DNA of 60,007 bases, from NCBI GenBank assembly GCA_902554885.1, contig CACDPV010000007.1:1-60007 (forward strand). The letters are read 5' to 3'. The DNA comes from Paracoccaceae bacterium. GTDB taxonomy: Bacteria > Pseudomonadota > Alphaproteobacteria > Rhodobacterales > Rhodobacteraceae. The translations under genes and the position numbers were made by a program. Below the pieces are notes generated by a model that was not told where the DNA came from, searched no databases, and was given only the letters and a program-made list of their open reading frames with translations. This document shows, piece after piece, positions 1 through 60,007 of this stretch (position 1 is the stretch's first letter; each line of letters starts with the position of its first letter).

Positions 1-1236
1 CGGTACCTACGAGCTAAGCGAGTAGAAGGTGGTGTCAGTGTAATGACATGGATAAGCCTCATCGGAATTACGCTCGCAGTCTTTGCTTTAGTCGCTACTT
101 TATCAGTGAGATCTGGGTTCAGAACCGAGATTGTTGATACAATATTAGGATCAAACTCGCATATCACATTATATAAAACCCTCACGAAGGATCAGTACGG
201 AAATATTGATAGGGGTTTTGAAGACTATGACGAGGTGGCGTCTAGCCTACTTTCATTACCAGGTGTAAAACGGAGTGCACCCCTCATAAGAAGTCAGATC
301 ATGGCAACATATGACAATCGTAATATTGGATTAGAGGTTTTCGGTATTTCATATAAAAACCTGCTTGGCCTGGAACGAATTGCCAAACCAGAACAATACT
401 CTGGTGACATAAATGACTTCGAAAATGGTATCTCCATAGGATCAGGAGTAGCGAGGGAATTAGGTGTGCAAGTCGGTGATAAAATCAAACTTATTTCACC
501 AAATGGAGTAAGGACCGCTTTCGGTACGTCACCACGAGTAAAACAATTCGAAATAGTTTATATCTTCACAGCTGGGAGGTATGATATCGACAGAACCAGA
601 TCTTACCTACCATTCAGCATTGCACAAGAATATTTTAATCGAGAGGGGTTAGCAGACGAAATTGAGGTTCTTTTGGATAATCCAAGTAATCTGACTGAAG
701 CTATTTCCCACATCGAAAATATCGTGGATCCCAATATTCAGCTGTGGACTTGGCAAGATGCTTCAAGCAGTTTTTTGAGAGCGCTCGAGATAGAAGACAA
801 TGTAATGTTTGTTCTAATGTCAATTTTGGTAATGATAGCCAGTATGAATATTATATCTGGTTTAATCATGTTGGTAAAAAATAAAGGTAGAGATATCGGT
901 ATATTGCGGACTATCGGATTATCAAAAGGATCAATAATGCGAGTGTTTTTAATATGTGGGGCCTCAACTGGAATATTAGGTACTTTTTTGGGCTTAGTCT
1001 TGGGGAGCCTCTTCACACTTTATATTGATCCAATTTTTTCTATTATTAATGTTCTTTCCGGTGGTGGCGTTTGGGATCCGTCAATTAGAGGAATATACTC
1101 AGTGCCCGCAGAATTACACTTTATGGACTTAGTCAAGGCGACGTGCCTATCTTTAGGCCTAAGTTTTGTAGTTACAATTATTCCAGCCAAAAGAGCCGCC
1201 AGCCTCAACCCAGTGGACGCTCTTCGTTATGAATAA
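1..1236 (+). CDS. LolC/LolE-family lipoprotein-releasing ABC transporter permease (5' partial)
   Basis: Inner-membrane permease of the LolCDE machine, which lifts mature lipoproteins out of the inner membrane and hands them to LolA. The frame is open from base 1 and reads RYLRAKRVEGGVSV before the first ATG at 43, which matches the conserved family N-terminus, so ATG 43 is internal and the gene begins outside the window. Visible are the first membrane helix (SLIGITLAVFALVATL), a long periplasmic MacB-like domain, then three C-terminal helices ending in the family tail NPVDALRYE. It overlaps the ATPase gene by 8 bp, as in lolC-lolD operons. Alphaproteobacteria usually carry a single LolC/E-type permease that would form a homodimer; whether this is that one cannot be told here. 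Confidence 0.9.
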   Translation, partial: RYLRAKRVEGGVSVMTWISLIGITLAVFALVATLSVRSGFRTEIVDTILGSNSHITLYKTLTKDQYGNIDRGFEDYDEVASSLLSLPGVKRSAPLIRSQIMATYDNRNIGLEVFGISYKNLLGLERIAKPEQYSGDINDFENGISIGSGVARELGVQVGDKIKLISPNGVRTAFGTSPRVKQFEIVYIFTAGRYDIDRTRSYLPFSIAQEYFNREGLADEIEVLLDNPSNLTEAISHIENIVDPNIQLWTWQDASSSFLRALEIEDNVMFVLMSILVMIASMNIISGLIMLVKNKGRDIGILRTIGLSKGSIMRVFLICGASTGILGTFLGLVLGSLFTLYIDPIFSIINVLSGGGVWDPSIRGIYSVPAELHFMDLVKATCLSLGLSFVVTIIPAKRAASLNPVDALRYE

Positions 1237-1906
1237 ACCCGTGCTAGAGCTAATCGCTATTGAGAAAAGCTATTCCAAGGGCAGTGAAAATAAAATTGAA
1301 GTGCTAAAGGGAGTAAATTTACAGCTATTCCCGGGAGAAACAGTTGCTTTAGTCGCTCCATCTGGTGCAGGTAAATCTACACTTTTACACATTGCTGGGT
1401 TACTCGATAAACCGCTGAGCGGCAAAATTTTAATAAGCGGAACAGAAATACAAAACGAAAGTGATAATCAACTTACCATGATACGAAGGCAAGAAATTGG
1501 CTTCGTTTATCAATTTCATCATTTGTTGCCTGAGTTCTCATCGAGAGAAAACATTGATCTACCTCAACTTTCTAATGGAGCATCATTAAAAGAGGCTCAG
1601 CAAAGGTCGAATGAACTGTTAGCTTTAGTAAATCTCGATAAAAGATCTGATCATAGACCCTCTGAGCTTTCGGGAGGTGAACAACAAAGAGTAGCAATTT
1701 GTAGAGCACTTGCAAACAAGCCCAAAATAATTTTGGCCGATGAGCCAACTGGAAATTTAGATCAGAAAACCACCTCATCAGTTTTTGAGACTTTGCAGAA
1801 GATCGTTAAACAAACAAATTTGGCTGCTTTGATAGCAACCCATAACATAGATTTAGCTAATCGGATGGACCGAGTTGTGAAGTTAACTGACGGAAAATTA
1901 ATTTAG
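1229..1906 (+). CDS. lolD: LolD, ATPase of the lipoprotein-releasing ABC transporter
   Basis: Cytoplasmic ATPase that powers lipoprotein release through the permease encoded just upstream (8-bp overlap, so translationally coupled). At 225 residues it has normal family length. Walker A is APSGAGKST at residues 43-51, where Ala replaces the usual first Gly, a form I recall from alphaproteobacterial LolD. The ABC signature LSGGEQQR and Walker B ILADEPTGNLD are intact. The 3' end overlaps the convergent glycosyltransferase gene by 4 bp, so no separate terminator fits between them. MacB-type ATPases are the nearest alternative; the LolC/E-like partner favours LolD. Confidence 0.93.
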   Translation: MNKPVLELIAIEKSYSKGSENKIEVLKGVNLQLFPGETVALVAPSGAGKSTLLHIAGLLDKPLSGKILISGTEIQNESDNQLTMIRRQEIGFVYQFHHLLPEFSSRENIDLPQLSNGASLKEAQQRSNELLALVNLDKRSDHRPSELSGGEQQRVAICRALANKPKIILADEPTGNLDQKTTSSVFETLQKIVKQTNLAALIATHNIDLANRMDRVVKLTDGKLI

Positions 1907-2583
1907 CTTTGGTAATAGTCATTATACAACTTATTCGGATCTGCTCCCAATAAGAAACGTATTAAAATAATGATATTTTTTCTCCCTTTTCGGAACCAGC
2001 CTTGTTCTATATATTTGCTAGATGACGTCGTTATGACTATTGGCATACCATATAATTTTCCTTTTAAACGCAAGGCTAACTCTACATCTTCCATGATGGG
2101 GATAGATGAGTAGCCACCATTTTCAATTAACAATTTTCTAGGTATCAACAATCCCTGATCACCGTAGGGCAATTTAAAAATTTTTGATCGAACGTTTGCC
2201 CAAGTAGAAGTCATCAAAGCAAGTGGGTGCTTGATATCAAATGATAATCTACAATAATATCCAGCCTCTCGATTGAAATATTTTTTTATATTTTTACTCC
2301 AATCAATCTCAAGTACTGAGTCGCTGTGCAGTATAAATATGAAATCTCCTTTGGCTAAGTTTACCCCGTTACTCAGTTGGAAACCACGAGACGCCCTGCT
2401 TACAGTAAATTGTCCACCGCAAGCCAAGACAATCTCCTTTGTTTTATCGCTCGAACCACCATCTACAACAATTAACTCTCTGACGATACCAGCCTCAATA
2501 CCTTCAAATAGACTCACAAGAGTTTTTTTTATGGTTTTTTGTGAGTTCAAAGTTGGAATTACTATTGATATTGGTGCACGCAT
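1903..2583 (-). CDS. Family 2 glycosyltransferase (TIGR04283-like)
   Basis: GT-A fold nucleotide-sugar glycosyltransferase. The N-terminus has the GT2 start SIVIPTLNSQKTIKKTL, followed by ELIVVDGGSSDKT and a metal-binding DxD-like site, HSDS. The total of 226 residues and the pattern SRASRGFQLSNG fit the small group often annotated as TIGR04283. There is no signal peptide or obvious membrane anchor. The acceptor is unknown. In other bacteria such genes often sit beside a TIGR04282-type nucleotidyltransferase, which is not seen here. It stands alone on the minus strand between lolD and the divergent ygfZ. Confidence 0.82.
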   Translation of the reverse strand: MRAPISIVIPTLNSQKTIKKTLVSLFEGIEAGIVRELIVVDGGSSDKTKEIVLACGGQFTVSRASRGFQLSNGVNLAKGDFIFILHSDSVLEIDWSKNIKKYFNREAGYYCRLSFDIKHPLALMTSTWANVRSKIFKLPYGDQGLLIPRKLLIENGGYSSIPIMEDVELALRLKGKLYGMPIVITTSSSKYIEQGWFRKGRKNIIILIRFLLGADPNKLYNDYYQS

Positions 2584-2635
2584 GAGCTTTCCATATAGTA
2601 AATGTGCGGTAAGTTTTTAAAAAGGAGCTCTTGAA

Positions 2636-3394
2636 ATGGTAACGCCGCTTAATAATCGAAAAATTTTAGAACTTAAAGGAAGCGATTGTAAGAAATTCTT
2701 ACAAAATTTAGTAAGTAATGACATCAACTTATTAGATCAAGGACTAGTTTATAGCGCATTGCTTACACCACAAGGCAAGTACATTGCTGATTTTTTTGTA
2801 GTCCCAATAGAAGACGGGATGAGAATTGATGTTCATGCAGAACTGGCTAAAACTTTACTTGATAGATTGAACATTTACAAACTGCGATCAGATGTTGAAA
2901 TTAAAGAAGCAGATATTAGCGTTGCTTTGGGGTTAACTAACCCTCCTGAGGGAGCCTTAGGTGATCCACGACATCCAAAGTTAGGATGGCGTTTTTATAG
3001 CAAGGATGCGAAGAAATTTGATCAACCGGTAAATTGGACAAAATTGAGAGTTGATTACGTTATACCGGAGTATGGAAGCGAGTTAACCGAAGAAAGTTAT
3101 ATACTGGAAATGGGGTTTGAAAGACTCCACGGTGTCGATTTCAAAAAAGGCTGCTACGTAGGTCAAGAAGTTACTGCCAGGATGAAACATAAAACAGAAT
3201 TGCGCAAAGGGTTGGTAAAGATCCTCTCACAATATGAGATCTCAAATGGAGAGGAATTGCTTTTAGATGACAAGTCGATAGGATCTATTCTGACCACTTC
3301 TGGAAAGTCGGCTTTAGCATACGTCAGACTTAAGAATAGAGATGCTATACTCTCCACAAAAAATTCTAAAAAAATAGTAATAGTAAAAGACTGA
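2636..3394 (+). CDS. ygfZ: YgfZ/GcvT-type folate-binding protein
   Basis: Tetrahydrofolate-dependent accessory factor for maintenance or assembly of some Fe-S proteins, related to the T-protein of glycine cleavage. The diagnostic motif KGCYVGQEVTAR, with its conserved Cys near residue 172, is complete. The protein has 252 residues; the GcvT-like N-terminal half begins right at the start, and the C-terminal barrel is short. A good Shine-Dalgarno (AAGGAG) precedes the ATG. The gene points at efp, with 11 bp between the two 3' ends. Confidence 0.9.
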   Translation: MVTPLNNRKILELKGSDCKKFLQNLVSNDINLLDQGLVYSALLTPQGKYIADFFVVPIEDGMRIDVHAELAKTLLDRLNIYKLRSDVEIKEADISVALGLTNPPEGALGDPRHPKLGWRFYSKDAKKFDQPVNWTKLRVDYVIPEYGSELTEESYILEMGFERLHGVDFKKGCYVGQEVTARMKHKTELRKGLVKILSQYEISNGEELLLDDKSIGSILTTSGKSALAYVRLKNRDAILSTKNSKKIVIVKD

Positions 3395-3405
3395 ATTTTG
3401 CCTAA

Positions 3406-3969
3406 TTAAGCCCTCTCAGAGTACTCCATTGTCTCAGTATTTACTACTATGGCTTCGTCCTGCGAAATAAATGGTGGTACCATTACTTTTACCCCATTAT
3501 CAAGGATCGCCGGTTTAAAACTGTTTGCTGCTGTTTGCCCTTTTACAACAGGCTCTGTTTCAACAATTTTACAAACTACCTTACTAGGCAACGAAGCATT
3601 AAGTGCCTCCTCATCATAAAATTCCACCACAATTTGCATACCGTCTTGTAAAAAAGGTCTGCGTTCACCGAGCAGGTCTGAAGGTAATTCAATTTGTTCA
3701 AACGTTTCTGTATCCATAAAAATGAGCATACCATCACTTTCATACAAAAACTGTTGATCTTTTTGCTCCAAGCGAACCTTCTCGACCTTATCTGCACTTC
3801 TAAAACGCTCGTTAAGTTTCGTTCCAGTGCGAAGGTTTTTTAATTCCACCTGAGCAAAAGCCCCACCCTTTCCGGGTTTAACATGATCAACTTTAACTGC
3901 AGCCCAAAGCCCACCATCATGATCAAGTACATTACCAGGTTTTATTTCATTTCCATTTATCTTTGGCAT
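3406..3969 (-). CDS. efp: Translation elongation factor P
   Basis: Binds stalled ribosomes between the P and E sites and relieves pauses at polyproline. Full length at 187 residues, with the N-terminal KOW-like domain followed by two OB domains. The tip loop reads KPGKGGAF with Lys34 at the apex, the position that EpmA/EpmB-type enzymes beta-lysylate. Those enzymes are not in this window. The C-terminal OB domain contains the conserved stretch [20 protein letters not shown]. The 5' end faces a 198-bp divergent region shared with the DUF6280-like gene. Confidence 0.97.
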
Positions 3970-4063
3970 TTTGATAAATAACCTATTTATTGATTGTTTC
4001 GACTGCAGCTCTATCTCTAAATCAGAGTGTAAACAAGGTTTACGGTACCATCGACTAATAGGG

Positions 4064-4094
4064 TATGCAAATCTGTCATATCAGTTATGCAAAT
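4064..4094. promoter_or_regulatory. Pair of direct repeats TATGCAAAT in the efp divergent region
   Basis: TATGCAAAT occurs at 4064-4072 and again at 4086-4094, 22 bp apart start to start, about two helical turns. It lies between the divergent efp and DUF6280-like genes, where a regulator could act. No matching factor is recognised, and the repeat may be chance in AT-rich DNA. Confidence 0.25.
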
Positions 4095-4167
4095 TTAGGC
4101 TACCCGAATCAGTTATTTTGATACATAAGCCTCGTTACGCCAGAAAAAAAATATGAAGGACGACGAG

Positions 4168-4491
4168 ATGAAAGATTTCGTTGACGCATCAGCGTTTAAT
4201 ACAGAGCAGGGAAACCGTGCGAGAAAGCTATTTGCAGCAGTTGTTCTGGCGGCATTGGACGACGCGATAGCAGATGATAGAAAATATGGAAATGGTCCTG
4301 AGCAGATAGCTCGGTGGGCACGATCGCGTGATGGACGTGAAGTGTTATCATGCGCTGGCATTGATCCAAATGAACGGGTGGTTAGTGGGTTAATGGAATT
4401 TGTTGCAAAGGGCGTGAGAACTTCTGTAGCTCTATCAAGGGAAGAAAGTGAAAGACGTAGCGCAGCATCAGATCACGCTGAAGCAGCCTAA
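4168..4491 (+). CDS. DUF6280-like conserved protein
   Basis: Small soluble protein of 107 residues. The segment NTEQGNRARKLFAAVVLAAL and the motif GREVLSCAGIDPNERVV match my memory of a conserved Rhodobacterales protein called DUF6280; function unknown. The frame reaches further upstream to ATG 4153, but ATG 4168 is preferred because AAGGA at 4156-4160 sits 7 nt before it and the resulting N-terminus MKDFVDASAF fits the family. No signal peptide, membrane segment or metal site is visible. It faces tolC tail to tail with only 14 bp between stops. It is useful mainly as a taxonomic marker. Confidence 0.8.
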   Translation: MKDFVDASAFNTEQGNRARKLFAAVVLAALDDAIADDRKYGNGPEQIARWARSRDGREVLSCAGIDPNERVVSGLMEFVAKGVRTSVALSREESERRSAASDHAEAA

Positions 4492-4505
4492 GCATTAAGT
4501 AAATT

Positions 4506-5903
4506 TTAATCTTTATTCAATTCTTGTAGTAAATTTTTTATAGCTTTAAAGCGTTCAGAACCTTTGTCCTGATTATTAACAATAGATTTATAATATTCTT
4601 CAGGGTTGTAACGCGCTACCGGCAAGTTAAGATGCTCAACCGTCAGAAGACCGGATGCCGATAAAACGTCAAATCCAGCTAAATATTCATTATAAATTGC
4701 GTTTATAAGCTGAGACTTTGCGTCCAGTAGTTCTTGCTCAGTATTAAGAACATCCAAAGTTGTCCTTGCCCCAAGGGAAGCTTCCTGTTTGACACCATTA
4801 AAGGCAACCTCAGCAGCTTCTATTTGCTTCTCGATTGCTGCCCTACTCGCCTTGGCAACTTCAAGCATGGCAAATGACGAAGATATGCTCTGCTCTATCG
4901 CATCCATTTGCACATGCAGTGAAGATCGAACAGCCTGCAGGTTAGCAAGTGCCTGCCTCTCTTTGGCAGGTACAGAACCTCCCTGATAAATTGTACCACT
5001 TAAGCTTAGGCCAATAGAGGCCTGTAGCGTGTCAGATTGAACGTCACTATCTGAAAGTCCGATATCACTATTTAAAGTCATCTTGGCTTTCGAAGAAGCT
5101 TTGATACGCTTTAGAGTTAATTCACTCGCTTTGATTTGATACTGTAATTGTTTTAGTTCAGGATGCGAAGAAGAGGCAATAGAAACCGCTTCTTCTACCG
5201 TTTTTGGCAAAACCAACATTTCCATTGGTGAAATCAAAGCTTGCGGCGAAATTCCAACGGCATTTTTGAAAACTGCCTCTGATTGAATTAACTGCCCTTT
5301 AGCCGCCGAAAGTGAACTTAAAGAAGATGCTAGCCTAGCTTCTGCTAGTGCTACATCCGTCCTGGTAATTTCTCCAACCTCATATCTATCCCTGGTAGCT
5401 TTCAGTTCTTCCTGAATTACAGAATAATTATTCTCCCTTAGCCTAACGGTTTCTCTACCTTCCAGCACCCCCATAAAAGCACTTGCGGCACCGTTCAGAA
5501 CTTTTTGTTCCAATGCTATAAGGCCTTGACGCGTAGCCAAAACGTTTTGTTTTGTTACATCTGCTGCAAGTTTATTAGTACCCCCATCATATATTGTTAA
5601 TGATGAGTTCAATCCAACGCTACCGCGCCAGACGACATCACTTGTTGAACTACCAGCAGTGTCAGTTTCAGACCAGTTTCCTGAAAAATTAGCAGCCCAG
5701 GATACAATAGGCAGTAGTGCAGAGGATGCTATAATCGTATTTTCATCAGCAGCACGCAGCAAAGCTCTATTCTGATCGAGTAATCCTGAATTATTATATG
5801 ACTGTACCAACGCTTCAGAGAGAGTCTGAGCATTTAATGGCGAAAGAATGGAATAAAATAAAAAAGTAACTGAGGCGATTATAGACTTTAAACTAACTTT
5901 CAT
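4506..5903 (-). CDS. tolC: TolC-family outer-membrane efflux protein
   Basis: Trimeric outer-membrane channel used by type I secretion and RND or MFS efflux pumps. The start at ATG 5903 is preferred over the upstream TTG at 5915, giving a signal peptide MKVSLKSIIASVTFLFYSIL followed by an AQTL cleavage region. Two outer-membrane-efflux repeats are visible, each with long amphipathic helices (for example ALAEARLASSLSSLSAAKGQ in the first half and TLDVLNTEQELLDAKSQLIN in the second). The mature C-terminus is a short tail rich in Lys and Glu. It follows the pcm-like gene by about 40 bp on the same strand, an order I recall from Rhodobacteraceae. No partner pump is nearby. Confidence 0.92.
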   Translation of the reverse strand: MKVSLKSIIASVTFLFYSILSPLNAQTLSEALVQSYNNSGLLDQNRALLRAADENTIIASSALLPIVSWAANFSGNWSETDTAGSSTSDVVWRGSVGLNSSLTIYDGGTNKLAADVTKQNVLATRQGLIALEQKVLNGAASAFMGVLEGRETVRLRENNYSVIQEELKATRDRYEVGEITRTDVALAEARLASSLSSLSAAKGQLIQSEAVFKNAVGISPQALISPMEMLVLPKTVEEAVSIASSSHPELKQLQYQIKASELTLKRIKASSKAKMTLNSDIGLSDSDVQSDTLQASIGLSLSGTIYQGGSVPAKERQALANLQAVRSSLHVQMDAIEQSISSSFAMLEVAKASRAAIEKQIEAAEVAFNGVKQEASLGARTTLDVLNTEQELLDAKSQLINAIYNEYLAGFDVLSASGLLTVEHLNLPVARYNPEEYYKSIVNNQDKGSERFKAIKNLLQELNKD

Positions 5904-5943
5904 TTCTTTACCCAACTATCTACTATTTTAGCATTCACTAATT

Positions 5944-6597
5944 TTAAAATGTGAAGGTCATTTCTTTTTTAAAACCCTCTAGAACAGGTGCTCCAGCATT
6001 AAAAGCAAAACGCCAACTTACTTCATTGTTCAATTTATATCCAATTTTGACACTACCAAGTGATCCTTGCATAAAAATGGCCACTATTCTACCACCCTCT
6101 TTTAACTGGGTTAATATTTCGCTAGGTATAAGCTCAACTCCGCCTTGTAGAAAAATTACGTCATACGGCGCGTGACTTGCTGCTCCACTAAACAATGGCC
6201 CGCGTTCGACAATAACATTATCTATGCCATGGTCAATTAAAGCGTTTTGCATTTCATTGGCTGGTTTATCTTCACTTTCCAAAGCTACTACAGCCTCTGC
6301 TAAATGCGCGATAATAGCAGCAGAATATCCATAACCTGAGCCGACATCCAAAACTAGCTCACAATCAGTTACATCCACTGCATCAAGCATCTTTGCCAAT
6401 GTACGAGAGTCCAAAATTACCCTATGGTTTCCGATTTGGATGTGCTCCCCAACGTAGGCGGTATCTTTATTTTCCGTTGGTACAAAGTACTCGCGCTTTA
6501 TTGATAAAAACGCTTCTATAATTGGGAATTTAGTAACATCAGATGGGCGGATTTGAGTATCAACCATCATCCGACGACGCTCTGCGTAATCTGACAT
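5944..6597 (-). CDS. Protein-L-isoaspartate O-methyltransferase-like (Pcm family)
   Basis: SAM-dependent methyltransferase of the PCMT family, nominally repairing isoaspartyl residues. The SAM site is ELVLDVGSGYGYSAAIIAHL, and the PCMT fold continues through YVGEHIQIGNHRVILDSRTL. The frame extends to a TTG at 6609, but ATG 6597 is the likely start: GAGG at 6604-6607 lies 7 nt before it, and MSDYAERRRMMVDTQIRP is the usual beginning in Rhodobacterales homologues. That group lacks parts of the classical Pcm substrate loop, so the true substrate is uncertain. It is probably co-transcribed with tolC downstream. Confidence 0.88.
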   Translation of the reverse strand: MSDYAERRRMMVDTQIRPSDVTKFPIIEAFLSIKREYFVPTENKDTAYVGEHIQIGNHRVILDSRTLAKMLDAVDVTDCELVLDVGSGYGYSAAIIAHLAEAVVALESEDKPANEMQNALIDHGIDNVIVERGPLFSGAASHAPYDVIFLQGGVELIPSEILTQLKEGGRIVAIFMQGSLGSVKIGYKLNNEVSWRFAFNAGAPVLEGFKKEMTFTF

Positions 6598-6715
6598 GAA
6601 AAGCCTCAAAAGTTAAATTTCAACTAGTTATTGGCACAACGGCCACAGAGTATCAATCCAATTCATGCAATAATATTCACTTGTTATTTATCTTTTACGG
6701 TGTAGAGCAAACAAA

Positions 6716-7885
6716 TTATTTTAAATTCAATCGAAGCCGCTCTTCTACCATCCCAGCGTACCAACTCGACCCAAATGGTATAGCTTCATCATCGAATATA
6801 TACTCCGGATGATGGAGCATTTGACTGTCTCCGTTACCCAAAAATATGAATGCACCAGGTTTTTCATTTAACATGTAAGAAAAATCTTCTGATGGCATAA
6901 TCGGTGGTGTGTCCGTATCAACTTCAGACACAGCTGATGCAACAGCAATAGCATATTGTGTGGCTGCGTCGTTATTATCTGTTATGGGATAACCTCGTTC
7001 ATATTCGATCTTTATCTCACATTGGTTTGCAGCTGCAGTACCCTCTGCCACTTCGCACAAGCGCTCTTGAACTAATTCGCGCATATCTTCATCCAAACTG
7101 CGTACAGATCCTTCTAGTTCGACAGTATTTGCTATAACATTGAGTGCGCTACTATCTGTTTTGAAGGTTCCAGCCGTAATTACAACACGTTTTAAAGGGT
7201 CGACAGACCGAGATACAATTAGATTTAAACTTACAAGGATCTGAGCAGCTACCAACGTGGTATCCACTGCCAAATGTGGCATTCCTGCATGTCCACCCTT
7301 ACCCGTCAATATAATTTTGAAACGATCTGCCGATGCCATTATGGGCCCTTTTCTTATTGCAAATGTTCCAGTTTTTATACCGGGCATATTGTGAATGCCA
7401 TAAAACTCATCAATACCAAATCTACTGACAAGTCCATCATCTATCATAGCTTTGGCTCCTGCGCCCCCCTCTTCAGCCGGCTGGAAAATTACTGCTGCCT
7501 TTCCATCAAAGTTTCTAGTTTCGCAGAGATATTTGGCGGCACCCAGAAGCATCGATGTATGACCATCATGGCCGCAGGCATGCATTACATCAGGTATTTC
7601 CGATATGTACGAGACGCCCGACTTTTCGGCGATTGGGAGTGCATCCATGTCAGCTCTTAAACCAATCACACGACCCGACTTATCAACTTGACCACAAACA
7701 ATACCAACAACACCCATCTTTCCAATTCCTTCAACCACCTCATCACAACCAAACTCTCTCAATAGATCTGCAACCTTGCCCGCAGTTTTAGGCAGTTCAT
7801 ATTGTAATTCAGGGTTTCTATGAAAATCATGTCTCCAGTTTACAATCTGAGGGAATAATTCGGCAAATCGATTTTTGATTGGCAT
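6716..7885 (-). CDS. M20 family amidohydrolase (hippurate/N-acyl amino acid hydrolase type)
   Basis: Dimetal hydrolase of the M20D group, which splits N-acyl amino acids such as hippurate into a carboxylate and an amino acid. HACGHDGHTSML carries the metal-binding Cys and His, FQPAEEGGAGAKAM the catalytic Glu pair, and IHNMPG and MPSEDFSYML further ligands. It has 389 residues, normal for the family, and no signal peptide. A second member sits at 15332-16477, clearly related but diverged. It is divergent from azlC with about 120 bp between the starts, so liberated amino acids could be handled by the exporter; that link is inference. Confidence 0.92.
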   Translation of the reverse strand: MPIKNRFAELFPQIVNWRHDFHRNPELQYELPKTAGKVADLLREFGCDEVVEGIGKMGVVGIVCGQVDKSGRVIGLRADMDALPIAEKSGVSYISEIPDVMHACGHDGHTSMLLGAAKYLCETRNFDGKAAVIFQPAEEGGAGAKAMIDDGLVSRFGIDEFYGIHNMPGIKTGTFAIRKGPIMASADRFKIILTGKGGHAGMPHLAVDTTLVAAQILVSLNLIVSRSVDPLKRVVITAGTFKTDSSALNVIANTVELEGSVRSLDEDMRELVQERLCEVAEGTAAANQCEIKIEYERGYPITDNNDAATQYAIAVASAVSEVDTDTPPIMPSEDFSYMLNEKPGAFIFLGNGDSQMLHHPEYIFDDEAIPFGSSWYAGMVEERLRLNLK

Positions 7886-8005
7886 TGGTTACATCCAGGT
7901 TAAGCTGACTAATATAAACCAAAATGTCAGGCACTGCTGAGTTGCACAAGTTAAAATTTTCTTTTAGTGGATGCCAAAGAGAAAAAATATCTCAAATCAG
8001 AAAAA

Positions 8006-8692
8006 ATGAACCAAAAAGAGTTTTTTTTAGGCGTAACCGCTATGCTTCCTCTATTACTGGGGGTTGTACCGTTCGGCTTGGTTTTTGGAGTTCTTGGTAT
8101 AAGCAGTGGCCTCACAGAAACTGAGACTATCTTAATGTCGAGTATTGTTTTTGCAGGAGCTAGTCAGGTTGTTTTTGTACAATTGTGGGCTGCTGGCTCT
8201 GCTTATTTTGTAATTGGCAGTTCAGTAGCACTTATTAATTTGAGACATGTTTTATATAGTGCTTCAGTAGCTGAATACCTTAAAAAGCTAAGTTTTAAAT
8301 GGAGAATAATTCTAGGTTACTTATTGACTGATGAGTCATTTGCAGTATCCATAAAAAGACTAAGCACTCACGGTGAAAGTAGACCCGTTCATTTTTTCAT
8401 GCTTGGTTCAGGCCTTACTCTTTGGCTAGCATGGCAAATTTCGACAATTGCGGGAGTAATTGCAGGTTCCACTATACCTGAAAATTGGGAACTTGCATTT
8501 GCTATACCCCTAACCTTTATAGCAATAGTAGTCCCATTGTTAAAAAATACTCCCACTATTATTTGTGCACTAATCTCCTGCTTAATTGCTATTTTTGGTC
8601 AATCATTACCTTGGAACACGTGGATAATAGTGGCTGCTCTTGGAGGAATTTTGGCCGGTGCCTCAATCGAAAAATGGAAACCCAGAAAATGA
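8006..8692 (+). CDS. azlC: AzlC family amino-acid exporter, large subunit
   Basis: Large membrane subunit of the two-component branched-chain amino-acid exporter AzlCD. The family signature is at the front, PLLLGVVPFGLVFGVLGISS, then FAGASQVVFVQL and a NLRHVLYSAS segment typical of AzlC. About six hydrophobic helices are visible. The start at ATG 8006 is tentative: a GTG at 7967 is also in frame and neither has a clear ribosome-binding site. The stop overlaps the next start in ATGA, so translation is coupled to azlD. The substrate in this organism is unproven. Confidence 0.88.
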   Translation: MNQKEFFLGVTAMLPLLLGVVPFGLVFGVLGISSGLTETETILMSSIVFAGASQVVFVQLWAAGSAYFVIGSSVALINLRHVLYSASVAEYLKKLSFKWRIILGYLLTDESFAVSIKRLSTHGESRPVHFFMLGSGLTLWLAWQISTIAGVIAGSTIPENWELAFAIPLTFIAIVVPLLKNTPTIICALISCLIAIFGQSLPWNTWIIVAALGGILAGASIEKWKPRK

Positions 8693-8985
8693 TTTGGTTA
8701 GTTATGGTTTTGACTGGGTTAATTAATTTTATATTTCGCATTTCTATGTTTTCTGGATTTCGCAATATCCATTTACCACCATCATTTCATCGATATGTTA
8801 GTTATGTACCTATTTCAGTACTATCAGCAATAATAGCAAGCAGCCTTGTTACCCATAATGGTCACGAAATTTCCTATGACGTGGGAAAACTAGTAGCAGC
8901 ATTCATAGCAGTTGCATGTGCATTGTTAACCAAATCCGTTTCAGTAACACTAATAGTTGGTTTGATAACAGTTTGGATAATATAG
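8689..8985 (+). CDS. azlD: AzlD family amino-acid exporter, small subunit
   Basis: Small membrane partner of AzlC, 98 residues with three or four helices (MIWLVMVLTGLINFIFRIS, YVPISVLSAIIAS, the final VTLIVGLITVWII). The short pattern of an Arg in the first helix and proline-containing VPISVLSA is typical of AzlD. The start ATG 8689 overlaps the azlC stop by 4 bp; an upstream in-frame ATG at 8674 would lengthen it by five residues. It is too short to annotate alone with certainty, but its place after AzlC makes the call firm. Confidence 0.87.
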   Translation: MIWLVMVLTGLINFIFRISMFSGFRNIHLPPSFHRYVSYVPISVLSAIIASSLVTHNGHEISYDVGKLVAAFIAVACALLTKSVSVTLIVGLITVWII

Positions 8986-9189
8986 AATTAAAATCGTTGT
9001 AAAATAAACCGTGTGATTGAATTTAAATATCTATGTTTAGAGGTATCAAGCAACAAGTATTCTATTTCACATCGTTATATGGTTTAATGAAACTTGAATT
9101 ATCAGGGTTTAATCAAAGTCCATAACCAGAATGAGTTGGTTAATTTCTAAAGAGACAAATTCCCATTCATATGTCTGGATATACGTCAA

Positions 9190-10074
9190 TTGACTAACGA
9201 TGGAACATTTAAAGCAATAACCTGGTTGATATTTTCAATCATCTGCTTCGACCTTATGGCAGTTCATATTCGATATCTTACTAACACTTATACCGCTGAA
9301 GAACTCTCTTTCTATAGAAATACTCTCGGCCTTATCCCAAGCTTATTACTACTATATATAACCGCCGAACTTTCATTAAACTTCAAAGATTATAAAATTA
9401 AGCAATGGAAGCTTGCCTTTTTTCGTGGACTTGTAGTGGCACTTGCTCAGCTACTTTTCTATACCGCGATAAGTAAACTAGAACTCGCAACAGTTGCAAC
9501 TTTAGGACAGACGGGCCCTATATTCATTGTGATTTTAGCAATAGTGCTTTATAAAGAGTATGTCGGCATCTGGCGATGGGCAGCTATTTTTACTGGCTTC
9601 TTTGGCGCAATTTTAGTAATCAGACCAGGAAGTGATATTTTTACCTGGAATTCACTACTCCCCATCGGCGCATCATTTTGTTATGCTCTATCAATAGTGA
9701 CCCTTCGCAGTTTTAAACGAGAAATTTCAAACTCTATATTATATTTATACTCCGCAATTGCGGCAGCATTTGGTGCGGGTCTATATGCCAGCTTGTCAAT
9801 CACGTTCACACCAATTCAAAATTACTTTGATGCGACGCTGCTATTATCAATGTCGTTCTGCGGGGGATTTGGTGTAGTATGCCTCATGATTGCCTACAGG
9901 GCTGCAGAAGTCTCAGCAATTGCACCATTCAACTATTTCGGGATATTATCGGCTTTTATACTAGGCTGGGTAATTTTTGGTGAATTCCCAGTAGAAACAT
10001 TATTACCTGGCGTTCTTTTTATAGTTGCAGCAGGTTTGGTTATTATATGGCGAGAAAAGATTAATAAAAATTAA
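9190..10074 (+). CDS. EamA/DMT family transporter
   Basis: Ten-helix drug/metabolite-type transporter of the inner membrane, 294 residues in two EamA repeats of five helices. ELSFYRNTLGLIPSLLLL in the first repeat and the PIFIVILAIVLYKEYVGIWR segment are typical, as is the second-repeat end SAIAPFNYFGILSAFILGWVIFGE. The probable start is a TTG at 9190; the next in-frame Met (residue 24) would remove helix one. Eleven bp separate it from the aldolase gene, so the two are likely one operon and the transporter may move that pathway's substrate. This is one of three DMT genes in the window. Confidence 0.87.
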   Translation: MTNDGTFKAITWLIFSIICFDLMAVHIRYLTNTYTAEELSFYRNTLGLIPSLLLLYITAELSLNFKDYKIKQWKLAFFRGLVVALAQLLFYTAISKLELATVATLGQTGPIFIVILAIVLYKEYVGIWRWAAIFTGFFGAILVIRPGSDIFTWNSLLPIGASFCYALSIVTLRSFKREISNSILYLYSAIAAAFGAGLYASLSITFTPIQNYFDATLLLSMSFCGGFGVVCLMIAYRAAEVSAIAPFNYFGILSAFILGWVIFGEFPVETLLPGVLFIVAAGLVIIWREKINKN

Positions 10075-10085
10075 TAGGTGAATGT

Positions 10086-10859
10086 ATGGACTTACCAAAA
10101 AATAAATTTAAAAAAGCCTTGAAAGCCGGCACACATCAAATTGGAATTTGGAACTCCATAGCTGGAAACTCAGTCCCAGAACTCTTGGCGACGTGTGGAT
10201 TTGATTGGGTACTAATTGATACCGAGCATGCACCAGTTGAAACTGTAGAAATTCAAAGTAGTTTGCATTCGATTTCCGCATATGAAAATGTTTCTGCGGT
10301 TGTTAGACCAGCAGGGAATGATCCCATTTTAATAAAAAGAATACTCGATATGGGAGCCCTTACTTTACTATTACCATACATCCAAACTGCTCAGGAGGCA
10401 AAGGATGCCGTATCATACGTAACATACGGTCCAAATGGTATGAGGGGAATGGCAGGAATGACCAGAGCAACACGATATGGCACCGTCGGAAACTATTTTA
10501 AAAAAGCTAGTGAAGAAATCTGCCTAATAGTTCAAGTTGAGACGGTTCAGGCGATCGATCAGCTGGAGGCTATCGCATTAACTCCTGGAATTGATGGAGT
10601 TTTCATTGGGCCCGCAGACCTCAGCGCGAGCATGGGCTATCCAGGTGAGATAAATCATCCAGAGGTCGTAAAAGTGATAATGGATGCAATTAGTAAGTTG
10701 AAATCACTAAATATTCCTTCAGGAATACTTACATTAGATTTCGATAGTGCTAAGCGTTATATCTCTGCGGGAACTACTTTTACAGCCGTTGGAGTTGACA
10801 TGGTATTATTGGCAGAAAGCACTAGAAATCTGCGCAGACAGTTTGATAAAAATTTATAA
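10086..10859 (+). CDS. HpcH/HpaI family class II aldolase
   Basis: Metal-dependent pyruvate aldolase related to 4-hydroxy-2-oxoheptanedioate aldolase (HpaI) and 2-keto-3-deoxy sugar acid aldolases. The barrel shows FDWVLIDTEHAP, a catalytic-His-containing strand, GANG-like MRGMAGMTRATRYG, the metal-binding Glu in CLIVQVETVQAI and the GPADLSASMGYPG motif with its Asp ligand. It has 257 residues, normal length. A ribosome-binding site (AGGTG) is placed before the ATG. The upstream EamA transporter is 11 bp away. The true substrate cannot be fixed from sequence, since aromatic degradation genes (hpaB to hpaG) are absent nearby. Confidence 0.88.
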   Translation: MDLPKNKFKKALKAGTHQIGIWNSIAGNSVPELLATCGFDWVLIDTEHAPVETVEIQSSLHSISAYENVSAVVRPAGNDPILIKRILDMGALTLLLPYIQTAQEAKDAVSYVTYGPNGMRGMAGMTRATRYGTVGNYFKKASEEICLIVQVETVQAIDQLEAIALTPGIDGVFIGPADLSASMGYPGEINHPEVVKVIMDAISKLKSLNIPSGILTLDFDSAKRYISAGTTFTAVGVDMVLLAESTRNLRRQFDKNL

Positions 10860-10932
10860 AATGGGTTCTCTATAATTCTGTTGCTACATTGCATGATCAA
10901 GCTACCTCGACGATTAGGAGGTATTTGAATTG

Positions 10933-11481
10933 ATGCAAATAAAAGCCCGTAGTTTTAAAATTTTATTAATAACGTTCTCCCTTATTATAACTGGAACATT
11001 AAATTTGAATGCAGAAAACCTTATAGAAAGTGGTAAATGGATTTACTTTGCTGATAATGTAATGGGAGGAATATCAGAGGGAAAATCTGAATATGTGACA
11101 GTACCATCGGGTAAAGCAATCAGGCTTTACGGTAACGTATCCACTGAAAATAATGGAGGCTTTATACAGGTACGCATGCCTTACTCAATCGGACGCTTAG
11201 CTGGATATGAGGGCATAAAGATCAAGATGAAAGGTAATGGTGAAGAATATTACCTACATATCAGGAATAAGAGCTCAAGACTTCCTTGGCAGTATTATCA
11301 AGCTAGTTTCAAGTCAGATAAAGTTTGGAGAGAGGTGAAAATTCCTTTCAAACAATTTAAAAAATCCTCAAATTTCATGAAAAGTGCACTCGACCAAAAA
11401 ACCATAAAGACAATAGCAATAGTTGCATATGGAAAAGACTATATTGCCGATATTACAGTATCTGAGCTAGAATTATATTAG
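10933..11481 (+). CDS. Exported CIA30-domain protein
   Basis: Protein of 182 residues: a signal peptide (KILLITFSLIITGTLNLNAE) followed by one jelly-roll CIA30-like domain, recognised by DNVMGGISEGKSEY, GGFIQVRM and GYEGIKIKMKGNGEEYYLHI. The family is named for a mitochondrial complex I assembly factor, but bacterial secreted versions have carbohydrate-binding-like folds and no assigned role. AGGAGG at 10916-10921 precedes a TTG (10930) and an ATG (10933); the ATG was chosen. A complex I role is doubtful given the export signal. Confidence 0.75.
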   Translation: MQIKARSFKILLITFSLIITGTLNLNAENLIESGKWIYFADNVMGGISEGKSEYVTVPSGKAIRLYGNVSTENNGGFIQVRMPYSIGRLAGYEGIKIKMKGNGEEYYLHIRNKSSRLPWQYYQASFKSDKVWREVKIPFKQFKKSSNFMKSALDQKTIKTIAIVAYGKDYIADITVSELELY

Positions 11482-11620
11482 TCTTTTTCAAAAAAATTAA
11501 GTACCGGAACCTTTCATTACAAAAAATATTATTGTCCAAAACACCTCTTGATAAGTCTCTTATTCAAGATATTTTATTATATCTAATCATCAGTCATCTT
11601 TAATGTAACTTGAGATAAAT

Positions 11621-11833
11621 ATGAATCCTTTTGATCAGACAAAAACAACACAACCTCTTATAGATTTTTCGCGCCGGTCAATAAGAACTGACAATATTAT
11701 CCTTGCTATGCAACATGCTCAAAAACAAGGATATCTGGCGTCCGATGAAAAACCAACACAATTTGGATCTTTAGTCGCCAGTAATTTGGATTTTAATAAG
11801 GAATTAATGGATCGAATGAATTATGGCTCTTGA
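11621..11833 (+). CDS. Small hypothetical protein (first of an overlapping pair)
   Basis: Soluble protein of 70 residues, not recognised. It begins MNPFDQTKTTQPLIDFSRRS and is mostly helical in appearance with no signal peptide, membrane segment or metal motif. Its last 11 bp overlap the start of the next small gene in another frame, so the two are probably translated together. Codon use looks like that of neighbours. A conserved pair would support a two-subunit or chaperone-like unit, but nothing here identifies one. Confidence 0.55.
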   Translation: MNPFDQTKTTQPLIDFSRRSIRTDNIILAMQHAQKQGYLASDEKPTQFGSLVASNLDFNKELMDRMNYGS

Positions 11834-12050
11834 AGAAGACATCTATGAAATGTACCGAGATGGGCCTTTTGATTGGTTTAACCCAATAGATTTTATGACA
11901 AGTACTTTAACTGGCGGACCATCAGGTAGTTGGTCGGAAAAGACACATTCCGAAAAAATCTTCGAAATATCAAAACAATACCCGAATCTGTCCATAAATG
12001 AGGTTGAGCTTTTTGTATCATCACAAAAGAAAAAAAGAGGCTTAGAATAG
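11823..12050 (+). CDS. Small hypothetical protein (second of an overlapping pair)
   Basis: Protein of 75 residues, not recognised. The first half contains an aromatic segment, GPFDWFNPIDFMTS, then GGPSGSWSEKTHSEKIF and a Lys-rich C-terminus, KKKRGLE. It overlaps the upstream gene by 11 bp. Neither protein looks like a fragment of a known larger family split by a frameshift. Function cannot be given. It ends about 165 bp before tRNA-Cys. Confidence 0.5.
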   Translation: MALEEDIYEMYRDGPFDWFNPIDFMTSTLTGGPSGSWSEKTHSEKIFEISKQYPNLSINEVELFVSSQKKKRGLE

Positions 12051-12216
12051 CACTTGAAATTCTTAAATTTCGAGTCTGTTTTGCTTTATAGCTTCGTAAG
12101 GATGTTATCCAGTCAAGTAAAAGATAATCTTCTGTAGGTTTTTTAGCAACGACTTGCCATATTGAAATAGTTTAAGTAACACCCTCTTCAAATCACTTTT
12201 CAACTTTTTGATTCTA

Positions 12217-12290
12217 GGCGGGTTGGCGGAGTGGTGACGCAGCGGATTGCAAATCCGTGTACAGGAGTTCGATTCTCCTACCCGCCTCCA
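12217..12290 (+). tRNA. tRNA-Cys (GCA)
   Basis: The acceptor stem is GGCGGGT (12217-12223) paired with ACCCGCC (12280-12286), with U73 as discriminator, the cysteine identity base, and an encoded CCA at 12288-12290. The anticodon GCA is at 12249-12251 inside a TTGCAAA loop. The T-arm GGAGTTCGATTCTCC is complete. No integrated element is seen downstream, so it is not serving as an attachment site here. Confidence 0.97.
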
Positions 12291-12414
12291 AAAACATCCC
12301 CCTAGAATAGATTATCTGACGCTGTCTATTCCAAAATGTTCAAAATAATGCACATTGGAGAAATCACATACTAGCATGATATAGTTTTGCTCATTACAAT
12401 AATGGAGGGCTGCA

Positions 12415-12588
12415 ATGAAAAAGATTGAAAAAAGTCGATACGCTATTTTGCGAGAGTTGACGGACGCCGCCTTAGAAGAGGCGGTAACTACATATATGAA
12501 TGACGGCTGGAAACCTGTGGGAGGTTTAGTCATCAGTTATAATGAGGACCTGGAACATAAGGAATACATTCAACCAATGTCTAACTAA
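12415..12588 (+). CDS. DUF1737-like small protein
   Basis: A 57-residue protein, MKKIEKSRYAILRELTDAAL at its start and ending in YIQPMSN. The stretch LEEAVTTYMNDGWKPVGGL matches the DUF1737 pattern, where a short alpha-beta unit ends in a conserved GWxPxGG turn; function unknown. GGAGGG at 12404-12409 is a strong ribosome-binding site 5 nt before the ATG. The last 8 bp overlap the 3' end of the convergent alpha/beta hydrolase gene. Confidence 0.7.
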   Translation: MKKIEKSRYAILRELTDAALEEAVTTYMNDGWKPVGGLVISYNEDLEHKEYIQPMSN

Positions 12589-13540
12589 AATTTCTGATGT
12601 AGCTGATTGAATCAGAAATTTCTTTAAAAGCAAAATGATGAGCCATATGCCCTACTGTAGGTAATATACGAAGGCGAGAATTTGGCATTACCTCGTTTAA
12701 AGCAACAGCCTGACTTTTTACAGGCACTAAAAAATCTTTTTCACCATGAATTATCTCGATTGGCATTTCCATATCGTCGTAAAAAGCAAAGTTTTTTTCG
12801 AGTGCTCTAGAGGTGACACTCAAGTCACTTTTATTTGCTTTTATGGTAGATAAACGTCTAGACAGATCCGAACCAATATAATCTAGATAACCTTCTGGAA
12901 TATCTTGCGGTTTAAACATACGGCCCGCAAATTTTTTTATTGAACCGCTATCAACTTTACTGACAACATTGGTAAAATATAATTCGTAAGCTATATTTAT
13001 CAGACCGGTATCGTTTGCTAATTTTGAAACTCCAGAAAAAGGCATATTTAAGCCCGCTACAGAAATTACGCCCTTTACTTCGTCCGGATATTTTGCGGCC
13101 CATGACATAGCTACTAATGCACCCCAACTATGGCCGACCAGGATAGGATTTTTTCCTTTTACTTTTTTTAAATAAGCTCTCGCCTGATCTGCCTGCCTTT
13201 CCGCATCCCACTTACTCTCGTCCCGTTCAGAATATCCAAAGCCGGGTCTGTCAATATAGACAATTCTTCTATCAAATTTTGAAAGAGCACGAGTTGCAAA
13301 TACCCAGTCACGAAGGTTCCCAAAAGCTCCATGAATAAATACGATATCTTGAGCTCCATTGCCCTCAATGTATCCATGCACCGGCAAACCGTTTAAGTTT
13401 AATATCTTGCCAGTTACTGGAACATTTTGCTCTGCGAATTTGGTTGGGATAGCATAATTTTCTACTCTATCACAGGCTGTTAATCCGTGGGCTATTAGTC
13501 CGAGCCCAAAACTTCGCCTAGATAAATTAAAATTAGTCAT
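12581..13540 (-). CDS. Alpha/beta hydrolase, probable Tat-exported lipoprotein
   Basis: Serine hydrolase of the alpha/beta fold. The nucleophile elbow GHSWG, the acid in HGEKDFLVP and the catalytic His in VGHMAHH form a complete triad, and FIHGAFGNLRDW supplies the oxyanion loop. Start chosen at ATG 13540, because the N-terminus then carries a twin-arginine motif SRRSFG followed by a lipobox LTAC at Cys23; a GTG at 13594 would add 18 residues. That combination points to folded export and lipid anchoring, probably periplasmic. The substrate is unknown: epoxide-hydrolase, haloperoxidase and esterase members all look similar at this level. Confidence 0.82.
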   Translation of the reverse strand: MTNFNLSRRSFGLGLIAHGLTACDRVENYAIPTKFAEQNVPVTGKILNLNGLPVHGYIEGNGAQDIVFIHGAFGNLRDWVFATRALSKFDRRIVYIDRPGFGYSERDESKWDAERQADQARAYLKKVKGKNPILVGHSWGALVAMSWAAKYPDEVKGVISVAGLNMPFSGVSKLANDTGLINIAYELYFTNVVSKVDSGSIKKFAGRMFKPQDIPEGYLDYIGSDLSRRLSTIKANKSDLSVTSRALEKNFAFYDDMEMPIEIIHGEKDFLVPVKSQAVALNEVMPNSRLRILPTVGHMAHHFAFKEISDSISYIRNFS

Positions 13541-13699
13541 AAAATTAATTAACCCATCAAGTAAATTGCTACGTACTTCGCGTTTGAAAGACACTATGCT
13601 CTTTGAATTTCGTGGCTTGAAGTAAAAATAAAGAAATTTATTTAAGCCTTAATAAATTTATTGTTCTAAATCATTAAATTTAATTCAGATAGATTTTTA

Positions 13700-14095
13700 T
13701 TATGAGCCCTTATCAATTATTCTTGTTAATTCCCTCGCACTCCAAGGACTATTCTTTCGCAATTTAATTTGTCCGTCCTTACCAATTAAAATTATCAAAA
13801 ATCCTTTTGGTCTAAACCGCTTTCTCAAATTTGAGTTGGGCTCAGGCTTATCATCAACGAACACTTTAACATCTCTACTTGAAAGCGCATCTGGATCCGA
13901 CCCAAACATTTTAATTTGTTGTTTTAGGTTTGGGTCCAAGTGTGAATTTGAGAAAACTAGTATCGGGCGTTTTTCCCAAATCAAGTCTTTTATGTCGGTA
14001 TTGGTTTTCACATATGTAATTTCTAACATGTCTTCAGAGGCATACGCACTCGGAATGATTAGAAAAATGGATAAAATAAATATTCGCACAACCAT
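13700..14095 (-). CDS. Exported DUF4174 protein
   Basis: Signal peptide MVVRIFILSIFLIIPSAYA and then one thioredoxin-like DUF4174 domain of about 110 residues, recognised from RPILVFSNSHLDPNLKQQI and the tail GFLIILIGKDGQIKLR. No CxxC pair is present, so redox activity is not expected. The frame runs upstream to a TTG at 14122, but ATG 14095 gives a clean signal peptide. The family is common in Rhodobacterales and has no known function. The gene lies alone on the minus strand between two other minus-strand genes. Confidence 0.72.
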   Translation of the reverse strand: MVVRIFILSIFLIIPSAYASEDMLEITYVKTNTDIKDLIWEKRPILVFSNSHLDPNLKQQIKMFGSDPDALSSRDVKVFVDDKPEPNSNLRKRFRPKGFLIILIGKDGQIKLRKNSPWSARELTRIIDKGS

Positions 14096-14177
14096 TTTAT
14101 AGTCCAAGAAATTTTCCTTCAACTAACAATTTATACTCTGTTCACTAAACTAAAAGCTAAATTATCTTTTCGTAACT

Positions 14178-15329
14178 TCAAATTATAATTTCATCCACCG
14201 TTTTAGGATGATGAGTTATTTGCTCATAACCGGTTTCAGTAATAATAAAACTGTCTCCAACTTGCGCTCTAAAATCATTGGTCAACACAGAACCATCAAC
14301 GGCGAATACCATTCCAGGTTTCAAAATTGTTTTATCACCCTTGATTAAAAAAGGTTTTTCTAAAAAACTGTATCCAGTTGCACGACCACAACGAAATGGA
14401 TAATCATAACCCGCATCCTGAATTACTTCCGCATATGCTTCATGCACCTGCTCTGCTTTTACACCAGGGCCTAATACTGATAAAGCAGCTTCCTGACTTG
14501 ATAAAGCAGTTTCATAGACCTTTATATGCTCTGGTTTCGCTGAGTTGATCCAGAATGTTCGATCGAAACCCAGTTTGAATTTGTAAAAGTTCGTCATCCC
14601 ACAAAAGCATAAAAAAACTGGATCGCCAATTCTCATAATGCGAGTAGAAGCTCTATGGTGAGTTTTTACGATATCTTCTCCCGATGCCATAATTTGTAAA
14701 AAATGAGTATTCGGGGACATATCGCTTGATGGATACTGCTTTTCCAATAGCTCTGCGGCTGCTCGTGTTCCAGCAGCAGAGGTTGCAATGGCAACTTCAA
14801 ATTCTGGTATTCCATCATTAATTGCCTCTCGACCCGCTTTCATCATTGCATTTGCCACCTGCCCCGCGTGACGAGCAACTTGAAGTTCTTCTGGAGACTT
14901 AATCATTCTCATTTCTTCCAGAATTTCAGAAAAATTCAAAAATTTTTCAGTTGAATTAAGCGAACTCAGGTAGGACGAAACAATTTGAGGGATTCTATCT
15001 TTCTCAATACCAATCTTTTTTGATAACTTTATTAGGTTGGGCAACTTTTCGCGCCATTCATCACCCATCCCATCATTCCAACTAAAAATTTCATCACAAT
15101 GCGCGAGAGATCTGGCAGAATTTCCATCAATCTGTGGAGTGATTAATAAACTCGGACCATGTTGATGTATGACAAAAATAGTTGGCCGTCCAAAATCCAT
15201 ATGAAGGTAATCATAATAACCCGTAAGGTAAAAAATATTATCATCGTCAGTGACCAAGGCTGTATCAATATCCCGCTCACACATACGGTCTTTAAGATCT
15301 GCTAGTCTTGCTTGGAAAAGGTTTTTCAA
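14178..15329 (-). CDS. M24/creatinase-like protein (peptidase-like hydrolase)
   Basis: A pita-bread fold protein related to Xaa-Pro aminopeptidase and creatinase, 383 residues: an N-terminal creatinase-like domain (DTALVTDDDNIFYLTGY) and a C-terminal catalytic domain. Several of the usual metal ligands appear replaced: CGRATGYSF stands where GHGIG is expected, and VFAVDGSV where a Glu is normal. This points to a metal-independent, creatinase-like reaction rather than a peptidase. The TTG start at 15329 lies 2 bp after the stop of the M20 gene, so the pair is one operon. Ectoine hydrolase DoeA is a relative, but no other ectoine genes are here. Confidence 0.75.
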   Translation of the reverse strand: MKNLFQARLADLKDRMCERDIDTALVTDDDNIFYLTGYYDYLHMDFGRPTIFVIHQHGPSLLITPQIDGNSARSLAHCDEIFSWNDGMGDEWREKLPNLIKLSKKIGIEKDRIPQIVSSYLSSLNSTEKFLNFSEILEEMRMIKSPEELQVARHAGQVANAMMKAGREAINDGIPEFEVAIATSAAGTRAAAELLEKQYPSSDMSPNTHFLQIMASGEDIVKTHHRASTRIMRIGDPVFLCFCGMTNFYKFKLGFDRTFWINSAKPEHIKVYETALSSQEAALSVLGPGVKAEQVHEAYAEVIQDAGYDYPFRCGRATGYSFLEKPFLIKGDKTILKPGMVFAVDGSVLTNDFRAQVGDSFIITETGYEQITHHPKTVDEIII

Positions 15330-15331
15330 GG

Positions 15332-16477
15332 TTACATCTCAGTAATCGGTAAGATTTTGCGTACTAGTCTACTCCAAATTTTAATTCCAATTGGCAATAA
15401 TTCATCATTAAAGTCGTAAGAACTTGAGTGCAGAGGACTTGAAGCACATCCAGTTTGTCCATTGCCTAAAAGAAAAAAACATCCAGGAACAAAATTTGCA
15501 AAGTGAGCAAAATCCTCAGAAAAGCTCATGGGCTCACAATTTCTGTCAAGACTTAAACCAAGTTCTTCCGCAATGGCGATAACAGTCTCGGTTTGATCAC
15601 TGGAATTTATTGTTTCCACAAATTCAGTTTCAAAGGAAACTTTACCAGTAATTTCATGTGCATCTGAAATTCCCTCAACTATTCTAATCATTAATCTTTT
15701 AATCTCTAACCTATCTTCTTTATTTCTTGATCGAACATCACCCTTTATCAAACTATTTCCAGGCAAGACGTTGCGCGCCCCATCAGAAGTAAACTCAGTT
15801 ACTGAAAGTACAGAACCCGAACTAGGCGCAAGTTTCTTAGAAATGATATTTTGAAGACTTTGTATAATTTCACACCCTGCCGAAATCGTATCACGTCCAA
15901 CGTGTGGCATTGAGGCGTGTCCTCCTTGACCTTTCAAACTTATTTCAAAAAGGCTTTCTGAGGAGCATATCAAACCTTTTCTTGTGATGATACGGCCAGT
16001 TTCAGTACCTGGTAAGTTGTGCAGAGCAAATATCTCAGAGATTGGGAAGCTTGATAATATACCCTCATTTAACATTGCTTTTGCGCCTAAGCCATTTTCT
16101 TCATTAGGCTGAAAAATAAATATCACTGTACCATCAAAATCTAAGCTATTGGCCAATTCTTCAGCAGCGCCTAGCAGCATAGTCGTGTGGCCATCGTGAC
16201 CACAAGCATGCATAACGCCAGGATGCTTGGACGAATATGTGTGCTTAGAAGTCTCTTGAATTGGAAGAGCATCCATATCAGCTCTTAAACCAATTGTTTT
16301 ACTTCCTGATCCTGATTTGAGGACACCAATCACACCGACTCCTTCAATAACCTCAAGTCCTTTGGCTCTCAAAAATTTTGCAATTTTTGTTTTTGTTTTT
16401 GTTTCTTGAAAACCAAGTTCAGGATACTGGTGAAATTCGTGCCTGATCTCTGTTAATTTTTTAATGGAACTAGCCAA
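15332..16477 (-). CDS. M20 family amidohydrolase, second paralogue
   Basis: Dimetal amidohydrolase like the one at 6716-7885: HACGHDGHTTML, FQPNEENGLGAKAM and MSFSEDFAHFANF carry the metal ligands, with Glu after FQPN as catalytic base. The paralogues share most motifs but differ in the lid segment (ESLFEISLKGQGGHASMPHV), so substrates probably differ. Length 381 residues, no signal peptide. It is the first gene of an operon with the M24-like gene 2 bp downstream. The two enzymes could remove an acyl group and open a second amide or guanidine bond of the same compound; this is inference. Confidence 0.9.
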   Translation of the reverse strand: MASSIKKLTEIRHEFHQYPELGFQETKTKTKIAKFLRAKGLEVIEGVGVIGVLKSGSGSKTIGLRADMDALPIQETSKHTYSSKHPGVMHACGHDGHTTMLLGAAEELANSLDFDGTVIFIFQPNEENGLGAKAMLNEGILSSFPISEIFALHNLPGTETGRIITRKGLICSSESLFEISLKGQGGHASMPHVGRDTISAGCEIIQSLQNIISKKLAPSSGSVLSVTEFTSDGARNVLPGNSLIKGDVRSRNKEDRLEIKRLMIRIVEGISDAHEITGKVSFETEFVETINSSDQTETVIAIAEELGLSLDRNCEPMSFSEDFAHFANFVPGCFFLLGNGQTGCASSPLHSSSYDFNDELLPIGIKIWSRLVRKILPITEM

Positions 16478-16583
16478 AATTATTCCTCATCCTGAACGGA
16501 CTTTTTATATGATTTTTCACGTTACAACATTTAAATCAAATAAAAAGCCCGGAAAATAATCAAGTCTTCTTAATATGATCGTA

Positions 16584-17594
16584 TTAGCTTTCAAGATTTT
16601 GATTTGGCATAGGTGAGGTAATATTTTCTTTTTTCTTCTCTCTGATAAACACATATAAGCCCGAACCTACTACAAATATAATACCCGTTAAAATATACAC
16701 ATCAGGGATATCTCCAAAAATTGTCCATCCCCAAAAAATACTGAGTGGTAGCAAAACATATTCAAATGGAGCAACACTTGCAGCGGCGGCCGTACTATAT
16801 GCCTTTGACATAAAGTAGCCAACTCCAGCAGCCAAACAACCTAAAGCAAAAAAATATGGGAGATCAGTTCCTTTTGGAAAAATCCAGCCTTTAAGGATAA
16901 ATTGTACACTGGTATTCGAGCTTAAATCGGTTAGTTTTCCATCCCCGAAAATCAATCCAAAAATTAAGCTTAAAGCCATGAAGGTTACTTGGATATAAAA
17001 TGCCAATGCGGAAGGTTTGGAAGATTTAGAAAGTTTACGGGTCATTATTTGCATGAGCGCATATAAAATTGCTGCGATGACAGGAAGAAAATATATAAAA
17101 GGGTGTATCTCAGATACAGACCAAGTATTTGGCTTCATCATAATAAAGACACCCAAAAACCCAAAAACAACAGCTAGCAGACGCCTTATTCCAACTTTTT
17201 CCCCAAGGAGCGGGATCGATAAAAGGGTGATAAAAATAGGTGCCACAAAGAAAAGAGCAGTGGCAGTAGCTAGCGGCAGCGTTGCGATGGCCGAAAAAAA
17301 GATCATGTTGCACAAAAAAATTGTAAGAGCTCGTAAAGCATGTAACTTAGGTTGCGTAGTTTTTAAGATGGTTAACCCACCCTCAATCTTTACTAATACC
17401 AGCGTTAATAAAATTGCAATTGAGGATCTAAAAAATATAATTTCGTGCAGTGGATAATCGCTAGAAAACTTTTTCACGATTAAATCGTTAATTGATATAC
17501 AGAGCATTCCTAAAAAAACATAAAATGAAGCTTTTTGAACAGACTCTACTTTCAAAAGAATTTCCTTTAATAAAGCTGGATATTTGTTAACCAC
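16584..17594 (-). CDS. EamA/DMT family transporter
   Basis: Ten-helix inner-membrane transporter, 336 residues, two EamA repeats. Features include HEIIFFRSSIAILLTLVL, the central FVAPIFITLLSIPLLGEKVG and second-repeat VAPFEYVLLPLSIFWGWTIF. The start is a GTG at 17594; the N-terminal 20 residues are hydrophilic. The C-terminal tail is Lys- and Asn-rich. It is upstream of the M20/M24 operon on the same strand with about 105 bp between and may supply or export its substrate, but no link is proven. The adjacent divergent gene at 17718 is a second, diverged DMT transporter. Confidence 0.87.
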   Translation of the reverse strand: MVNKYPALLKEILLKVESVQKASFYVFLGMLCISINDLIVKKFSSDYPLHEIIFFRSSIAILLTLVLVKIEGGLTILKTTQPKLHALRALTIFLCNMIFFSAIATLPLATATALFFVAPIFITLLSIPLLGEKVGIRRLLAVVFGFLGVFIMMKPNTWSVSEIHPFIYFLPVIAAILYALMQIMTRKLSKSSKPSALAFYIQVTFMALSLIFGLIFGDGKLTDLSSNTSVQFILKGWIFPKGTDLPYFFALGCLAAGVGYFMSKAYSTAAAASVAPFEYVLLPLSIFWGWTIFGDIPDVYILTGIIFVVGSGLYVFIREKKKENITSPMPNQNLES

Positions 17595-17717
17595 CCATTA
17601 AGGCTCATCCAGCGTATTCGAACTAATCATGAAGAAAAGGAAAATGATAGCAATGATTTGTTTAAAGGCTAACACTTCGTTCCAAACCACTTACTAGTTG
17701 AAGAGACCATACCCTAA

Positions 17718-18599
17718 ATGTCCGACTATCAAAAAGGAATAATAATTACGTTTTTTGGCGTTTTATTTGTAACGCCAGATTCATTATTTGTTCGCCTTAT
17801 ATCATCGGATGCTTTGACAATTGCTTTTTGGCGAAGTTTCGCAGCGGGTTTCCTAATTTTAGTCGCCTTAATCACTTTCGCAGGTTTTAAAAATCTAAAA
17901 TCTCTATTACTAATGGGTAAATTAGGCTGGCTCTATTGTTTTTTGATAGGATCTACTTCTCCAGCTTTTGTTTGCGCAGTGGAAAATACTAGTGTTGCAA
18001 ATGTAGTTTTTATATTCGCAGCAATGCCCATTTTTGCTGCATTATTTAGTTATTTTATGCTTGGCGAAACCATTCCTACAAGAGTGAAGAAAACAATTAT
18101 TTCAGTCACTCTAGGCTTAAGCTTAATTGCCTATGGCTCTACTGAAAATGAAACATCAAATTGGATAGGTGATCTGTTTGCTCTCTATGTCTGTGTTTCT
18201 TATGCAGCCGCATTGACGTTTATACGGAAGCTAAAAAGTATTTCGATGTTACCAGCTGTACCAATTGCTTACTTGGGTTCTGCCATAATCTTATTCTTTT
18301 TAACAGATCCATTTGCAGGATTTGAGGTAAATGCCTCGTTGTACTTTGTACATGGTGGATTTATAGCAATTGGAACATGCTTTCTAGCAATAGGCCCTCG
18401 ATATATAAGTTCACCTGAAGCATCACTTCTAATACTTCTCGAGACTATACTCGCACCATTATTAGTTTGGGCTATTCTATATGAATATCCTGGCATCTGG
18501 AGCCTTGTAGGGGGTACGATTATCGTTCTTACTCTCTTAATTTCAAATCTTTATGCATTTAATAAAGTTAAACGATCACGACAAATAGAAACCTCTTGA
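17718..18599 (+). CDS. EamA/DMT family transporter
   Basis: Another ten-helix DMT protein, 293 residues. Typical patterns are TPDSLFVRLISSDALTIAFW in the first repeat, FAAMPIFAALFSYFMLGETI and SSPEASLLILLETILAPLLVW in the second. The likely start is ATG 17718 without a strong ribosome-binding site. It is followed after 55 bp by the DMSP-lyase-like gene on the same strand, so the two may be an operon and this transporter could carry that enzyme's substrate or product. Sequence alone does not assign the compound. Confidence 0.85.
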   Translation: MSDYQKGIIITFFGVLFVTPDSLFVRLISSDALTIAFWRSFAAGFLILVALITFAGFKNLKSLLLMGKLGWLYCFLIGSTSPAFVCAVENTSVANVVFIFAAMPIFAALFSYFMLGETIPTRVKKTIISVTLGLSLIAYGSTENETSNWIGDLFALYVCVSYAAALTFIRKLKSISMLPAVPIAYLGSAIILFFLTDPFAGFEVNASLYFVHGGFIAIGTCFLAIGPRYISSPEASLLILLETILAPLLVWAILYEYPGIWSLVGGTIIVLTLLISNLYAFNKVKRSRQIETS

Positions 18600-18654
18600 A
18601 ATTATTAATGATCCTCAGATTATAAACGAGCGCATTAGTAATTAGGAGCCTACA

Positions 18655-19242
18655 ATGTCCTTGGAAACTATTTTTAGAGAACTCCAGTCGATATTTTCAG
18701 ACCAACTAGAGATTGAAAGAAAGGCAATAGAAGCTCTCCAAAATGCTTCATTTCAGGACTATAAACCAAGCAAACAAACTTCCCTACCAACAGAGCTTGT
18801 TAATGTAATGCAAGAGGAACAAGCTCATGAAATTTGCAAAAGTATTCTGAAAGCAGAATTGGATTGGTGTCCACCAAAAACCTCAACTGACAAACTATAT
18901 ATAGAACACAGTAAGAGAAAAGCGCACGTGGAAATATTGGGGCCAAATGGACTTATCAAATCTGATATGGTGAGAATTGGACTGTATGGTATGCTCAGCC
19001 AGTCCGAATATGGGATTAGAACACATCCAGCTGAAGAAATTTATATTGCCTTGGCCGGAGTATCATATTGGAAACGCAGAAATGATAAGTACAAAATACT
19101 ATTACCAGGTGAACGCTCTTATCATCCATCTCTAATGCCGCACTCATCAAAAACAGAAAACAAAGCATTCATGTCTGTTTATGTGTGGACTGGTAACTTA
19201 TCAACGGATGACTATCTCTATAAAGGCCTGCCAATTGATTAA
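18655..19242 (+). CDS. DddL/DddQ-family DMSP-lyase-like cupin
   Basis: Single-domain cupin, 195 residues, of the family that includes the marine DMSP lyases DddQ and DddL, which split dimethylsulfoniopropionate into DMS and acrylate. Around residues 119-130 it reads YGIRTHPAEEIY; Tyr119, His124, Glu128, Tyr130 and the later His163 match, by position, the residues I recall as metal ligands and catalytic tyrosines of DddQ. One position is unusual: Arg122 where DddQ has a His. So the metal site looks complete but activity cannot be assumed. AGGAG precedes the ATG. It may be co-transcribed with the DMT gene upstream. Related cupins of unknown function share this fold. Confidence 0.68.
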   Translation: MSLETIFRELQSIFSDQLEIERKAIEALQNASFQDYKPSKQTSLPTELVNVMQEEQAHEICKSILKAELDWCPPKTSTDKLYIEHSKRKAHVEILGPNGLIKSDMVRIGLYGMLSQSEYGIRTHPAEEIYIALAGVSYWKRRNDKYKILLPGERSYHPSLMPHSSKTENKAFMSVYVWTGNLSTDDYLYKGLPID

Positions 19243-19366
19243 AGATTTAGGATCTTTAAAAAGCATGGTCAGAAATTATTAGACACAGAATTAAAAAAAT
19301 CCTGAAGTGATTCTGCCAAATAAATAACTTTTCTATTCAATTTACTTAAGCATTACTGACCTGTTC

Positions 19367-19418
19367 TGGGGATAAGTTATAAAATCTTGTGGACAACTAC
19401 GATGCAAGGTGTGGATAT
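19367..19418 (-). promoter_or_regulatory. Cluster of three DnaA-box-like sites
   Basis: TGGGGATAA (19367-19375), TGTGGACAA (19388-19396) and TGTGGATAT (19410-19418) each match TGTGGATAA, the complement of the DnaA box TTATCCACA, at 8 of 9 positions. All have the same orientation and start 21 and 22 bp apart, i.e. two helical turns. Weaker matches follow at 19640-19648 (TTATCCATG) and 19704-19712 (TTATCCAAG). An AT-rich run with TATATAAT lies at 19501-19509. Confidence 0.45.
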
Positions 19419-19684
19419 GTAAAAATTCATTTTGAGCTCTACAATTTTAGTGGCAACGTGTTAACAAGGATAATAACTGGGGGGTATTAGAAGTTAAGAA
19501 ATATATAATGAGTTTCGGCTTTTATAAATTTCGAATACGGACAAAACCAACCCCAGAAGCATAGAGTTCAGATCGTCCACAACCTTTTGGTTGGATCGGA
19601 GCTTGAAGTTGGATAACAACTCCTGTCTAACAGAAAGTGTTATCCATGTCAGATGGCGGAAAAACTCTGTTTTTGTGCTATATG

Positions 19685-19756
19685 AAGCAGAAGGGGACAG
19701 TAGTTATCCAAGGAGAGGCAGGACCTGAAGAAATTCAAGTTCTGTCTCTTCTGCTT
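19685..19756. repeat. Long hairpin A in the convergent gap
   Basis: AAGCAGAAGGGGACAG at 19685-19700 pairs with CTGTCTCTTCTGCTT at 19742-19756 (nine continuous pairs, then a small mismatch with one extra G, then four more). The enclosed loop is 41 nt. A second hairpin follows after 7 nt. No U-run follows, so it is not an ordinary terminator. Confidence 0.6.
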
Positions 19757-19763
19757 TTATGCG

Positions 19764-19806
19764 AGAGCCATGGCAATCGGGGGGTATTCAGATTTGCCAT
19801 GGCTCT
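19764..19806. repeat. Perfect 13-bp hairpin B in the convergent gap
   Basis: AGAGCCATGGCAA (19764-19776) and its exact complement TTGCCATGGCTCT (19794-19806) enclose a 17-nt loop. Its loop starts with a G-run, GGGGGGTATT (19779-19788), which also occurs at 19479-19488, exactly 300 bp upstream. No T-run follows. Confidence 0.7.
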
Positions 19807-19902
19807 AGATCGTCCATGGATCGTGTAGCACTTTAAATTTAGCGAAATCAATAAAGAATTTCTTACGATCTGAAAATCAGCCCAAGGCACAGGCTTAGAC
19901 TA

Positions 19903-21498
19903 TTAAAAGCCAACGACATGCCCATCTTTCCGGGACTCTGAGCCACCGATGTAAAACCCATTTTTCAATCGCCGTATCAATTGCGCTCCCCCAAAACCAA
20001 ATGCATCATTTGAAGTCTTGGTATAAACTTTATGGCCGAGCTCCGATAAAAAAGATAGAAGTTGGTTATTCATCGACGCTTCACAAACAAGATCCAACCC
20101 TCCCTCAACCCTCCATCTGGGTGCATCGATAGCCTCCTGCGGATTTTGTTGCCACAGGTGGTTCCGCACAACCATTTGAATATGCCCCTGAGCTTGCATC
20201 GGCCCTCCCATAACTCCAAAACTCATCAAAGGACTTCCATTATCCATTAAAAAAGCCGGAATGATCGTATGGAATGGCCTTTTCTTCGGTCCAACCACAT
20301 TCGGACTATCTGGATCAAGCGAGAAGCCTGCGGCTCGATTCTGCAAATGAATGCCCGTACCTGGTATGCAAACTCCTGAGCCAAAGCCCGCATAATTGGA
20401 CTGAATAAATGAGACCATCATACCATCTTGGTCTGCCGCTGATAAATATACTGTTCCTCCACTTTTTGGAGCTCCCGCTTTAAAATCTACCGCTTGCTCA
20501 TATTTTATAAGACCTGCTCTCTCTTTTAAATAATCGTCACTTAATAAATCGGAGACAGTTACCTTTTTCATAAATTTAATATCCGATACATACTTGTAAG
20601 TATCGGCCAGTGCTATTTTGGTAGCTTCGATTTGAAGATGCACCGACAGAGGACTGTCACATTCTAATTCATCAAGGGGCGTATGACTTAATATTCCTAA
20701 GGCCATTAGTGCAGCGATCCCCTGCCCATTCGGTGGAATTTCGTGAAGAGAAACGCCATGAAAATCTTTCGAAATTGTCCCTGACCAATCTGGTCGATGC
20801 TCCGCCAAATCGCTTAACCGCAGCGCAGCGTTATGTTCCTTGGCGTAGGCATCAATTCTTTCAGCTAGGATACCCGAGTAAAACGCCTCTCCTTTTGTCT
20901 CAGCAATCAGTTTTAAAGAGTTTGAGAATCCAATGTTTGTATAAATTTCACCAGCTGCAGGAGGGTTTCCATTATGCAGGAAATTTTGAGAAAACCCAGG
21001 CTGTTTAGACAATTCTCCAGCTCCAAGGCTCCATTGCTGCGCTATTATTGGCGATACAGCGAACCCTGACTCAGCGTACTGAACAGCGGGTTCAAAAAGT
21101 TCTTGAAATGGTAGTTTACCAAATTTTTCTGAAAGACTTACCCAACCGGCTACCACTCCTGGAACCGTTACGCTTTCCCATCCTCTATACGGCATTGCAT
21201 CGAAATTAGAAAACCGATTTTTAGTCCATAATGCCGGAGATCTTCCAGAAGAATTTAGGCCGTGAAGACAGTTGCCATCCCAAATAATTGCAAAAGCATC
21301 TGAGCCTAATCCACATCCTGTTGGTTCTACTAAAGTTAAAGTAATAGCGGTTGCCAAGGCGGCATCAACGGCATTACCCCCGCGCTTAAGCATTTGTAAT
21401 CCTGCTTGAGCTGCCAATGGTTGACTTGCGGCTACCATATTCTGAGCGATTACAGGAGATCTCCTTGACGGATAATTCGGGTAGTTTTCTATGTGCAT
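19903..21498 (-). CDS. Gamma-glutamyltransferase-family protein
   Basis: Ntn-hydrolase of the GGT family, 531 residues, made as a proenzyme and cut before a catalytic Thr. That Thr is probably in KSGGTVYLSAADQDG near residue 349; the downstream NRAAGFSLDP and MGGPMQAQGHIQ stretches belong to the small subunit. No signal peptide is visible: the start MHIENYPNYPSRRSPV is hydrophilic, so it is likely cytoplasmic, unlike the classical periplasmic enzyme. It could act on glutathione-like or gamma-glutamyl compounds, or be one of the related cephalosporin-acylase-like or unassigned members. The gene stands alone on the minus strand, about 120 bp after glpD. Confidence 0.86.
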   Translation of the reverse strand: MHIENYPNYPSRRSPVIAQNMVAASQPLAAQAGLQMLKRGGNAVDAALATAITLTLVEPTGCGLGSDAFAIIWDGNCLHGLNSSGRSPALWTKNRFSNFDAMPYRGWESVTVPGVVAGWVSLSEKFGKLPFQELFEPAVQYAESGFAVSPIIAQQWSLGAGELSKQPGFSQNFLHNGNPPAAGEIYTNIGFSNSLKLIAETKGEAFYSGILAERIDAYAKEHNAALRLSDLAEHRPDWSGTISKDFHGVSLHEIPPNGQGIAALMALGILSHTPLDELECDSPLSVHLQIEATKIALADTYKYVSDIKFMKKVTVSDLLSDDYLKERAGLIKYEQAVDFKAGAPKSGGTVYLSAADQDGMMVSFIQSNYAGFGSGVCIPGTGIHLQNRAAGFSLDPDSPNVVGPKKRPFHTIIPAFLMDNGSPLMSFGVMGGPMQAQGHIQMVVRNHLWQQNPQEAIDAPRWRVEGGLDLVCEASMNNQLLSFLSELGHKVYTKTSNDAFGFGGAQLIRRLKNGFYIGGSESRKDGHVVGF

Positions 21499-21616
21499 AA
21501 ACTTTCGCTTCTCTTAAAAACTTTAACCATGAGTTATATCGTTAGAAAATAATGGATCACGATGTATTAGATTAGATATTTGCATATAATCAAGTTTGTC
21601 AGAAGATAGACATTTT

Positions 21617-23179
21617 TTAATTTTGATTATCTATCCAATCCTGCAAAGTCTTGACTTGTACCTCACTCAAACGCAAACCCAATTTTGAGCGCCTCCAAAG
21701 AATATCTTCAGCAGAAGTTGCAAACTCCTCTTTTAATAACCACTCGACTTCCTTCTGAGTTAATGTAGCTCCAAAATTTACACCTAACTCCTCTTCATTA
21801 CGGACTGAACCCAACATTTCAAAGGCTTCGTTCCCATAGGCCTTAACCAAACGCGTTGCCCACTTAGGATTAAGAAATGGAAAAGCCGTCAAAAGATCAG
21901 AAATTAGTTTTGATAAGCCATCTACTGCAAAATCTCCACCAGGGAGATGGGCTTTATCCGTCCAAGGTCCCCGTATTTTTGGCAGAAATAAACCAACTTC
22001 ATCCATAACACTTTCAGCAAGTTTTCGATAAGTCGTTATTTTTCCACCAAAAACATTTATTAAAGGCACACCCTCTTCCCAATTTACCTTAATGCTATAA
22101 TCACGCGTCACCGAAGTTGCATTATCCTCAGAAGTATCTTGTAGCGGTCTCACGCCTGAATAGGTCCATACAATATCCTCAACTTTCAATTCAGGGTCAA
22201 AATATTGGTTAGCAAAATTTATTAGATAATTTTTCTCAAGCTCAGTACACTTTGGCTTTTCATTTAAGTCTAAGTGGTCAATCTCTGTTGTACCAATTAA
22301 TGTAAAATCTGTCTCATAAGGAATTGCGAAAATAATGCGACCATCGTTTCCCTGAAAGAAATAACTCTTTTCATGGCTCCACATTTTTGAAACTACGATA
22401 TGGCTTCCCCTAACTAATCTGACCTTTTCGGATGAATTCACCCTCAAAACATTGAGAAGTAAGTCACTAACCCATGGCCCTCCTGCGTTTATTAAAACCT
22501 TAGATAAAAACACCTCTTGCTCGTTGGTCACTAGATTTTTTGTTTCTACCCGCCATAATCCATCTTCTCTTCTTGCAGAAATGACCTTTGTGTTCACATG
22601 AATTTTTGCGCCAAGCATTGCGGCATCTTTTGCATTCAAAACAACTAGTCGTGAATCCTCAACCCAGCAATCAGAGTACTCAAAGGCTTTTCGGTACTTT
22701 TTCTTAAGGGGCTCTCCTTCTACTGCACCAGAAAGATCTAATTTTGAAGTTCCCGGTAAAATTGTTCGGCTACCCATAAGGTCATATAAAAAAAGACCGC
22801 CCTGAATTAACCAAGCGGGGCGCCTATTTTTATAGAAAGGAAATATTTTATTTAGTAACTTTGAAGTAGGTGTAGATGTTTCAAATCGTTGAGATTTGTC
22901 CAAAGGTAATATAAATCGCATTGGCCAGCTAATATGAGGCATGGCTTTTAATAGTACCTCACGCTCCTTAAGAGCCTCTTTTACTAACCTGAACTCAAAA
23001 AACTCTAAATATCTCAGTCCACCATGAAATAACTTTGTAGATGATGATGATGTGGCGGAGCCCAAATCATTCATTTCTGCAAGAACTACTGATAACCCAC
23101 GTCCAGCCGCATCTCGGGCGATGCCACATCCATTTACACCACCACCAATAATAAACAAATCATTTACATTTCTTTTCAT
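21617..23179 (-). CDS. glpD: Aerobic glycerol-3-phosphate dehydrogenase
   Basis: FAD-dependent membrane-associated enzyme that oxidises glycerol-3-phosphate to dihydroxyacetone phosphate and passes electrons to the quinone pool. The dinucleotide fold is at residues 7-34 (DLFIIGGGVNGCGIARDAAG), followed by the GlpD signature STKLFHGGLRYLEFFEF. The C-terminal domain contains VFGGKITTYRKLAESVMDE. It has 520 residues, normal length. It is divergent from a DeoR-type regulator, with a palindromic pair of candidate operators between them. No glycerol kinase or facilitator is in the window. Confidence 0.95.
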   Translation of the reverse strand: MKRNVNDLFIIGGGVNGCGIARDAAGRGLSVVLAEMNDLGSATSSSSTKLFHGGLRYLEFFEFRLVKEALKEREVLLKAMPHISWPMRFILPLDKSQRFETSTPTSKLLNKIFPFYKNRRPAWLIQGGLFLYDLMGSRTILPGTSKLDLSGAVEGEPLKKKYRKAFEYSDCWVEDSRLVVLNAKDAAMLGAKIHVNTKVISARREDGLWRVETKNLVTNEQEVFLSKVLINAGGPWVSDLLLNVLRVNSSEKVRLVRGSHIVVSKMWSHEKSYFFQGNDGRIIFAIPYETDFTLIGTTEIDHLDLNEKPKCTELEKNYLINFANQYFDPELKVEDIVWTYSGVRPLQDTSEDNATSVTRDYSIKVNWEEGVPLINVFGGKITTYRKLAESVMDEVGLFLPKIRGPWTDKAHLPGGDFAVDGLSKLISDLLTAFPFLNPKWATRLVKAYGNEAFEMLGSVRNEEELGVNFGATLTQKEVEWLLKEEFATSAEDILWRRSKLGLRLSEVQVKTLQDWIDNQN

Positions 23180-23213
23180 TTCATATTCTCAATTTAACAT
23201 CTTTTTCTTTTTA

Positions 23214-23257
23214 TTTCGTTTTTTTTCTATTTTTATATTGATATTGTTAAAACGAAA
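23214..23257. promoter_or_regulatory. Inverted repeat TTTCGTTTT / AAAACGAAA, candidate GlpR operator
   Basis: TTTCGTTTT at 23214-23222 and its exact complement AAAACGAAA at 23249-23257 lie in the divergent glpD-glpR intergenic region. DeoR-family GlpR repressors bind TTCG-containing repeats between such divergent genes in other bacteria. Glycerol-3-phosphate is the expected inducer. Confidence 0.5.
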
Positions 23258-23329
23258 ATATTCAAACTAAAAAGAAAGTATTTTCTTGGTAATTGTTGCG
23301 TTTAGGCTTATTGTTAAGGAGGCGAATTC

Positions 23330-23350
23330 ATGAGCATATCAGGATGGTAA
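23330..23350 (+). other. Six-codon leader frame overlapping the regulator start
   Basis: AAGGAGG at 23316-23322 is the strongest ribosome-binding site in the area and lies 7 nt before ATG 23330, which opens only MSISGW and stop. Its stop overlaps ATG 23344 of the regulator gene in another frame. Translational coupling through this minicistron would explain why the regulator's own start lacks a spaced ribosome-binding site. An assembly error is an alternative. Confidence 0.4.
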
Positions 23351-24105
23351 ATAACTTACGGTCACCCAAAATAATTAAGCTGGCAACTCAAAGAGGAATT
23401 GTAAGAGTTGAAGAGCTTGCGGAGTTTTTCAGCGTATCTCTACAAACTATAAGAAAAGACTTAAATAAACTTTGCTCAGATGGCCAACTTGAACGGGTCC
23501 ATGGTGGAGCAATAATCCCTTCTCACATAGAAAACATTAAGTATGAGCAGAGAAAAAGTATAAACCTCCTGGGAAAACAGTCGATTGGACAAGAATGCGC
23601 AAAGGAAATTCCAAACGATATATGTCTATTCATGGGTATTGGCACGAGTACTGAGACCGCAGCCAAATTACTTTTAGCACATAAAAATTTGCTGATCGTT
23701 ACTAATAATCTGAATATAGCAAATATTTTGAAGAAGAATATTCAAAGTAAAGTGGTCGTCACAGGAGGAAATCTACGGAAATCAGATGGCGCATTAATCG
23801 GCCAACCAGCACTAGAAACCATACAGAATTTTAAGTTTGATTTGGCGATCATAGGGTGCTCAGCATTAGACACTCAAGGCAACATGTTAGATTTTGACAC
23901 TCAAGAAATCCTCGTTAACCAGAGTATAATAAGCCAAGCTGAAAAAACATATTTGGTCGCCGATCATACAAAATTTTTGCGTAAAGCCCCAATCAAAATC
24001 GCTTCATTAGCCAAAGTTGATTGTTTCTTTACTGATAACAAGCTTGAGCAGCGGCTTGCTGAAAAATGCAAGTTATGGAGTACCGAAGTAAGGTATTGTA
24101 AATAA
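23344..24105 (+). CDS. glpR: DeoR family transcriptional regulator, probable GlpR
   Basis: Repressor with an N-terminal DeoR winged helix (VRVEELAEFFSVSLQTIRKDL) and a C-terminal sugar-phosphate sensor domain (GIGTSTETAAKLL, then a HTKF motif: LVADHTKFLRKAP). Its place, divergent from glpD with paired palindromic sites between, supports control of glycerol-3-phosphate metabolism. The start ATG 23344 gives MVNNLRSPKIIKLATQRG, the usual family N-terminus length; a longer frame with TTG 23293 exists but would read through the ribosome-binding site. The convergent xylA ends 26 bp away. Confidence 0.85.
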   Translation: MVNNLRSPKIIKLATQRGIVRVEELAEFFSVSLQTIRKDLNKLCSDGQLERVHGGAIIPSHIENIKYEQRKSINLLGKQSIGQECAKEIPNDICLFMGIGTSTETAAKLLLAHKNLLIVTNNLNIANILKKNIQSKVVVTGGNLRKSDGALIGQPALETIQNFKFDLAIIGCSALDTQGNMLDFDTQEILVNQSIISQAEKTYLVADHTKFLRKAPIKIASLAKVDCFFTDNKLEQRLAEKCKLWSTEVRYCK

Positions 24106-24131
24106 ATACTATTTTCCTGCAGTTACCCAAA

Positions 24132-25439
24132 CTACAGAAACCGATTTACATAATTTTCTAAAATTTCTTGATTACCTGATCGCGGCTGCGGATTTATATT
24201 CTTTTCTAAAACAAGCATAGTAATCGCGTCAAAGTCACTTCCTAACATCTTCAAGGCTTCAGGTTTAGACCAGTCCTGGTATCTTTCTTGCAGCTTTGCA
24301 TCGAGACCGCCATCTTCTATCATTGCTTCCGCAGCCTTCAACCCACGAGCACAAATATCCATCGCACCAACGTGAGCGGCTACAAGATCAATTGGTTCTA
24401 TTGATTGGCGTCTAAGTTTTGCGTCAAAATTTGTACCTCCCGTTTTAAAGCCACCTGCACCAAGAATATGATAATAAGCAAGAGCGACCTCAGGTACATT
24501 ATTTGGAAATTGATCTGTATCCCACCCAGATTGATAGTCGTTTCTGTTCATATCAATCGAGCCTAACATTCCTTCAGCTACAGCAAGGGCAATCTCATGC
24601 TCAAATGAGTGTCCAGCTAAAATGGCATGACCCTGTTCTATATTTAACTTCACCTCGTTTTCTAATCCATACTTCCGTAAAAATCCTATGCAGGTAGCCA
24701 CGTCAAAATCATATTGATGCTTCGAAGGTTCCTGCGGTTTTGGTTCTACTAAAATTGTACCTTTAAAACCAATTTTATGTTTATAATCCACAACCATACT
24801 TAAAAAACGGCCCATATTGTCGAGCTCTTTAGATAAATTCGTATTTAATAAAGTTTCATAGCCTTCACGACCGCCCCATAATACATAATTTTGCCCCCCC
24901 AACTTGTGGGTTGCATCCATACACGACTTTACTGTCGCCGCGGCAAATGCATAAACATCTGGGTCAGGATTGGTACTGGCTCCAGCCATCCACCGCCTAT
25001 GGCTAAACATGTTAGCGGTTCCCCATAACAATTTGGGACCGTCTGAGCTCATTTTTGAACCGATATAGTCGGTAATTTCTTCTAAAGTAGCCAAATTGTC
25101 CTTAAAGTTTCCCTGGTCAGGGCGGAGATCTACGTCATGCCAGCAAAAGAATGGAGTTCCGAGGAGTTTAAACATTTCAAACGCAACATCGGCCTTTAAT
25201 CTAGCACGCTCCATGTTATCTTGTGGATGCCATGGTCTTATGAAAGTTGCCCCTCCGAACGGATCACCACCCTCCCACGCAAAACTGTGCCACCACGCAA
25301 CTGCAAACCTCAGTTGATCCTCCATTCTTTTTCCAAGAACAATTTCATCTGGATTATAATAGCGAAATGACAAAGGGTCAGTACTATCCACACCTTTGTA
25401 AACTATTGGATTTATGCCAGTAAAAAATTCAGTTGTCAT
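24132..25439 (-). CDS. xylA: Xylose isomerase
   Basis: Converts D-xylose to D-xylulose (and often glucose to fructose) with two divalent metals in a TIM barrel. [10 protein letters not shown] holds the catalytic His, LVEPKPQEP and [19 protein letters not shown] the metal ligands, and [17 protein letters not shown] the acidic site. Length 435 residues, normal for class II. The gene stands alone; no xylulokinase or xylose transporter is in the window. It may belong to a catabolic set elsewhere. Its promoter region at 25440-25578 contains TTACTTATTTTAGTAA, a small palindrome, which might be an operator but is not recognised. Confidence 0.96.
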
Positions 25440-25578
25440 TTTGTATTATCCATTCTTTTTGCCCCAGTCGTTTTGCGTAGTATCTAATGTTTCGGCAGCC
25501 AACGTGACAGAGGTTTACTTATTTTAGTAAGTTTTATTATTTTTCCTAAGCTTATGGAAGCGGTTTGAAAACTCAAAA

Positions 25579-26136
25579 TTATTTCATAGAAATTTTATGT
25601 GCAGACCCACTCCACGAGCTGTAAGCAACAGCTACTCCTGAGCCAACATTTATTCCTGTAATTGCAGAGATCACAACTTGATGAGTTACCATCAAAACTA
25701 GGTCAGTTTTATCTAGACCTTGAAGTTTATGTATAAGTTGCCTTAGGATTTCTTCTCGATCATAGTGGTCCTCAAAAAAAGAATTTAATCCAGTAAAAGT
25801 GCGCACTTTACCTAAATTCATTAGATTTGCGGTCTCGATGCAGCGACACCATTCGCTAGAGTAGATCGCATCAAATGAAACACCTATCATTTTGAGTTTT
25901 ATACCTAAAGACCTTGCCTGATCTTGTCCCACATCGTTAAGATTTCGTTGCGTTTTGCAAAACCTAACATCAAATCCAGCAGGGTCACCATATCCGGGCG
26001 CAGGTGCGTGTCTAAGAAAAACAACATTAAGTGTAGGCTCGTCTAAAAACTCTTCCCATGAAATATCATCTGCCTGTGAATTATTTCCAACAAAAGAAAG
26101 ACCAATGGTAAGAAGAAAAAATGTAAATAAACGTAT
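25579..26136 (-). CDS. Exported histidine phosphatase family protein with a non-standard start
   Basis: Single-domain phosphoglycerate-mutase-like enzyme of 185 residues: FLRHAPAPGYGDP carries the catalytic RH pair, and the second His is in MVTHQVV. The first Met-type codon in the standard track of this frame falls inside the domain, after the catalytic His. The frame continues upstream through the whole domain and a signal-peptide-like start, RLFTFFLLTIGLSFVGNNSQA, to an ATA at 26136, 8 nt after AGGAGG (26145-26150). No ATG, GTG or TTG is in that position, so an AUA start (or an ATG lost to mutation) is indicated. Probably periplasmic; substrate unknown. Confidence 0.7.
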   Translation of the reverse strand: MRLFTFFLLTIGLSFVGNNSQADDISWEEFLDEPTLNVVFLRHAPAPGYGDPAGFDVRFCKTQRNLNDVGQDQARSLGIKLKMIGVSFDAIYSSEWCRCIETANLMNLGKVRTFTGLNSFFEDHYDREEILRQLIHKLQGLDKTDLVLMVTHQVVISAITGINVGSGVAVAYSSWSGSAHKISMK

Positions 26137-26164
26137 TATTGAAACCTCCTCTTGCTGAATTACA

Positions 26165-27364
26165 ATGTACTTAAGTTATTTTATCAAAAAAAAGCACCCC
26201 AAAATGCAACTAACTAAATCGATACAGATTTTAAGGGCACTGATTTTTCATCTTTTAATAGGGTTTGGATTTTATTTTACAATTTTTAATGCTGCGACCG
26301 CTGAAACATTAGTTATTGGATCTAGCAAAAGCGCAATAAAAATCGAAAAAATTACTATTTTTGATGAACCGTGGGCCTTAACATTTATAAATCAAGATGA
26401 GCTAGTAGTTTCAACCAAAAAGGGTGCCCTATGGTTGGTGCAAAAAGATGGTAAAAAATCTTTAATCGAGGGCATACCAGAAATTGCCTACGGTGGGCAG
26501 GGTGGATTAGGTGATATCTTACCTCACCCAAAATTTAGCCAGAATAATCTTTTATATCTCTCTTTTGTCGCCTCCAAAAATAATGGGCGAACACGCGGAG
26601 CGAAAGTTATCAGAGCGAAATTAGAGAATGGCAAACTGATCAATCATCAATTAGTCTGGGAGCAACTTCCCCATACAAGAGGGCGAGGTCACTTTTCGCA
26701 TCGCCTAGCCTTTGGGCCGGAAGGAAGCTCACATGAAGGAATGCTGTTTATTTCCTCTGGAGATAGACAAATCATGCATCCAGCTCAAACGTTTGATAAT
26801 AATTTGGGTAAAATCATCAGACTGCATGATGACGGGCGTATTCCAGTCGACAATCCGTATACAGACATGGGGTTTCCTGCGAATACTATTTGGACCTTAG
26901 GACATCGAAATGTTTTAGGACTTTCATTTTCTCCAGATAACGAGCTATGGGCAAATGAAATGGGACCGTTACACGGAGACGAACTTAACTTGATTTCTAA
27001 AGGGGAAAATTACGGCTGGCCTTTAGTTTCAGAAGGCAATCATTACAATGGTCGCCATATACCAAGTCACTCAACCAATGACGATTTCACTCCTCCTGTA
27101 AAATATTGGGTACCAACCATTGCACCTTCTTCACTAGTATTCGTACCGACTACAAAAGATAGCAATTGGTCCGGCAATGCAGTTATGACCGGACTAAAAA
27201 GTAAAGCTATATTTCGATTGGAAATAAAAAATAATCAGGTCATCCATCAGGAAAAGTTCTATATTGGAAATCGCATGCGTGCACTAACCATTGGGCATGA
27301 CTTCACTTTATGGGCAATAGAAGATGGAGGAGCGGGCAGACTTCTTAAGTTAATTTTGGAATAA
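26165..27364 (+). CDS. PQQ-dependent sugar dehydrogenase family protein (exported)
   Basis: Beta-propeller protein of 399 residues like soluble aldose dehydrogenase (Asd/YliI): quinoprotein oxidoreductases of the periplasm. Typical stretches are GGQGGLGDILPHPKF, WTLGHRNVLGLSFSP and the loop ANEMGPLHGDELNLISKGENYGWP. The signal peptide is in the segment ILRALIFHLLIGFGFYFTIF with cleavage near NAATA-ETL. ATG 26204 is an alternative start that would make a shorter and more usual N-terminus; neither start has a clear ribosome-binding site. It is divergent from the histidine phosphatase, whose AGGAGG lies on the other strand. PQQ synthesis genes are not here. Confidence 0.88.
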   Translation: MYLSYFIKKKHPKMQLTKSIQILRALIFHLLIGFGFYFTIFNAATAETLVIGSSKSAIKIEKITIFDEPWALTFINQDELVVSTKKGALWLVQKDGKKSLIEGIPEIAYGGQGGLGDILPHPKFSQNNLLYLSFVASKNNGRTRGAKVIRAKLENGKLINHQLVWEQLPHTRGRGHFSHRLAFGPEGSSHEGMLFISSGDRQIMHPAQTFDNNLGKIIRLHDDGRIPVDNPYTDMGFPANTIWTLGHRNVLGLSFSPDNELWANEMGPLHGDELNLISKGENYGWPLVSEGNHYNGRHIPSHSTNDDFTPPVKYWVPTIAPSSLVFVPTTKDSNWSGNAVMTGLKSKAIFRLEIKNNQVIHQEKFYIGNRMRALTIGHDFTLWAIEDGGAGRLLKLILE

Positions 27365-27430
27365 GACAATTTATAAATTAGATATGAAACATCCTTACTT
27401 CAAATGGCAGAGCTAGGTATTTGGGATATA

Positions 27431-27811
27431 TTAGTCAGTTGAAAAAGTATCATTAAAGCTATCAAAAATGTTATCAAGAGTTGTCTCAGAGGAACAGTTT
27501 TGGACGACTTTTACTTGCTTACCCGCTCGGATTTTTTCTCCATCAAAGTAAACAGCACTAAAATCTTTATTAAGCACAACTTTAAGCCAGTCAGACTCTT
27601 TTGCTCGAATAAAAGCTTCACCATATTTAAATGGCCGGATCTCACCATTTGTTAAATTTTCCACTGCGAAGGCACTCGCCTCCAAGTCACAGTGCTCTTC
27701 AAGCGTAACTCTGGAAATAAAACTCTTCTTCTCTTCGCTGCCAATAAAAAAACCAGCTGAGTGTATTCCAACAACCGCAGCTCCTGCTGAAACTAAAGCC
27801 AATTTAAACAT
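27431..27811 (-). CDS. Hypothetical exported protein
   Basis: A 126-residue protein, not recognised. The chosen start ATG 27811 follows GGAG at 27818-27821 with 6 nt spacing, and gives MFKLALVSAGAAVVGIHSAG, a signal-peptide-like or membrane-anchoring N-terminus. The rest contains two Cys (HCDLEASAFA and VQNCSSETT) that could form a disulfide outside the cytoplasm. C-terminal residues are acidic and Ser/Thr-rich. The frame upstream to 27844 is open but lacks a ribosome-binding site. Confidence 0.55.
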   Translation of the reverse strand: MFKLALVSAGAAVVGIHSAGFFIGSEEKKSFISRVTLEEHCDLEASAFAVENLTNGEIRPFKYGEAFIRAKESDWLKVVLNKDFSAVYFDGEKIRAGKQVKVVQNCSSETTLDNIFDSFNDTFSTD

Positions 27812-27902
27812 AAATAACTCCACTTTATTTACTAAAGGCAGCAAGCTTTATGCCAATTAATTGACCTATTTCATATTTAAATTTTTTAAGAATATTCTAC
27901 GG

Positions 27903-28535
27903 CTACGACCATTTTTTTATAACAAAAGTAACGTCTTTCGGTATAGCAGGGTTAATAACAGCCTTCACGTCACCAAAGTTTGATTTACAAAAATTTTCTA
28001 TCTCTTCTTTAGAAGTATAAACAATCCCCCCATCTGTAATCTTTTCCTGATCCGATGTTTGTAAATTGAAAATCATTGCACAAGTCGTTTTTGACCATAG
28101 TGTTTTCAAAGATCTGTAGAAATAAAGCCTCCAAGAATTATAATCTTTCGTCGGAAAAAAGTTATATGTTCCAGACATAATAATAAACTCTGCTGTAAAA
28201 GTAGGAGTAGACCCAGTATAGAACGCAGCTCCCTGAGAATATTTTTCTTTACAAAATTTAATTACTTCATTTGAAACATCATAGCCATAATAACTCCAGA
28301 TATCATCAGCGCCTCTTTCCGACAGAAACTCAAGAAATGCACCATAACCGCACCCTATATCTATTATTGATCTCTTATTATTCTTATTTAGTAATTTTAT
28401 CTCGTTAAATATTATATCAAATCGCGTTAATTGTCGTTTTTTTGAGAACCACATACTAGCTTCAGGCGACGGACCAAGCTTCAGAAACCTCTGATTATAA
28501 ATTTCTGCTATTTTACTATCAATACTTTGGAACAT
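27903..28535 (-). CDS. Class I SAM-dependent methyltransferase
   Basis: Rossmann-fold methyltransferase of 210 residues. The SAM-binding loop is SIIDIGCGYGAFLEFL, followed by YYGYDVSNEVI with the acidic adenosine-binding residue. The N-terminal segment FNERF-like (IYNQRFLKLGPSPEAS) is like that of small-molecule and glycan-modifying methyltransferases. The segment AEFIIMSGTYNFFP replaces the usual post-II motif. No partner gene identifies a substrate; neighbours are unrelated. Codon use is as AT-rich as that of neighbouring genes, and it looks intact. Confidence 0.78.
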   Translation of the reverse strand: MFQSIDSKIAEIYNQRFLKLGPSPEASMWFSKKRQLTRFDIIFNEIKLLNKNNKRSIIDIGCGYGAFLEFLSERGADDIWSYYGYDVSNEVIKFCKEKYSQGAAFYTGSTPTFTAEFIIMSGTYNFFPTKDYNSWRLYFYRSLKTLWSKTTCAMIFNLQTSDQEKITDGGIVYTSKEEIENFCKSNFGDVKAVINPAIPKDVTFVIKKWS

Positions 28536-28687
28536 GAAGAAACCTCATCTCCAACATACTGACATATCAGAAACATCACCATAAAATAAATATTTAAGCC
28601 CTACGGTCTTCAAAAGAATGCGTAAAACTAAAATAAATATCATTGGTGTCGTTTAGAAAAGGGATCGAATAAAAGAAAGATAGTAAA

Positions 28688-29080
28688 ATGAAAATTACAA
28701 CTGTTATTGGTATAATAACATCTGCTTTATTTTTAGCTGGATGCCATACATTAACTCATCCCGTTTCAACATCAAACGTTTCAGCCAAACCTTACACAGA
28801 ATCTGCAGCTTTAACAATCTACGAAGCACATCCTCTCAAGGGATCCGAAAAGGTAAGTGTTCATGCCTATTCTTACACTCGTGGGAGCGATCATTGTTCC
28901 AGAACGATTGCTTTAAATTTCAGTAGTTCTTTGGCCTATACACAAACAATGATTGCACTCAGAAACAGAGCCATGGTTACAGGTGCAAATGCTTTATCTA
29001 TAACTAATTGGCGTGAGCATTCAGGAATAACTACATTAACCGGTCACTTCTTTGATTGTCATTCTAAAAAGGGCCTATAA
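28688..29080 (+). CDS. Hypothetical lipoprotein
   Basis: A 130-residue lipoprotein: lipobox LAGC with Cys19 after a hydrophobic signal. The mature part has a low-complexity Ser/Thr-rich linker and then a domain with VTGANALSITNW, similar to the GANA-type turn of RcsF/DUF4156/YbjQ-like folds. That similarity is weak and given only as a lead. Two Cys in the mature domain (DHCSRT and FDCHSK) could form a disulfide. It is divergent from the methyltransferase and points at the YbjQ-like gene. Confidence 0.6.
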   Translation: MKITTVIGIITSALFLAGCHTLTHPVSTSNVSAKPYTESAALTIYEAHPLKGSEKVSVHAYSYTRGSDHCSRTIALNFSSSLAYTQTMIALRNRAMVTGANALSITNWREHSGITTLTGHFFDCHSKKGL

Positions 29081-29125
29081 ACAGTAAACTAAAAATCATT
29101 TTACTAGCACTTGGTTGAAATGGCT

Positions 29126-29635
29126 TTAAGCTGTTTCGACCGATGTGCCTGAAACAGATACAATAACGTGCTCCTTAGAGTTAAAGATCACATTCGTATA
29201 TTGAATGTCATAACCAACGATCGCATTGCCACCTGCTTTCAAAGCTGCCGCTTTAAGTTCAACCATTGCGTCTGAGATAGCTGTTTTTAGCGTTTTTCTA
29301 TCTATCGACCGATAACGCTTTACAGCGACAGATAACAGTTTTTTCAGAAAAGACTGGCTTTCGACAACAAAAACTCCCTCTCCATGCACTACGCCAAAAC
29401 GCTTGCGGATTCTAAGGTTCGTCGCCGTTTCGCTTGTCACAAGCATATCTTCAAATTTTGTGAATAGGTTATCAATGCTTTTCACATTTGTCGGACGGTG
29501 CGGTTTATTGGCTGCTGCCACCTTTTCTTTAACTAATGACTTTACATGGCATGCAACACACAAGCCTTTATGCTCTCTAGCTACATTAGACTCTGTGAAA
29601 CCCATTCTGGTCTTACATTCCACACATTGCGACAT
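29126..29635 (-). CDS. YbjQ-family (UPF0145) protein with N-terminal zinc ribbon
   Basis: Two parts in 169 residues. The first 35 residues hold two CxxC pairs (Cys4/Cys7 and Cys26/Cys29), a likely zinc-binding ribbon. From about residue 70 on lies a YbjQ/DUF74-type domain: VVHGEGVFVVESQ, a long amphipathic helix, then ALKAGGNAIVGYDIQYTNV. The YbjQ fold forms pentamers; its function is unsettled, and the old heavy-metal-binding label is not well founded. It lies 36 bp after the stop of the FlgG-like gene in the reverse direction of transcription, but with its own start, so it may be the last gene of a flagellar transcription unit or unrelated. Confidence 0.78.
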   Translation of the reverse strand: MSQCVECKTRMGFTESNVAREHKGLCVACHVKSLVKEKVAAANKPHRPTNVKSIDNLFTKFEDMLVTSETATNLRIRKRFGVVHGEGVFVVESQSFLKKLLSVAVKRYRSIDRKTLKTAISDAMVELKAAALKAGGNAIVGYDIQYTNVIFNSKEHVIVSVSGTSVETA

Positions 29636-29671
29636 ATCTTAATCTCCTAAAAACAGAAATATAAATTTCTA

Positions 29672-30484
29672 CTATCGAGTTAGTTTCTCTACCATCTCTG
29701 AATTTGTTTGCATTAATCGAGCCGAACCATTGAATTGTTGCTGCGCTTTAATCATAGCAGTTAGTTCGTCGGTTATATTGACATTGGATGCCTCTAAGCC
29801 CCCACTTTTTAAAGAAGCATACCCTAGGTCTGCCGGTGCTCCTAAATTAACGGCGCCAGACTTATCAGTCTGAGCATAAATTCCACCACCCAATTCCTTT
29901 AGACCATTGTTATTTGAAAATACGCCTAAAGCGACAGTACTTACAGGGTAAGAAACCTCAGTTCCATAACTAGCCTCTATGCGCCCATCACCCAAAATCC
30001 TAAGTTCTGACATAGGCACATCCTCACGCTTTAACTGAATTTGAATGGGTGATAATCCATCAAGTTCTGCTGGCGTCGGTCCAAATAGACCATCCACAAG
30101 AGGAGAACCCATAACGAACGCATCATTTGACGATCGTAGAAAACCAGCGTCATCCAAACTAAAAGTTCCATTTCTAGTAAACGATGGCGTCACGCTATTT
30201 GGGGTTTTTAGAATAAACATACCGTTACCAAGCAATGCGAGGTCAGTTCGATTGTCCGTGTCTATAATGGATCCTTGGCCATCACTCCTACGTGAGGCTC
30301 CCAACGAAGCTCCTAGTCCAACTTTCGCACTATCAACCTGCTCAGATCCAAATCTGTCTCCTAATTCACTGAATGCGACTAAAGTTTTTTTAAAGCCATT
30401 TGAATTTGCATTCGCAATATTGTTAGAAACAACTGACAACTCATGCATTGCTGTTGCCATTCCAGATTTTATTAGTGAAAACAT
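29672..30484 (-). CDS. FlgF/FlgG/FlgE-like flagellar rod-hook paralogue (third copy)
   Basis: A 270-residue member of the flagellar rod/hook family in addition to FlgF, FlgG and FlgE. The N-terminal flg_bb_rod motif is HELSVVSNNIANANSNGFKK, and the C-terminus has DLGYASLKSGGLEASNVNIT with the D0 helix DELTAMIKAQQQFNGSARLM. The length is that of FlgF or FlgG. It has its own sigma-54 element (30510-30525), almost identical to that of flgG, and a ribosome-binding site AGGAG. It could be an extra rod or hook-junction part. The exact position in the structure is not known. Confidence 0.85.
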   Translation of the reverse strand: MFSLIKSGMATAMHELSVVSNNIANANSNGFKKTLVAFSELGDRFGSEQVDSAKVGLGASLGASRRSDGQGSIIDTDNRTDLALLGNGMFILKTPNSVTPSFTRNGTFSLDDAGFLRSSNDAFVMGSPLVDGLFGPTPAELDGLSPIQIQLKREDVPMSELRILGDGRIEASYGTEVSYPVSTVALGVFSNNNGLKELGGGIYAQTDKSGAVNLGAPADLGYASLKSGGLEASNVNITDELTAMIKAQQQFNGSARLMQTNSEMVEKLTR

Positions 30485-30509
30485 ACACTTCTCCTATTTG
30501 AAAATTAGG

Positions 30510-30525
30510 AGCAAATTCTATGCCA
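30510..30525 (-). promoter_or_regulatory. Sigma-54 -24/-12 element for the FlgG-like gene
   Basis: Read on the minus strand, TGGCATAGAATTTGCT matches the consensus TGGCAC-N5-TTGCW with one change (T for C at position 6). The invariant GG and GC are 10 nt apart. It lies 25 bp upstream of the ATG at 30484. It is 15/16 identical to the flgG element at 39154-39169. Confidence 0.8.
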
Positions 30526-30556
30526 TACCAGTTGCGAGCTAGTAACTTTATAAAAA

Positions 30557-31825
30557 TTAACCTAGGAAATCAAATAATGACTTGCTCGTTATTCTCGTAA
30601 AAGTTGCTTGGGCTGCTTCTTTATTTGTCATTAAAAATTCAAGTTGCGTTAGCAAAGATGCCAGGTCAGCGTCCCGAATGTCAGACACATCCTCCTCTAT
30701 GGTTAAAAGGATGTCCTGAGCTGCTGTCTCATTTTCTTGTGCCCTTCGCGACGATGCACCTACTTCAGCCCTCGCAGTCGCAAAAGTATCAAATATATCA
30801 TTTATTTTTGTACTAATACTACCATTTTGCAGCCTATTTTCTGCAATTTTTTCCACAACTGTCGACGAAGACGTATCTTTAATTACCCCAATAAAGGACT
30901 TTGATGGGTCATAATCCGAAACAACTAGATCACTTAAGTGTAGCCTTTCCACTGAACCCTGCAGTCGAATTTTGTTACCGTCTACTATACTTGCAGAGAT
31001 CCCGGTCGAACCAGTTAAACTATTGATTTGAGTAACAATCGGAGAATAGTCATTACCGTAGATGGTGCTCGAAATTTTATTTTTATCACCACCAGTATCT
31101 AAATTAAACTCAATCTTGCCCTCTGAGCCAGAATTGGGGAATACTAGATCCACCGAACTCCCATTAGAGAGTAGGTTTGACGAATTACTCGAATTCAAAT
31201 CATTTTTTAAGCTTTTAGCAAAGTCGTCAATGACCTCAAATACTGAGATCTTAGCATTGCCTGAAGAAATATTCTCAAAAAGTGAATTCCCTGCAAAGTT
31301 TTGCCTAACGTGCAAATTCGGAGAAACCCTTACCTCTCGAGCAAGAGCAGAGCCAATATACGAGACGGTGCCTTTACTATCGATAGAGAAAGGTTTTTCC
31401 TCACCCGATACACCTCCAAATAAACTATTTCCAAAACTATCTTTCATGTTTGCGATGTCAAATATCTCTTTTTTTAATCTTTCGACATCATTCACAAAAC
31501 GCTCTCTCTCTTTTGCAGACAGGACATCATTACCGCTTTCCACAGCAATTTCTTGAAGATTTACTGTTAAATTCTGCAACCTATCTAAGGCTACATCTAA
31601 AAACTCTAATTCAGTAGAAGCCCTTTTAGAATTCTCCATAAATTGATTGGTCTCAACAATTTTCTCCTCGGCTGCACTTAACTTAGCTATTTCATGAAGG
31701 TTTTCTGATAATTTAAGATCAGCTTTGCCAGATCCAACTTGCGACTGGATTGACTTCATTTCTTGGTTAAGTTTCGCAAAAAGCTCAACGTTTTGTTGGT
31801 GTAATCTTGGTGTTCCAATAGTCAT
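30557..31825 (-). CDS. flgL: FlgL, hook-filament junction protein (HAP3)
   Basis: Second junction protein between hook and filament, exported through the flagellar type III apparatus. The flagellin-like D0/D1 coiled coils are seen at both ends: IGTPRLHQQNVELFAKLN at the start and DLASLLTQLEFLMTNKEAAQ at the end. The protein has 422 residues, more than the roughly 300 usual for FlgL, and carries an extra mid-region with a Flagellin_IN-like motif (TGISASIVDG near residue 270). It follows flgK after 16 bp in the same operon. Flagellin (FliC) is excluded as a call by its position after flgK. Confidence 0.88.
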   Translation of the reverse strand: MTIGTPRLHQQNVELFAKLNQEMKSIQSQVGSGKADLKLSENLHEIAKLSAAEEKIVETNQFMENSKRASTELEFLDVALDRLQNLTVNLQEIAVESGNDVLSAKERERFVNDVERLKKEIFDIANMKDSFGNSLFGGVSGEEKPFSIDSKGTVSYIGSALAREVRVSPNLHVRQNFAGNSLFENISSGNAKISVFEVIDDFAKSLKNDLNSSNSSNLLSNGSSVDLVFPNSGSEGKIEFNLDTGGDKNKISSTIYGNDYSPIVTQINSLTGSTGISASIVDGNKIRLQGSVERLHLSDLVVSDYDPSKSFIGVIKDTSSSTVVEKIAENRLQNGSISTKINDIFDTFATARAEVGASSRRAQENETAAQDILLTIEEDVSDIRDADLASLLTQLEFLMTNKEAAQATFTRITSKSLFDFLG

Positions 31826-31841
31826 TTTTTTTCAATCACTT

Positions 31842-34800
31842 TCACATGGATCTTAGTAAGGTATCCATCATTTCCTTGGCTATACTTAAAACTCGCGCTA
31901 ATGCCTGATAAGCCTGCTGTTGTTCAAGCAATCGGGCGGCCTCAGTATCCAGATCTACTCCTGAGAACTCAGATTTCTGATCTTTTGCTATATCATGTGC
32001 TGTCTTAGCGTTAATCAGACCCTGTTCGCTAGAACGTAATTGGAAACCTGCTGATGTAACGAGACCATTGTATCTTTCTGAATATCCACCTTTACCGGTG
32101 CTATCCGATAAAGAAGAAAGAGCAATTAGTCGCTCCAAATTACTACCATCGTCCTTTTTCTTAGTATTGGTTAAGACCTGAAATTCATCTAATGAACGTA
32201 AATTACCATCAACAATCCAATCAAAACCTCTGAATAAAAAATTCTGTTTATTACTCAACTCACGTGATCCTAAAAAGTCACCTGACTTTGTATCAAAAAT
32301 TTCAATAATATTTTCATTTTCTTTATTAACTCTTGCCGTCATTTCTCGCGGGTTAAGTTCTTGCGTTTTTTCCTCCACAGTGCCTATAATTGTAGCCTTG
32401 CTGTTACCAGACGATACAAATATTAAATCCTCACCATTTAGACCAGAAACAGATATTACATCATCTGCAAGCGATGTGACTGATGAAGTCGTAACTATCC
32501 GCTGATTATCATAATTTGATAGTGAAAAGTTATTCTCTCCCAACAAAATTTGTGAACTTGCAGTAACAAATCCAAAAGTTGCTGAGTTGTTAGTAGCTTT
32601 CAAACGAATATTCTTATCAGAAATACTCTCAGGTATTGTAACTTTCATCCTTGCTTTGTTTGTACCAGTGGAAACCTGAGAAATGGTCACTCCCGTAGGT
32701 AAGGCTGGATTTGAAGTTATTGCGTCACTCGCTGTTGCAAAAGACAATGAATACGTCGTTGGACCAATTATAAGTTCACCAAAATTAGCTTTATCTGCCT
32801 GTGTCAAATCTATTTCCCCAGTAAACAACTCTGCTCCTGACGAATTAGATACATGAAAAGCATTTTTTTGAGTGCTGGAGTTGGATGTTGCTGCAACTAA
32901 TGCATGCCCACTAAGAACACCATCTTTTGCAGCAGCGAAAAGTCTAAAGTTTGAACCATTCTGTTCAAAACCTACACTAATACGATCCTTTTCAGGTCCT
33001 GAAATATGGAATGTTGACTCCTCAACAAGTAACTCTAGAGCTTCTGAAAAAGAATAGTTTTTTGCCCCTATAGCTACATTAGAACCAGAGACAGTATAAT
33101 CTAAAGTAGTATTAAGAGTGGCTATATATTTTTGCTCGCCTAGCTGAAATTCAATGGTACTGCCGCTCACTGGAAAACCGTCACTAAGCGTAAAATTATC
33201 ACCCACAAATCGTGATTTGGGAGCATTTTTTCTAATTTCACTCACAATATTTTTTGAAATTTCTTTTGAGGAAAATTCACTTACTGCGCGCGGCTTGAAG
33301 ACAGCAGCTATATTTTGATTTGCGTTATCGCTAGCGAGCGTAAGAGAGTACGAACTAGAGGATGCTACCGCTGTTGAGCGCGTATCGTCTAGTAAGTTTC
33401 CATCAATAAGAGAACTGGCCGTAAAACTGTATTCAGTTCTATTTTTTTCAACGTTACTAGATTTTTTTATAAAACCATCATCAAAAGAAGAGGCAGCACT
33501 GGACTGAGTTGCCCCATTATAAGCTAAACTGAATGTGTCAGGGCTGCGAAGCTCAATTTGACCTCCGGAAGTGACATGCTTTCCAGTTGCAATAGTGATC
33601 GGAGAGGACTGTACCTTTTCTCCAAATTTATCAACTTGTCGCGCTGAAATATTTCCAGTGGCAATACTAAAATTCTTCAATGAAATATCATTACCATCCA
33701 GTTTAGTGAGCAAAATTGCTCCACTACCTGAAACTGATGCCGAAATACCCGTCTCGGCAGTTTTAGAATTTACCGCAGCCACCAATCCCGTTGTATTATT
33801 ATTTGCAACGGTCACATCGATTGAAGCAGCCGTTGAGTTATCTCCAAAGAGATCAAATTGTAGACGCCCATTAGAAATGCCAAAAAGTTCAAGATTGTTA
33901 TGGGCTTTTGCCTCCACTCCGAACTTACCATTTTCATTATTAAACTTTGCAGCAATCTGGCCTGCCATCATACCCTGGGCAGTAATAAAATCACTGGTAC
34001 GACCAGCTGCAGTCGTAATCGTCATTGCTGATGACATGCCAGGCCTAGAAGAAGGAAAACTATTTGCAGCATATAAATTAAGATTGTCAGAAAATCCGGT
34101 TGCCGTGATAGTCTTTGTTTGGGCTCCAGCCGTTGTAAGCCGTGTGATCTCCGCGCCAATATATTGGTTGTCTGCCCCGATGGCAGTATATTTTGCTGTA
34201 TATACTGCATCTTCAGCAAAACCATTTGTTTTACTTATGAGTTCGTCCACTTGTTGCTCAGTAAGTGGTTTGCCAGATAGCTGTACGCCTTCTCGCGTAA
34301 AAATCTGTAAATCAGCTACCCCAAGATCTGCTGGGATGACAACGCCCGATACGTTATTTAAATTCCCAGAATTCAATTTCTCGAACGAGGAATAGGGAGG
34401 CTGAGCTGCTGAAGATACAGTAAGATTATTCTTATTACCACCAGCGTAAAGACCAAGGTCAGAAAATGAGAAGGAATTAGTGTCTGATTTCAGTCCACCC
34501 TTATTTAGAAAATCTGCAATCTCACTGTAACTTGAAACACCACTAATCATAGTACCAACTGAAAAAATATGCTCCGTACTTCCGAGGGTGATTTTTAATT
34601 TTGAGTTAGCATCAAGACCAGATAATGTCGCACTGAATTGAATTTTTGCCTGAGATTTTAACGAAGCCAAATTTTCTATATGATTAACGTTTTCCATATA
34701 ACCAAGAACACCATCACTGATGAAGCTTATGGCATTCGCAGCATCACGAGGATGTTTAAGTGAAAAATTTAAATTTTTTAAATTATCATTTTTTATTTCA

Positions 34801-36164
34801 GCAAAGCGTTCGAGGGATATGTCTGCATTGCCCGCATTACTACCAGCTGGTTCAATGAAGTAGAATGAACTAGCGGCTATATCTTTTCCGTCTTTGATTG
34901 TTATTTGTAAATTCTCTGAAGCATTATTAGTTATCTTAACATTAAAGCTATCACCAAGTGCAGATTTCCCCTCCACGTTAAAGCGAAGACCGTTCAATTC
35001 AGTACTACCTTTAAACTCTTTTAATTTTTTGCCAGATTGATCTGCTATTACCCATAGATCTTCACTTCCGCTATACTTAACGCTGAGTGTCTCACCCATT
35101 GAGTTTTCTAGGTTCCCATCAACTCTTAATTGAGCAGTACTCTCGCGTATGGACATTTTATTGATCTCAATAGCATCTAAGCTAAAAAAATCTTTGCCCT
35201 GGACCCCTTCTAAATTCACTCCAAATCGATGAACTTCATTAAATTCAGCAACAAGACTTTTAGTAAGATCATCGAGAGATCTTTTTGTTTCAGTAAGGGC
35301 AATATCAGCAGCCATATAACCGGCAATCTCACCCGATTGAATTTGAAGTATGGTCGAAGCACTACTGGGTCCATCATCAATATAGATTTTGGAGGCGCCA
35401 TCAACGTTTTGTAATTTTAACTTCTTATAATTAAATCCATCTATCAAGGTTTGGCCTTGACCTGTCGTACCCAAAGTGACCCTTACTGAATTATTTTTAA
35501 GATAATCAACTGATATATCTGCAAATTCACTTAAAGCCTTCAAATAAGCATCTCTCTGATCAAGTAGATTATTTGGAGTTCTATTGGGGATTGCATTCCC
35601 CAAAATTTCTGTCTGAACGGAACCGAGTAATTCTATTGTTTTATTAAAATCTGAAAGATTTCCTACAATACTATCACCTACGAGCTTTCGTAAGTCGTTT
35701 ATACCATTTGCAACATTCTTTATTGAAGCAACGACACCGCGTCCTGCATCAACGGCAATATGTCTGGCAGCTATGTTAGACGGGTCTTGTGATACCGTGG
35801 ACAAAGAAGCAAAGAAATCTTGAAATTTATTTGCAACAGTTTTCTCCCCAGGTCTTAAAACTTGCTCAAGCTTCTCCAAAATTAATGTTTGTGATGTAGA
35901 AAATGATAAACCAGAAGAAGCCTTCTGAAGTTGGACATCAATAAACTGATCAAAAGCCCTGACAATTCCATCAACTTTAACACCGTAGTTTTTATTTGAT
36001 GATATTGACAAAACGTCAGATGTTGGAGACTTTACTTCGGTCAGATTTACTTCACGCCGCGCATAATTTTCATTACCAACATTAGCAATATTTTGTCCGG
36101 TCGTCGCAAGCCCTTCTTTGTAGGCCTGCAATCCTGACTTTGCAATTCCAAAGATATCGCTCAT
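31842..36164 (-). CDS. flgK: FlgK, hook-filament junction protein (HAP1), exceptionally large
   Basis: Hook-associated protein 1. The N-terminal rod/hook motif is SGLQAYKEGLATTGQNIANV, and the end is the standard LDTEAARLLEQQQAYQALAR. The usual length is about 450-650 residues; this one has 1440. The extra 800 or so residues lie between the conserved ends and are Ser/Thr/Asn/Ala-rich with a Flagellin_IN-like motif near residue 795 (TGISASVSGSG) and many beta-like segments, as expected of a surface-exposed D3 expansion. No internal stop or frameshift is seen. It lies 2 bp after flgJ, so they are in one operon. Confidence 0.94.
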   Translation of the reverse strand: MSDIFGIAKSGLQAYKEGLATTGQNIANVGNENYARREVNLTEVKSPTSDVLSISSNKNYGVKVDGIVRAFDQFIDVQLQKASSGLSFSTSQTLILEKLEQVLRPGEKTVANKFQDFFASLSTVSQDPSNIAARHIAVDAGRGVVASIKNVANGINDLRKLVGDSIVGNLSDFNKTIELLGSVQTEILGNAIPNRTPNNLLDQRDAYLKALSEFADISVDYLKNNSVRVTLGTTGQGQTLIDGFNYKKLKLQNVDGASKIYIDDGPSSASTILQIQSGEIAGYMAADIALTETKRSLDDLTKSLVAEFNEVHRFGVNLEGVQGKDFFSLDAIEINKMSIRESTAQLRVDGNLENSMGETLSVKYSGSEDLWVIADQSGKKLKEFKGSTELNGLRFNVEGKSALGDSFNVKITNNASENLQITIKDGKDIAASSFYFIEPAGSNAGNADISLERFAEIKNDNLKNLNFSLKHPRDAANAISFISDGVLGYMENVNHIENLASLKSQAKIQFSATLSGLDANSKLKITLGSTEHIFSVGTMISGVSSYSEIADFLNKGGLKSDTNSFSFSDLGLYAGGNKNNLTVSSAAQPPYSSFEKLNSGNLNNVSGVVIPADLGVADLQIFTREGVQLSGKPLTEQQVDELISKTNGFAEDAVYTAKYTAIGADNQYIGAEITRLTTAGAQTKTITATGFSDNLNLYAANSFPSSRPGMSSAMTITTAAGRTSDFITAQGMMAGQIAAKFNNENGKFGVEAKAHNNLELFGISNGRLQFDLFGDNSTAASIDVTVANNNTTGLVAAVNSKTAETGISASVSGSGAILLTKLDGNDISLKNFSIATGNISARQVDKFGEKVQSSPITIATGKHVTSGGQIELRSPDTFSLAYNGATQSSAASSFDDGFIKKSSNVEKNRTEYSFTASSLIDGNLLDDTRSTAVASSSSYSLTLASDNANQNIAAVFKPRAVSEFSSKEISKNIVSEIRKNAPKSRFVGDNFTLSDGFPVSGSTIEFQLGEQKYIATLNTTLDYTVSGSNVAIGAKNYSFSEALELLVEESTFHISGPEKDRISVGFEQNGSNFRLFAAAKDGVLSGHALVAATSNSSTQKNAFHVSNSSGAELFTGEIDLTQADKANFGELIIGPTTYSLSFATASDAITSNPALPTGVTISQVSTGTNKARMKVTIPESISDKNIRLKATNNSATFGFVTASSQILLGENNFSLSNYDNQRIVTTSSVTSLADDVISVSGLNGEDLIFVSSGNSKATIIGTVEEKTQELNPREMTARVNKENENIIEIFDTKSGDFLGSRELSNKQNFLFRGFDWIVDGNLRSLDEFQVLTNTKKKDDGSNLERLIALSSLSDSTGKGGYSERYNGLVTSAGFQLRSSEQGLINAKTAHDIAKDQKSEFSGVDLDTEAARLLEQQQAYQALARVLSIAKEMMDTLLRSM

Positions 36165-36166
36165 GC

Positions 36167-36511
36167 TTAAATCCTAGTCTTTGACATCTGCCTCACAATT
36201 GCATCTGCAATACCTATATCGACTAATTTACTAGAACTATTAGCTAGTTCTTGATCAAACATTTGCTCAAAGTTATCGTCAGCCTTAGAGTCAAAAAGGC
36301 CTTCGCTAAGTTTACTTTCTCGTGCTTGCCGGAGTAGGGTTTCCAGAAATATTGCCTCAAACTGATCTGCAACACTTTGAAGACCTTCTAGTGCATCAGA
36401 GTTTGTATCTAAGGCTTTGGAATTGCTAGGTTCGTTTTTATTCATGCCAGAATTAAAAAATGGCTTATCCGAACTAATATTCATTATACCCTTAAGATTA
36501 CCATCAATCAT
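36167..36511 (-). CDS. flgJ: FlgJ-type rod-binding protein, without muramidase domain
   Basis: Rod-capping protein domain of FlgJ: SVADQFEAIFLETLLRQARE and MFDQELANSSSKLVDIGIAD are the conserved motifs. At 114 residues it holds only the rod-binding domain. The peptidoglycan-cutting C-terminal domain found in enterobacterial FlgJ is absent, as in most alphaproteobacteria, where a separate lytic enzyme does that job. It sits between flgI (9 bp away) and flgK (2 bp away). Confidence 0.9.
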   Translation of the reverse strand: MIDGNLKGIMNISSDKPFFNSGMNKNEPSNSKALDTNSDALEGLQSVADQFEAIFLETLLRQARESKLSEGLFDSKADDNFEQMFDQELANSSSKLVDIGIADAIVRQMSKTRI

Positions 36512-36520
36512 AACAACACC

Positions 36521-37642
36521 TCAAATCACAATTAGTTCAGCGTTTAAGGCACCCGCCTCTCGAAGGGCTTCAAGAATGGCAACGAGGTCTGATGGTGTGG
36601 CACCAACTGCGTTAATTGCATCAACCAAGTCACTTAGAGATACTCCTGCATCGAATAAGAATGCTTTGGCAACATCTTCTTCCACTGTAATTTCTGTATC
36701 TGGAACGGCTGCAGCACCCGCATTTGCCTGAGCCCCTTCACCAATAGCAATGGCATCCCCACCGTCTATGTTTTGATCCTCATTAACCCTGACAGATAGA
36801 GTGCCATGAGACACAGCTGCAGGTGTAACTTTTACATTGCCACTTATAACAAGGGTACCAGTACGCGAATTGACAATTATTTTTGCCGGTGGCGCTCCAC
36901 GCTCCACTTCAAGGTTTTCCAGCACCGAAACAAATGAAACTTTTTGGGCAGGATCATTTGGCGCTCTTACTCGAATACTATTTGTATCCAGCGGGATTGC
37001 CGTATCAGCTCCAAAATTGTTATTAATTACCTGAGCAACATTATTGGCAGTAGAGAAATCTCCTCGGTGCAGATTAAGTATCACAAAGTCTGTGTTTAAA
37101 AATTCAGTTGGTACCAGCCTTTCGACTGACGCTCCTCGCGGAATACGCCCAACCGTAGGAATATTTACAGTGAGGGAAGAATTATCTGCGCCAGTAACTC
37201 CAAGGCCTCCAACTACAATGTTTCCTTGTGCAATCGCATATGTTTCTCCGTCAGCACCCAATAGTGGCGCCATCAATAAAGTCCCTCCCTTAAGAGACTC
37301 AGCCCCTCCAATTGTTGACACTGTAACGTCAATTGCCTGTCCCGGCTTGGTGAATGGAGGCAGGTCTGCAGTAATCATTACGGCTGCTGCGTTATCACCG
37401 TTGAGGCCCTCTACTTCAGATGTAACTCCAAATCTAGATACAAGGGACTGCATCGATTGAAGTGTAATGCCAGTATTCCCGTCACCTGTCCCAGCAAGGC
37501 CTACAACCACTCCATAGCCAACTAATTGGTTCGACCTTACACCTGCAAGCGAAGTGAGATCTTTTAAACGATCTGCTAAAACGGGACTAGTAAGAATACT
37601 AATAAAGGAAATTAAAATCCCTAAATACTTTAGAATTTGCAT
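36521..37642 (-). CDS. flgI: FlgI, flagellar P-ring protein
   Basis: Forms the periplasmic P ring around the rod. The signal peptide is at the start, with cleavage before [20 protein letters not shown], the conserved family opening. Further conserved stretches are GKGT-like [39 protein letters not shown] and [12 protein letters not shown]. It has 373 residues, normal. Its assembly needs FlgA, encoded at 52900-53622. It is within the flgG-flgH-flgI-flgJ-flgK run with gaps of 10 bp or less. Confidence 0.97.
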
Positions 37643-37651
37643 TATCAGCTC

Positions 37652-38326
37652 CTAAATAGGCGAGACAGTCTCAAGAAATTTAGAATACCATCCTTTTTTG
37701 CCTGAAGCGGCGGTATCTCCAGCTCCAACATAGTCGATATCTGCATTAGCAATCCTATCAGATGGTACAACATTATCTGATGAAATATCTCTGGGTCTTA
37801 CAATGCCACTCACACGAATATACTCGTCGCCATTATTCAAAGTCAGTTTCTTTTGACCTAAAATTTCAAGATTTCCATTTCCAAATACTCTAACTACATG
37901 CACTGAGATCAAGCCACTAAGTGAATTGGATTGGTTACTTGAACCAGATCCCGTAAATGATTGCTCTGTACCAGCTGAAAGATCAGTAGATTCAGGAATT
38001 AAATCCTTTCCAGCTAGATTTTCTAGGATGTTGGGTAAGGTGACTTTAGAGTCGCTTGTTTTTGAGCTTGCAGCATTTTGTGACTTAGTAGCAGCAAAAC
38101 TTTCAGTAAATGAAACCGTTAAGATGTCGCCCACTCGGTGAGCTCTACTCTCCATAGCAAACAAGCCACTTTGGTTTTGTTTATAAATTGCACCATAGCT
38201 TGGCTGTGTTTGCTCTTCCTCTATGTTGCCCAAATAAATAGGCTCAAAGTCATCACTTCGCCGATCCTCAATATACGGACCGCATGATGGGATTAAAAAA
38301 ATTATAGAGAATAAAAACTTTTTCAT
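37652..38326 (-). CDS. flgH: FlgH, flagellar L-ring lipoprotein
   Basis: Outer-membrane L-ring subunit. The lipobox is IPSC at Cys15 after a short signal. The conserved segments SLFAMESRAHRVGDILTV (with SGLF before) and the GNGNLEILGQKKLTLNNGDE tract, then VRPRDIS and ADIDYVG, are intact. At 224 residues it is normal. It is 10 bp upstream of flgI and 8 bp downstream of flgG. Confidence 0.96.
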   Translation of the reverse strand: MKKFLFSIIFLIPSCGPYIEDRRSDDFEPIYLGNIEEEQTQPSYGAIYKQNQSGLFAMESRAHRVGDILTVSFTESFAATKSQNAASSKTSDSKVTLPNILENLAGKDLIPESTDLSAGTEQSFTGSGSSNQSNSLSGLISVHVVRVFGNGNLEILGQKKLTLNNGDEYIRVSGIVRPRDISSDNVVPSDRIANADIDYVGAGDTAASGKKGWYSKFLETVSPI

Positions 38327-38333
38327 AGTTCAC

Positions 38334-39122
38334 CTAGAGATTGCGAGAGATAAACTGCATCATCTCATCTACTGCTGTGATTGATTTTGAGCTTACCTCG
38401 TAAGCTCTTTGGGTCTCGATCATATCTACGAGTTGCTGCACAACATTTACGTTTGAACTTTCAACGTACCCTTGAAGCACTTTTCCAAATCCACCATCCA
38501 GCGGTGCACCAACTTGCGGCTGACCACTTTCCGATGACTCAACTAGAAAATTTTCACCAATTGGCGTTAAACCTCTAGGATTACTGAAATTCACCAGTGA
38601 TACCTGCCCAACCTCTTGACCGAAATCATTTCCTGGCACCGTTACGCTCACAATACCACTGTTTGAAATGTTGATCCCAGTTGCATCATTGGGAATTGTT
38701 ATCTGAGGCTGAACGACATAACCACTAGAGGTTGTAAGCAAGCCTTCCGCATTCCTTGAAAGGACACCAGCTCTCGTATAGCCCACTCTTCCGTCCGGAA
38801 GTAGCGCTTGAAAAAAGCCTGATCCATCAATTGCAAGATCTAGCGAATTATCAGTACTTACCAAGCCACCCTGCGTGAAAAGTTTCTGAGTGCTAACAAC
38901 TTTAACACCTGTTCCCACCGCAAGGGGAGATGTTAACGCCGTATTATCTGCAGTCTGCGAACCCGCATTTTTAACTATTTGGTAAAATAGGGACTCAAAA
39001 TTAGCCCTATCTCTTTTAAATCCCGTAGTATTTACATTTGCGAGATTGTTGGCAATCACTTGCATCTTATGTTGCTGTGCGGTGAGGCCTGTTTTTGCGA
39101 CGTGCATTGCGGATGTTGACAT
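38334..39122 (-). CDS. flgG: FlgG, distal rod protein
   Basis: Distal rod subunit, 262 residues. Conserved opening GLTAQQHKMQVIANNLANVN and VNTTGFKRDRANFESLFYQ, then the standard FlgG end LVDMIETQRAYEVSSKSITA with VDEMMQFISRNL. Length and motifs are typical. A sigma-54 element at 39154-39169 is 32 bp upstream, so the flgG-to-flgL run can be transcribed separately from flgBCDEF. A third related gene at 29672 has nearly the same promoter. Confidence 0.97.
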   Translation of the reverse strand: MSTSAMHVAKTGLTAQQHKMQVIANNLANVNTTGFKRDRANFESLFYQIVKNAGSQTADNTALTSPLAVGTGVKVVSTQKLFTQGGLVSTDNSLDLAIDGSGFFQALLPDGRVGYTRAGVLSRNAEGLLTTSSGYVVQPQITIPNDATGINISNSGIVSVTVPGNDFGQEVGQVSLVNFSNPRGLTPIGENFLVESSESGQPQVGAPLDGGFGKVLQGYVESSNVNVVQQLVDMIETQRAYEVSSKSITAVDEMMQFISRNL

Positions 39123-39153
39123 ATTTTTGCCCTTTTAGAATTTAATTGATAAG

Positions 39154-39169
39154 AGCAAACTCTATGCCA
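39154..39169 (-). promoter_or_regulatory. Sigma-54 -24/-12 element for flgG
   Basis: Minus-strand sequence TGGCATAGAGTTTGCT matches the consensus with one change. GG and GC are 10 nt apart as required. It is between the end of flgF (39179) and the start of flgG (39122). Confidence 0.82.
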
Positions 39170-39178
39170 ATTGGATAA

Positions 39179-39934
39179 CTAGTTGGGTAAACTCATCAGT
39201 TTCGTACCCGCACTATCAATATCACTCGCCTTTTTTATCAACTTGACGTTAATTTCAAATTGACGTTGCATGTCCAAGTTTCTAACAAGCTCTTCAATGG
39301 CATTAACATTTGAAGCCTCTAAAAAACCTTGCCCAAACTTTCCAGTTTGATCCGGATCTGGGACAGTTCCATCCGCTTTGCGGATTTGGCCATCAAGATT
39401 TTTCGTCAACTGATTTAGTTCAGTAGTAGTTGAACCTATAAAACCTGCACTCGTTAATTCACCGATCGGAGCGCCTGGTTGTTGGACAAGCACTTCGCCA
39501 ATATCCGTTACACTAATAGCAGTAAAAGGAGGCAGAACAATCGGAGCAAGACCATCAGATAGTACAAGATCACCGGCCCCATTTACTAGTTGGTTTAAAG
39601 CGTCCACCGAGAAGTCTCCTCGCCGCGACAATGCTACTTGCCCATTATCAGGTTGCACATAAAAATATGCGTCATTCAAAACAGCTACATCTGTTTCAAC
39701 CCCAGTATTTTCTAGTCTTCCCATTTCACTAGAAAATAATCGAACATCAGTTTCAAGAGGAAGTACTTTTGCAGTTAATTGATTTAACTGCTCCAAAAAA
39801 CCTGCGCCACCTTCATTAGGGAGGTCTCGCCTGAAGCCAGGAACATTCACATTTGCCAGATTATGTGCAAGATCATATTTCAGATCCTGCATTTGCCTGA
39901 TTGCGCTTAGTGCTGTTTGAGCGAGCCTATCCAT
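39179..39934 (-). CDS. flgF: FlgF, proximal rod protein
   Basis: Rod protein, 251 residues. The N-terminal motif is DLKYDLAHNLANVNVPGFRR, with QMQ-rich first helix; the C-terminus reads EASNVNAIEELVRNLDMQRQ. Placed between flgE and flgG as usual. The central domain is shorter than in FlgG. It starts 20 bp after flgE, with no promoter visible between, so it is read from the flgE or flgB promoters. Confidence 0.93.
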   Translation of the reverse strand: MDRLAQTALSAIRQMQDLKYDLAHNLANVNVPGFRRDLPNEGGAGFLEQLNQLTAKVLPLETDVRLFSSEMGRLENTGVETDVAVLNDAYFYVQPDNGQVALSRRGDFSVDALNQLVNGAGDLVLSDGLAPIVLPPFTAISVTDIGEVLVQQPGAPIGELTSAGFIGSTTTELNQLTKNLDGQIRKADGTVPDPDQTGKFGQGFLEASNVNAIEELVRNLDMQRQFEINVKLIKKASDIDSAGTKLMSLPN

Positions 39935-39954
39935 TACTAAACCCTAATAAATAA

Positions 39955-42900
39955 TTAGTTTCTAATATTAATAATAGTCTGCGTCATACTCGTTGAAGTC
40001 TCAATAGCTTTGGCTGCAGCTTGATAATTACGCTGTGAAGTAATCAGATTTACCAACTCTTCCGTAATATCAACATTAGATCGTTCCAGAGAACCGGATA
40101 AGATTTGACCGTATCCGTCTTCTGACGCTTGCCCCAATTCTACTTGGCCACTTGCTGCAGTTTCAATAAATGTCGAATTGCCTATCTGCTTCAATCCACT
40201 CTGATTAGTAAAATTAGCAACTATTATCTTTCCTAATGTTACATTTTGACCGTTGGAGTAGCCTGCTTTAACCTTACCATAATTGTCAATTTCAAGATTG
40301 CTTAAGCGCCCCTTTGTAAAACCATCTTGAGTGATCTCAATAGTCTGAAATGGTTGATCAAACGAAGTTGCAGTTGAAAAATCCACTGTTAATTCTTTAC
40401 TTGGGAACCCGGAGTACTTAACCTTTGTGATAGGACTAATTATCTCCCCATTTAAACCGAACGTTAGCTCACCATCATCCAAGTAGAGTGGATAAAAATC
40501 TTGAACCATGTTATCAACAAACGCCTGGTTATTTGCAGTCACTTCTCCCATTGGAGAGATGTATAGAGGTCTTCCCAACTCATCCTTAGCTTGAACGGGT
40601 GTTTTTACCATCGCGTTTTGACCCAAGCCAAGGGGAACATCATTAAGACCAAATTTTAGCGCACCCTTTATAGATAGAAGGGTACCGTCCCCTCTGGTTG
40701 ATGATGTAAATGTAAAATTATTTTTAACACCATCGTACACTACTTTGACGCCCCCGACTGCTTCATTTGAGATCGGGTTAACCATCTGATTTATTCGGTT
40801 TTCTAAAGCTTTGGCCAGCGTTTCTCCTTTATAATTTCCAGGAGGAACTGTTATCAATGCACTCACGCCGTTACTGACTACCGTGAACATGTTCTCATTT
40901 GCCAATTCACTCACCGTGAAAGCCTTCTTCATATCCATCAAGGCCTCTTCACCAACAACAATCGCCGGCTTGGAAACTAAACCAGTTGGAGGGGTGTAGC
41001 CCTCAACGCCAGCTCTAGGGAAACCCATAACATTGTTTCCACCTTTACCGATCTTGTTAAAAGCGTATTCAGCGTCATCTGTTGGATCGACTGCCCCAAC
41101 CGCAGTAAGTTTGTAACGCCCAACTTTAACACTCGAGGCGGACTGCGCAGTTGGCACACCAACAGCTGAATTCGCCGCTAATGCTTCACCAGTTGTCCCG
41201 CTACTAATATTAAATTCCGTAGCAACGGTATCAAACTCTACCTGCATACCAAATCTTTGGTTCTGAGCCCGAACTTCGGGTCCGGCAGTTACAAAAGGGC
41301 TACCATTAAGAACTGCATCGGTGGTAAGGTCAATCTCTGGATTTTCACCAAAACCTGGAATTCCTATTCCATTTGTACCACTATCGAGTTTTTGACTGTA
41401 AACTGTGAACGTATCAAATCCGATACCTGTACCCTTACCTAAGGCTGTATTTACACCATCAAAAGTGAGCCTTTGATTGGTCTCATCATAACCTATCTTA
41501 AAAGCTGGCGAGCGGTCATCAACCCAGTTTGTAGTAGTCGTAAACGCATTAAGCTGGTATGCTGAAACATTACCGCCATTATCCGTAGTGGCAGTAAACT
41601 CTATGGCATCGGTTCCACTTGTTGTTGAATCACCAGATTCACGCTTTGCCGCATCCTTAATTTCTTGCACAACAATCTTTTTTGAGTAGTAGACATCGTC
41701 GACACCCTCAACCAAACCTTTAGTACTTTGAAAATAACTCTCAATAAAGGCTGACGGTTTTGCGAGTATTCTTAATGGGGCAGCAACCCCACCGCCAGTT
41801 ACCGCAGATTGAACAGTACCAGTGGGCTTGTAATCGAGTACATAAGTCCTATTCCCGCCAGCCACACTTGTAGACTTAACGGTCACATTCCCAGAACCAA
41901 CTGCCGCCATAAATGCTACACTAGGAGCATCTGTTCCAACTGGTTGAAAACGAAATACTTCAGGTTCAGCAGGTAAATCCGCTGTTGGGACTGTAACTGT
42001 CAAAAAACCATCTGCATTCGTGCCATAAGCAGCCTTTGCGGGTTTGTTAAATGCATCGAATGCCGTAAGTTCTGGTGTATTATTTACGTTGGAATACGCC
42101 AAAAACCGGTTTACTGCGTTACCAGAATTAATATCGTTATTTTTGTGAGCTACAGTAATCACATCATATGCTGTAGGGATGGCATCAAGCGCAATACCAG
42201 CATTAGTAACCACCTTCTTAAACATCTTTCCCTCAATACCAAGCTCAGCCGCCTTGGTACCGTCTGCGCCTTCTGCGTTTTGAGCGTAAGCATTAAGTTT
42301 ATCGGTCATCAAAATCTGAGCATGGACAAGAAACTTATCTAACTCTAGCCCTTCTTGAATGGTATTAACATTACTCTCTACATAAGTCGCCGTGTGAATA
42401 TCGATTTCAATCGGCGAGGCTAGACCTGTTGATTTTCCGTCACCAGCAGTCTTTTTGATATCAATCGAAAATTTATTATCAACGCCAGTAAGTAGCTTAA
42501 TCTTTTTATCATCACCAAACCCATCCCTCAGAGCATTTTCAACAACAGCTGCTAATTGAACACCGTTGTAGGTACCCGGTGGGATACTGACTGATACCGG
42601 TCCGCTGCTATCAACATCAACAAGTAAGAAATCTTTCCCCCAAAATGGAGCATTTGAAGGAAGTGGACTTGTTCCAATATCAGTGTGGTATTCAATAGTG
42701 CGTTTATACTGTAAAGGGTCAGTTACTATATCAACTGTTTTACCATCACCTAAGTAAGTCTGAAGGTTCAAGCCTGTTAATTTGGCTGGGGTGGAAGCTA
42801 CCGCCTCACCTAAATCATCTGCCCTGTATAGAGGCGACCCTTTGCCTTCAAGAATATACGCTGGGTCGGCTGGAAGTGTTGTTCTCTGCCCAAATTTATC

Positions 42901-43656
42901 AATAAACTGAGCTGTCCCTTTGTTATCAGTGGCTCGTGTTAATTGTGGTATGATTTCTGCACCATCAACAAACATCTTTGTATCGTATTTATATGTCTGA
43001 TCAGAACCAGCTGGGTTTTGAGTTTTAATATAGAAAATAGTTGCAGATTTGGGATTTCCCATATTGTCAAAAATTGTAACCGCAGAAGATGCAGAAAAAG
43101 TTTCTGGATCATTGGCATCAAAGACTACATTACTGGCAATGACAGGAGCACCTGCGGGAAGATTAACCCCCTTTGATACATTATTTGTTTCCTTTGGATC
43201 ACCGTAATCCGTTTGAACTTGAAGTTTAACTGCACCATTCAACGTCGTGTCTGTCACCGCACCATCAGAGTCGACAGGATACCCAAGCAAAAACTGTCCA
43301 TTACTGTCAATAATGTATCCATCGCCATTTAAATTAAATGCACCATTTCTCGTGTAAACTGTCTGGCCTGTATTACCACCAGCCTTTAAAGCAAAAAAAC
43401 CTTGCCCAGAAACAGCCATGTCTAAAGTGTTTGTAGACTGCTGAATATTACCCTGGGAAAATTGTTGAGTTATCGACTTTTGCTGAGTACCACTTCCCGT
43501 TAGATTAGTTTGCAAGGGCGTTGTGCTGAAAATATCCCCAAATTCAGCTCTACTTTTCTTAAAGCCAGCTGATCCAACATTTGCTATGTTGTTTGAGGTT
43601 GTAGAGATATCAGTTTGGGCACCTTTTAAACCGGTAAGTGCTGTGAAAAAAGACAT
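39955..43656 (-). CDS. flgE: FlgE, flagellar hook protein, exceptionally large
   Basis: Hook subunit. The opening TALTGLKGAQTDISTTSNNI and closing LVNLITSQRNYQAAAKAIET are typical. The usual length is 400-500 residues in most bacteria, and this one is 1233, with the whole excess between the conserved ends. The insert contains two related modules of about 55 residues, near 353-410 and 930-990, each starting IPPGTYNGVQLA or VPPGNYKGETLA and followed by a pattern of a hydrophobic strand and NxFxI. No stop or frame break is seen. It has its own sigma-54 element (43697-43712), apart from flgBCD. Confidence 0.95.
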   Translation of the reverse strand: MSFFTALTGLKGAQTDISTTSNNIANVGSAGFKKSRAEFGDIFSTTPLQTNLTGSGTQQKSITQQFSQGNIQQSTNTLDMAVSGQGFFALKAGGNTGQTVYTRNGAFNLNGDGYIIDSNGQFLLGYPVDSDGAVTDTTLNGAVKLQVQTDYGDPKETNNVSKGVNLPAGAPVIASNVVFDANDPETFSASSAVTIFDNMGNPKSATIFYIKTQNPAGSDQTYKYDTKMFVDGAEIIPQLTRATDNKGTAQFIDKFGQRTTLPADPAYILEGKGSPLYRADDLGEAVASTPAKLTGLNLQTYLGDGKTVDIVTDPLQYKRTIEYHTDIGTSPLPSNAPFWGKDFLLVDVDSSGPVSVSIPPGTYNGVQLAAVVENALRDGFGDDKKIKLLTGVDNKFSIDIKKTAGDGKSTGLASPIEIDIHTATYVESNVNTIQEGLELDKFLVHAQILMTDKLNAYAQNAEGADGTKAAELGIEGKMFKKVVTNAGIALDAIPTAYDVITVAHKNNDINSGNAVNRFLAYSNVNNTPELTAFDAFNKPAKAAYGTNADGFLTVTVPTADLPAEPEVFRFQPVGTDAPSVAFMAAVGSGNVTVKSTSVAGGNRTYVLDYKPTGTVQSAVTGGGVAAPLRILAKPSAFIESYFQSTKGLVEGVDDVYYSKKIVVQEIKDAAKRESGDSTTSGTDAIEFTATTDNGGNVSAYQLNAFTTTTNWVDDRSPAFKIGYDETNQRLTFDGVNTALGKGTGIGFDTFTVYSQKLDSGTNGIGIPGFGENPEIDLTTDAVLNGSPFVTAGPEVRAQNQRFGMQVEFDTVATEFNISSGTTGEALAANSAVGVPTAQSASSVKVGRYKLTAVGAVDPTDDAEYAFNKIGKGGNNVMGFPRAGVEGYTPPTGLVSKPAIVVGEEALMDMKKAFTVSELANENMFTVVSNGVSALITVPPGNYKGETLAKALENRINQMVNPISNEAVGGVKVVYDGVKNNFTFTSSTRGDGTLLSIKGALKFGLNDVPLGLGQNAMVKTPVQAKDELGRPLYISPMGEVTANNQAFVDNMVQDFYPLYLDDGELTFGLNGEIISPITKVKYSGFPSKELTVDFSTATSFDQPFQTIEITQDGFTKGRLSNLEIDNYGKVKAGYSNGQNVTLGKIIVANFTNQSGLKQIGNSTFIETAASGQVELGQASEDGYGQILSGSLERSNVDITEELVNLITSQRNYQAAAKAIETSTSMTQTIINIRN

Positions 43657-43696
43657 GTTTAACTCCTATTGAGCGGTTTTATATTTCAAAGAAGGC

Positions 43697-43712
43697 AGCA
43701 ATATTTGTGCCA
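43697..43712 (-). promoter_or_regulatory. Sigma-54 -24/-12 element for flgE
   Basis: Minus-strand TGGCACAAATATTGCT matches TGGCAC-N5-TTGCW perfectly. It is in the 88-bp gap between flgD and flgE, 41 bp upstream of the flgE ATG. It would drive flgE and flgF. Confidence 0.88.
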
Positions 43713-43744
43713 AATTAATTCAGTTCGTTTATCTTGCTAAGTTC

Positions 43745-44437
43745 TCACCTAAAATTGACTGCTGAAGAAACATCTAAGTCTCCATAGTCTTCAACATTGA
43801 GAAGAACCTGTTTCGTTTCTCCAGACCCGACTGAGGCAGAGATAACCTTTGAATAAATAGATGGACTTAGCTGCTCTGGGCCTGAGCCTGTATCTATCAG
43901 GGCCTCAATCTTTACTCTTTTATTGCCTTCCAGTATTTCTTCCGGAATATCAGACCATTTAAATCCTACTAAGCCAGCTGATCGGGGACCAAGATCTTCC
44001 ATATAAAGCTCTGCATTAGTGTCAGCATCTCGATAAGTTAGCTGGGTTAAAATAGTAGAGTCTGGCAGGTCTAATACACCATGAAGCTCTCCATTTTCAT
44101 CCGCCCTGCCAATATTTCCAGGAACTAAAACAGAATGACCTAAAAGATTTGAGGCAGTAGCAATTCTTGCCTGATCGAATTCCTCAACGAGCTTTCCGAT
44201 TGAAGAGTTCATTTCTTGAATTCCAGTTACCGTGGAAAACTGAGCCATTTGAGCAATAAAGTCTCCATTATCCATTGGTGCAAACGGATCCTGATTTTGT
44301 AATTGCGTTGTCATTAATTTCAAAAAATCAGATTGACCTAACTTGTCGCTGTTTGCCTTTTGGGCGTCACTTTGCTGTGTCAAACCTAACTTTTCAAAAA
44401 GAGCGGCTTGTGCGCTATTTGGATCGATTGTTGTCAT
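43745..44437 (-). CDS. flgD: FlgD, hook-cap protein
   Basis: Scaffold for hook assembly, later discarded. The N-terminal cap motif QSDFLKLMTTQLQNQDPFAP is present, followed by NGDFIAQMAQFSTVTGIQEM. The C-terminal half is a tudor-like/FlgD Ig-like unit. It has 230 residues, normal. It lies 8 bp after flgC in the flgBCD unit. Confidence 0.96.
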   Translation of the reverse strand: MTTIDPNSAQAALFEKLGLTQQSDAQKANSDKLGQSDFLKLMTTQLQNQDPFAPMDNGDFIAQMAQFSTVTGIQEMNSSIGKLVEEFDQARIATASNLLGHSVLVPGNIGRADENGELHGVLDLPDSTILTQLTYRDADTNAELYMEDLGPRSAGLVGFKWSDIPEEILEGNKRVKIEALIDTGSGPEQLSPSIYSKVISASVGSGETKQVLLNVEDYGDLDVSSAVNFR

Positions 44438-44445
44438 GATGGCTC

Positions 44446-44862
44446 CTATTTACCCATATTAATCGTGCGCATCATTAGGCCTCTGAGGGTGCTAATGACT
44501 TCCACATTATTTTCATACTGACGAGACGCTTCTAACATCTCGACCATTTCTTCCTCTGTATCCACTGCTGCAGTATATATATAACCGTCTTTATCCGCCT
44601 TCGGATGCCCGGGTTGATATGATTTATCGGGAGCTCGATCTATTGCGACAATGTCAACAACGTCTACTGAAGAAACTCCAGATTTTTGTAGATCGTCCGC
44701 ATAAATGGTTTTAAACACCGGCTTAATAGCTCGGTATGCTTCTGCTTCTGACGAAGCCACTGACCTCGCATTAGCGAGATTACTTGCGACCGTGTTAAGA
44801 CGTACCATCTGGGCCGACATACTTCTTGCAGCAATGTCAAAAACATTTTTAATATCGGCCAT
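44446..44862 (-). CDS. flgC: FlgC, proximal rod protein
   Basis: Rod protein, 138 residues. Typical opening FDIAARSMSAQMVRLNTVAS and SNLANA, and the end VEMLEASRQYENNVEVISTL. ATG 44862 was chosen over a GTG at 44871: AAGGG sits 8 nt before the ATG, and the flgB stop TAA comes 1 nt before it (TAAAATG). So FlgC translation is coupled to FlgB. Confidence 0.94.
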   Translation of the reverse strand: MADIKNVFDIAARSMSAQMVRLNTVASNLANARSVASSEAEAYRAIKPVFKTIYADDLQKSGVSSVDVVDIVAIDRAPDKSYQPGHPKADKDGYIYTAAVDTEEEMVEMLEASRQYENNVEVISTLRGLMMRTINMGK

Positions 44863-44863
44863 T

Positions 44864-45262
44864 TTATTCACCCTTAATAGCTGACATCAGGCCAGATATC
44901 TTTCGATTTAGAAATTCTAATGAAGATTGGTAACGCATAACATTTTCAGAAAACTGCATTTGCTCAACATGGAGCTCTACAGTATTTCCATCTTTCGAGG
45001 GCGTAACATTTTGTCTAAACTTTACACCTTGCTCATTTGGTCCAAATGTCATTTTAAAATGCCTTTGGTTCGAAGTATTAACTTCACCAAACCCCATTTT
45101 ATTATTAAGCATTTCTGTGAAATCTAAATCTTTTGCTTTGAAATTTGGAGTTCCGGCGTTTGCTATATTGGAAGACAAAATTTCATTGCGCTTAGATCTC
45201 AGTGCCAGAGATTCAGAGTGTACTTTGAGATGACCTTCTATAAATTTCAATTTTTTGTCCAA
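44864..45262 (-). CDS. flgB: FlgB, proximal rod protein (start revised)
   Basis: Rod protein. The typical motif is SSNIANAGTPNFKAKDLDF and the end MRYQSSLEFLNRKISGLMSA. The frame is open up to ATG 45307, but the sigma-54 element at 45288-45303 lies inside it and transcription would start near 45277, so the real start must be downstream. TTG 45262 gives LDKKLKFIEGHL, which fits the usual FlgB opening; TTG 45250 is another choice. No clear ribosome-binding site is seen for either. It heads the flgBCD unit. Confidence 0.9.
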   Translation of the reverse strand: MDKKLKFIEGHLKVHSESLALRSKRNEILSSNIANAGTPNFKAKDLDFTEMLNNKMGFGEVNTSNQRHFKMTFGPNEQGVKFRQNVTPSKDGNTVELHVEQMQFSENVMRYQSSLEFLNRKISGLMSAIKGE

Positions 45263-45287
45263 ATTTGCGTTGATTTGGTTCAAATAT

Positions 45288-45303
45288 TGCAAGTAGTGTG
45301 CCA
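45288..45303 (-). promoter_or_regulatory. Sigma-54 -24/-12 element for flgB
   Basis: Minus-strand TGGCACACTACTTGCA is a perfect match to TGGCACRNNNNTTGCW. It overlaps the 5' end of the longest flgB frame, so it decides the flgB start. The divergent unknown gene begins 19 bp away at 45322. Confidence 0.88.
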
Positions 45304-45321
45304 ACATGATGGAGAGTTAAA

Positions 45322-45777
45322 ATGGAAGATCAAAAAGAAGAAGTTCTTACGCCATATACTTTAGCAGATCGTAACGAGACACTTGTAAAATACGCAAATT
45401 TTTCTTTTACAGCAGCGTTAGAAGAAGTAAAAGGCGAGCTTAAAGTAGAAAAAGATTTCCACAAACGACTTGGATTATTGGCAGCCCAAAGCTGGATTTT
45501 AAGAAAAAAATTATACGTTGCGCTGCATGATCCGTACATATCAGCCTTAAGCGAGATTGAGGATACAGATATTTTTGATGGATTAGATGAGGATGATTAT
45601 AACGATTATGATAGTCTTTTCGATGAAGATACCCCAGAGGTTAAGATCGAAATTTTAATCCTAAAAGAAACTACGATTGCTGGGAAGAAAATTGCAAAAG
45701 ACACAATTGTCGAAATAGAAGAAAAAGAAGCAAAAAGCTTGATTAAAGCGGGTAACGCAAAATTAAATTCCGAGTGA
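45322..45777 (+). CDS. Unrecognised acidic protein divergent from flgB
   Basis: A 151-residue protein, not recognised. Residues 1-75 look helical (TAALEEVKGELKVEKDFHKR), then comes a very acidic stretch (FDGLDEDDYNDYDSLFDED) and a small C-terminal beta unit, VKIEILILKETTIAGKKIAK, ending in EAKSLIKAGNAK, like a short SH3-like or phage-head-tail capping unit. It starts 60 bp from the revised flgB start on the opposite strand. The location suggests a role in flagellar gene control or assembly, which nothing in the sequence proves. Confidence 0.55.
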   Translation: MEDQKEEVLTPYTLADRNETLVKYANFSFTAALEEVKGELKVEKDFHKRLGLLAAQSWILRKKLYVALHDPYISALSEIEDTDIFDGLDEDDYNDYDSLFDEDTPEVKIEILILKETTIAGKKIAKDTIVEIEEKEAKSLIKAGNAKLNSE

Positions 45778-45842
45778 GTAGCGAGATTCGACAGTAGAGT
45801 TCATTCGGAATGATAATTAAGGTTTGTAAATCTGAAAACTAC

Positions 45843-46265
45843 CTATAAAACCGGATATCGCCAGCTCAAGTCATAAATTTCGAGGGAGAGACCAGAGTTT
45901 CTCATCGTTGCCTCACCATTATTGCCCTCTAAGTATCTTGAGGTGCTTAGAAAAAAAGAAGCTGGACGTGGTGAGTTAGGCAAACATAATAAATCTTTTA
46001 ATTCATCAAAACTAATTTCAGATAAATTTACAAAAGCAGAAGCAACCGGTCGATTTTTTGAGAACTTAATTGATCCTATTGGGCCAAGGTCTTGGTTTTG
46101 TCGCGAAAAAATTATTGTACAATTTACCTTTGGAATTTCTGAAATATCGCAGGATACCGATATTTTCGAAGTATCTCGCATACCACTCTTTATTATATCA
46201 CTGCTTAACAACGTTAAATGTAATGAAAATTCTTTAATTGGCTTTCCATGCTCAATGTCACGCAT
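45843..46265 (-). CDS. Unrecognised protein downstream of fliA
   Basis: Protein of 140 residues. The ATG at 46265 was chosen over TTG 46280; GAGAG is about 8 nt upstream. It overlaps the 3' end of fliA by 8 bp, so it is in the flhA-flhF-flhG-fliA operon. The body is beta-rich (LTLLSSDIIKSGM, VNCTIIFSRQNQDLGP) and ends in ISLEIYDLSWRYPVL-like strands (actual end LEIYDLSWRYPVL). No family is recognised. A place at the end of this operon hints at chemotaxis or flagellar number control; a guess only. Confidence 0.6.
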   Translation of the reverse strand: MRDIEHGKPIKEFSLHLTLLSSDIIKSGMRDTSKISVSCDISEIPKVNCTIIFSRQNQDLGPIGSIKFSKNRPVASAFVNLSEISFDELKDLLCLPNSPRPASFFLSTSRYLEGNNGEATMRNSGLSLEIYDLSWRYPVL

Positions 46266-46965
46266 TAACTTGGCTCTCAATTAATTCGCGCAAGGCTTTA
46301 ACTGCTGCTGATTTAATTTGCGAAACTCTACCAGTTGAAACTGAAAGTACCTCGGCAATTTCATACACATTAAGCTCTTCTACGTAGTATAGTTGCAAAA
46401 CGAGTAATTGCTGTTTATTCAAGCGCTCTATATTCTCTCGCAATATACCTTTTAACTCTCCATTCAGGATCTTCTCTTCAACACTCGGATCACCTGAGAA
46501 TAAGAAATCTCCATATGCTTCTGTAGCTTCCTCTATACTTTGATGTTTGCTCGCGGCAAAATCATGTTTCCACGACATTAATTCTGATACTTCAATTTTT
46601 AGTTCGGAAGCTACTTCTTCGGCCTGTGGCAGCCGCTTGTGCTCAATCTCTAATTTTCTACTTGCCTTATCAAAATCCTGTTTTCTCTTGATAGTACCCC
46701 TGCATAAATTCGATGACTTTCGTAGAAAGTCAATTATCGCCCCCTTAACACGCAAGCGTGCATAATTTTCAAATACAACACCTTCATGTGGTTGATAGTT
46801 ATGTGCTGCTTCAATCAGACCAACCATTCCAATTTGAAGTAAATCTTCAATCTCCACAACTTGGTGTACACGACCTAAATAATAATATGCGATCTTTTTA
46901 ACGATACTCATATTTTTGTTTATGAGCTCGTTTTTATCATCAGATTTTTGCGTGTAACCGTGCAT
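46258..46965 (-). CDS. fliA: FliA, flagellar sigma factor sigma-28
   Basis: Sigma-28 for late flagellar genes. Region 2 reads VEIEDLLQIGMVGLIEAAHN, with FENYARLRVKGAIIDFLRK; region 4 has a helix-turn-helix, NVYEIAEVLSVSTGRVSQIK. It has 235 residues, close to typical. ATG 46965 follows an AGG-type ribosome-binding site, whereas the frame upstream to 47028 would overlap flhG by 47 bp. Its anti-sigma FlgM is encoded at 53663. FliA is common in gammaproteobacterial systems and rare in alphaproteobacteria. Confidence 0.94.
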   Translation of the reverse strand: MHGYTQKSDDKNELINKNMSIVKKIAYYYLGRVHQVVEIEDLLQIGMVGLIEAAHNYQPHEGVVFENYARLRVKGAIIDFLRKSSNLCRGTIKRKQDFDKASRKLEIEHKRLPQAEEVASELKIEVSELMSWKHDFAASKHQSIEEATEAYGDFLFSGDPSVEEKILNGELKGILRENIERLNKQQLLVLQLYYVEELNVYEIAEVLSVSTGRVSQIKSAAVKALRELIESQVNA

Positions 46966-46981
46966 CAGAGTTTTACCTGTT

Positions 46982-47761
46982 TCATTTATCAAAAAATCTA
47001 ACGCTATTTGTTTGAAAGGACTGCACACGTTCTATATTCGTCACTATTTCTGATAGTCGTGCGTTTAATTGCGCGTCCGCTTTGCTATTTAGAATAAATG
47101 GTTTTCTTGTTAAGATTGAGTTAGCGACAAGTTTGCTATTTGGAAGCCAACCCAGATTAATGAGTTCAACATCTAAAAACTGTGATACGATTTTCTGGAA
47201 ACTCTTAAAGCTATTGCTAGCATCCTTCGAATCTTTAGCCATATTGACCACTATAGAAACTCTTTCCACCTTCTTTTCTAAATTTAAAGCTTTTATAAAT
47301 GCATACGCATCCATAAAACTGGTTGGCTCGCCAACTAAAACAATTATAATTTTGTCACATGCTGCGGCAAACTCCACACTGGAATCCGAAGCACCTGCAG
47401 GTGTATCCACAAAAAGAAAATCAATTTCATTTTCGATATAATCGAGAGATTTAATTACTTCCCAGCGCTTCTTACTATCAATATTCATCAATTCTAAGAC
47501 GCCCGAGCCACCTGGTATTAACTTAAGTCCAGATGGTGTGTCATGTATCAACTGATCAATGTTACCTGTACCATCTAAGAGATCACTGATACTAGCTGAA
47601 ACTTTCTGATCCAACATTATATGAGCATTCGCTAAGCCAAAATCCGCATCCAGCAAAGCCACCCGTTTTTTGTCTAAGCAGAACTTAACCGCACAATTTA
47701 CAGCAAGCGAAGTCTTACCAACACCACCTTTACCACTTGCAATTGCAATTGTATCTACCAT
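46982..47761 (-). CDS. flhG: FlhG (FleN), MinD-like ATPase controlling flagellar number
   Basis: ParA/MinD-type ATPase that limits flagellar number and antagonises the sigma-54 activator FleQ in polarly flagellated bacteria. The deviant Walker A is ASGKGGVGKTSLAVN at the N-terminus, and the second motif is VALLDADFGLANAHIMLD. The segment FLFVDTPAGASDSS is the switch II. At 259 residues it lacks the extended N-terminal FleQ-binding tail (DQAxxLR) of some homologues. It lies 2 bp after flhF. Confidence 0.93.
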   Translation of the reverse strand: MVDTIAIASGKGGVGKTSLAVNCAVKFCLDKKRVALLDADFGLANAHIMLDQKVSASISDLLDGTGNIDQLIHDTPSGLKLIPGGSGVLELMNIDSKKRWEVIKSLDYIENEIDFLFVDTPAGASDSSVEFAAACDKIIIVLVGEPTSFMDAYAFIKALNLEKKVERVSIVVNMAKDSKDASNSFKSFQKIVSQFLDVELINLGWLPNSKLVANSILTRKPFILNSKADAQLNARLSEIVTNIERVQSFQTNSVRFFDK

Positions 47762-47763
47762 GT

Positions 47764-48828
47764 CTATAAAATCTCTTCTTTAAGTTTTTTTAATAGGTAT
47801 GCCTCAATTTGATCGACTTTTGAGTAATATGCGCCGTCTTCTACTTTATCCATACCCGAGAAAAACATACATTTATTTTCTAGTTCTATCATGGCAGCTA
47901 TTTCACCCACAGAGAGATCATAAAGATCTAATTTAGTGAAAGCCCAATACTGTTTTTCTGATAAATTAATCTTAAATTCCTTTTTTAACCGCTCGTAACT
48001 ACTACCAACCGGAACCGTATGAATAACGCTAATCTTTGCTTCAGGATTAGCTTTGCAAAGATCTATTAAAATAAGATTTAAGTCAATTTCTTGATTTGAG
48101 GTGTCAATTATTAAAGCTTGCTGCTTTGAACTGTCGTTTTTGTCTTTAGAAAGATTGAGATTTTTCACCGCAGCCATCAATTTTCTTTTATTTTGGTCTG
48201 AAAACGCAATATATTCCTTATTTTGGTTATTTTTCTTTTGAAGCGAAATAAATTTATCAGCAAAAGTACTTTTTCCAGAACCTTTTGCACCAGTAATTAT
48301 GAAGATATCAGAACTTTCAAAATGGTTGCATTTTCCATTTACAAAGGCTTTTGCTAATTTTCGAACGGCAACTGCCATCTCGGTTTCATTAGATAAATCA
48401 TCAAAAATATTTAATGCCGACGGTCTAAAACCAATTAACCGTAGCTTATCTAAAGTTCCAAATTCAACCGGCTCTTTATCGTAATTTTCAACCAACAGCC
48501 TTAATTGTGATAGTTCCTCAGAAATTTTTTCTACTCTGTTGGTTACCTCTGGATATAAATCACCGGGAGTATTTAGCTCCATGCTGTTTCTTGCTTCTCC
48601 AACTTTTCTATTCAAAACAGCAGAAAAGTTATCCTGCCGATAAATATCGCCTAAAATTAATGGTTTAGTTTCTTTGTTTGGCTTTACAACTTCTTCATCC
48701 GTAGCAGTAATTTCGATCTGCCCATCAATTCTCTGCGTTGAGATGATAAGTGCATCATCACCTAAACGTTTTTGGACTTCTTCCATTGCTAGAGCACTAT
48801 CTATTGCCCTTACCGTAATCTCCGCCAT
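47764..48828 (-). CDS. flhF: FlhF, SRP-type GTPase for flagellar placement
   Basis: SRP-family GTPase that sets polar flagellar position. The N-terminal basic domain begins EITVRAIDSALAMEEVQKRL, the G1 site is ITGAKGSGKSTFADKF, and G4 is FTKLDLYDL. The G3 region reads IIDTSNQEIDL, where the usual DTAG is not conserved, so GTPase chemistry may be altered. 354 residues, shorter than many. GGAGG precedes its ATG. It follows flhA by 29 bp. Confidence 0.9.
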   Translation of the reverse strand: MAEITVRAIDSALAMEEVQKRLGDDALIISTQRIDGQIEITATDEEVVKPNKETKPLILGDIYRQDNFSAVLNRKVGEARNSMELNTPGDLYPEVTNRVEKISEELSQLRLLVENYDKEPVEFGTLDKLRLIGFRPSALNIFDDLSNETEMAVAVRKLAKAFVNGKCNHFESSDIFIITGAKGSGKSTFADKFISLQKKNNQNKEYIAFSDQNKRKLMAAVKNLNLSKDKNDSSKQQALIIDTSNQEIDLNLILIDLCKANPEAKISVIHTVPVGSSYERLKKEFKINLSEKQYWAFTKLDLYDLSVGEIAAMIELENKCMFFSGMDKVEDGAYYSKVDQIEAYLLKKLKEEIL

Positions 48829-48857
48829 TTACTTTGCCTCCATTACAGAATGTTCAA

Positions 48858-50963
48858 TTACTCGGTTTCTTCCGAAGCATCAGTTCCACCAACGGTGTAA
48901 GCTATCTCTACACTACGGTTTTCGGGTAGTTCAGTAAAGCTTAGAACATTTACAGCCGAAAGTTGAGCCCGAACAAATTGAGCAACATGTCGTCGGATTT
49001 GTGGCGCTACTATGAGAAAAATTGCCTTGTTTTCGCGACTTAGTGTTTCTGTTGCATCATTAAGGTTTTGCAAGATCTTTTTTGCTAAGGCACCATCTAG
49101 AAGTAGCATTTTTTCATCTGGGTTCTGCCGGACCGCAGTTAAGATCATCTGCTCTAGTTCTGGAGCTAAAGTAATCAATGGAAGTGTGTCTTTAAATTTA
49201 GTTAACTTTTGGATTAAAAGCGGTATTAATTTAGGTCGAATTGCTTCTGAGATGTCATCGTTAGACATTTTTTGAATATTCAAGCCGCCAAGTTCAGTAA
49301 GTATTACCTGCAAATCTGAGATTGGAACAGCTTCACTCAGTAGATTTTGCAGTATGCTTGTTAACTGATGCAAAGGAACCAACTTAGGCACAACAGACTG
49401 CACGAGGTTTGGATGTGAAGACTCCAAATTGTCAAGCAAGTCTTGGACTTCATCCTGCCCCAAAAGCTCAGCAGAAAAGTTATTCAACACCTGGCCAACG
49501 TGCGTGATTAATACTGACGTTGGATCGATTGTAACATAACCTTTTGATTTTGCATCAGTTGCTAATTCAGGCTCGATCCAGTAGGCCTCAACTCCAAACG
49601 ATGGCTCCGTGACTTTTGTGCCAACAAGTTCAACTTGCACGTCATCACCTGGTATGGCTAAGATTTTATCATAGAAAATGAGATCATCAGCTACAATTTT
49701 CTCCCCAATCTTGATTTGGTATTGAGAGGGCTCCAAATCCACATCATCTCTAATTCGTATACCAGGAATTACAAAACCTAATCGCTTAGAAATTTCCTTA
49801 CGTAATTTAGTTACGCTGGGAACGAGGCTATCTTCGTTCTCTTTAGACACGAGGCTCACTAATCCATAGCCTATATTTAGAGAAATTTTTGATGCATCTT
49901 TAACCGAATTGACGTCAAAATCAGAGGTCTCGTCTTCACTTTCAGTCTCTGACTCTTCATCACTTTCGTTCATCAATGATTGCTCCTTTCTTCGCGATAA
50001 GAAGGCTAATAAGCCTGCAATTGCAGCAAAAAAGAGAAATAGTTGATTGGGCATACCTGGAACTAATCCAAGAGCGAGAATAACTAGAGATGTAGGCATC
50101 CATGCTGCAGATAGGTTTACCTGCTTTGTTATGTGCTCAGACATATTTTGGGCTGACGACACTCTTGTCACAATAATTGCTGTAGCTATTGATAACAATA
50201 ACGAAGGTATTTGAGCGACTAATCCATCGCCAATAGAAAGAAGAAGGTAAGCTTCTGCAGCTTGACCGATCGGCAAATCATGTTGAACAAGACCAATTAT
50301 TAAGCCGCCGATAATGTTTACGAGTAAAATTAAAATGCCGGCTATCGCATCCCCTTTAACAAATTTTGACGCACCATCCATAGAGCCGTAAAAATCTGCT
50401 TCCTTAGTAACCTCTTCTCTTCGAGCTTTTGCCTCATCTGGAGTTAGAATGCCTGCATTTAAGTCAGCATCAATTGCCATTTGTTTTCCAGGGAGTGCGT
50501 CGAGAGTAAAACGTGCCGATACCTCAGAAACACGCCCTGCACCTTTCGTTATTACGACAAGGTTGATAATCACCAGGATCGAGAAAACGAAGATACCGAC
50601 TGCATAGTTTCCTGAGACAATAAACTCCCCAAAAGCCTCAATAACTTTTCCAGCTGCATCTGGACCTGTATGCCCATCTTTTAAAACAATTCTAGTTGAC
50701 GCTACATTTAAGCCCAGGCGGAGTACTGTAGCAATGAGCAGAAGGTTTGGAAAAGAAGAAAAATCTAAAGGCCGATGCGTATGCATCGCAACCATTAGGA
50801 TCAATAGCGATAAGGTGATATTCAAAACAAAAAAGGTATCTAGTAAAGCAATGGGAAGCGGTAATACCAGCATTGCTACAAGAGCTATTATCCCAAATGG
50901 TAACAGTGAGTTAACAAAATTTGGCCCAATGCCTTTTAAAGTTATTGATTGCGTTTCTTGCAT
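48858..50963 (-). CDS. flhA: FlhA, flagellar export gate component
   Basis: Large inner-membrane gate of the flagellar type III export apparatus. About eight helices fill the N-terminal half, with the FHIPEP-type region (GLNVASTRIVLKDGHTGPDA, SARFTLDALPGKQMAIDAD). The cytoplasmic C-terminal domain follows an acidic linker (ESETESEDETSDFD) and includes the VIDPTSVL-like segment YVTIDPTSVLITHVGQVL. 701 residues, normal. A sigma-54 element is 105 bp upstream. It is the only export-gate gene in the window; flhB and fliP/Q/R are not here. Confidence 0.97.
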   Translation of the reverse strand: MQETQSITLKGIGPNFVNSLLPFGIIALVAMLVLPLPIALLDTFFVLNITLSLLILMVAMHTHRPLDFSSFPNLLLIATVLRLGLNVASTRIVLKDGHTGPDAAGKVIEAFGEFIVSGNYAVGIFVFSILVIINLVVITKGAGRVSEVSARFTLDALPGKQMAIDADLNAGILTPDEAKARREEVTKEADFYGSMDGASKFVKGDAIAGILILLVNIIGGLIIGLVQHDLPIGQAAEAYLLLSIGDGLVAQIPSLLLSIATAIIVTRVSSAQNMSEHITKQVNLSAAWMPTSLVILALGLVPGMPNQLFLFFAAIAGLLAFLSRRKEQSLMNESDEESETESEDETSDFDVNSVKDASKISLNIGYGLVSLVSKENEDSLVPSVTKLRKEISKRLGFVIPGIRIRDDVDLEPSQYQIKIGEKIVADDLIFYDKILAIPGDDVQVELVGTKVTEPSFGVEAYWIEPELATDAKSKGYVTIDPTSVLITHVGQVLNNFSAELLGQDEVQDLLDNLESSHPNLVQSVVPKLVPLHQLTSILQNLLSEAVPISDLQVILTELGGLNIQKMSNDDISEAIRPKLIPLLIQKLTKFKDTLPLITLAPELEQMILTAVRQNPDEKMLLLDGALAKKILQNLNDATETLSRENKAIFLIVAPQIRRHVAQFVRAQLSAVNVLSFTELPENRSVEIAYTVGGTDASEETE

Positions 50964-51068
50964 ACTTAGTTTAATCCACTACGTGTCAAATTTTTGAACA
51001 TCTAAGACATTGTTTTTATTTATAAATTGTAACTTTTTTTTATCTTTTCTTAATACTTGATATTTATA

Positions 51069-51084
51069 AGCATTAAGTGTGCCA
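51069..51084 (-). promoter_or_regulatory. Sigma-54 -24/-12 element for flhA
   Basis: Minus-strand TGGCACACTTAATGCT fits the consensus with one change (A for T at position 12). It lies in the 264-bp divergent region between flhA and flgP and would drive flhA-flhF-flhG-fliA. Confidence 0.78.
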
Positions 51085-51179
51085 ATCATCATTTTGGAGT
51101 TTAACTCAACAATTTACATAGCCTAATCAGCACTTACGATATTATTAGGCAAATTTAAATTTTCTATCCATAGAAAGGA

Positions 51180-51195
51180 TGGCACATAAGTTGCT
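51180..51195 (+). promoter_or_regulatory. Sigma-54 -24/-12 element for flgP
   Basis: TGGCACATAAGTTGCT is a perfect consensus match, 32 bp before the flgP ATG. It faces away from the flhA element in the same intergenic region, so one bound activator could serve both directions. Confidence 0.88.
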
Positions 51196-51227
51196 TTGTT
51201 AGAGAAAGTAATTTTAAGGATGAAAAG

Positions 51228-51770
51228 ATGTTCTCAGTACATAAATGGAACCCGTTTATTTTAGTTTTATCGAGCACCATATTATTGACGGCCTGTTCTA
51301 TAACAAATCCCCTTACCCAACAGGCATTCTCGTTAAATTCTGAAAGAATTAATCAAATTACTCCAGGAGCTGGAATAACTAGTTCTACTAATTTACTGAA
51401 TGAGCGGAGAGACGCTGAAACATCCAAGTATTACGTTCCTACAATTACTGCGGTTGGTTTTTCGTCAATTGCCATTCAACCATCTAAAAGTTTAAACCAG
51501 CGAAGATTGATGGCGATGCGTGCCGCCAAATTAGACGCCTATCGAAGTTTGACAGAACAAATTCACGGTATTTATATTCAGGGCGAGACCACTGTAGGTG
51601 AAGCTGTACTAACTTCAGATAAGTTGGGAGCAGCACTTCGCGGTACTGTTATGGGTGCTAGAACGGTAAAAATTGAACCTACAGGTAGTGACACATATCA
51701 AGTCGAACTGTCTGTCAGCCAAACGCACATTGATCGGCTTTTAAAATCTTATCGTCGAGGACTTCTTTAA
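51228..51770 (+). CDS. flgP: FlgP-like LPP20-family lipoprotein
   Basis: Outer-membrane lipoprotein of 180 residues. The lipobox is LTAC with Cys23. Conserved LPP20/FlgP features are TAVGFSSIAIQPSKSLNQRR and MAMRAAKLDAYRSLTEQIHG, then the C-terminal VELSVSQTHIDRLLKSY. FlgP forms part of the H ring around the basal body in Vibrio and of the basal disk in Campylobacter. It is followed by flgT and flgA, so this is an outer-ring/P-ring operon with its own sigma-54 promoter. Confidence 0.85.
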   Translation: MFSVHKWNPFILVLSSTILLTACSITNPLTQQAFSLNSERINQITPGAGITSSTNLLNERRDAETSKYYVPTITAVGFSSIAIQPSKSLNQRRLMAMRAAKLDAYRSLTEQIHGIYIQGETTVGEAVLTSDKLGAALRGTVMGARTVKIEPTGSDTYQVELSVSQTHIDRLLKSYRRGLL

Positions 51771-51787
51771 TTAGTCATTTGTGAGCT

Positions 51788-52903
51788 ATGAAATTTATCA
51801 AGTTTATATCCGTTGTACTTATCATCCTCCAATTTGCTGTTGGAAGTGTTCAGGCAGCATCTACGGTTATATCAGAAGGTTTTGCGGCGATTACATCTGA
51901 TATTCACGTAAAAGAGTACAGAAAGCGCGCTATCGAAAACGCTTTGCAAAATATTGCTTTTGATAGAGAGCAAGCGTTAACTAGTTTCACAATAATTGAA
52001 AATGGTCAAATGCTTATTGATCAAGTCAGGTCAACCTCAAAAGCAGGTATCTTGAGCTATAAAATTTTAAAAGAAGAAAAAAAAAATAAAACTTACTATG
52101 TGAAAATTGAAGCGGTAGTACAAGACGCTAATAATGATGGTGAAGGTCAAATCAAATTAGACTTTTGTCGACAGACTAACATATCTAAGATTAACCTGGA
52201 CGTGGCTTTATATCTTGACAGACAGCAATTTCCACCGTGGATGAATTTAGATATTAATTGGCTAAAATCTGAAATAAAAAAGGCTAACCTTAAACCCAAG
52301 CTTTCATTTGTTTCTGCCAACCGATCAACAAGCAGCAATAACGATCTTTACACCCTTTTTGAGAAAAATGACACAAATTTAGATATTCAAACTTTATATC
52401 AAATAAACTTGATGCTAAAATTAGATAAAGCTCGGAATGAGACTTTCTTTGTACAAAACAAAAAACTCAGCATGGCGTTTACCTCAGAAATTTTGAGAAA
52501 CGGGCGAATTATCGAAAACGATACTGAAAACTTTCACTTTATTATTGCAAAGAAATTTGGAACAGGAATACCGGTTCAAAATAATAAAAAAATCTGGCAA
52601 TCTCAGAAAAAGCAGATCGCATCTGTAATAATTTCTGAACTTAACCAGCGGCTTGACCAACTTAAGTGTATGCCTATTAGAGCCAAACTTAAACAAACAA
52701 AAGCTAAATATTTTATACAATATGGGACAATTGATGGAATAAAAGAAAAAGACATTTTCATTCTAGAAACGCCTGAAACACAGAAATTTTATTTCAAAGT
52801 AGCAGATCTTGGAAGGGCAGAGACATTCCTAGAATTAATCTCTCAAGCCGGAAATATTGAAGTCAAAGACGGTCATACCGTAAGAATTGTTGAGGGCTTA
52901 TGA
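51788..52903 (+). CDS. flgT: FlgT-like flagellar H-ring protein
   Basis: Exported protein of 371 residues. The signal peptide ends near VQAASTV, then the FlgT N-terminal domain with EYRKRAIENALQNIAFDREQ and the middle domain; the end holds the C-terminal SH3-like unit QYGTIDGIKEKDIFILETP. It fits Vibrio FlgT, which builds the H ring with FlgO and FlgP. No flgO is next to it. The stop overlaps the flgA start by 4 bp (ATGA). Confidence 0.82.
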   Translation: MKFIKFISVVLIILQFAVGSVQAASTVISEGFAAITSDIHVKEYRKRAIENALQNIAFDREQALTSFTIIENGQMLIDQVRSTSKAGILSYKILKEEKKNKTYYVKIEAVVQDANNDGEGQIKLDFCRQTNISKINLDVALYLDRQQFPPWMNLDINWLKSEIKKANLKPKLSFVSANRSTSSNNDLYTLFEKNDTNLDIQTLYQINLMLKLDKARNETFFVQNKKLSMAFTSEILRNGRIIENDTENFHFIIAKKFGTGIPVQNNKKIWQSQKKQIASVIISELNQRLDQLKCMPIRAKLKQTKAKYFIQYGTIDGIKEKDIFILETPETQKFYFKVADLGRAETFLELISQAGNIEVKDGHTVRIVEGL

Positions 52904-53622
52904 GATTTTTATATGCTATAATTAATTATCGTTTACTATTCATATTGATATCTTTTTGGCCAATGTTATCTCAGGCTAACGATATTCTTTATGGTAAGGA
53001 TATTAAATACCAAGCTTCAAAATTCTTCAAAGAAATTGGTATAACAGGTGAAATACTTACTTCTGATAGACGTGCGTTTTTTAGTTGTACAGAAGACTTA
53101 GAATTCAGCCCACACGTTCAAAATGATTGGCGAACTGTGCGAGCAAAATGTAAAAGCCAAAATTGGCAATCAATTCTTCGAACCACCGCAGTGGCACCCA
53201 ACGACACTTTTGAAAAAAAACAGGGTGGTTCATCTTTATCCCAGGTCGTGAGTATCGTAAGTAATATGTCAAAGGGCCAAATCATTGGCGAGGAAAATCT
53301 AGCGCTTGTCTCCATGCCCAACCAAAAGGTTTTTGAAGGTTTTACAAGGATCGAGGATCTGGTTGGTAGAAAAGTCACCAATAATTTAGCGAAAGGTACT
53401 ATTTTAAAGCCACGGCACGTAAAATTTCGGTTAAATGTAAATAAAAATGATACTGTCCTAGTTATTTTGGGTAATAGTAAATTATCGATCACTACCTACG
53501 GCATTGCATTAGCATCTGGACAGAAGGGTGATTTAATCACAGTAGAAAATATAAAATCAAAGAAAACTTTCAAAGCTATTGTATTAGACGAAAAAAAAGT
53601 TACCCCTTTAGCTAACATGTAA
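52900..53622 (+). CDS. flgA: FlgA, P-ring assembly chaperone
   Basis: Periplasmic chaperone for FlgI. A signal peptide is at the start (LLFILISFWPMLSQAND). The C-terminal SAF-type domain reads EDLVGRKVTNNLAKGTILKP and then the terminal GIALASGQKGDLITVENIKS with the NxxSxKxx motif. 240 residues, normal. Translationally coupled to flgT (4-bp overlap), and followed after 40 bp by flgM. Confidence 0.94.
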   Translation: MRFLYAIINYRLLFILISFWPMLSQANDILYGKDIKYQASKFFKEIGITGEILTSDRRAFFSCTEDLEFSPHVQNDWRTVRAKCKSQNWQSILRTTAVAPNDTFEKKQGGSSLSQVVSIVSNMSKGQIIGEENLALVSMPNQKVFEGFTRIEDLVGRKVTNNLAKGTILKPRHVKFRLNVNKNDTVLVILGNSKLSITTYGIALASGQKGDLITVENIKSKKTFKAIVLDEKKVTPLANM

Positions 53623-53662
53623 AAGGTTTGCGTCGTATGAGTACTCGGAAGGAGTAAAAGAA

Positions 53663-53968
53663 ATGGTAGACTCAGTTAGAAATAGTCCTAATTTGGGTGG
53701 TCTGACTGTCCACGATCAGAAGAGATCAAATGTTTCTGGTGGCCAAGCAAGCCAGTTGGCTGAAAATGGAAACGCGCAAGCTGATAAGTCTTCAGTAAGC
53801 ATAGATTTGTCTCTTAGTGAGAAAGTCAGTTCGTTAGCGGGCTCGCCTCCTATTAATATGGAGCTTGTTAATGAAATTCGTGAAAAGGTTGAACAGGGAA
53901 GATATCCTATTGACCTAGACGCGATTTCATCAAAACTGTTTGAGAGCATTCAAGACGCGGAAGGCTAG
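53663..53968 (+). CDS. flgM: FlgM, anti-sigma-28 factor
   Basis: Binds FliA and is exported once the hook-basal body is finished. It has 101 residues, with a disordered Ser/Gly/Asn N-terminus and C-terminal sigma-binding helices, VNEIREKVEQGRYPIDLDAI and SSKLFESI. AAGGAG gives a strong ribosome-binding site. It lies next to flgA and a probable flgN, the gammaproteobacterial arrangement flgA-flgM-flgN. Confidence 0.92.
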   Translation: MVDSVRNSPNLGGLTVHDQKRSNVSGGQASQLAENGNAQADKSSVSIDLSLSEKVSSLAGSPPINMELVNEIREKVEQGRYPIDLDAISSKLFESIQDAEG

Positions 53969-53974
53969 GTAAAC

Positions 53975-54262
53975 ATGGATATAGATAAGCTGCTGGAAAC
54001 CATCGCAGTAATCTCACAAATCCTCAATACGCCTAGCCTAACGACCCAAATTGATAAAGACCCAGACTTGGGGATTAAAGTAAAAGAATTTGAAACGCTT
54101 GTTGAAAAAATTAGGGCTCAACAGGGCGATTTTTCTGTTTCTAATGAAAACCTTAAAAAGATATTCAATGAACTGTACTCGGTTATCGTAGAAATTGATA
54201 ATTACTGCGATTTAAATTTACGGAAGTTGAATTTTTTGAATAACTTAAAGCCGTTAAGTTAA
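53975..54262 (+). CDS. Probable FlgN export chaperone
   Basis: A 95-residue all-helical protein. Position directly after flgM (6 bp) is that of flgN, the chaperone for FlgK and FlgL. No sequence motif was certain; LETIAVISQILNTPSLTTQI and FETLVEKIRAQQGDFSVSNE are amphipathic. It is shorter than most FlgN (about 140). Its last 4 bp overlap the 3' end of the convergent Sel1-repeat gene. Confidence 0.6.
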   Translation: MDIDKLLETIAVISQILNTPSLTTQIDKDPDLGIKVKEFETLVEKIRAQQGDFSVSNENLKKIFNELYSVIVEIDNYCDLNLRKLNFLNNLKPLS

Positions 54263-54876
54263 TTAGTTTTAATAATGTTTTCAAAAACTTTTTGAGCTTC
54301 TTCTTGTTGCGCCAAAACTTCTTCTAGCGTCATCTGGCCAGCCGCTTCCTCAAGAAGTTCATTAGCTCTTTCTTCACCGTAGGCCTGTGAAATGGATAAC
54401 CACAGGTATGCTGGCTTATTTTGTGCCTCAACAAATAAACCTAAGTAAGTTTTTCCAAGTTTTAGCGGAGCAGCCTTATCAGCCGCCTGAGCGATTAAAA
54501 GCATCTCATCAATAATAGTTTGCGCAACGGAGTTACGGAGTTTCTCGTCAATCAAGTCATAGATGATGTTTACTCTATTAATAGCAGTCTCGTGATCATT
54601 TAGATGAGCTTGCCAGGACCAATACAAAGCTAACCTGTAGTTTTTTGGGACCCCTAATCCATTTGAGTAAAGTAATGCTAAATTAAATTGTGCCTCAGGA
54701 ATTCCTTGATCAGCTAAAGTTGAAAAAATTTCATACGCTTCAAAAAATCTTTTTTTCTCAATATGTTTTACTGCCGTTTTAAAGTCTGAATCAACGGAGC
54801 TTTTCTGATGGCTCTCGGCACCCAACATTGTTGAATAAAATATAAGCAGGCATGTGAACAAAATATTTTTAAACAT
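54259..54876 (-). CDS. Exported Sel1-repeat protein
   Basis: Signal peptide (MFKNILFTCLLIFYSTMLGA) and Sel1-like repeats: AYEIFSTLADQGIPEAQFNL with LLYSNGLGVPKNYRLALYWS, plus a later partial repeat AYLWLSISQAYGEERANE. 205 residues. Sel1 repeat proteins act as scaffolds; the stator protein MotX of Vibrio is one such, but the usual MotX sequence pattern is not evident. The ATG overlaps the stop of the upstream gene (TAATG), so it is translated with the NHLP-like protein. Confidence 0.75.
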   Translation of the reverse strand: MFKNILFTCLLIFYSTMLGAESHQKSSVDSDFKTAVKHIEKKRFFEAYEIFSTLADQGIPEAQFNLALLYSNGLGVPKNYRLALYWSWQAHLNDHETAINRVNIIYDLIDEKLRNSVAQTIIDEMLLIAQAADKAAPLKLGKTYLGLFVEAQNKPAYLWLSISQAYGEERANELLEEAAGQMTLEEVLAQQEEAQKVFENIIKTN

Positions 54877-55292
54877 TACTCTTCCGCCACCATAATCAGT
54901 TTTAACTCAAGAATTTTTCTTCTTTTTTTATTTCCGTTTTCATACACGACTACTTTTGGTCTGCTTTTATCTTTCTTCATAAATTCAACAGATATATGAT
55001 CTGGCAAATAAACGCCACCACGCTCAAGTATTTCTTCTGGATATTCATAAAATGCTTCCAAAAAGCGCTTGTCTATCCAAGTCCTCGCCAGTGCCTGACC
55101 CAACACCTCAGGAAGAAACTCCTGAATTTGATCCTCAGTTTCCAATACAATATCCTGATCACTAAACCGCGATAAATCCTGTTCGTCAAGATAGTCTAAG
55201 ACTGGTCGAGATTGAGATCTCTTCTTTAAAATGGATCCTATTTTTTTCTTTATGATATCAAACAAGCGAATGTCCTCGGAAAGCCACACCAA
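54876..55292 (-). CDS. Small protein with NHLP (nitrile-hydratase-type leader) like domain
   Basis: A 138-residue protein. The middle reads ALARTWIDKRFLEAFYEYPE followed by EILERGGVYLPDHISVEF, the spacing and key residues of the NHLP/nitrile hydratase alpha leader fold (A..W.D..F......P...L...G...P). The Cys metal-binding triplet of true nitrile hydratase alpha subunits is absent. The first 60 residues are basic then acidic and not recognised. Starts possible at TTG 55292 or GTG 55289. It is translated with the Sel1-repeat gene downstream. Which role it has among flagellar genes is unknown. Confidence 0.6.
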   Translation of the reverse strand: MVWLSEDIRLFDIIKKKIGSILKKRSQSRPVLDYLDEQDLSRFSDQDIVLETEDQIQEFLPEVLGQALARTWIDKRFLEAFYEYPEEILERGGVYLPDHISVEFMKKDKSRPKVVVYENGNKKRRKILELKLIMVAEE

Positions 55293-55389
55293 TCAGTAGC
55301 AATAGAAATAGAATGATTTAAAGTAGAAATATAGCAGCTTGCATAGTAACATAAACCAAATTCGTTAGACTATTAAAGGCAAATAGTTA

Positions 55390-56463
55390 TTGAAACCATT
55401 AGATAAAAAAATAATTGGACAATCCCCTGCTGCAGTTCAATTAAAAAAAATGATTGCACTCATTGCCCCTTCGGACGCTCCAGCGATAATTTATGGAGCC
55501 ACTGGATCAGGAAAAGAACTAGTCGCAGAGGCACTACATGAAGAGAGTAGAAGAAAGGGACGGTTTGTTACAGTCAATTGTGCTGCAATTCCAAAAGAAT
55601 TAATTGAAGCAGAAATTTTTGGCTTTGAAAAAGGTGCTTTCACTGGTGCCGTTAAATCAACGACCGGTAAATTTGAGCAAGCTCAAAAAGGCACACTGTT
55701 CTTGGATGAAATTGGAGATATGCCGGCTGATCTTCAAACTAAATTACTGAGAGTATTAGAAAATTCGGTAATTTCCAAAGTTGGAAGTAATTCAGAAGTG
55801 AAATTAGACGTTAGAATTATATGCGCGACACATAAAAATTTGTCTGAAATGGTTGCTGACAATAAATTTAGAGAGGACCTGCTTTTCAGATTGAATGTTT
55901 TTCCAATTGATGTCCCTGATCTATCCCAACGCCATGAAGATATACCAGAAATAATTGAGCACTTTATTGAAAAGAAAAGCTTAAAAAGTGGTTCTACTTC
56001 CCGACCAATTTTTGATGCAAAAGCACTTGAAGTTCTGCAAAAGCATGACTGGCCTGGTAATATTCGCGAGGTCCGGAATATTGTAGAAAGAGCGATGGTT
56101 TTTTTTCCCAAAGCAAAGATATCTGATGAAGATGTTAAAAAGTATCTCCTAAGAATTGACAGTGATATCGTTATCAGAGCCGAGGAACAGGATGCTATTT
56201 GGTTAGGATTGGACGAATTAGGTAAAAATATATCACCTCCTGAACAGACATTGGCAGACGCCAATCCACCATCTCCAAAAGATTTTGCCAATTGGTTTGA
56301 TACAAATAATTCTGTTGATTTGAGATCACTTCTTCGAGACATCGAAATAGTTTTTATAGAAGCGGCAATGGACAGAAATGGCGGGAACACTAGCGAGGCA
56401 GCCAAGGACCTTAAATTAATAAGAACAACTTTGATTGAGAAAATAAGAAAATATGGAATTTAA
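55390..56463 (+). CDS. Sigma-54-dependent activator (FleQ/FlrC-like), no receiver domain
   Basis: AAA+ bacterial enhancer-binding protein that remodels sigma-54 RNA polymerase. Walker A is GATGSGKE (36-43), the sigma-54 contact loop GAFTGA is at 82-87, and Walker B is GTLFLDEIGD. A C-terminal Fis-type helix-turn-helix is NTSEAAKDLKLIRTTLIEKI. The protein starts almost directly at the AAA+ domain: no receiver or FleQ N-terminal domain. It is the likely activator of the six sigma-54 elements found here. TTG start. Confidence 0.9.
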   Translation: MKPLDKKIIGQSPAAVQLKKMIALIAPSDAPAIIYGATGSGKELVAEALHEESRRKGRFVTVNCAAIPKELIEAEIFGFEKGAFTGAVKSTTGKFEQAQKGTLFLDEIGDMPADLQTKLLRVLENSVISKVGSNSEVKLDVRIICATHKNLSEMVADNKFREDLLFRLNVFPIDVPDLSQRHEDIPEIIEHFIEKKSLKSGSTSRPIFDAKALEVLQKHDWPGNIREVRNIVERAMVFFPKAKISDEDVKKYLLRIDSDIVIRAEEQDAIWLGLDELGKNISPPEQTLADANPPSPKDFANWFDTNNSVDLRSLLRDIEIVFIEAAMDRNGGNTSEAAKDLKLIRTTLIEKIRKYGI

Positions 56464-56465
56464 AA

Positions 56466-58349
56466 CTATTTCTGCTTCTTCCAGGCTTCAACAAAATTCT
56501 CAAGTAATGTTTTCGTGCTATTAAACTGTGACATGGACTGTTCCATATCTCCAAACTGCGTTGTGTACCGTGTCGTCAGTAACTTTTCTCTGGCCGCTAG
56601 ATCCACCAATTTGGCGGCAATGTCGGTATTGGAAGTTTTGTAGGAAGTTTCTGCAGTTTTGATCGAAGAGCTTGAAGATAATATGGACTCTGTTAAGTCT
56701 ACCATGCTTTGGCTAAAACTCTTTCCAACAAAAACATTAAAGGCTGATGGGCTTGCATCGGTAGTGTCAATTACAAGGCCAGGATAGGTCACAGAACTAA
56801 ATCTACTTCCACCGTTGTAATCGGACCTGATTAAACTCGTGGTGCCAAATTTCCAAGTACTTGAGCCACTGTCATACTTCACCTCATAAGTACCAGAGGG
56901 TATTGTTGTAAATTGAGATTTGGTCGCAGTTGCGGTTACCACACTGGTAGACACATTATCATCTTTCAACGCAGAAAAGTACTCTGGGTTGTCACTATAC
57001 GTTTTACCAAATGTAACTTTATCAAAGAAATACTCACCAGATGAATTCGTTTTTATACCCAAATTAGATAGATAAATATCTTTGTCCGCATGACCTTTAA
57101 GCGCAGTTATTGTGAGCGATTTTAATTGCGACTTAAGCCTTCCAACAGCCGGATCCATTACTAATGGCCCATTATTGTCACCATCTACATCTATATAAGT
57201 AAGACGATCTAGCTCTTTTTTATAATCATTAAGTGTACTTATTACTTTTTCAACTGTGGCTTTAACACTCGCCTCGCTCCTCGCTGCTGTGTACTGAACC
57301 GATCCGGTGTCATCCGCTTTCAGATCAATGGTTACACCTTGTATCAAGTCAGTTATAGAATTGGTCGTTCGAGACACCTCAACTCCATCCAATTTAAAGT
57401 TTGAGTCGGCAGCAAGCTGGGTAAATCTGTTATTATCTGAGTTTCCTCCTGGATATGCAGGCGTCTCCCATCGACTTGCCCCGCTTGCAGTAATTTGGAA
57501 ACCACTATTTTTACCCGTCGCTGAACTCGATACAACAATTGAGTAGACTTGATTGCCTGAACCATCTTTGCCGGTGTTCACAAGTGAAGCCGATATACCG
57601 GTCACAGCATTTAGTTGAGAAACCACAGCCTGTAAGTTTCCGGATAAAGTAATAGTGGCAGAGGTACCGTCATTAGCCGTAAAAGCATACGCATCAACTT
57701 GAGTAAATGTGTAATCACTGTCAGTAAATGCCTGAGAAGCTCGGAAAACATCGTCTACTTCTACGGGCAAACCATGAAAGCCGTCAGCATCCGCCGGGTC
57801 ATTGGGATCCCTAGTGTGAGTATTGAAGCCATTTCCATCAGTTCCGGCGCTGCCTGATCTAGTCGTTACCTTATATGTTTTACCGCTCTCAACGGTACTT
57901 GAGGCAGAAGATCCTGCAGTACTTGTCTGCACCCAAGAACCAAGTTTGATCGTTACGGCTTGGTTATATGGACCAGTCAGATCCGTAAAACCAGGTAATT
58001 CAAATACCATCTTTTTTGCAATTGTTATATTAGAAACAGAATTGATACCCGCAACCATTTTAGTCTCGTCCGTCGCAGTAAAGGCTACAGATGCAGCTTT
58101 AGATGAGGACACAGAATAATACTTATCGTCCGTAACAGCCGTAAAAGCAGTTTTAGTAGTTAACGATTTTGAATTAAGAAAACCAATCCCAGTAATCGCA
58201 TTATCGTTTTTTGTTTGCTTAGAGGTGTGAATTGCTTTTTTGGGCTCTATTTCAGCTGCAACAATGGAAGTGACTAGCTCAGAGATATTAAACCCTGACC
58301 CGCCTTTGTTTACCAAACTAAGATAATCTGGCTTAGCAATTTCAACCAT
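56466..58349 (-). CDS. fliD: FliD, flagellar filament cap (HAP2)
   Basis: Caps the filament tip and helps flagellin fold. The N-terminus GFNISELVTSIVAAEIEPKK is the FliD start, and the C-terminus has the coiled-coil AREKLLTTRYTTQFGDMEQS and MSQFNSTKTLLENFVEAWKK. There is a Flagellin_IN-like motif near residue 241 (VTGISASLVNTG). 627 residues, larger than the usual 450-500, the third enlarged axial protein in this cluster. It ends 2 bp from the convergent activator gene. Confidence 0.93.
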   Translation of the reverse strand: MVEIAKPDYLSLVNKGGSGFNISELVTSIVAAEIEPKKAIHTSKQTKNDNAITGIGFLNSKSLTTKTAFTAVTDDKYYSVSSSKAASVAFTATDETKMVAGINSVSNITIAKKMVFELPGFTDLTGPYNQAVTIKLGSWVQTSTAGSSASSTVESGKTYKVTTRSGSAGTDGNGFNTHTRDPNDPADADGFHGLPVEVDDVFRASQAFTDSDYTFTQVDAYAFTANDGTSATITLSGNLQAVVSQLNAVTGISASLVNTGKDGSGNQVYSIVVSSSATGKNSGFQITASGASRWETPAYPGGNSDNNRFTQLAADSNFKLDGVEVSRTTNSITDLIQGVTIDLKADDTGSVQYTAARSEASVKATVEKVISTLNDYKKELDRLTYIDVDGDNNGPLVMDPAVGRLKSQLKSLTITALKGHADKDIYLSNLGIKTNSSGEYFFDKVTFGKTYSDNPEYFSALKDDNVSTSVVTATATKSQFTTIPSGTYEVKYDSGSSTWKFGTTSLIRSDYNGGSRFSSVTYPGLVIDTTDASPSAFNVFVGKSFSQSMVDLTESILSSSSSIKTAETSYKTSNTDIAAKLVDLAAREKLLTTRYTTQFGDMEQSMSQFNSTKTLLENFVEAWKKQK

Positions 58350-58394
58350 AAAGACTTACCTTTCAAAAAACAGAACGACCATTTTCATAAGACT

Positions 58395-59597
58395 TTAGTC
58401 TTCATATGAAATTTCAATTTCAATGCGTCTATTTTTTTCTCGACCAGAGGCAGTAGCATTATCTGCAACGGGTTCCATTTCACCTTTACTGACTGCCTCA
58501 AGACGATCACCACCAATTAATCCAGTGTTCTGGATGGCCTGAACCACACTGGCTGCTCGGCCAGCGCCTAAATCCCAATTATCTCTGAATTGTCCATTAG
58601 AAATTGGTACATCGTCAGTGTGCCCTGTGACTTTTATCGAGCTGTCCGGGCTCATTGCCGACAGCGCAATTCGGTCAATAATTCTTTGTGCCTCTTCTGT
58701 AAGGTCAGCAGTACCAGAAGGAAACGCCCCTCCAGACCCTACGGTTACAAATACTTTACCTTCTCTTTGCTCTACTTCAATCAGACCTTGGTCAATCTGC
58801 TCCTTAAGAGCAACGGTAAGTTCTTCAGTGGTTCTCGATGCTATTCTCTCTTCCTCACCTTCGGATGATGAACCGCCCTGCCCTTGCCCATCTTGCGGCA
58901 AGCTTTCATCAATCGCCGCAGCAAGTTTCTCAAGTTCTTGTTCAACACCTCCAAACAAAACTTCACTTTCCGATGCACCCGACTTTTCTCTAGCTTCGTT
59001 TAATGCTTCAAGCGTTTCGGCTATCATTGTGCTGACGTCTTCATCTGAGGTTTTTTCTTCCGGAAAATTAATTACGACATTTTCACCAAGTGTCTCTACT
59101 GTCACTTCACCGGTATCGATAGCCTTCTTCAGTTGCTTAGCTAACTCTTGGGCATCAAGCTGCTCCTCACCCTCGCCACCAGCACCTTCAAAATCAGACT
59201 GGCTTTTCTTTTCATCACCCGTTCCTTCAGGAGACTTTTCTGTGTCAGTTTTTAACTCCAATTCGGGTTTTTGAAGTTCTGTCGTATCCTGTCGTAAAGT
59301 AGTTGAAATAGAAGGATCTGGATTAGGACTAAAATTCAATTCAATTACTGTCGTACCTTTTGGTTGCTCAACCACAGGCACAACCTTTTGGACGCCAAAC
59401 GCTTCTTTTAGGGAACCAGAAATTTGTTTAAACTTTGGCACGTTAAATTCAGCAAAAGATAAAATTAGAACGAAAAACGCCATAAGAAGTGTCGCCATGT
59501 CGGCAAATGTTGCCATCCAAGCGGGAGCACCAGCTGGGGGGCATTTAGGACAGTCTTCTTCGTCCTGTTCTTCGTCGTCTAATGCTTCTTCCGCCAT
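58395..59597 (-). CDS. pomB: PomB/MotB-type stator protein
   Basis: Peptidoglycan-anchored half of the stator. The helix with the essential Asp33 is TFADMATLLMAFFVLILSFA, preceded by CPKCPPAGAPAWM, a PomB-like front; after it comes FKQISGSLKEAFGVQ, again PomB-like and associated with sodium-driven motors. The OmpA-type domain holds IKVTGHTDDVPISNGQFRDN and ends NRRIEIEISYED. The region between has 250 residues, rich in Glu/Ser, with a repeat: QLKKAIDTGEVTVETLGENV and ALKEQIDQGLIEVEQREGKV. Sodium use is an inference. Confidence 0.92.
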   Translation of the reverse strand: MAEEALDDEEQDEEDCPKCPPAGAPAWMATFADMATLLMAFFVLILSFAEFNVPKFKQISGSLKEAFGVQKVVPVVEQPKGTTVIELNFSPNPDPSISTTLRQDTTELQKPELELKTDTEKSPEGTGDEKKSQSDFEGAGGEGEEQLDAQELAKQLKKAIDTGEVTVETLGENVVINFPEEKTSDEDVSTMIAETLEALNEAREKSGASESEVLFGGVEQELEKLAAAIDESLPQDGQGQGGSSSEGEEERIASRTTEELTVALKEQIDQGLIEVEQREGKVFVTVGSGGAFPSGTADLTEEAQRIIDRIALSAMSPDSSIKVTGHTDDVPISNGQFRDNWDLGAGRAASVVQAIQNTGLIGGDRLEAVSKGEMEPVADNATASGREKNRRIEIEISYED

Positions 59598-59641
59598 TCT
59601 ATGTTCGCTCTTATATTAAGTTCTTAAATTCAACTTACGCG

Positions 59642-60007
59642 TTAGGCCGCTACTTCAAACTTACTTTGCAATTTCGGCGGAAGGGCTGATGCCATTTGAT
59701 CCTGAATATTACGCGGGGATTCACTTCTCGCGATCCCTCGAAGTCCTTCTAACACCATTTCTCTATAAACAACTTCGTAAGCCGAGTAGTACTCTAGTTT
59801 GCCCACAATTGGCATAAACATAACGTTCGCTACAAATGCTCCGTAAAGGGTTGTAAGCAAAGCGACCGCCATTGCCGGTCCAATTGACTTCGGATCACCC
59901 ATGTTCCCAAGCATCAACACAAGTCCAATTAAGGTCCCAATCATACCCATGGCAGGTGCTAAATTTACCCAACCTTGAACAGCGCCTTGTTGGGATTCAT
60001 GTCGTGC
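59642..60007 (-). CDS. pomA: PomA/MotA-type stator protein (5' part outside window)
   Basis: C-terminal part of the proton/sodium channel subunit. The frame stays open to the window edge (reading RHESQQGAVQGWVNLAPAMG before the internal ATG 59950). Helices 3 and 4 (GMIGTLIGLVLMLGNM and AMAVALLTTLYGAFVANVMF) are complete, and the cytoplasmic tail follows. It is 44 bp from pomB, the normal motor pair. Confidence 0.93.
   Translation of the reverse strand, partial: ARHESQQGAVQGWVNLAPAMGMIGTLIGLVLMLGNMGDPKSIGPAMAVALLTTLYGAFVANVMFMPIVGKLEYYSAYEVVYREMVLEGLRGIARSESPRNIQDQMASALPPKLQSKFEVAA

Follow-up and report, generated by a model that had tools for sequence, protein, structure and literature searches.

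A Leader-Fold Protein and a Sel1-Repeat Protein Are Paired in Flagellar Gene Clusters of Marine Alphaproteobacteria

Introduction

What might a protein with a leader-type fold be doing among flagellar genes? The question is raised by a small open reading frame in a stretch of 60,007 nucleotides of Paracoccaceae DNA (contig CACDPV010000007.1; hereafter the window), in which a preliminary description had noted a resemblance to the NHLP (nitrile hydratase leader) fold, which occurs in RiPP leaders and in a single family of enzymes. Analysis of the window and its relatives indicates that this frame and the gene behind it form an unnamed two-gene module in the flagellum clusters of many free-living ocean bacteria, which looks like an unrecognized accessory part of the motor. 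Literature searches on NHLP, SAR116, Planktomarina, flagella, and Sel1 returned no description of the pair in the library covered, and to our knowledge little work has been done on flagellar accessory proteins in SAR116 and its oceanic relatives. The module offers a defined gene pair for study and suggests that leader folds can be docking domains outside natural-product biosynthesis.

Results and Discussion

The Gene Pair in the Window

The frame as first listed was confirmed at 54876-55292 on the minus strand, and its product has 129-138 residues depending on the start codon. The start is probably the TTG at 55265 (residue 10 of the listed frame), which is preferred because a GAGG lies 8 nt upstream of it, no GAGG-type site stands in front of the TTG at 55292, and the 129-aa orthologs start at the equivalent position. 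The pair sits on the minus strand, with flgM on one side and a FleT-like sigma-54 activator on the other, in the following setting:

48858..50963, minus strand: flhA
51228..51770, plus strand: FlgP-like LPP20 lipoprotein, 21.4 bits, below the cut-off of 25.9
51788..52903, plus strand: FlgT-like (H-ring) protein, FlgT_N 25.1 bits, below the cut-off of 28.8
52900..53622, plus strand: flgA
53663..53968, plus strand: flgM, confirmed by profile
53975..54262, plus strand: position of flgN, no FlgN profile match (Pfam, NCBIfam)
54259..54876, minus strand: Sel1-repeat protein gene, exported-looking, 205 aa, start overlapping the NHLP gene stop
54876..55265, minus strand: NHLP-fold protein gene, probable true extent, 129 aa, TTG start
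55390..56463, plus strand: sigma-54 activator, FleT-like, divergent neighbor, receiver domain absent among Pfam matches
58395..59597, minus strand: PomB-type stator B subunit, best chain 1.4e-49, named "Flagellar motor protein"

The preliminary description had placed the frame between flgN and the sigma-54 activator. The activator stands; the flgN assignment drew no profile match, and flgM next to that position was confirmed. The activator at 55390-56463 is taken to be like FleT in having no receiver domain. Coupling to an exported Sel1-repeat protein, also proposed earlier, is seen at the junction, a TAATG stop/start overlap with the NHLP-fold gene upstream and the Sel1 gene downstream, and in a single Sel1 match of the downstream product (PF08238, E 1.6e-9), whose N terminus is signal-peptide-like as judged by eye only. 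No signal peptide is evident in the NHLP-fold protein. The stator subunit matched PomB-named chains at 2.5e-49 and 1.1e-48 and MotB chains far more weakly, at 2.8e-23. Two small proteins of the flagellar cluster, at 45322-45777 (plus strand) and 45843-46280 (minus strand), have no Pfam match at E ≤ 0.001 and are also found in relatives with the same layout.

Kinship with NHLP Leaders and Nitrile Hydratase Alpha

On profile evidence, the family is homologous to the fold of NHLP leaders and nitrile hydratase alpha, which upholds the resemblance first noted. Residues 62-116 of the protein match positions 4-58 of 77 in TIGR03793 (E 8.9e-7), at 28.7 bits and hence below the curated cut-off of 50.9 bits, and a Pfam search with the window sequence alone gave nothing at E ≤ 1. 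At family level both profiles matched: TIGR03793 all 47 aligned orthologs at E ≤ 0.01 (best 3.6e-9) and Pfam NHase_alpha 21 of the 47 at E ≤ 0.1 (best 0.0022). A PDB search with a seven-sequence family profile gave eight matches at E < 0.001, every one of them nitrile hydratase alpha or an NHLP/proteusin leader construct, with nitrile hydratase alpha 1v29 the best (1.6e-5) and the proteusin leader 8tb1 at 2.2e-4. A crude set of nitrile hydratases, compared by profile, reached only 62% over 35 columns.

An AlphaFold2 model built from 47 sequences (pLDDT 82.4, pTM 0.75; residues 1-17 under pLDDT 50) has predicted helices at residues 44-64, 66-74, and 76-82 and strands at 91-96, 104-110, and 115-122. 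VIA-align ranked an unrelated phage protein first (Z 5.0), then 8tb1 (Z 4.9, rmsd 3.7, 69 aligned) and 9cjx (Z 4.8, rmsd 3.3, 74 aligned), both weak matches; Foldseek placed 8tb1 second, again weakly (E 0.37). Such low Z values prove nothing alone, but the predicted fold agrees, if weakly, with the sequence profile on leader-fold kinship.

The profile match over the helical part and the order of three helices followed by strands are shared with NHLP/proteusin leaders (TIGR03793; 8tb1, 9cjx). In contrast to these, the window family has an extra strand region, a variable N-terminal extension, and a flagellar context, and is without the terminal GG/GA and core peptide. Nitrile hydratase alpha (PF02979, TIGR01323) shares the Ala-x-x-Trp-x-Asp-x-x-Phe type spacing and supplies the best PDB match; the window protein is shorter, and the metal-binding Cys segment is missing. 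Indeed, the window protein contains no Cys at all, so the absence of the metal-binding triplet is confirmed. In nitrile hydratase alpha the metal-binding motif is CxxCSC, which was found in 12 of the 30 central frames of other TIGR03793-match loci (L009-L038), where a crude frame choice often took another frame.

Leader Hallmarks

According to PMC2887384, NHLPs have lost the metal segment and carry both a Gly-Gly cleavage motif and a hypervariable core. The Cys ligands are likewise missing here. Profile kinship with TIGR03793, together with the AG that many members have close to the C terminus (MMAGR ends the chain in 19 of 47, MLAGR in 10 of 47), could be taken to mean that the NHLP-fold protein is a true RiPP precursor of this class. 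Where searched for, however, the other features of such a precursor were missing. No GG or GA lies within the last 12 residues in any of the 47 family members (nine have GG elsewhere in the chain, not near the end), and the chain stops only a few residues past its last conserved strand, so there is no core peptide. Cys is absent from 44 of 47 members, with no Cys column common to three or more, and the NHLP-type peptidase ABC transporter TIGR03796 was over the cut-off in none of eight carrier genomes, one of which is only 53% complete (G000). With cleavage site, core, conserved Cys, and transporter all missing, a precursor was rejected as extremely improbable. What looks like an ordinary NHLP-type peptide, outside the family, is seen in another of the Rhodobacterales (G100), where a 105-aa TIGR03793-matching protein (L042:8803-9120) lies beside a 626-aa protein and, within the stretch read, not near any flagellar genes.

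Conservation of the Pair

Relatives were sought in one genome per species over 84,980 species; 181 were found, and the best 80 of these, which are not independent species samples, form the census. By their records they are SAR116, Rhodobacteraceae, Planktomarina, PS1, and other Alphaproteobacteria, mostly SAR116 and Planktomarina-like bins; a few are named Flavobacteriaceae, Arcticimaribacter, Rickettsiales, or Proteobacteria, and some look mis-binned. Immediately downstream of the NHLP gene, 78 of the best 80 relatives have a Sel1-profile ORF, which overlaps it in 36 (by 4 bases in 30), follows a gap of 1-4 bases in 29, and follows a larger gap of up to 91 bases in 13. Of the two other loci, L062 has a Sel1 match further on and the DNA of L074 ends 116 bases past the gene. 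Flagellar neighbors, counted as blastp matches at E ≤ 1e-5 to the window's flagellar genes within the locus DNA (3.9 to 20 kb), numbered at least one in 72 of 80 loci and at least three in 62, with flhA present in 58. The preliminary description had left it to be seen whether the pair recurs in other flagellar clusters. It does: in marine alphaproteobacteria the two genes are paired and usually lie in a flagellar context. Neither outcome that would have spoken against the earlier description, a missing profile match with another predicted fold or a pair lying mostly apart from flagellar genes, was observed.

Eight of the 80 loci contained no flagellar gene (L067, L072, L104, L105, L113, L119, L123, and L128), most of them on short contigs. 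L119 begins inside the NHLP gene; the other seven resemble one clade, and in fuller loci of what seems to be the same clade (L108, L114, L118, L122, and L126) motA and motB are about 8-9 kb away, not very close, and genes that look bactofilin-like by eye lie just upstream. These eight loci and the distant motAB count against reading the pair as a flagellar module.

The pair occurs in differing layouts, such as the window order (L041), the SAR116 layout, and a position beside flgM (L152), where a divergent NHLP gene and a 360-aa protein with a weak Sel1 match adjoin flgM. In G285, after flgP-, flgT-, flgA-, and flgM-like genes and about 7 kb from motAB, a divergent NHLP gene precedes a 360-aa protein whose Sel1 similarity is weak (22.3 bits, cut-off 30.7). 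A second NHLP gene in G482 (L153:9542-9934) has no Sel1 neighbor and lies 265 bases after a flagellin gene (8446-9276), a placement seen in this one SAR116-family genome only. An annotated SEL1-like gene near flagellin (L151:15459-16052) belongs to a similar flagellar cluster on the Octadecabacter arcticus plasmid pOA238_118, which has several insertion sequences; no NHLP match lay within the 42 kb read. In view of G482, G285, and pOA238_118, the NHLP and Sel1 genes are usually, not always, together. Two queries against a plasmid collection found no NHLP relative.

Other genes recur around the pair. Upstream of it, one marine clade has tandem genes that were judged bactofilin-like by eye (L043:10401-11497 and similar loci; cluster 12, 13 loci) and that hint at a link to cell-pole scaffolds. 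In SAR116-type loci the pair is followed by a small exported-looking protein, for example L154:11279-11800, with no Pfam match at E ≤ 0.1; comparable proteins are found downstream elsewhere too (clusters 13, 31, and 59).

Distribution among Genomes and Absence of FlbT

Among 385 genomes of the class, 18 matched an NHLP search and nine were counted as carriers (E 1.3e-16 or better). The nine weaker matches (E 1.1e-7 to 5.8e-4, in frames of 190-231 aa) were dropped as probable nitrile hydratase alpha by length and score. FlhA (E ≤ 1e-100) was present in 9/9 carriers and 210/376 others (Fisher p 0.012, relatedness ignored); in the carrier G285 it falls below the curated cut-off. A comparable test for FlhF was discarded: the profile matched 276 of 385 genomes, three of them over the cut-off, and 9 of 14 controls, presumably through related GTPases. 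In the window's order TIGR03793 matched 95 of 149 genomes, mostly in longer frames taken as nitrile hydratase alpha; the three short-frame cases read (G116, G145, and G160) all carry the pair. An NHLP query matched 44 of 61 genomes in the family of G482 and, in a sample of the phylum, 1 of 140, the window's own. Two extra NHLP copies in G593 were taken as bin contamination, since their contigs match in length those of L053 and L059, which are close to the window's genus.

None of the nine carriers, all FlhA-positive, has FlbT, which is present in 124 of the 210 non-carriers that have FlhA (p 0.0004, relatedness ignored); FlaF was found in 1 of 12 carriers tested, against 3 of 3 comparison genomes picked from relatives already known to bear FlbT. 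The single FlaF, in G145, is on a different contig from the pair, in a genome with two FlhA genes. This pattern, the NHLP copy beside flagellin, and the occurrence of NHLP without Sel1 would fit an NHLP-fold protein that regulates flagellin synthesis or export in place of FlbT/FlaF, the Sel1 protein being a separate periplasmic part on the same transcript. We consider such a regulator unlikely. The FlbT association ignores relatedness, and four of the nine carriers belong to one family and two to another; moreover, FlbT is also missing from 86 of the 210 FlhA-positive non-carriers, and the placement beside flagellin is confined to one genome.

Co-variation and Promoters

Distances were compared in a mirror-tree analysis over 35 non-redundant loci. 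NHLP identity tracked FlhA identity (Spearman 0.84), and the NHLP-fold protein was the better conserved partner, with a mean identity of 0.48 against 0.31 for Sel1. The NHLP-Sel1 correlation of 0.59 became a partial rank correlation of -0.16 given FlhA, so there was no extra co-variation between the two. Such behavior points to inheritance in common with the flagellar cluster and lends no support to a special NHLP-Sel1 contact. The earlier suggestion that the fold directs or times a secreted protein is not borne out, given this value and the missing leader features.

The same values bear on a version of this idea in which the NHLP-fold protein specifically helps the Sel1 protein to be assembled or secreted. 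In favor of such a helper is how tightly the genes are paired, in 78 of 80 loci and with overlap in 36, yet the Sel1 protein has a signal-peptide-like N terminus of its own, and each gene can occur without the other (the second copy in G482; pOA238_118). With no extra co-variation and a helper better conserved than its supposed client, a dedicated role of this kind appears improbable.

Sigma-54 and sigma-28 consensus patterns were scanned in 89 regions upstream of the pair, including near-duplicates of the same contigs. Sigma-54 sites at up to one mismatch were seen in 2 of the 89 regions, against 0.9 in ten shuffles, and sigma-28 sites showed no excess. In the window, exact sigma-54 -24/-12 matches occur at 43698-43712 (minus strand), 45289-45303 (minus strand), and 51180-51194 (plus strand), immediately before flgE and flgP and at the start listed for flgB; at up to two mismatches the window has 54 sites, a count reached in 10 of 100 shuffles.

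The Sel1 Protein and MotX

The Sel1 protein is modeled with confidence as a solenoid (pLDDT 94.0), and the model resembles many Sel1/TPR proteins. The Sel1 profile matched MotX chains weakly (E 7.7e-4 to 1.6e-3), across some of the repeats and far behind unrelated Sel1 proteins. Foldseek placed the MotX entry 8z5n at rank 35 (E 0.13), and this entry was not among the 50 matches listed in a further comparison. MotY_N was found in none of 12 carriers, with a single profile that matched no control genome over the cut-off.

MotX of the Vibrio-type T-ring (8z5n, 9yfg, 9yed, 9yec) is likewise a small Sel1-repeat protein with a signal-like N terminus, and the window encodes a PomB-type motor with FlgP- and FlgT-like proteins. 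The window protein differs in having only generic repeat similarity (E about 1e-3), in the failure to find MotY, and in having an NHLP-fold gene partner. In gammaproteobacteria, Na+-driven PomB motors accompany MotX/MotY and FlgO/P/T rings, according to PMC6375700. Another close known system, the Fla1 motor of Rhodobacter (Cereibacter) sphaeroides, has FlgT, FlgP, and the second sigma-54 activator FleT and, as PMC7277832 reports, no MotX/MotY homologues; it differs in using MotF, and the NHLP-Sel1 pair goes unmentioned in the part consulted. The Fla2 system of C. sphaeroides is reported to have two other periplasmic stator helpers, MotK and MotE (PMC10954123), and three flagellar cluster types are described for the Rhodobacterales, with four uncharacterized proteins needed in the fla1 type (PMC12363192). 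Given the PomB-type stator, the ring proteins, and these MotX/MotY comparison motors, the exported Sel1 protein would be a reasonable functional counterpart of MotX, by analogy and with no claim of orthology.

A Possible Role in the Motor

The reading we favor, which we regard as evenly balanced between right and wrong, is that the pair is a conserved accessory module of the flagellar motor, with the Sel1 protein a MotX-like periplasmic scaffold and the NHLP-fold protein an inert cytoplasmic adaptor. The link to flagella is itself well supported, and the molecular roles are inferred. The exported Sel1 solenoid would act in the periplasm as a scaffold of the stator or H-ring, doing next to the PomB-type stator what MotX does in Vibrio. 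The NHLP-fold protein would stay in the cytoplasm as a non-catalytic adaptor and would use its three-helix face, together with the added sheet of three strands, to hold a conserved flagellar protein during assembly or activation; candidate clients are the export gate, FlhF/FlhG, and the stator. The leader fold would then serve as a protein-protein docking domain, and RiPP enzymes make use of just this property of NHLP leaders, which dock a partner enzyme through structured surfaces; in one such leader a three-helix bundle opens the chain and the enzyme docks through it (PMC12455567).

In favor of a motor module are the pairing in 78 of 80 loci, FlhA in 9/9 carriers, the PomB-type stator, the FlgP- and FlgT-like proteins, the lack of MotY_N, the confidence of the Sel1 model, the tracking of FlhA by NHLP, and the G482 copy beside flagellin without Sel1. 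Against it stand the lack of a promoter excess, the weak MotX matches, the absent extra co-variation, and pOA238_118 without NHLP; in addition, the MotY absence comes from one profile without a true positive, and the FlgP and FlgT matches are below their cut-offs. More tentatively still, the NHLP/nitrile hydratase leader fold may have been taken up, together with a new Sel1 stator scaffold, as a part that builds or helps assemble a MotY-less, PomB-type (probably sodium-driven) motor in some of the motile bacteria that are common in the surface ocean.

One more gene was observed beside the stator genes of relatives. An exported-looking protein with an Lcl_C domain (PF07603) is encoded divergently next to motA (L044:913-1386 and L043:16981-17481; cluster 21, nominally spanning 24 loci), and it is a possible further motor accessory.
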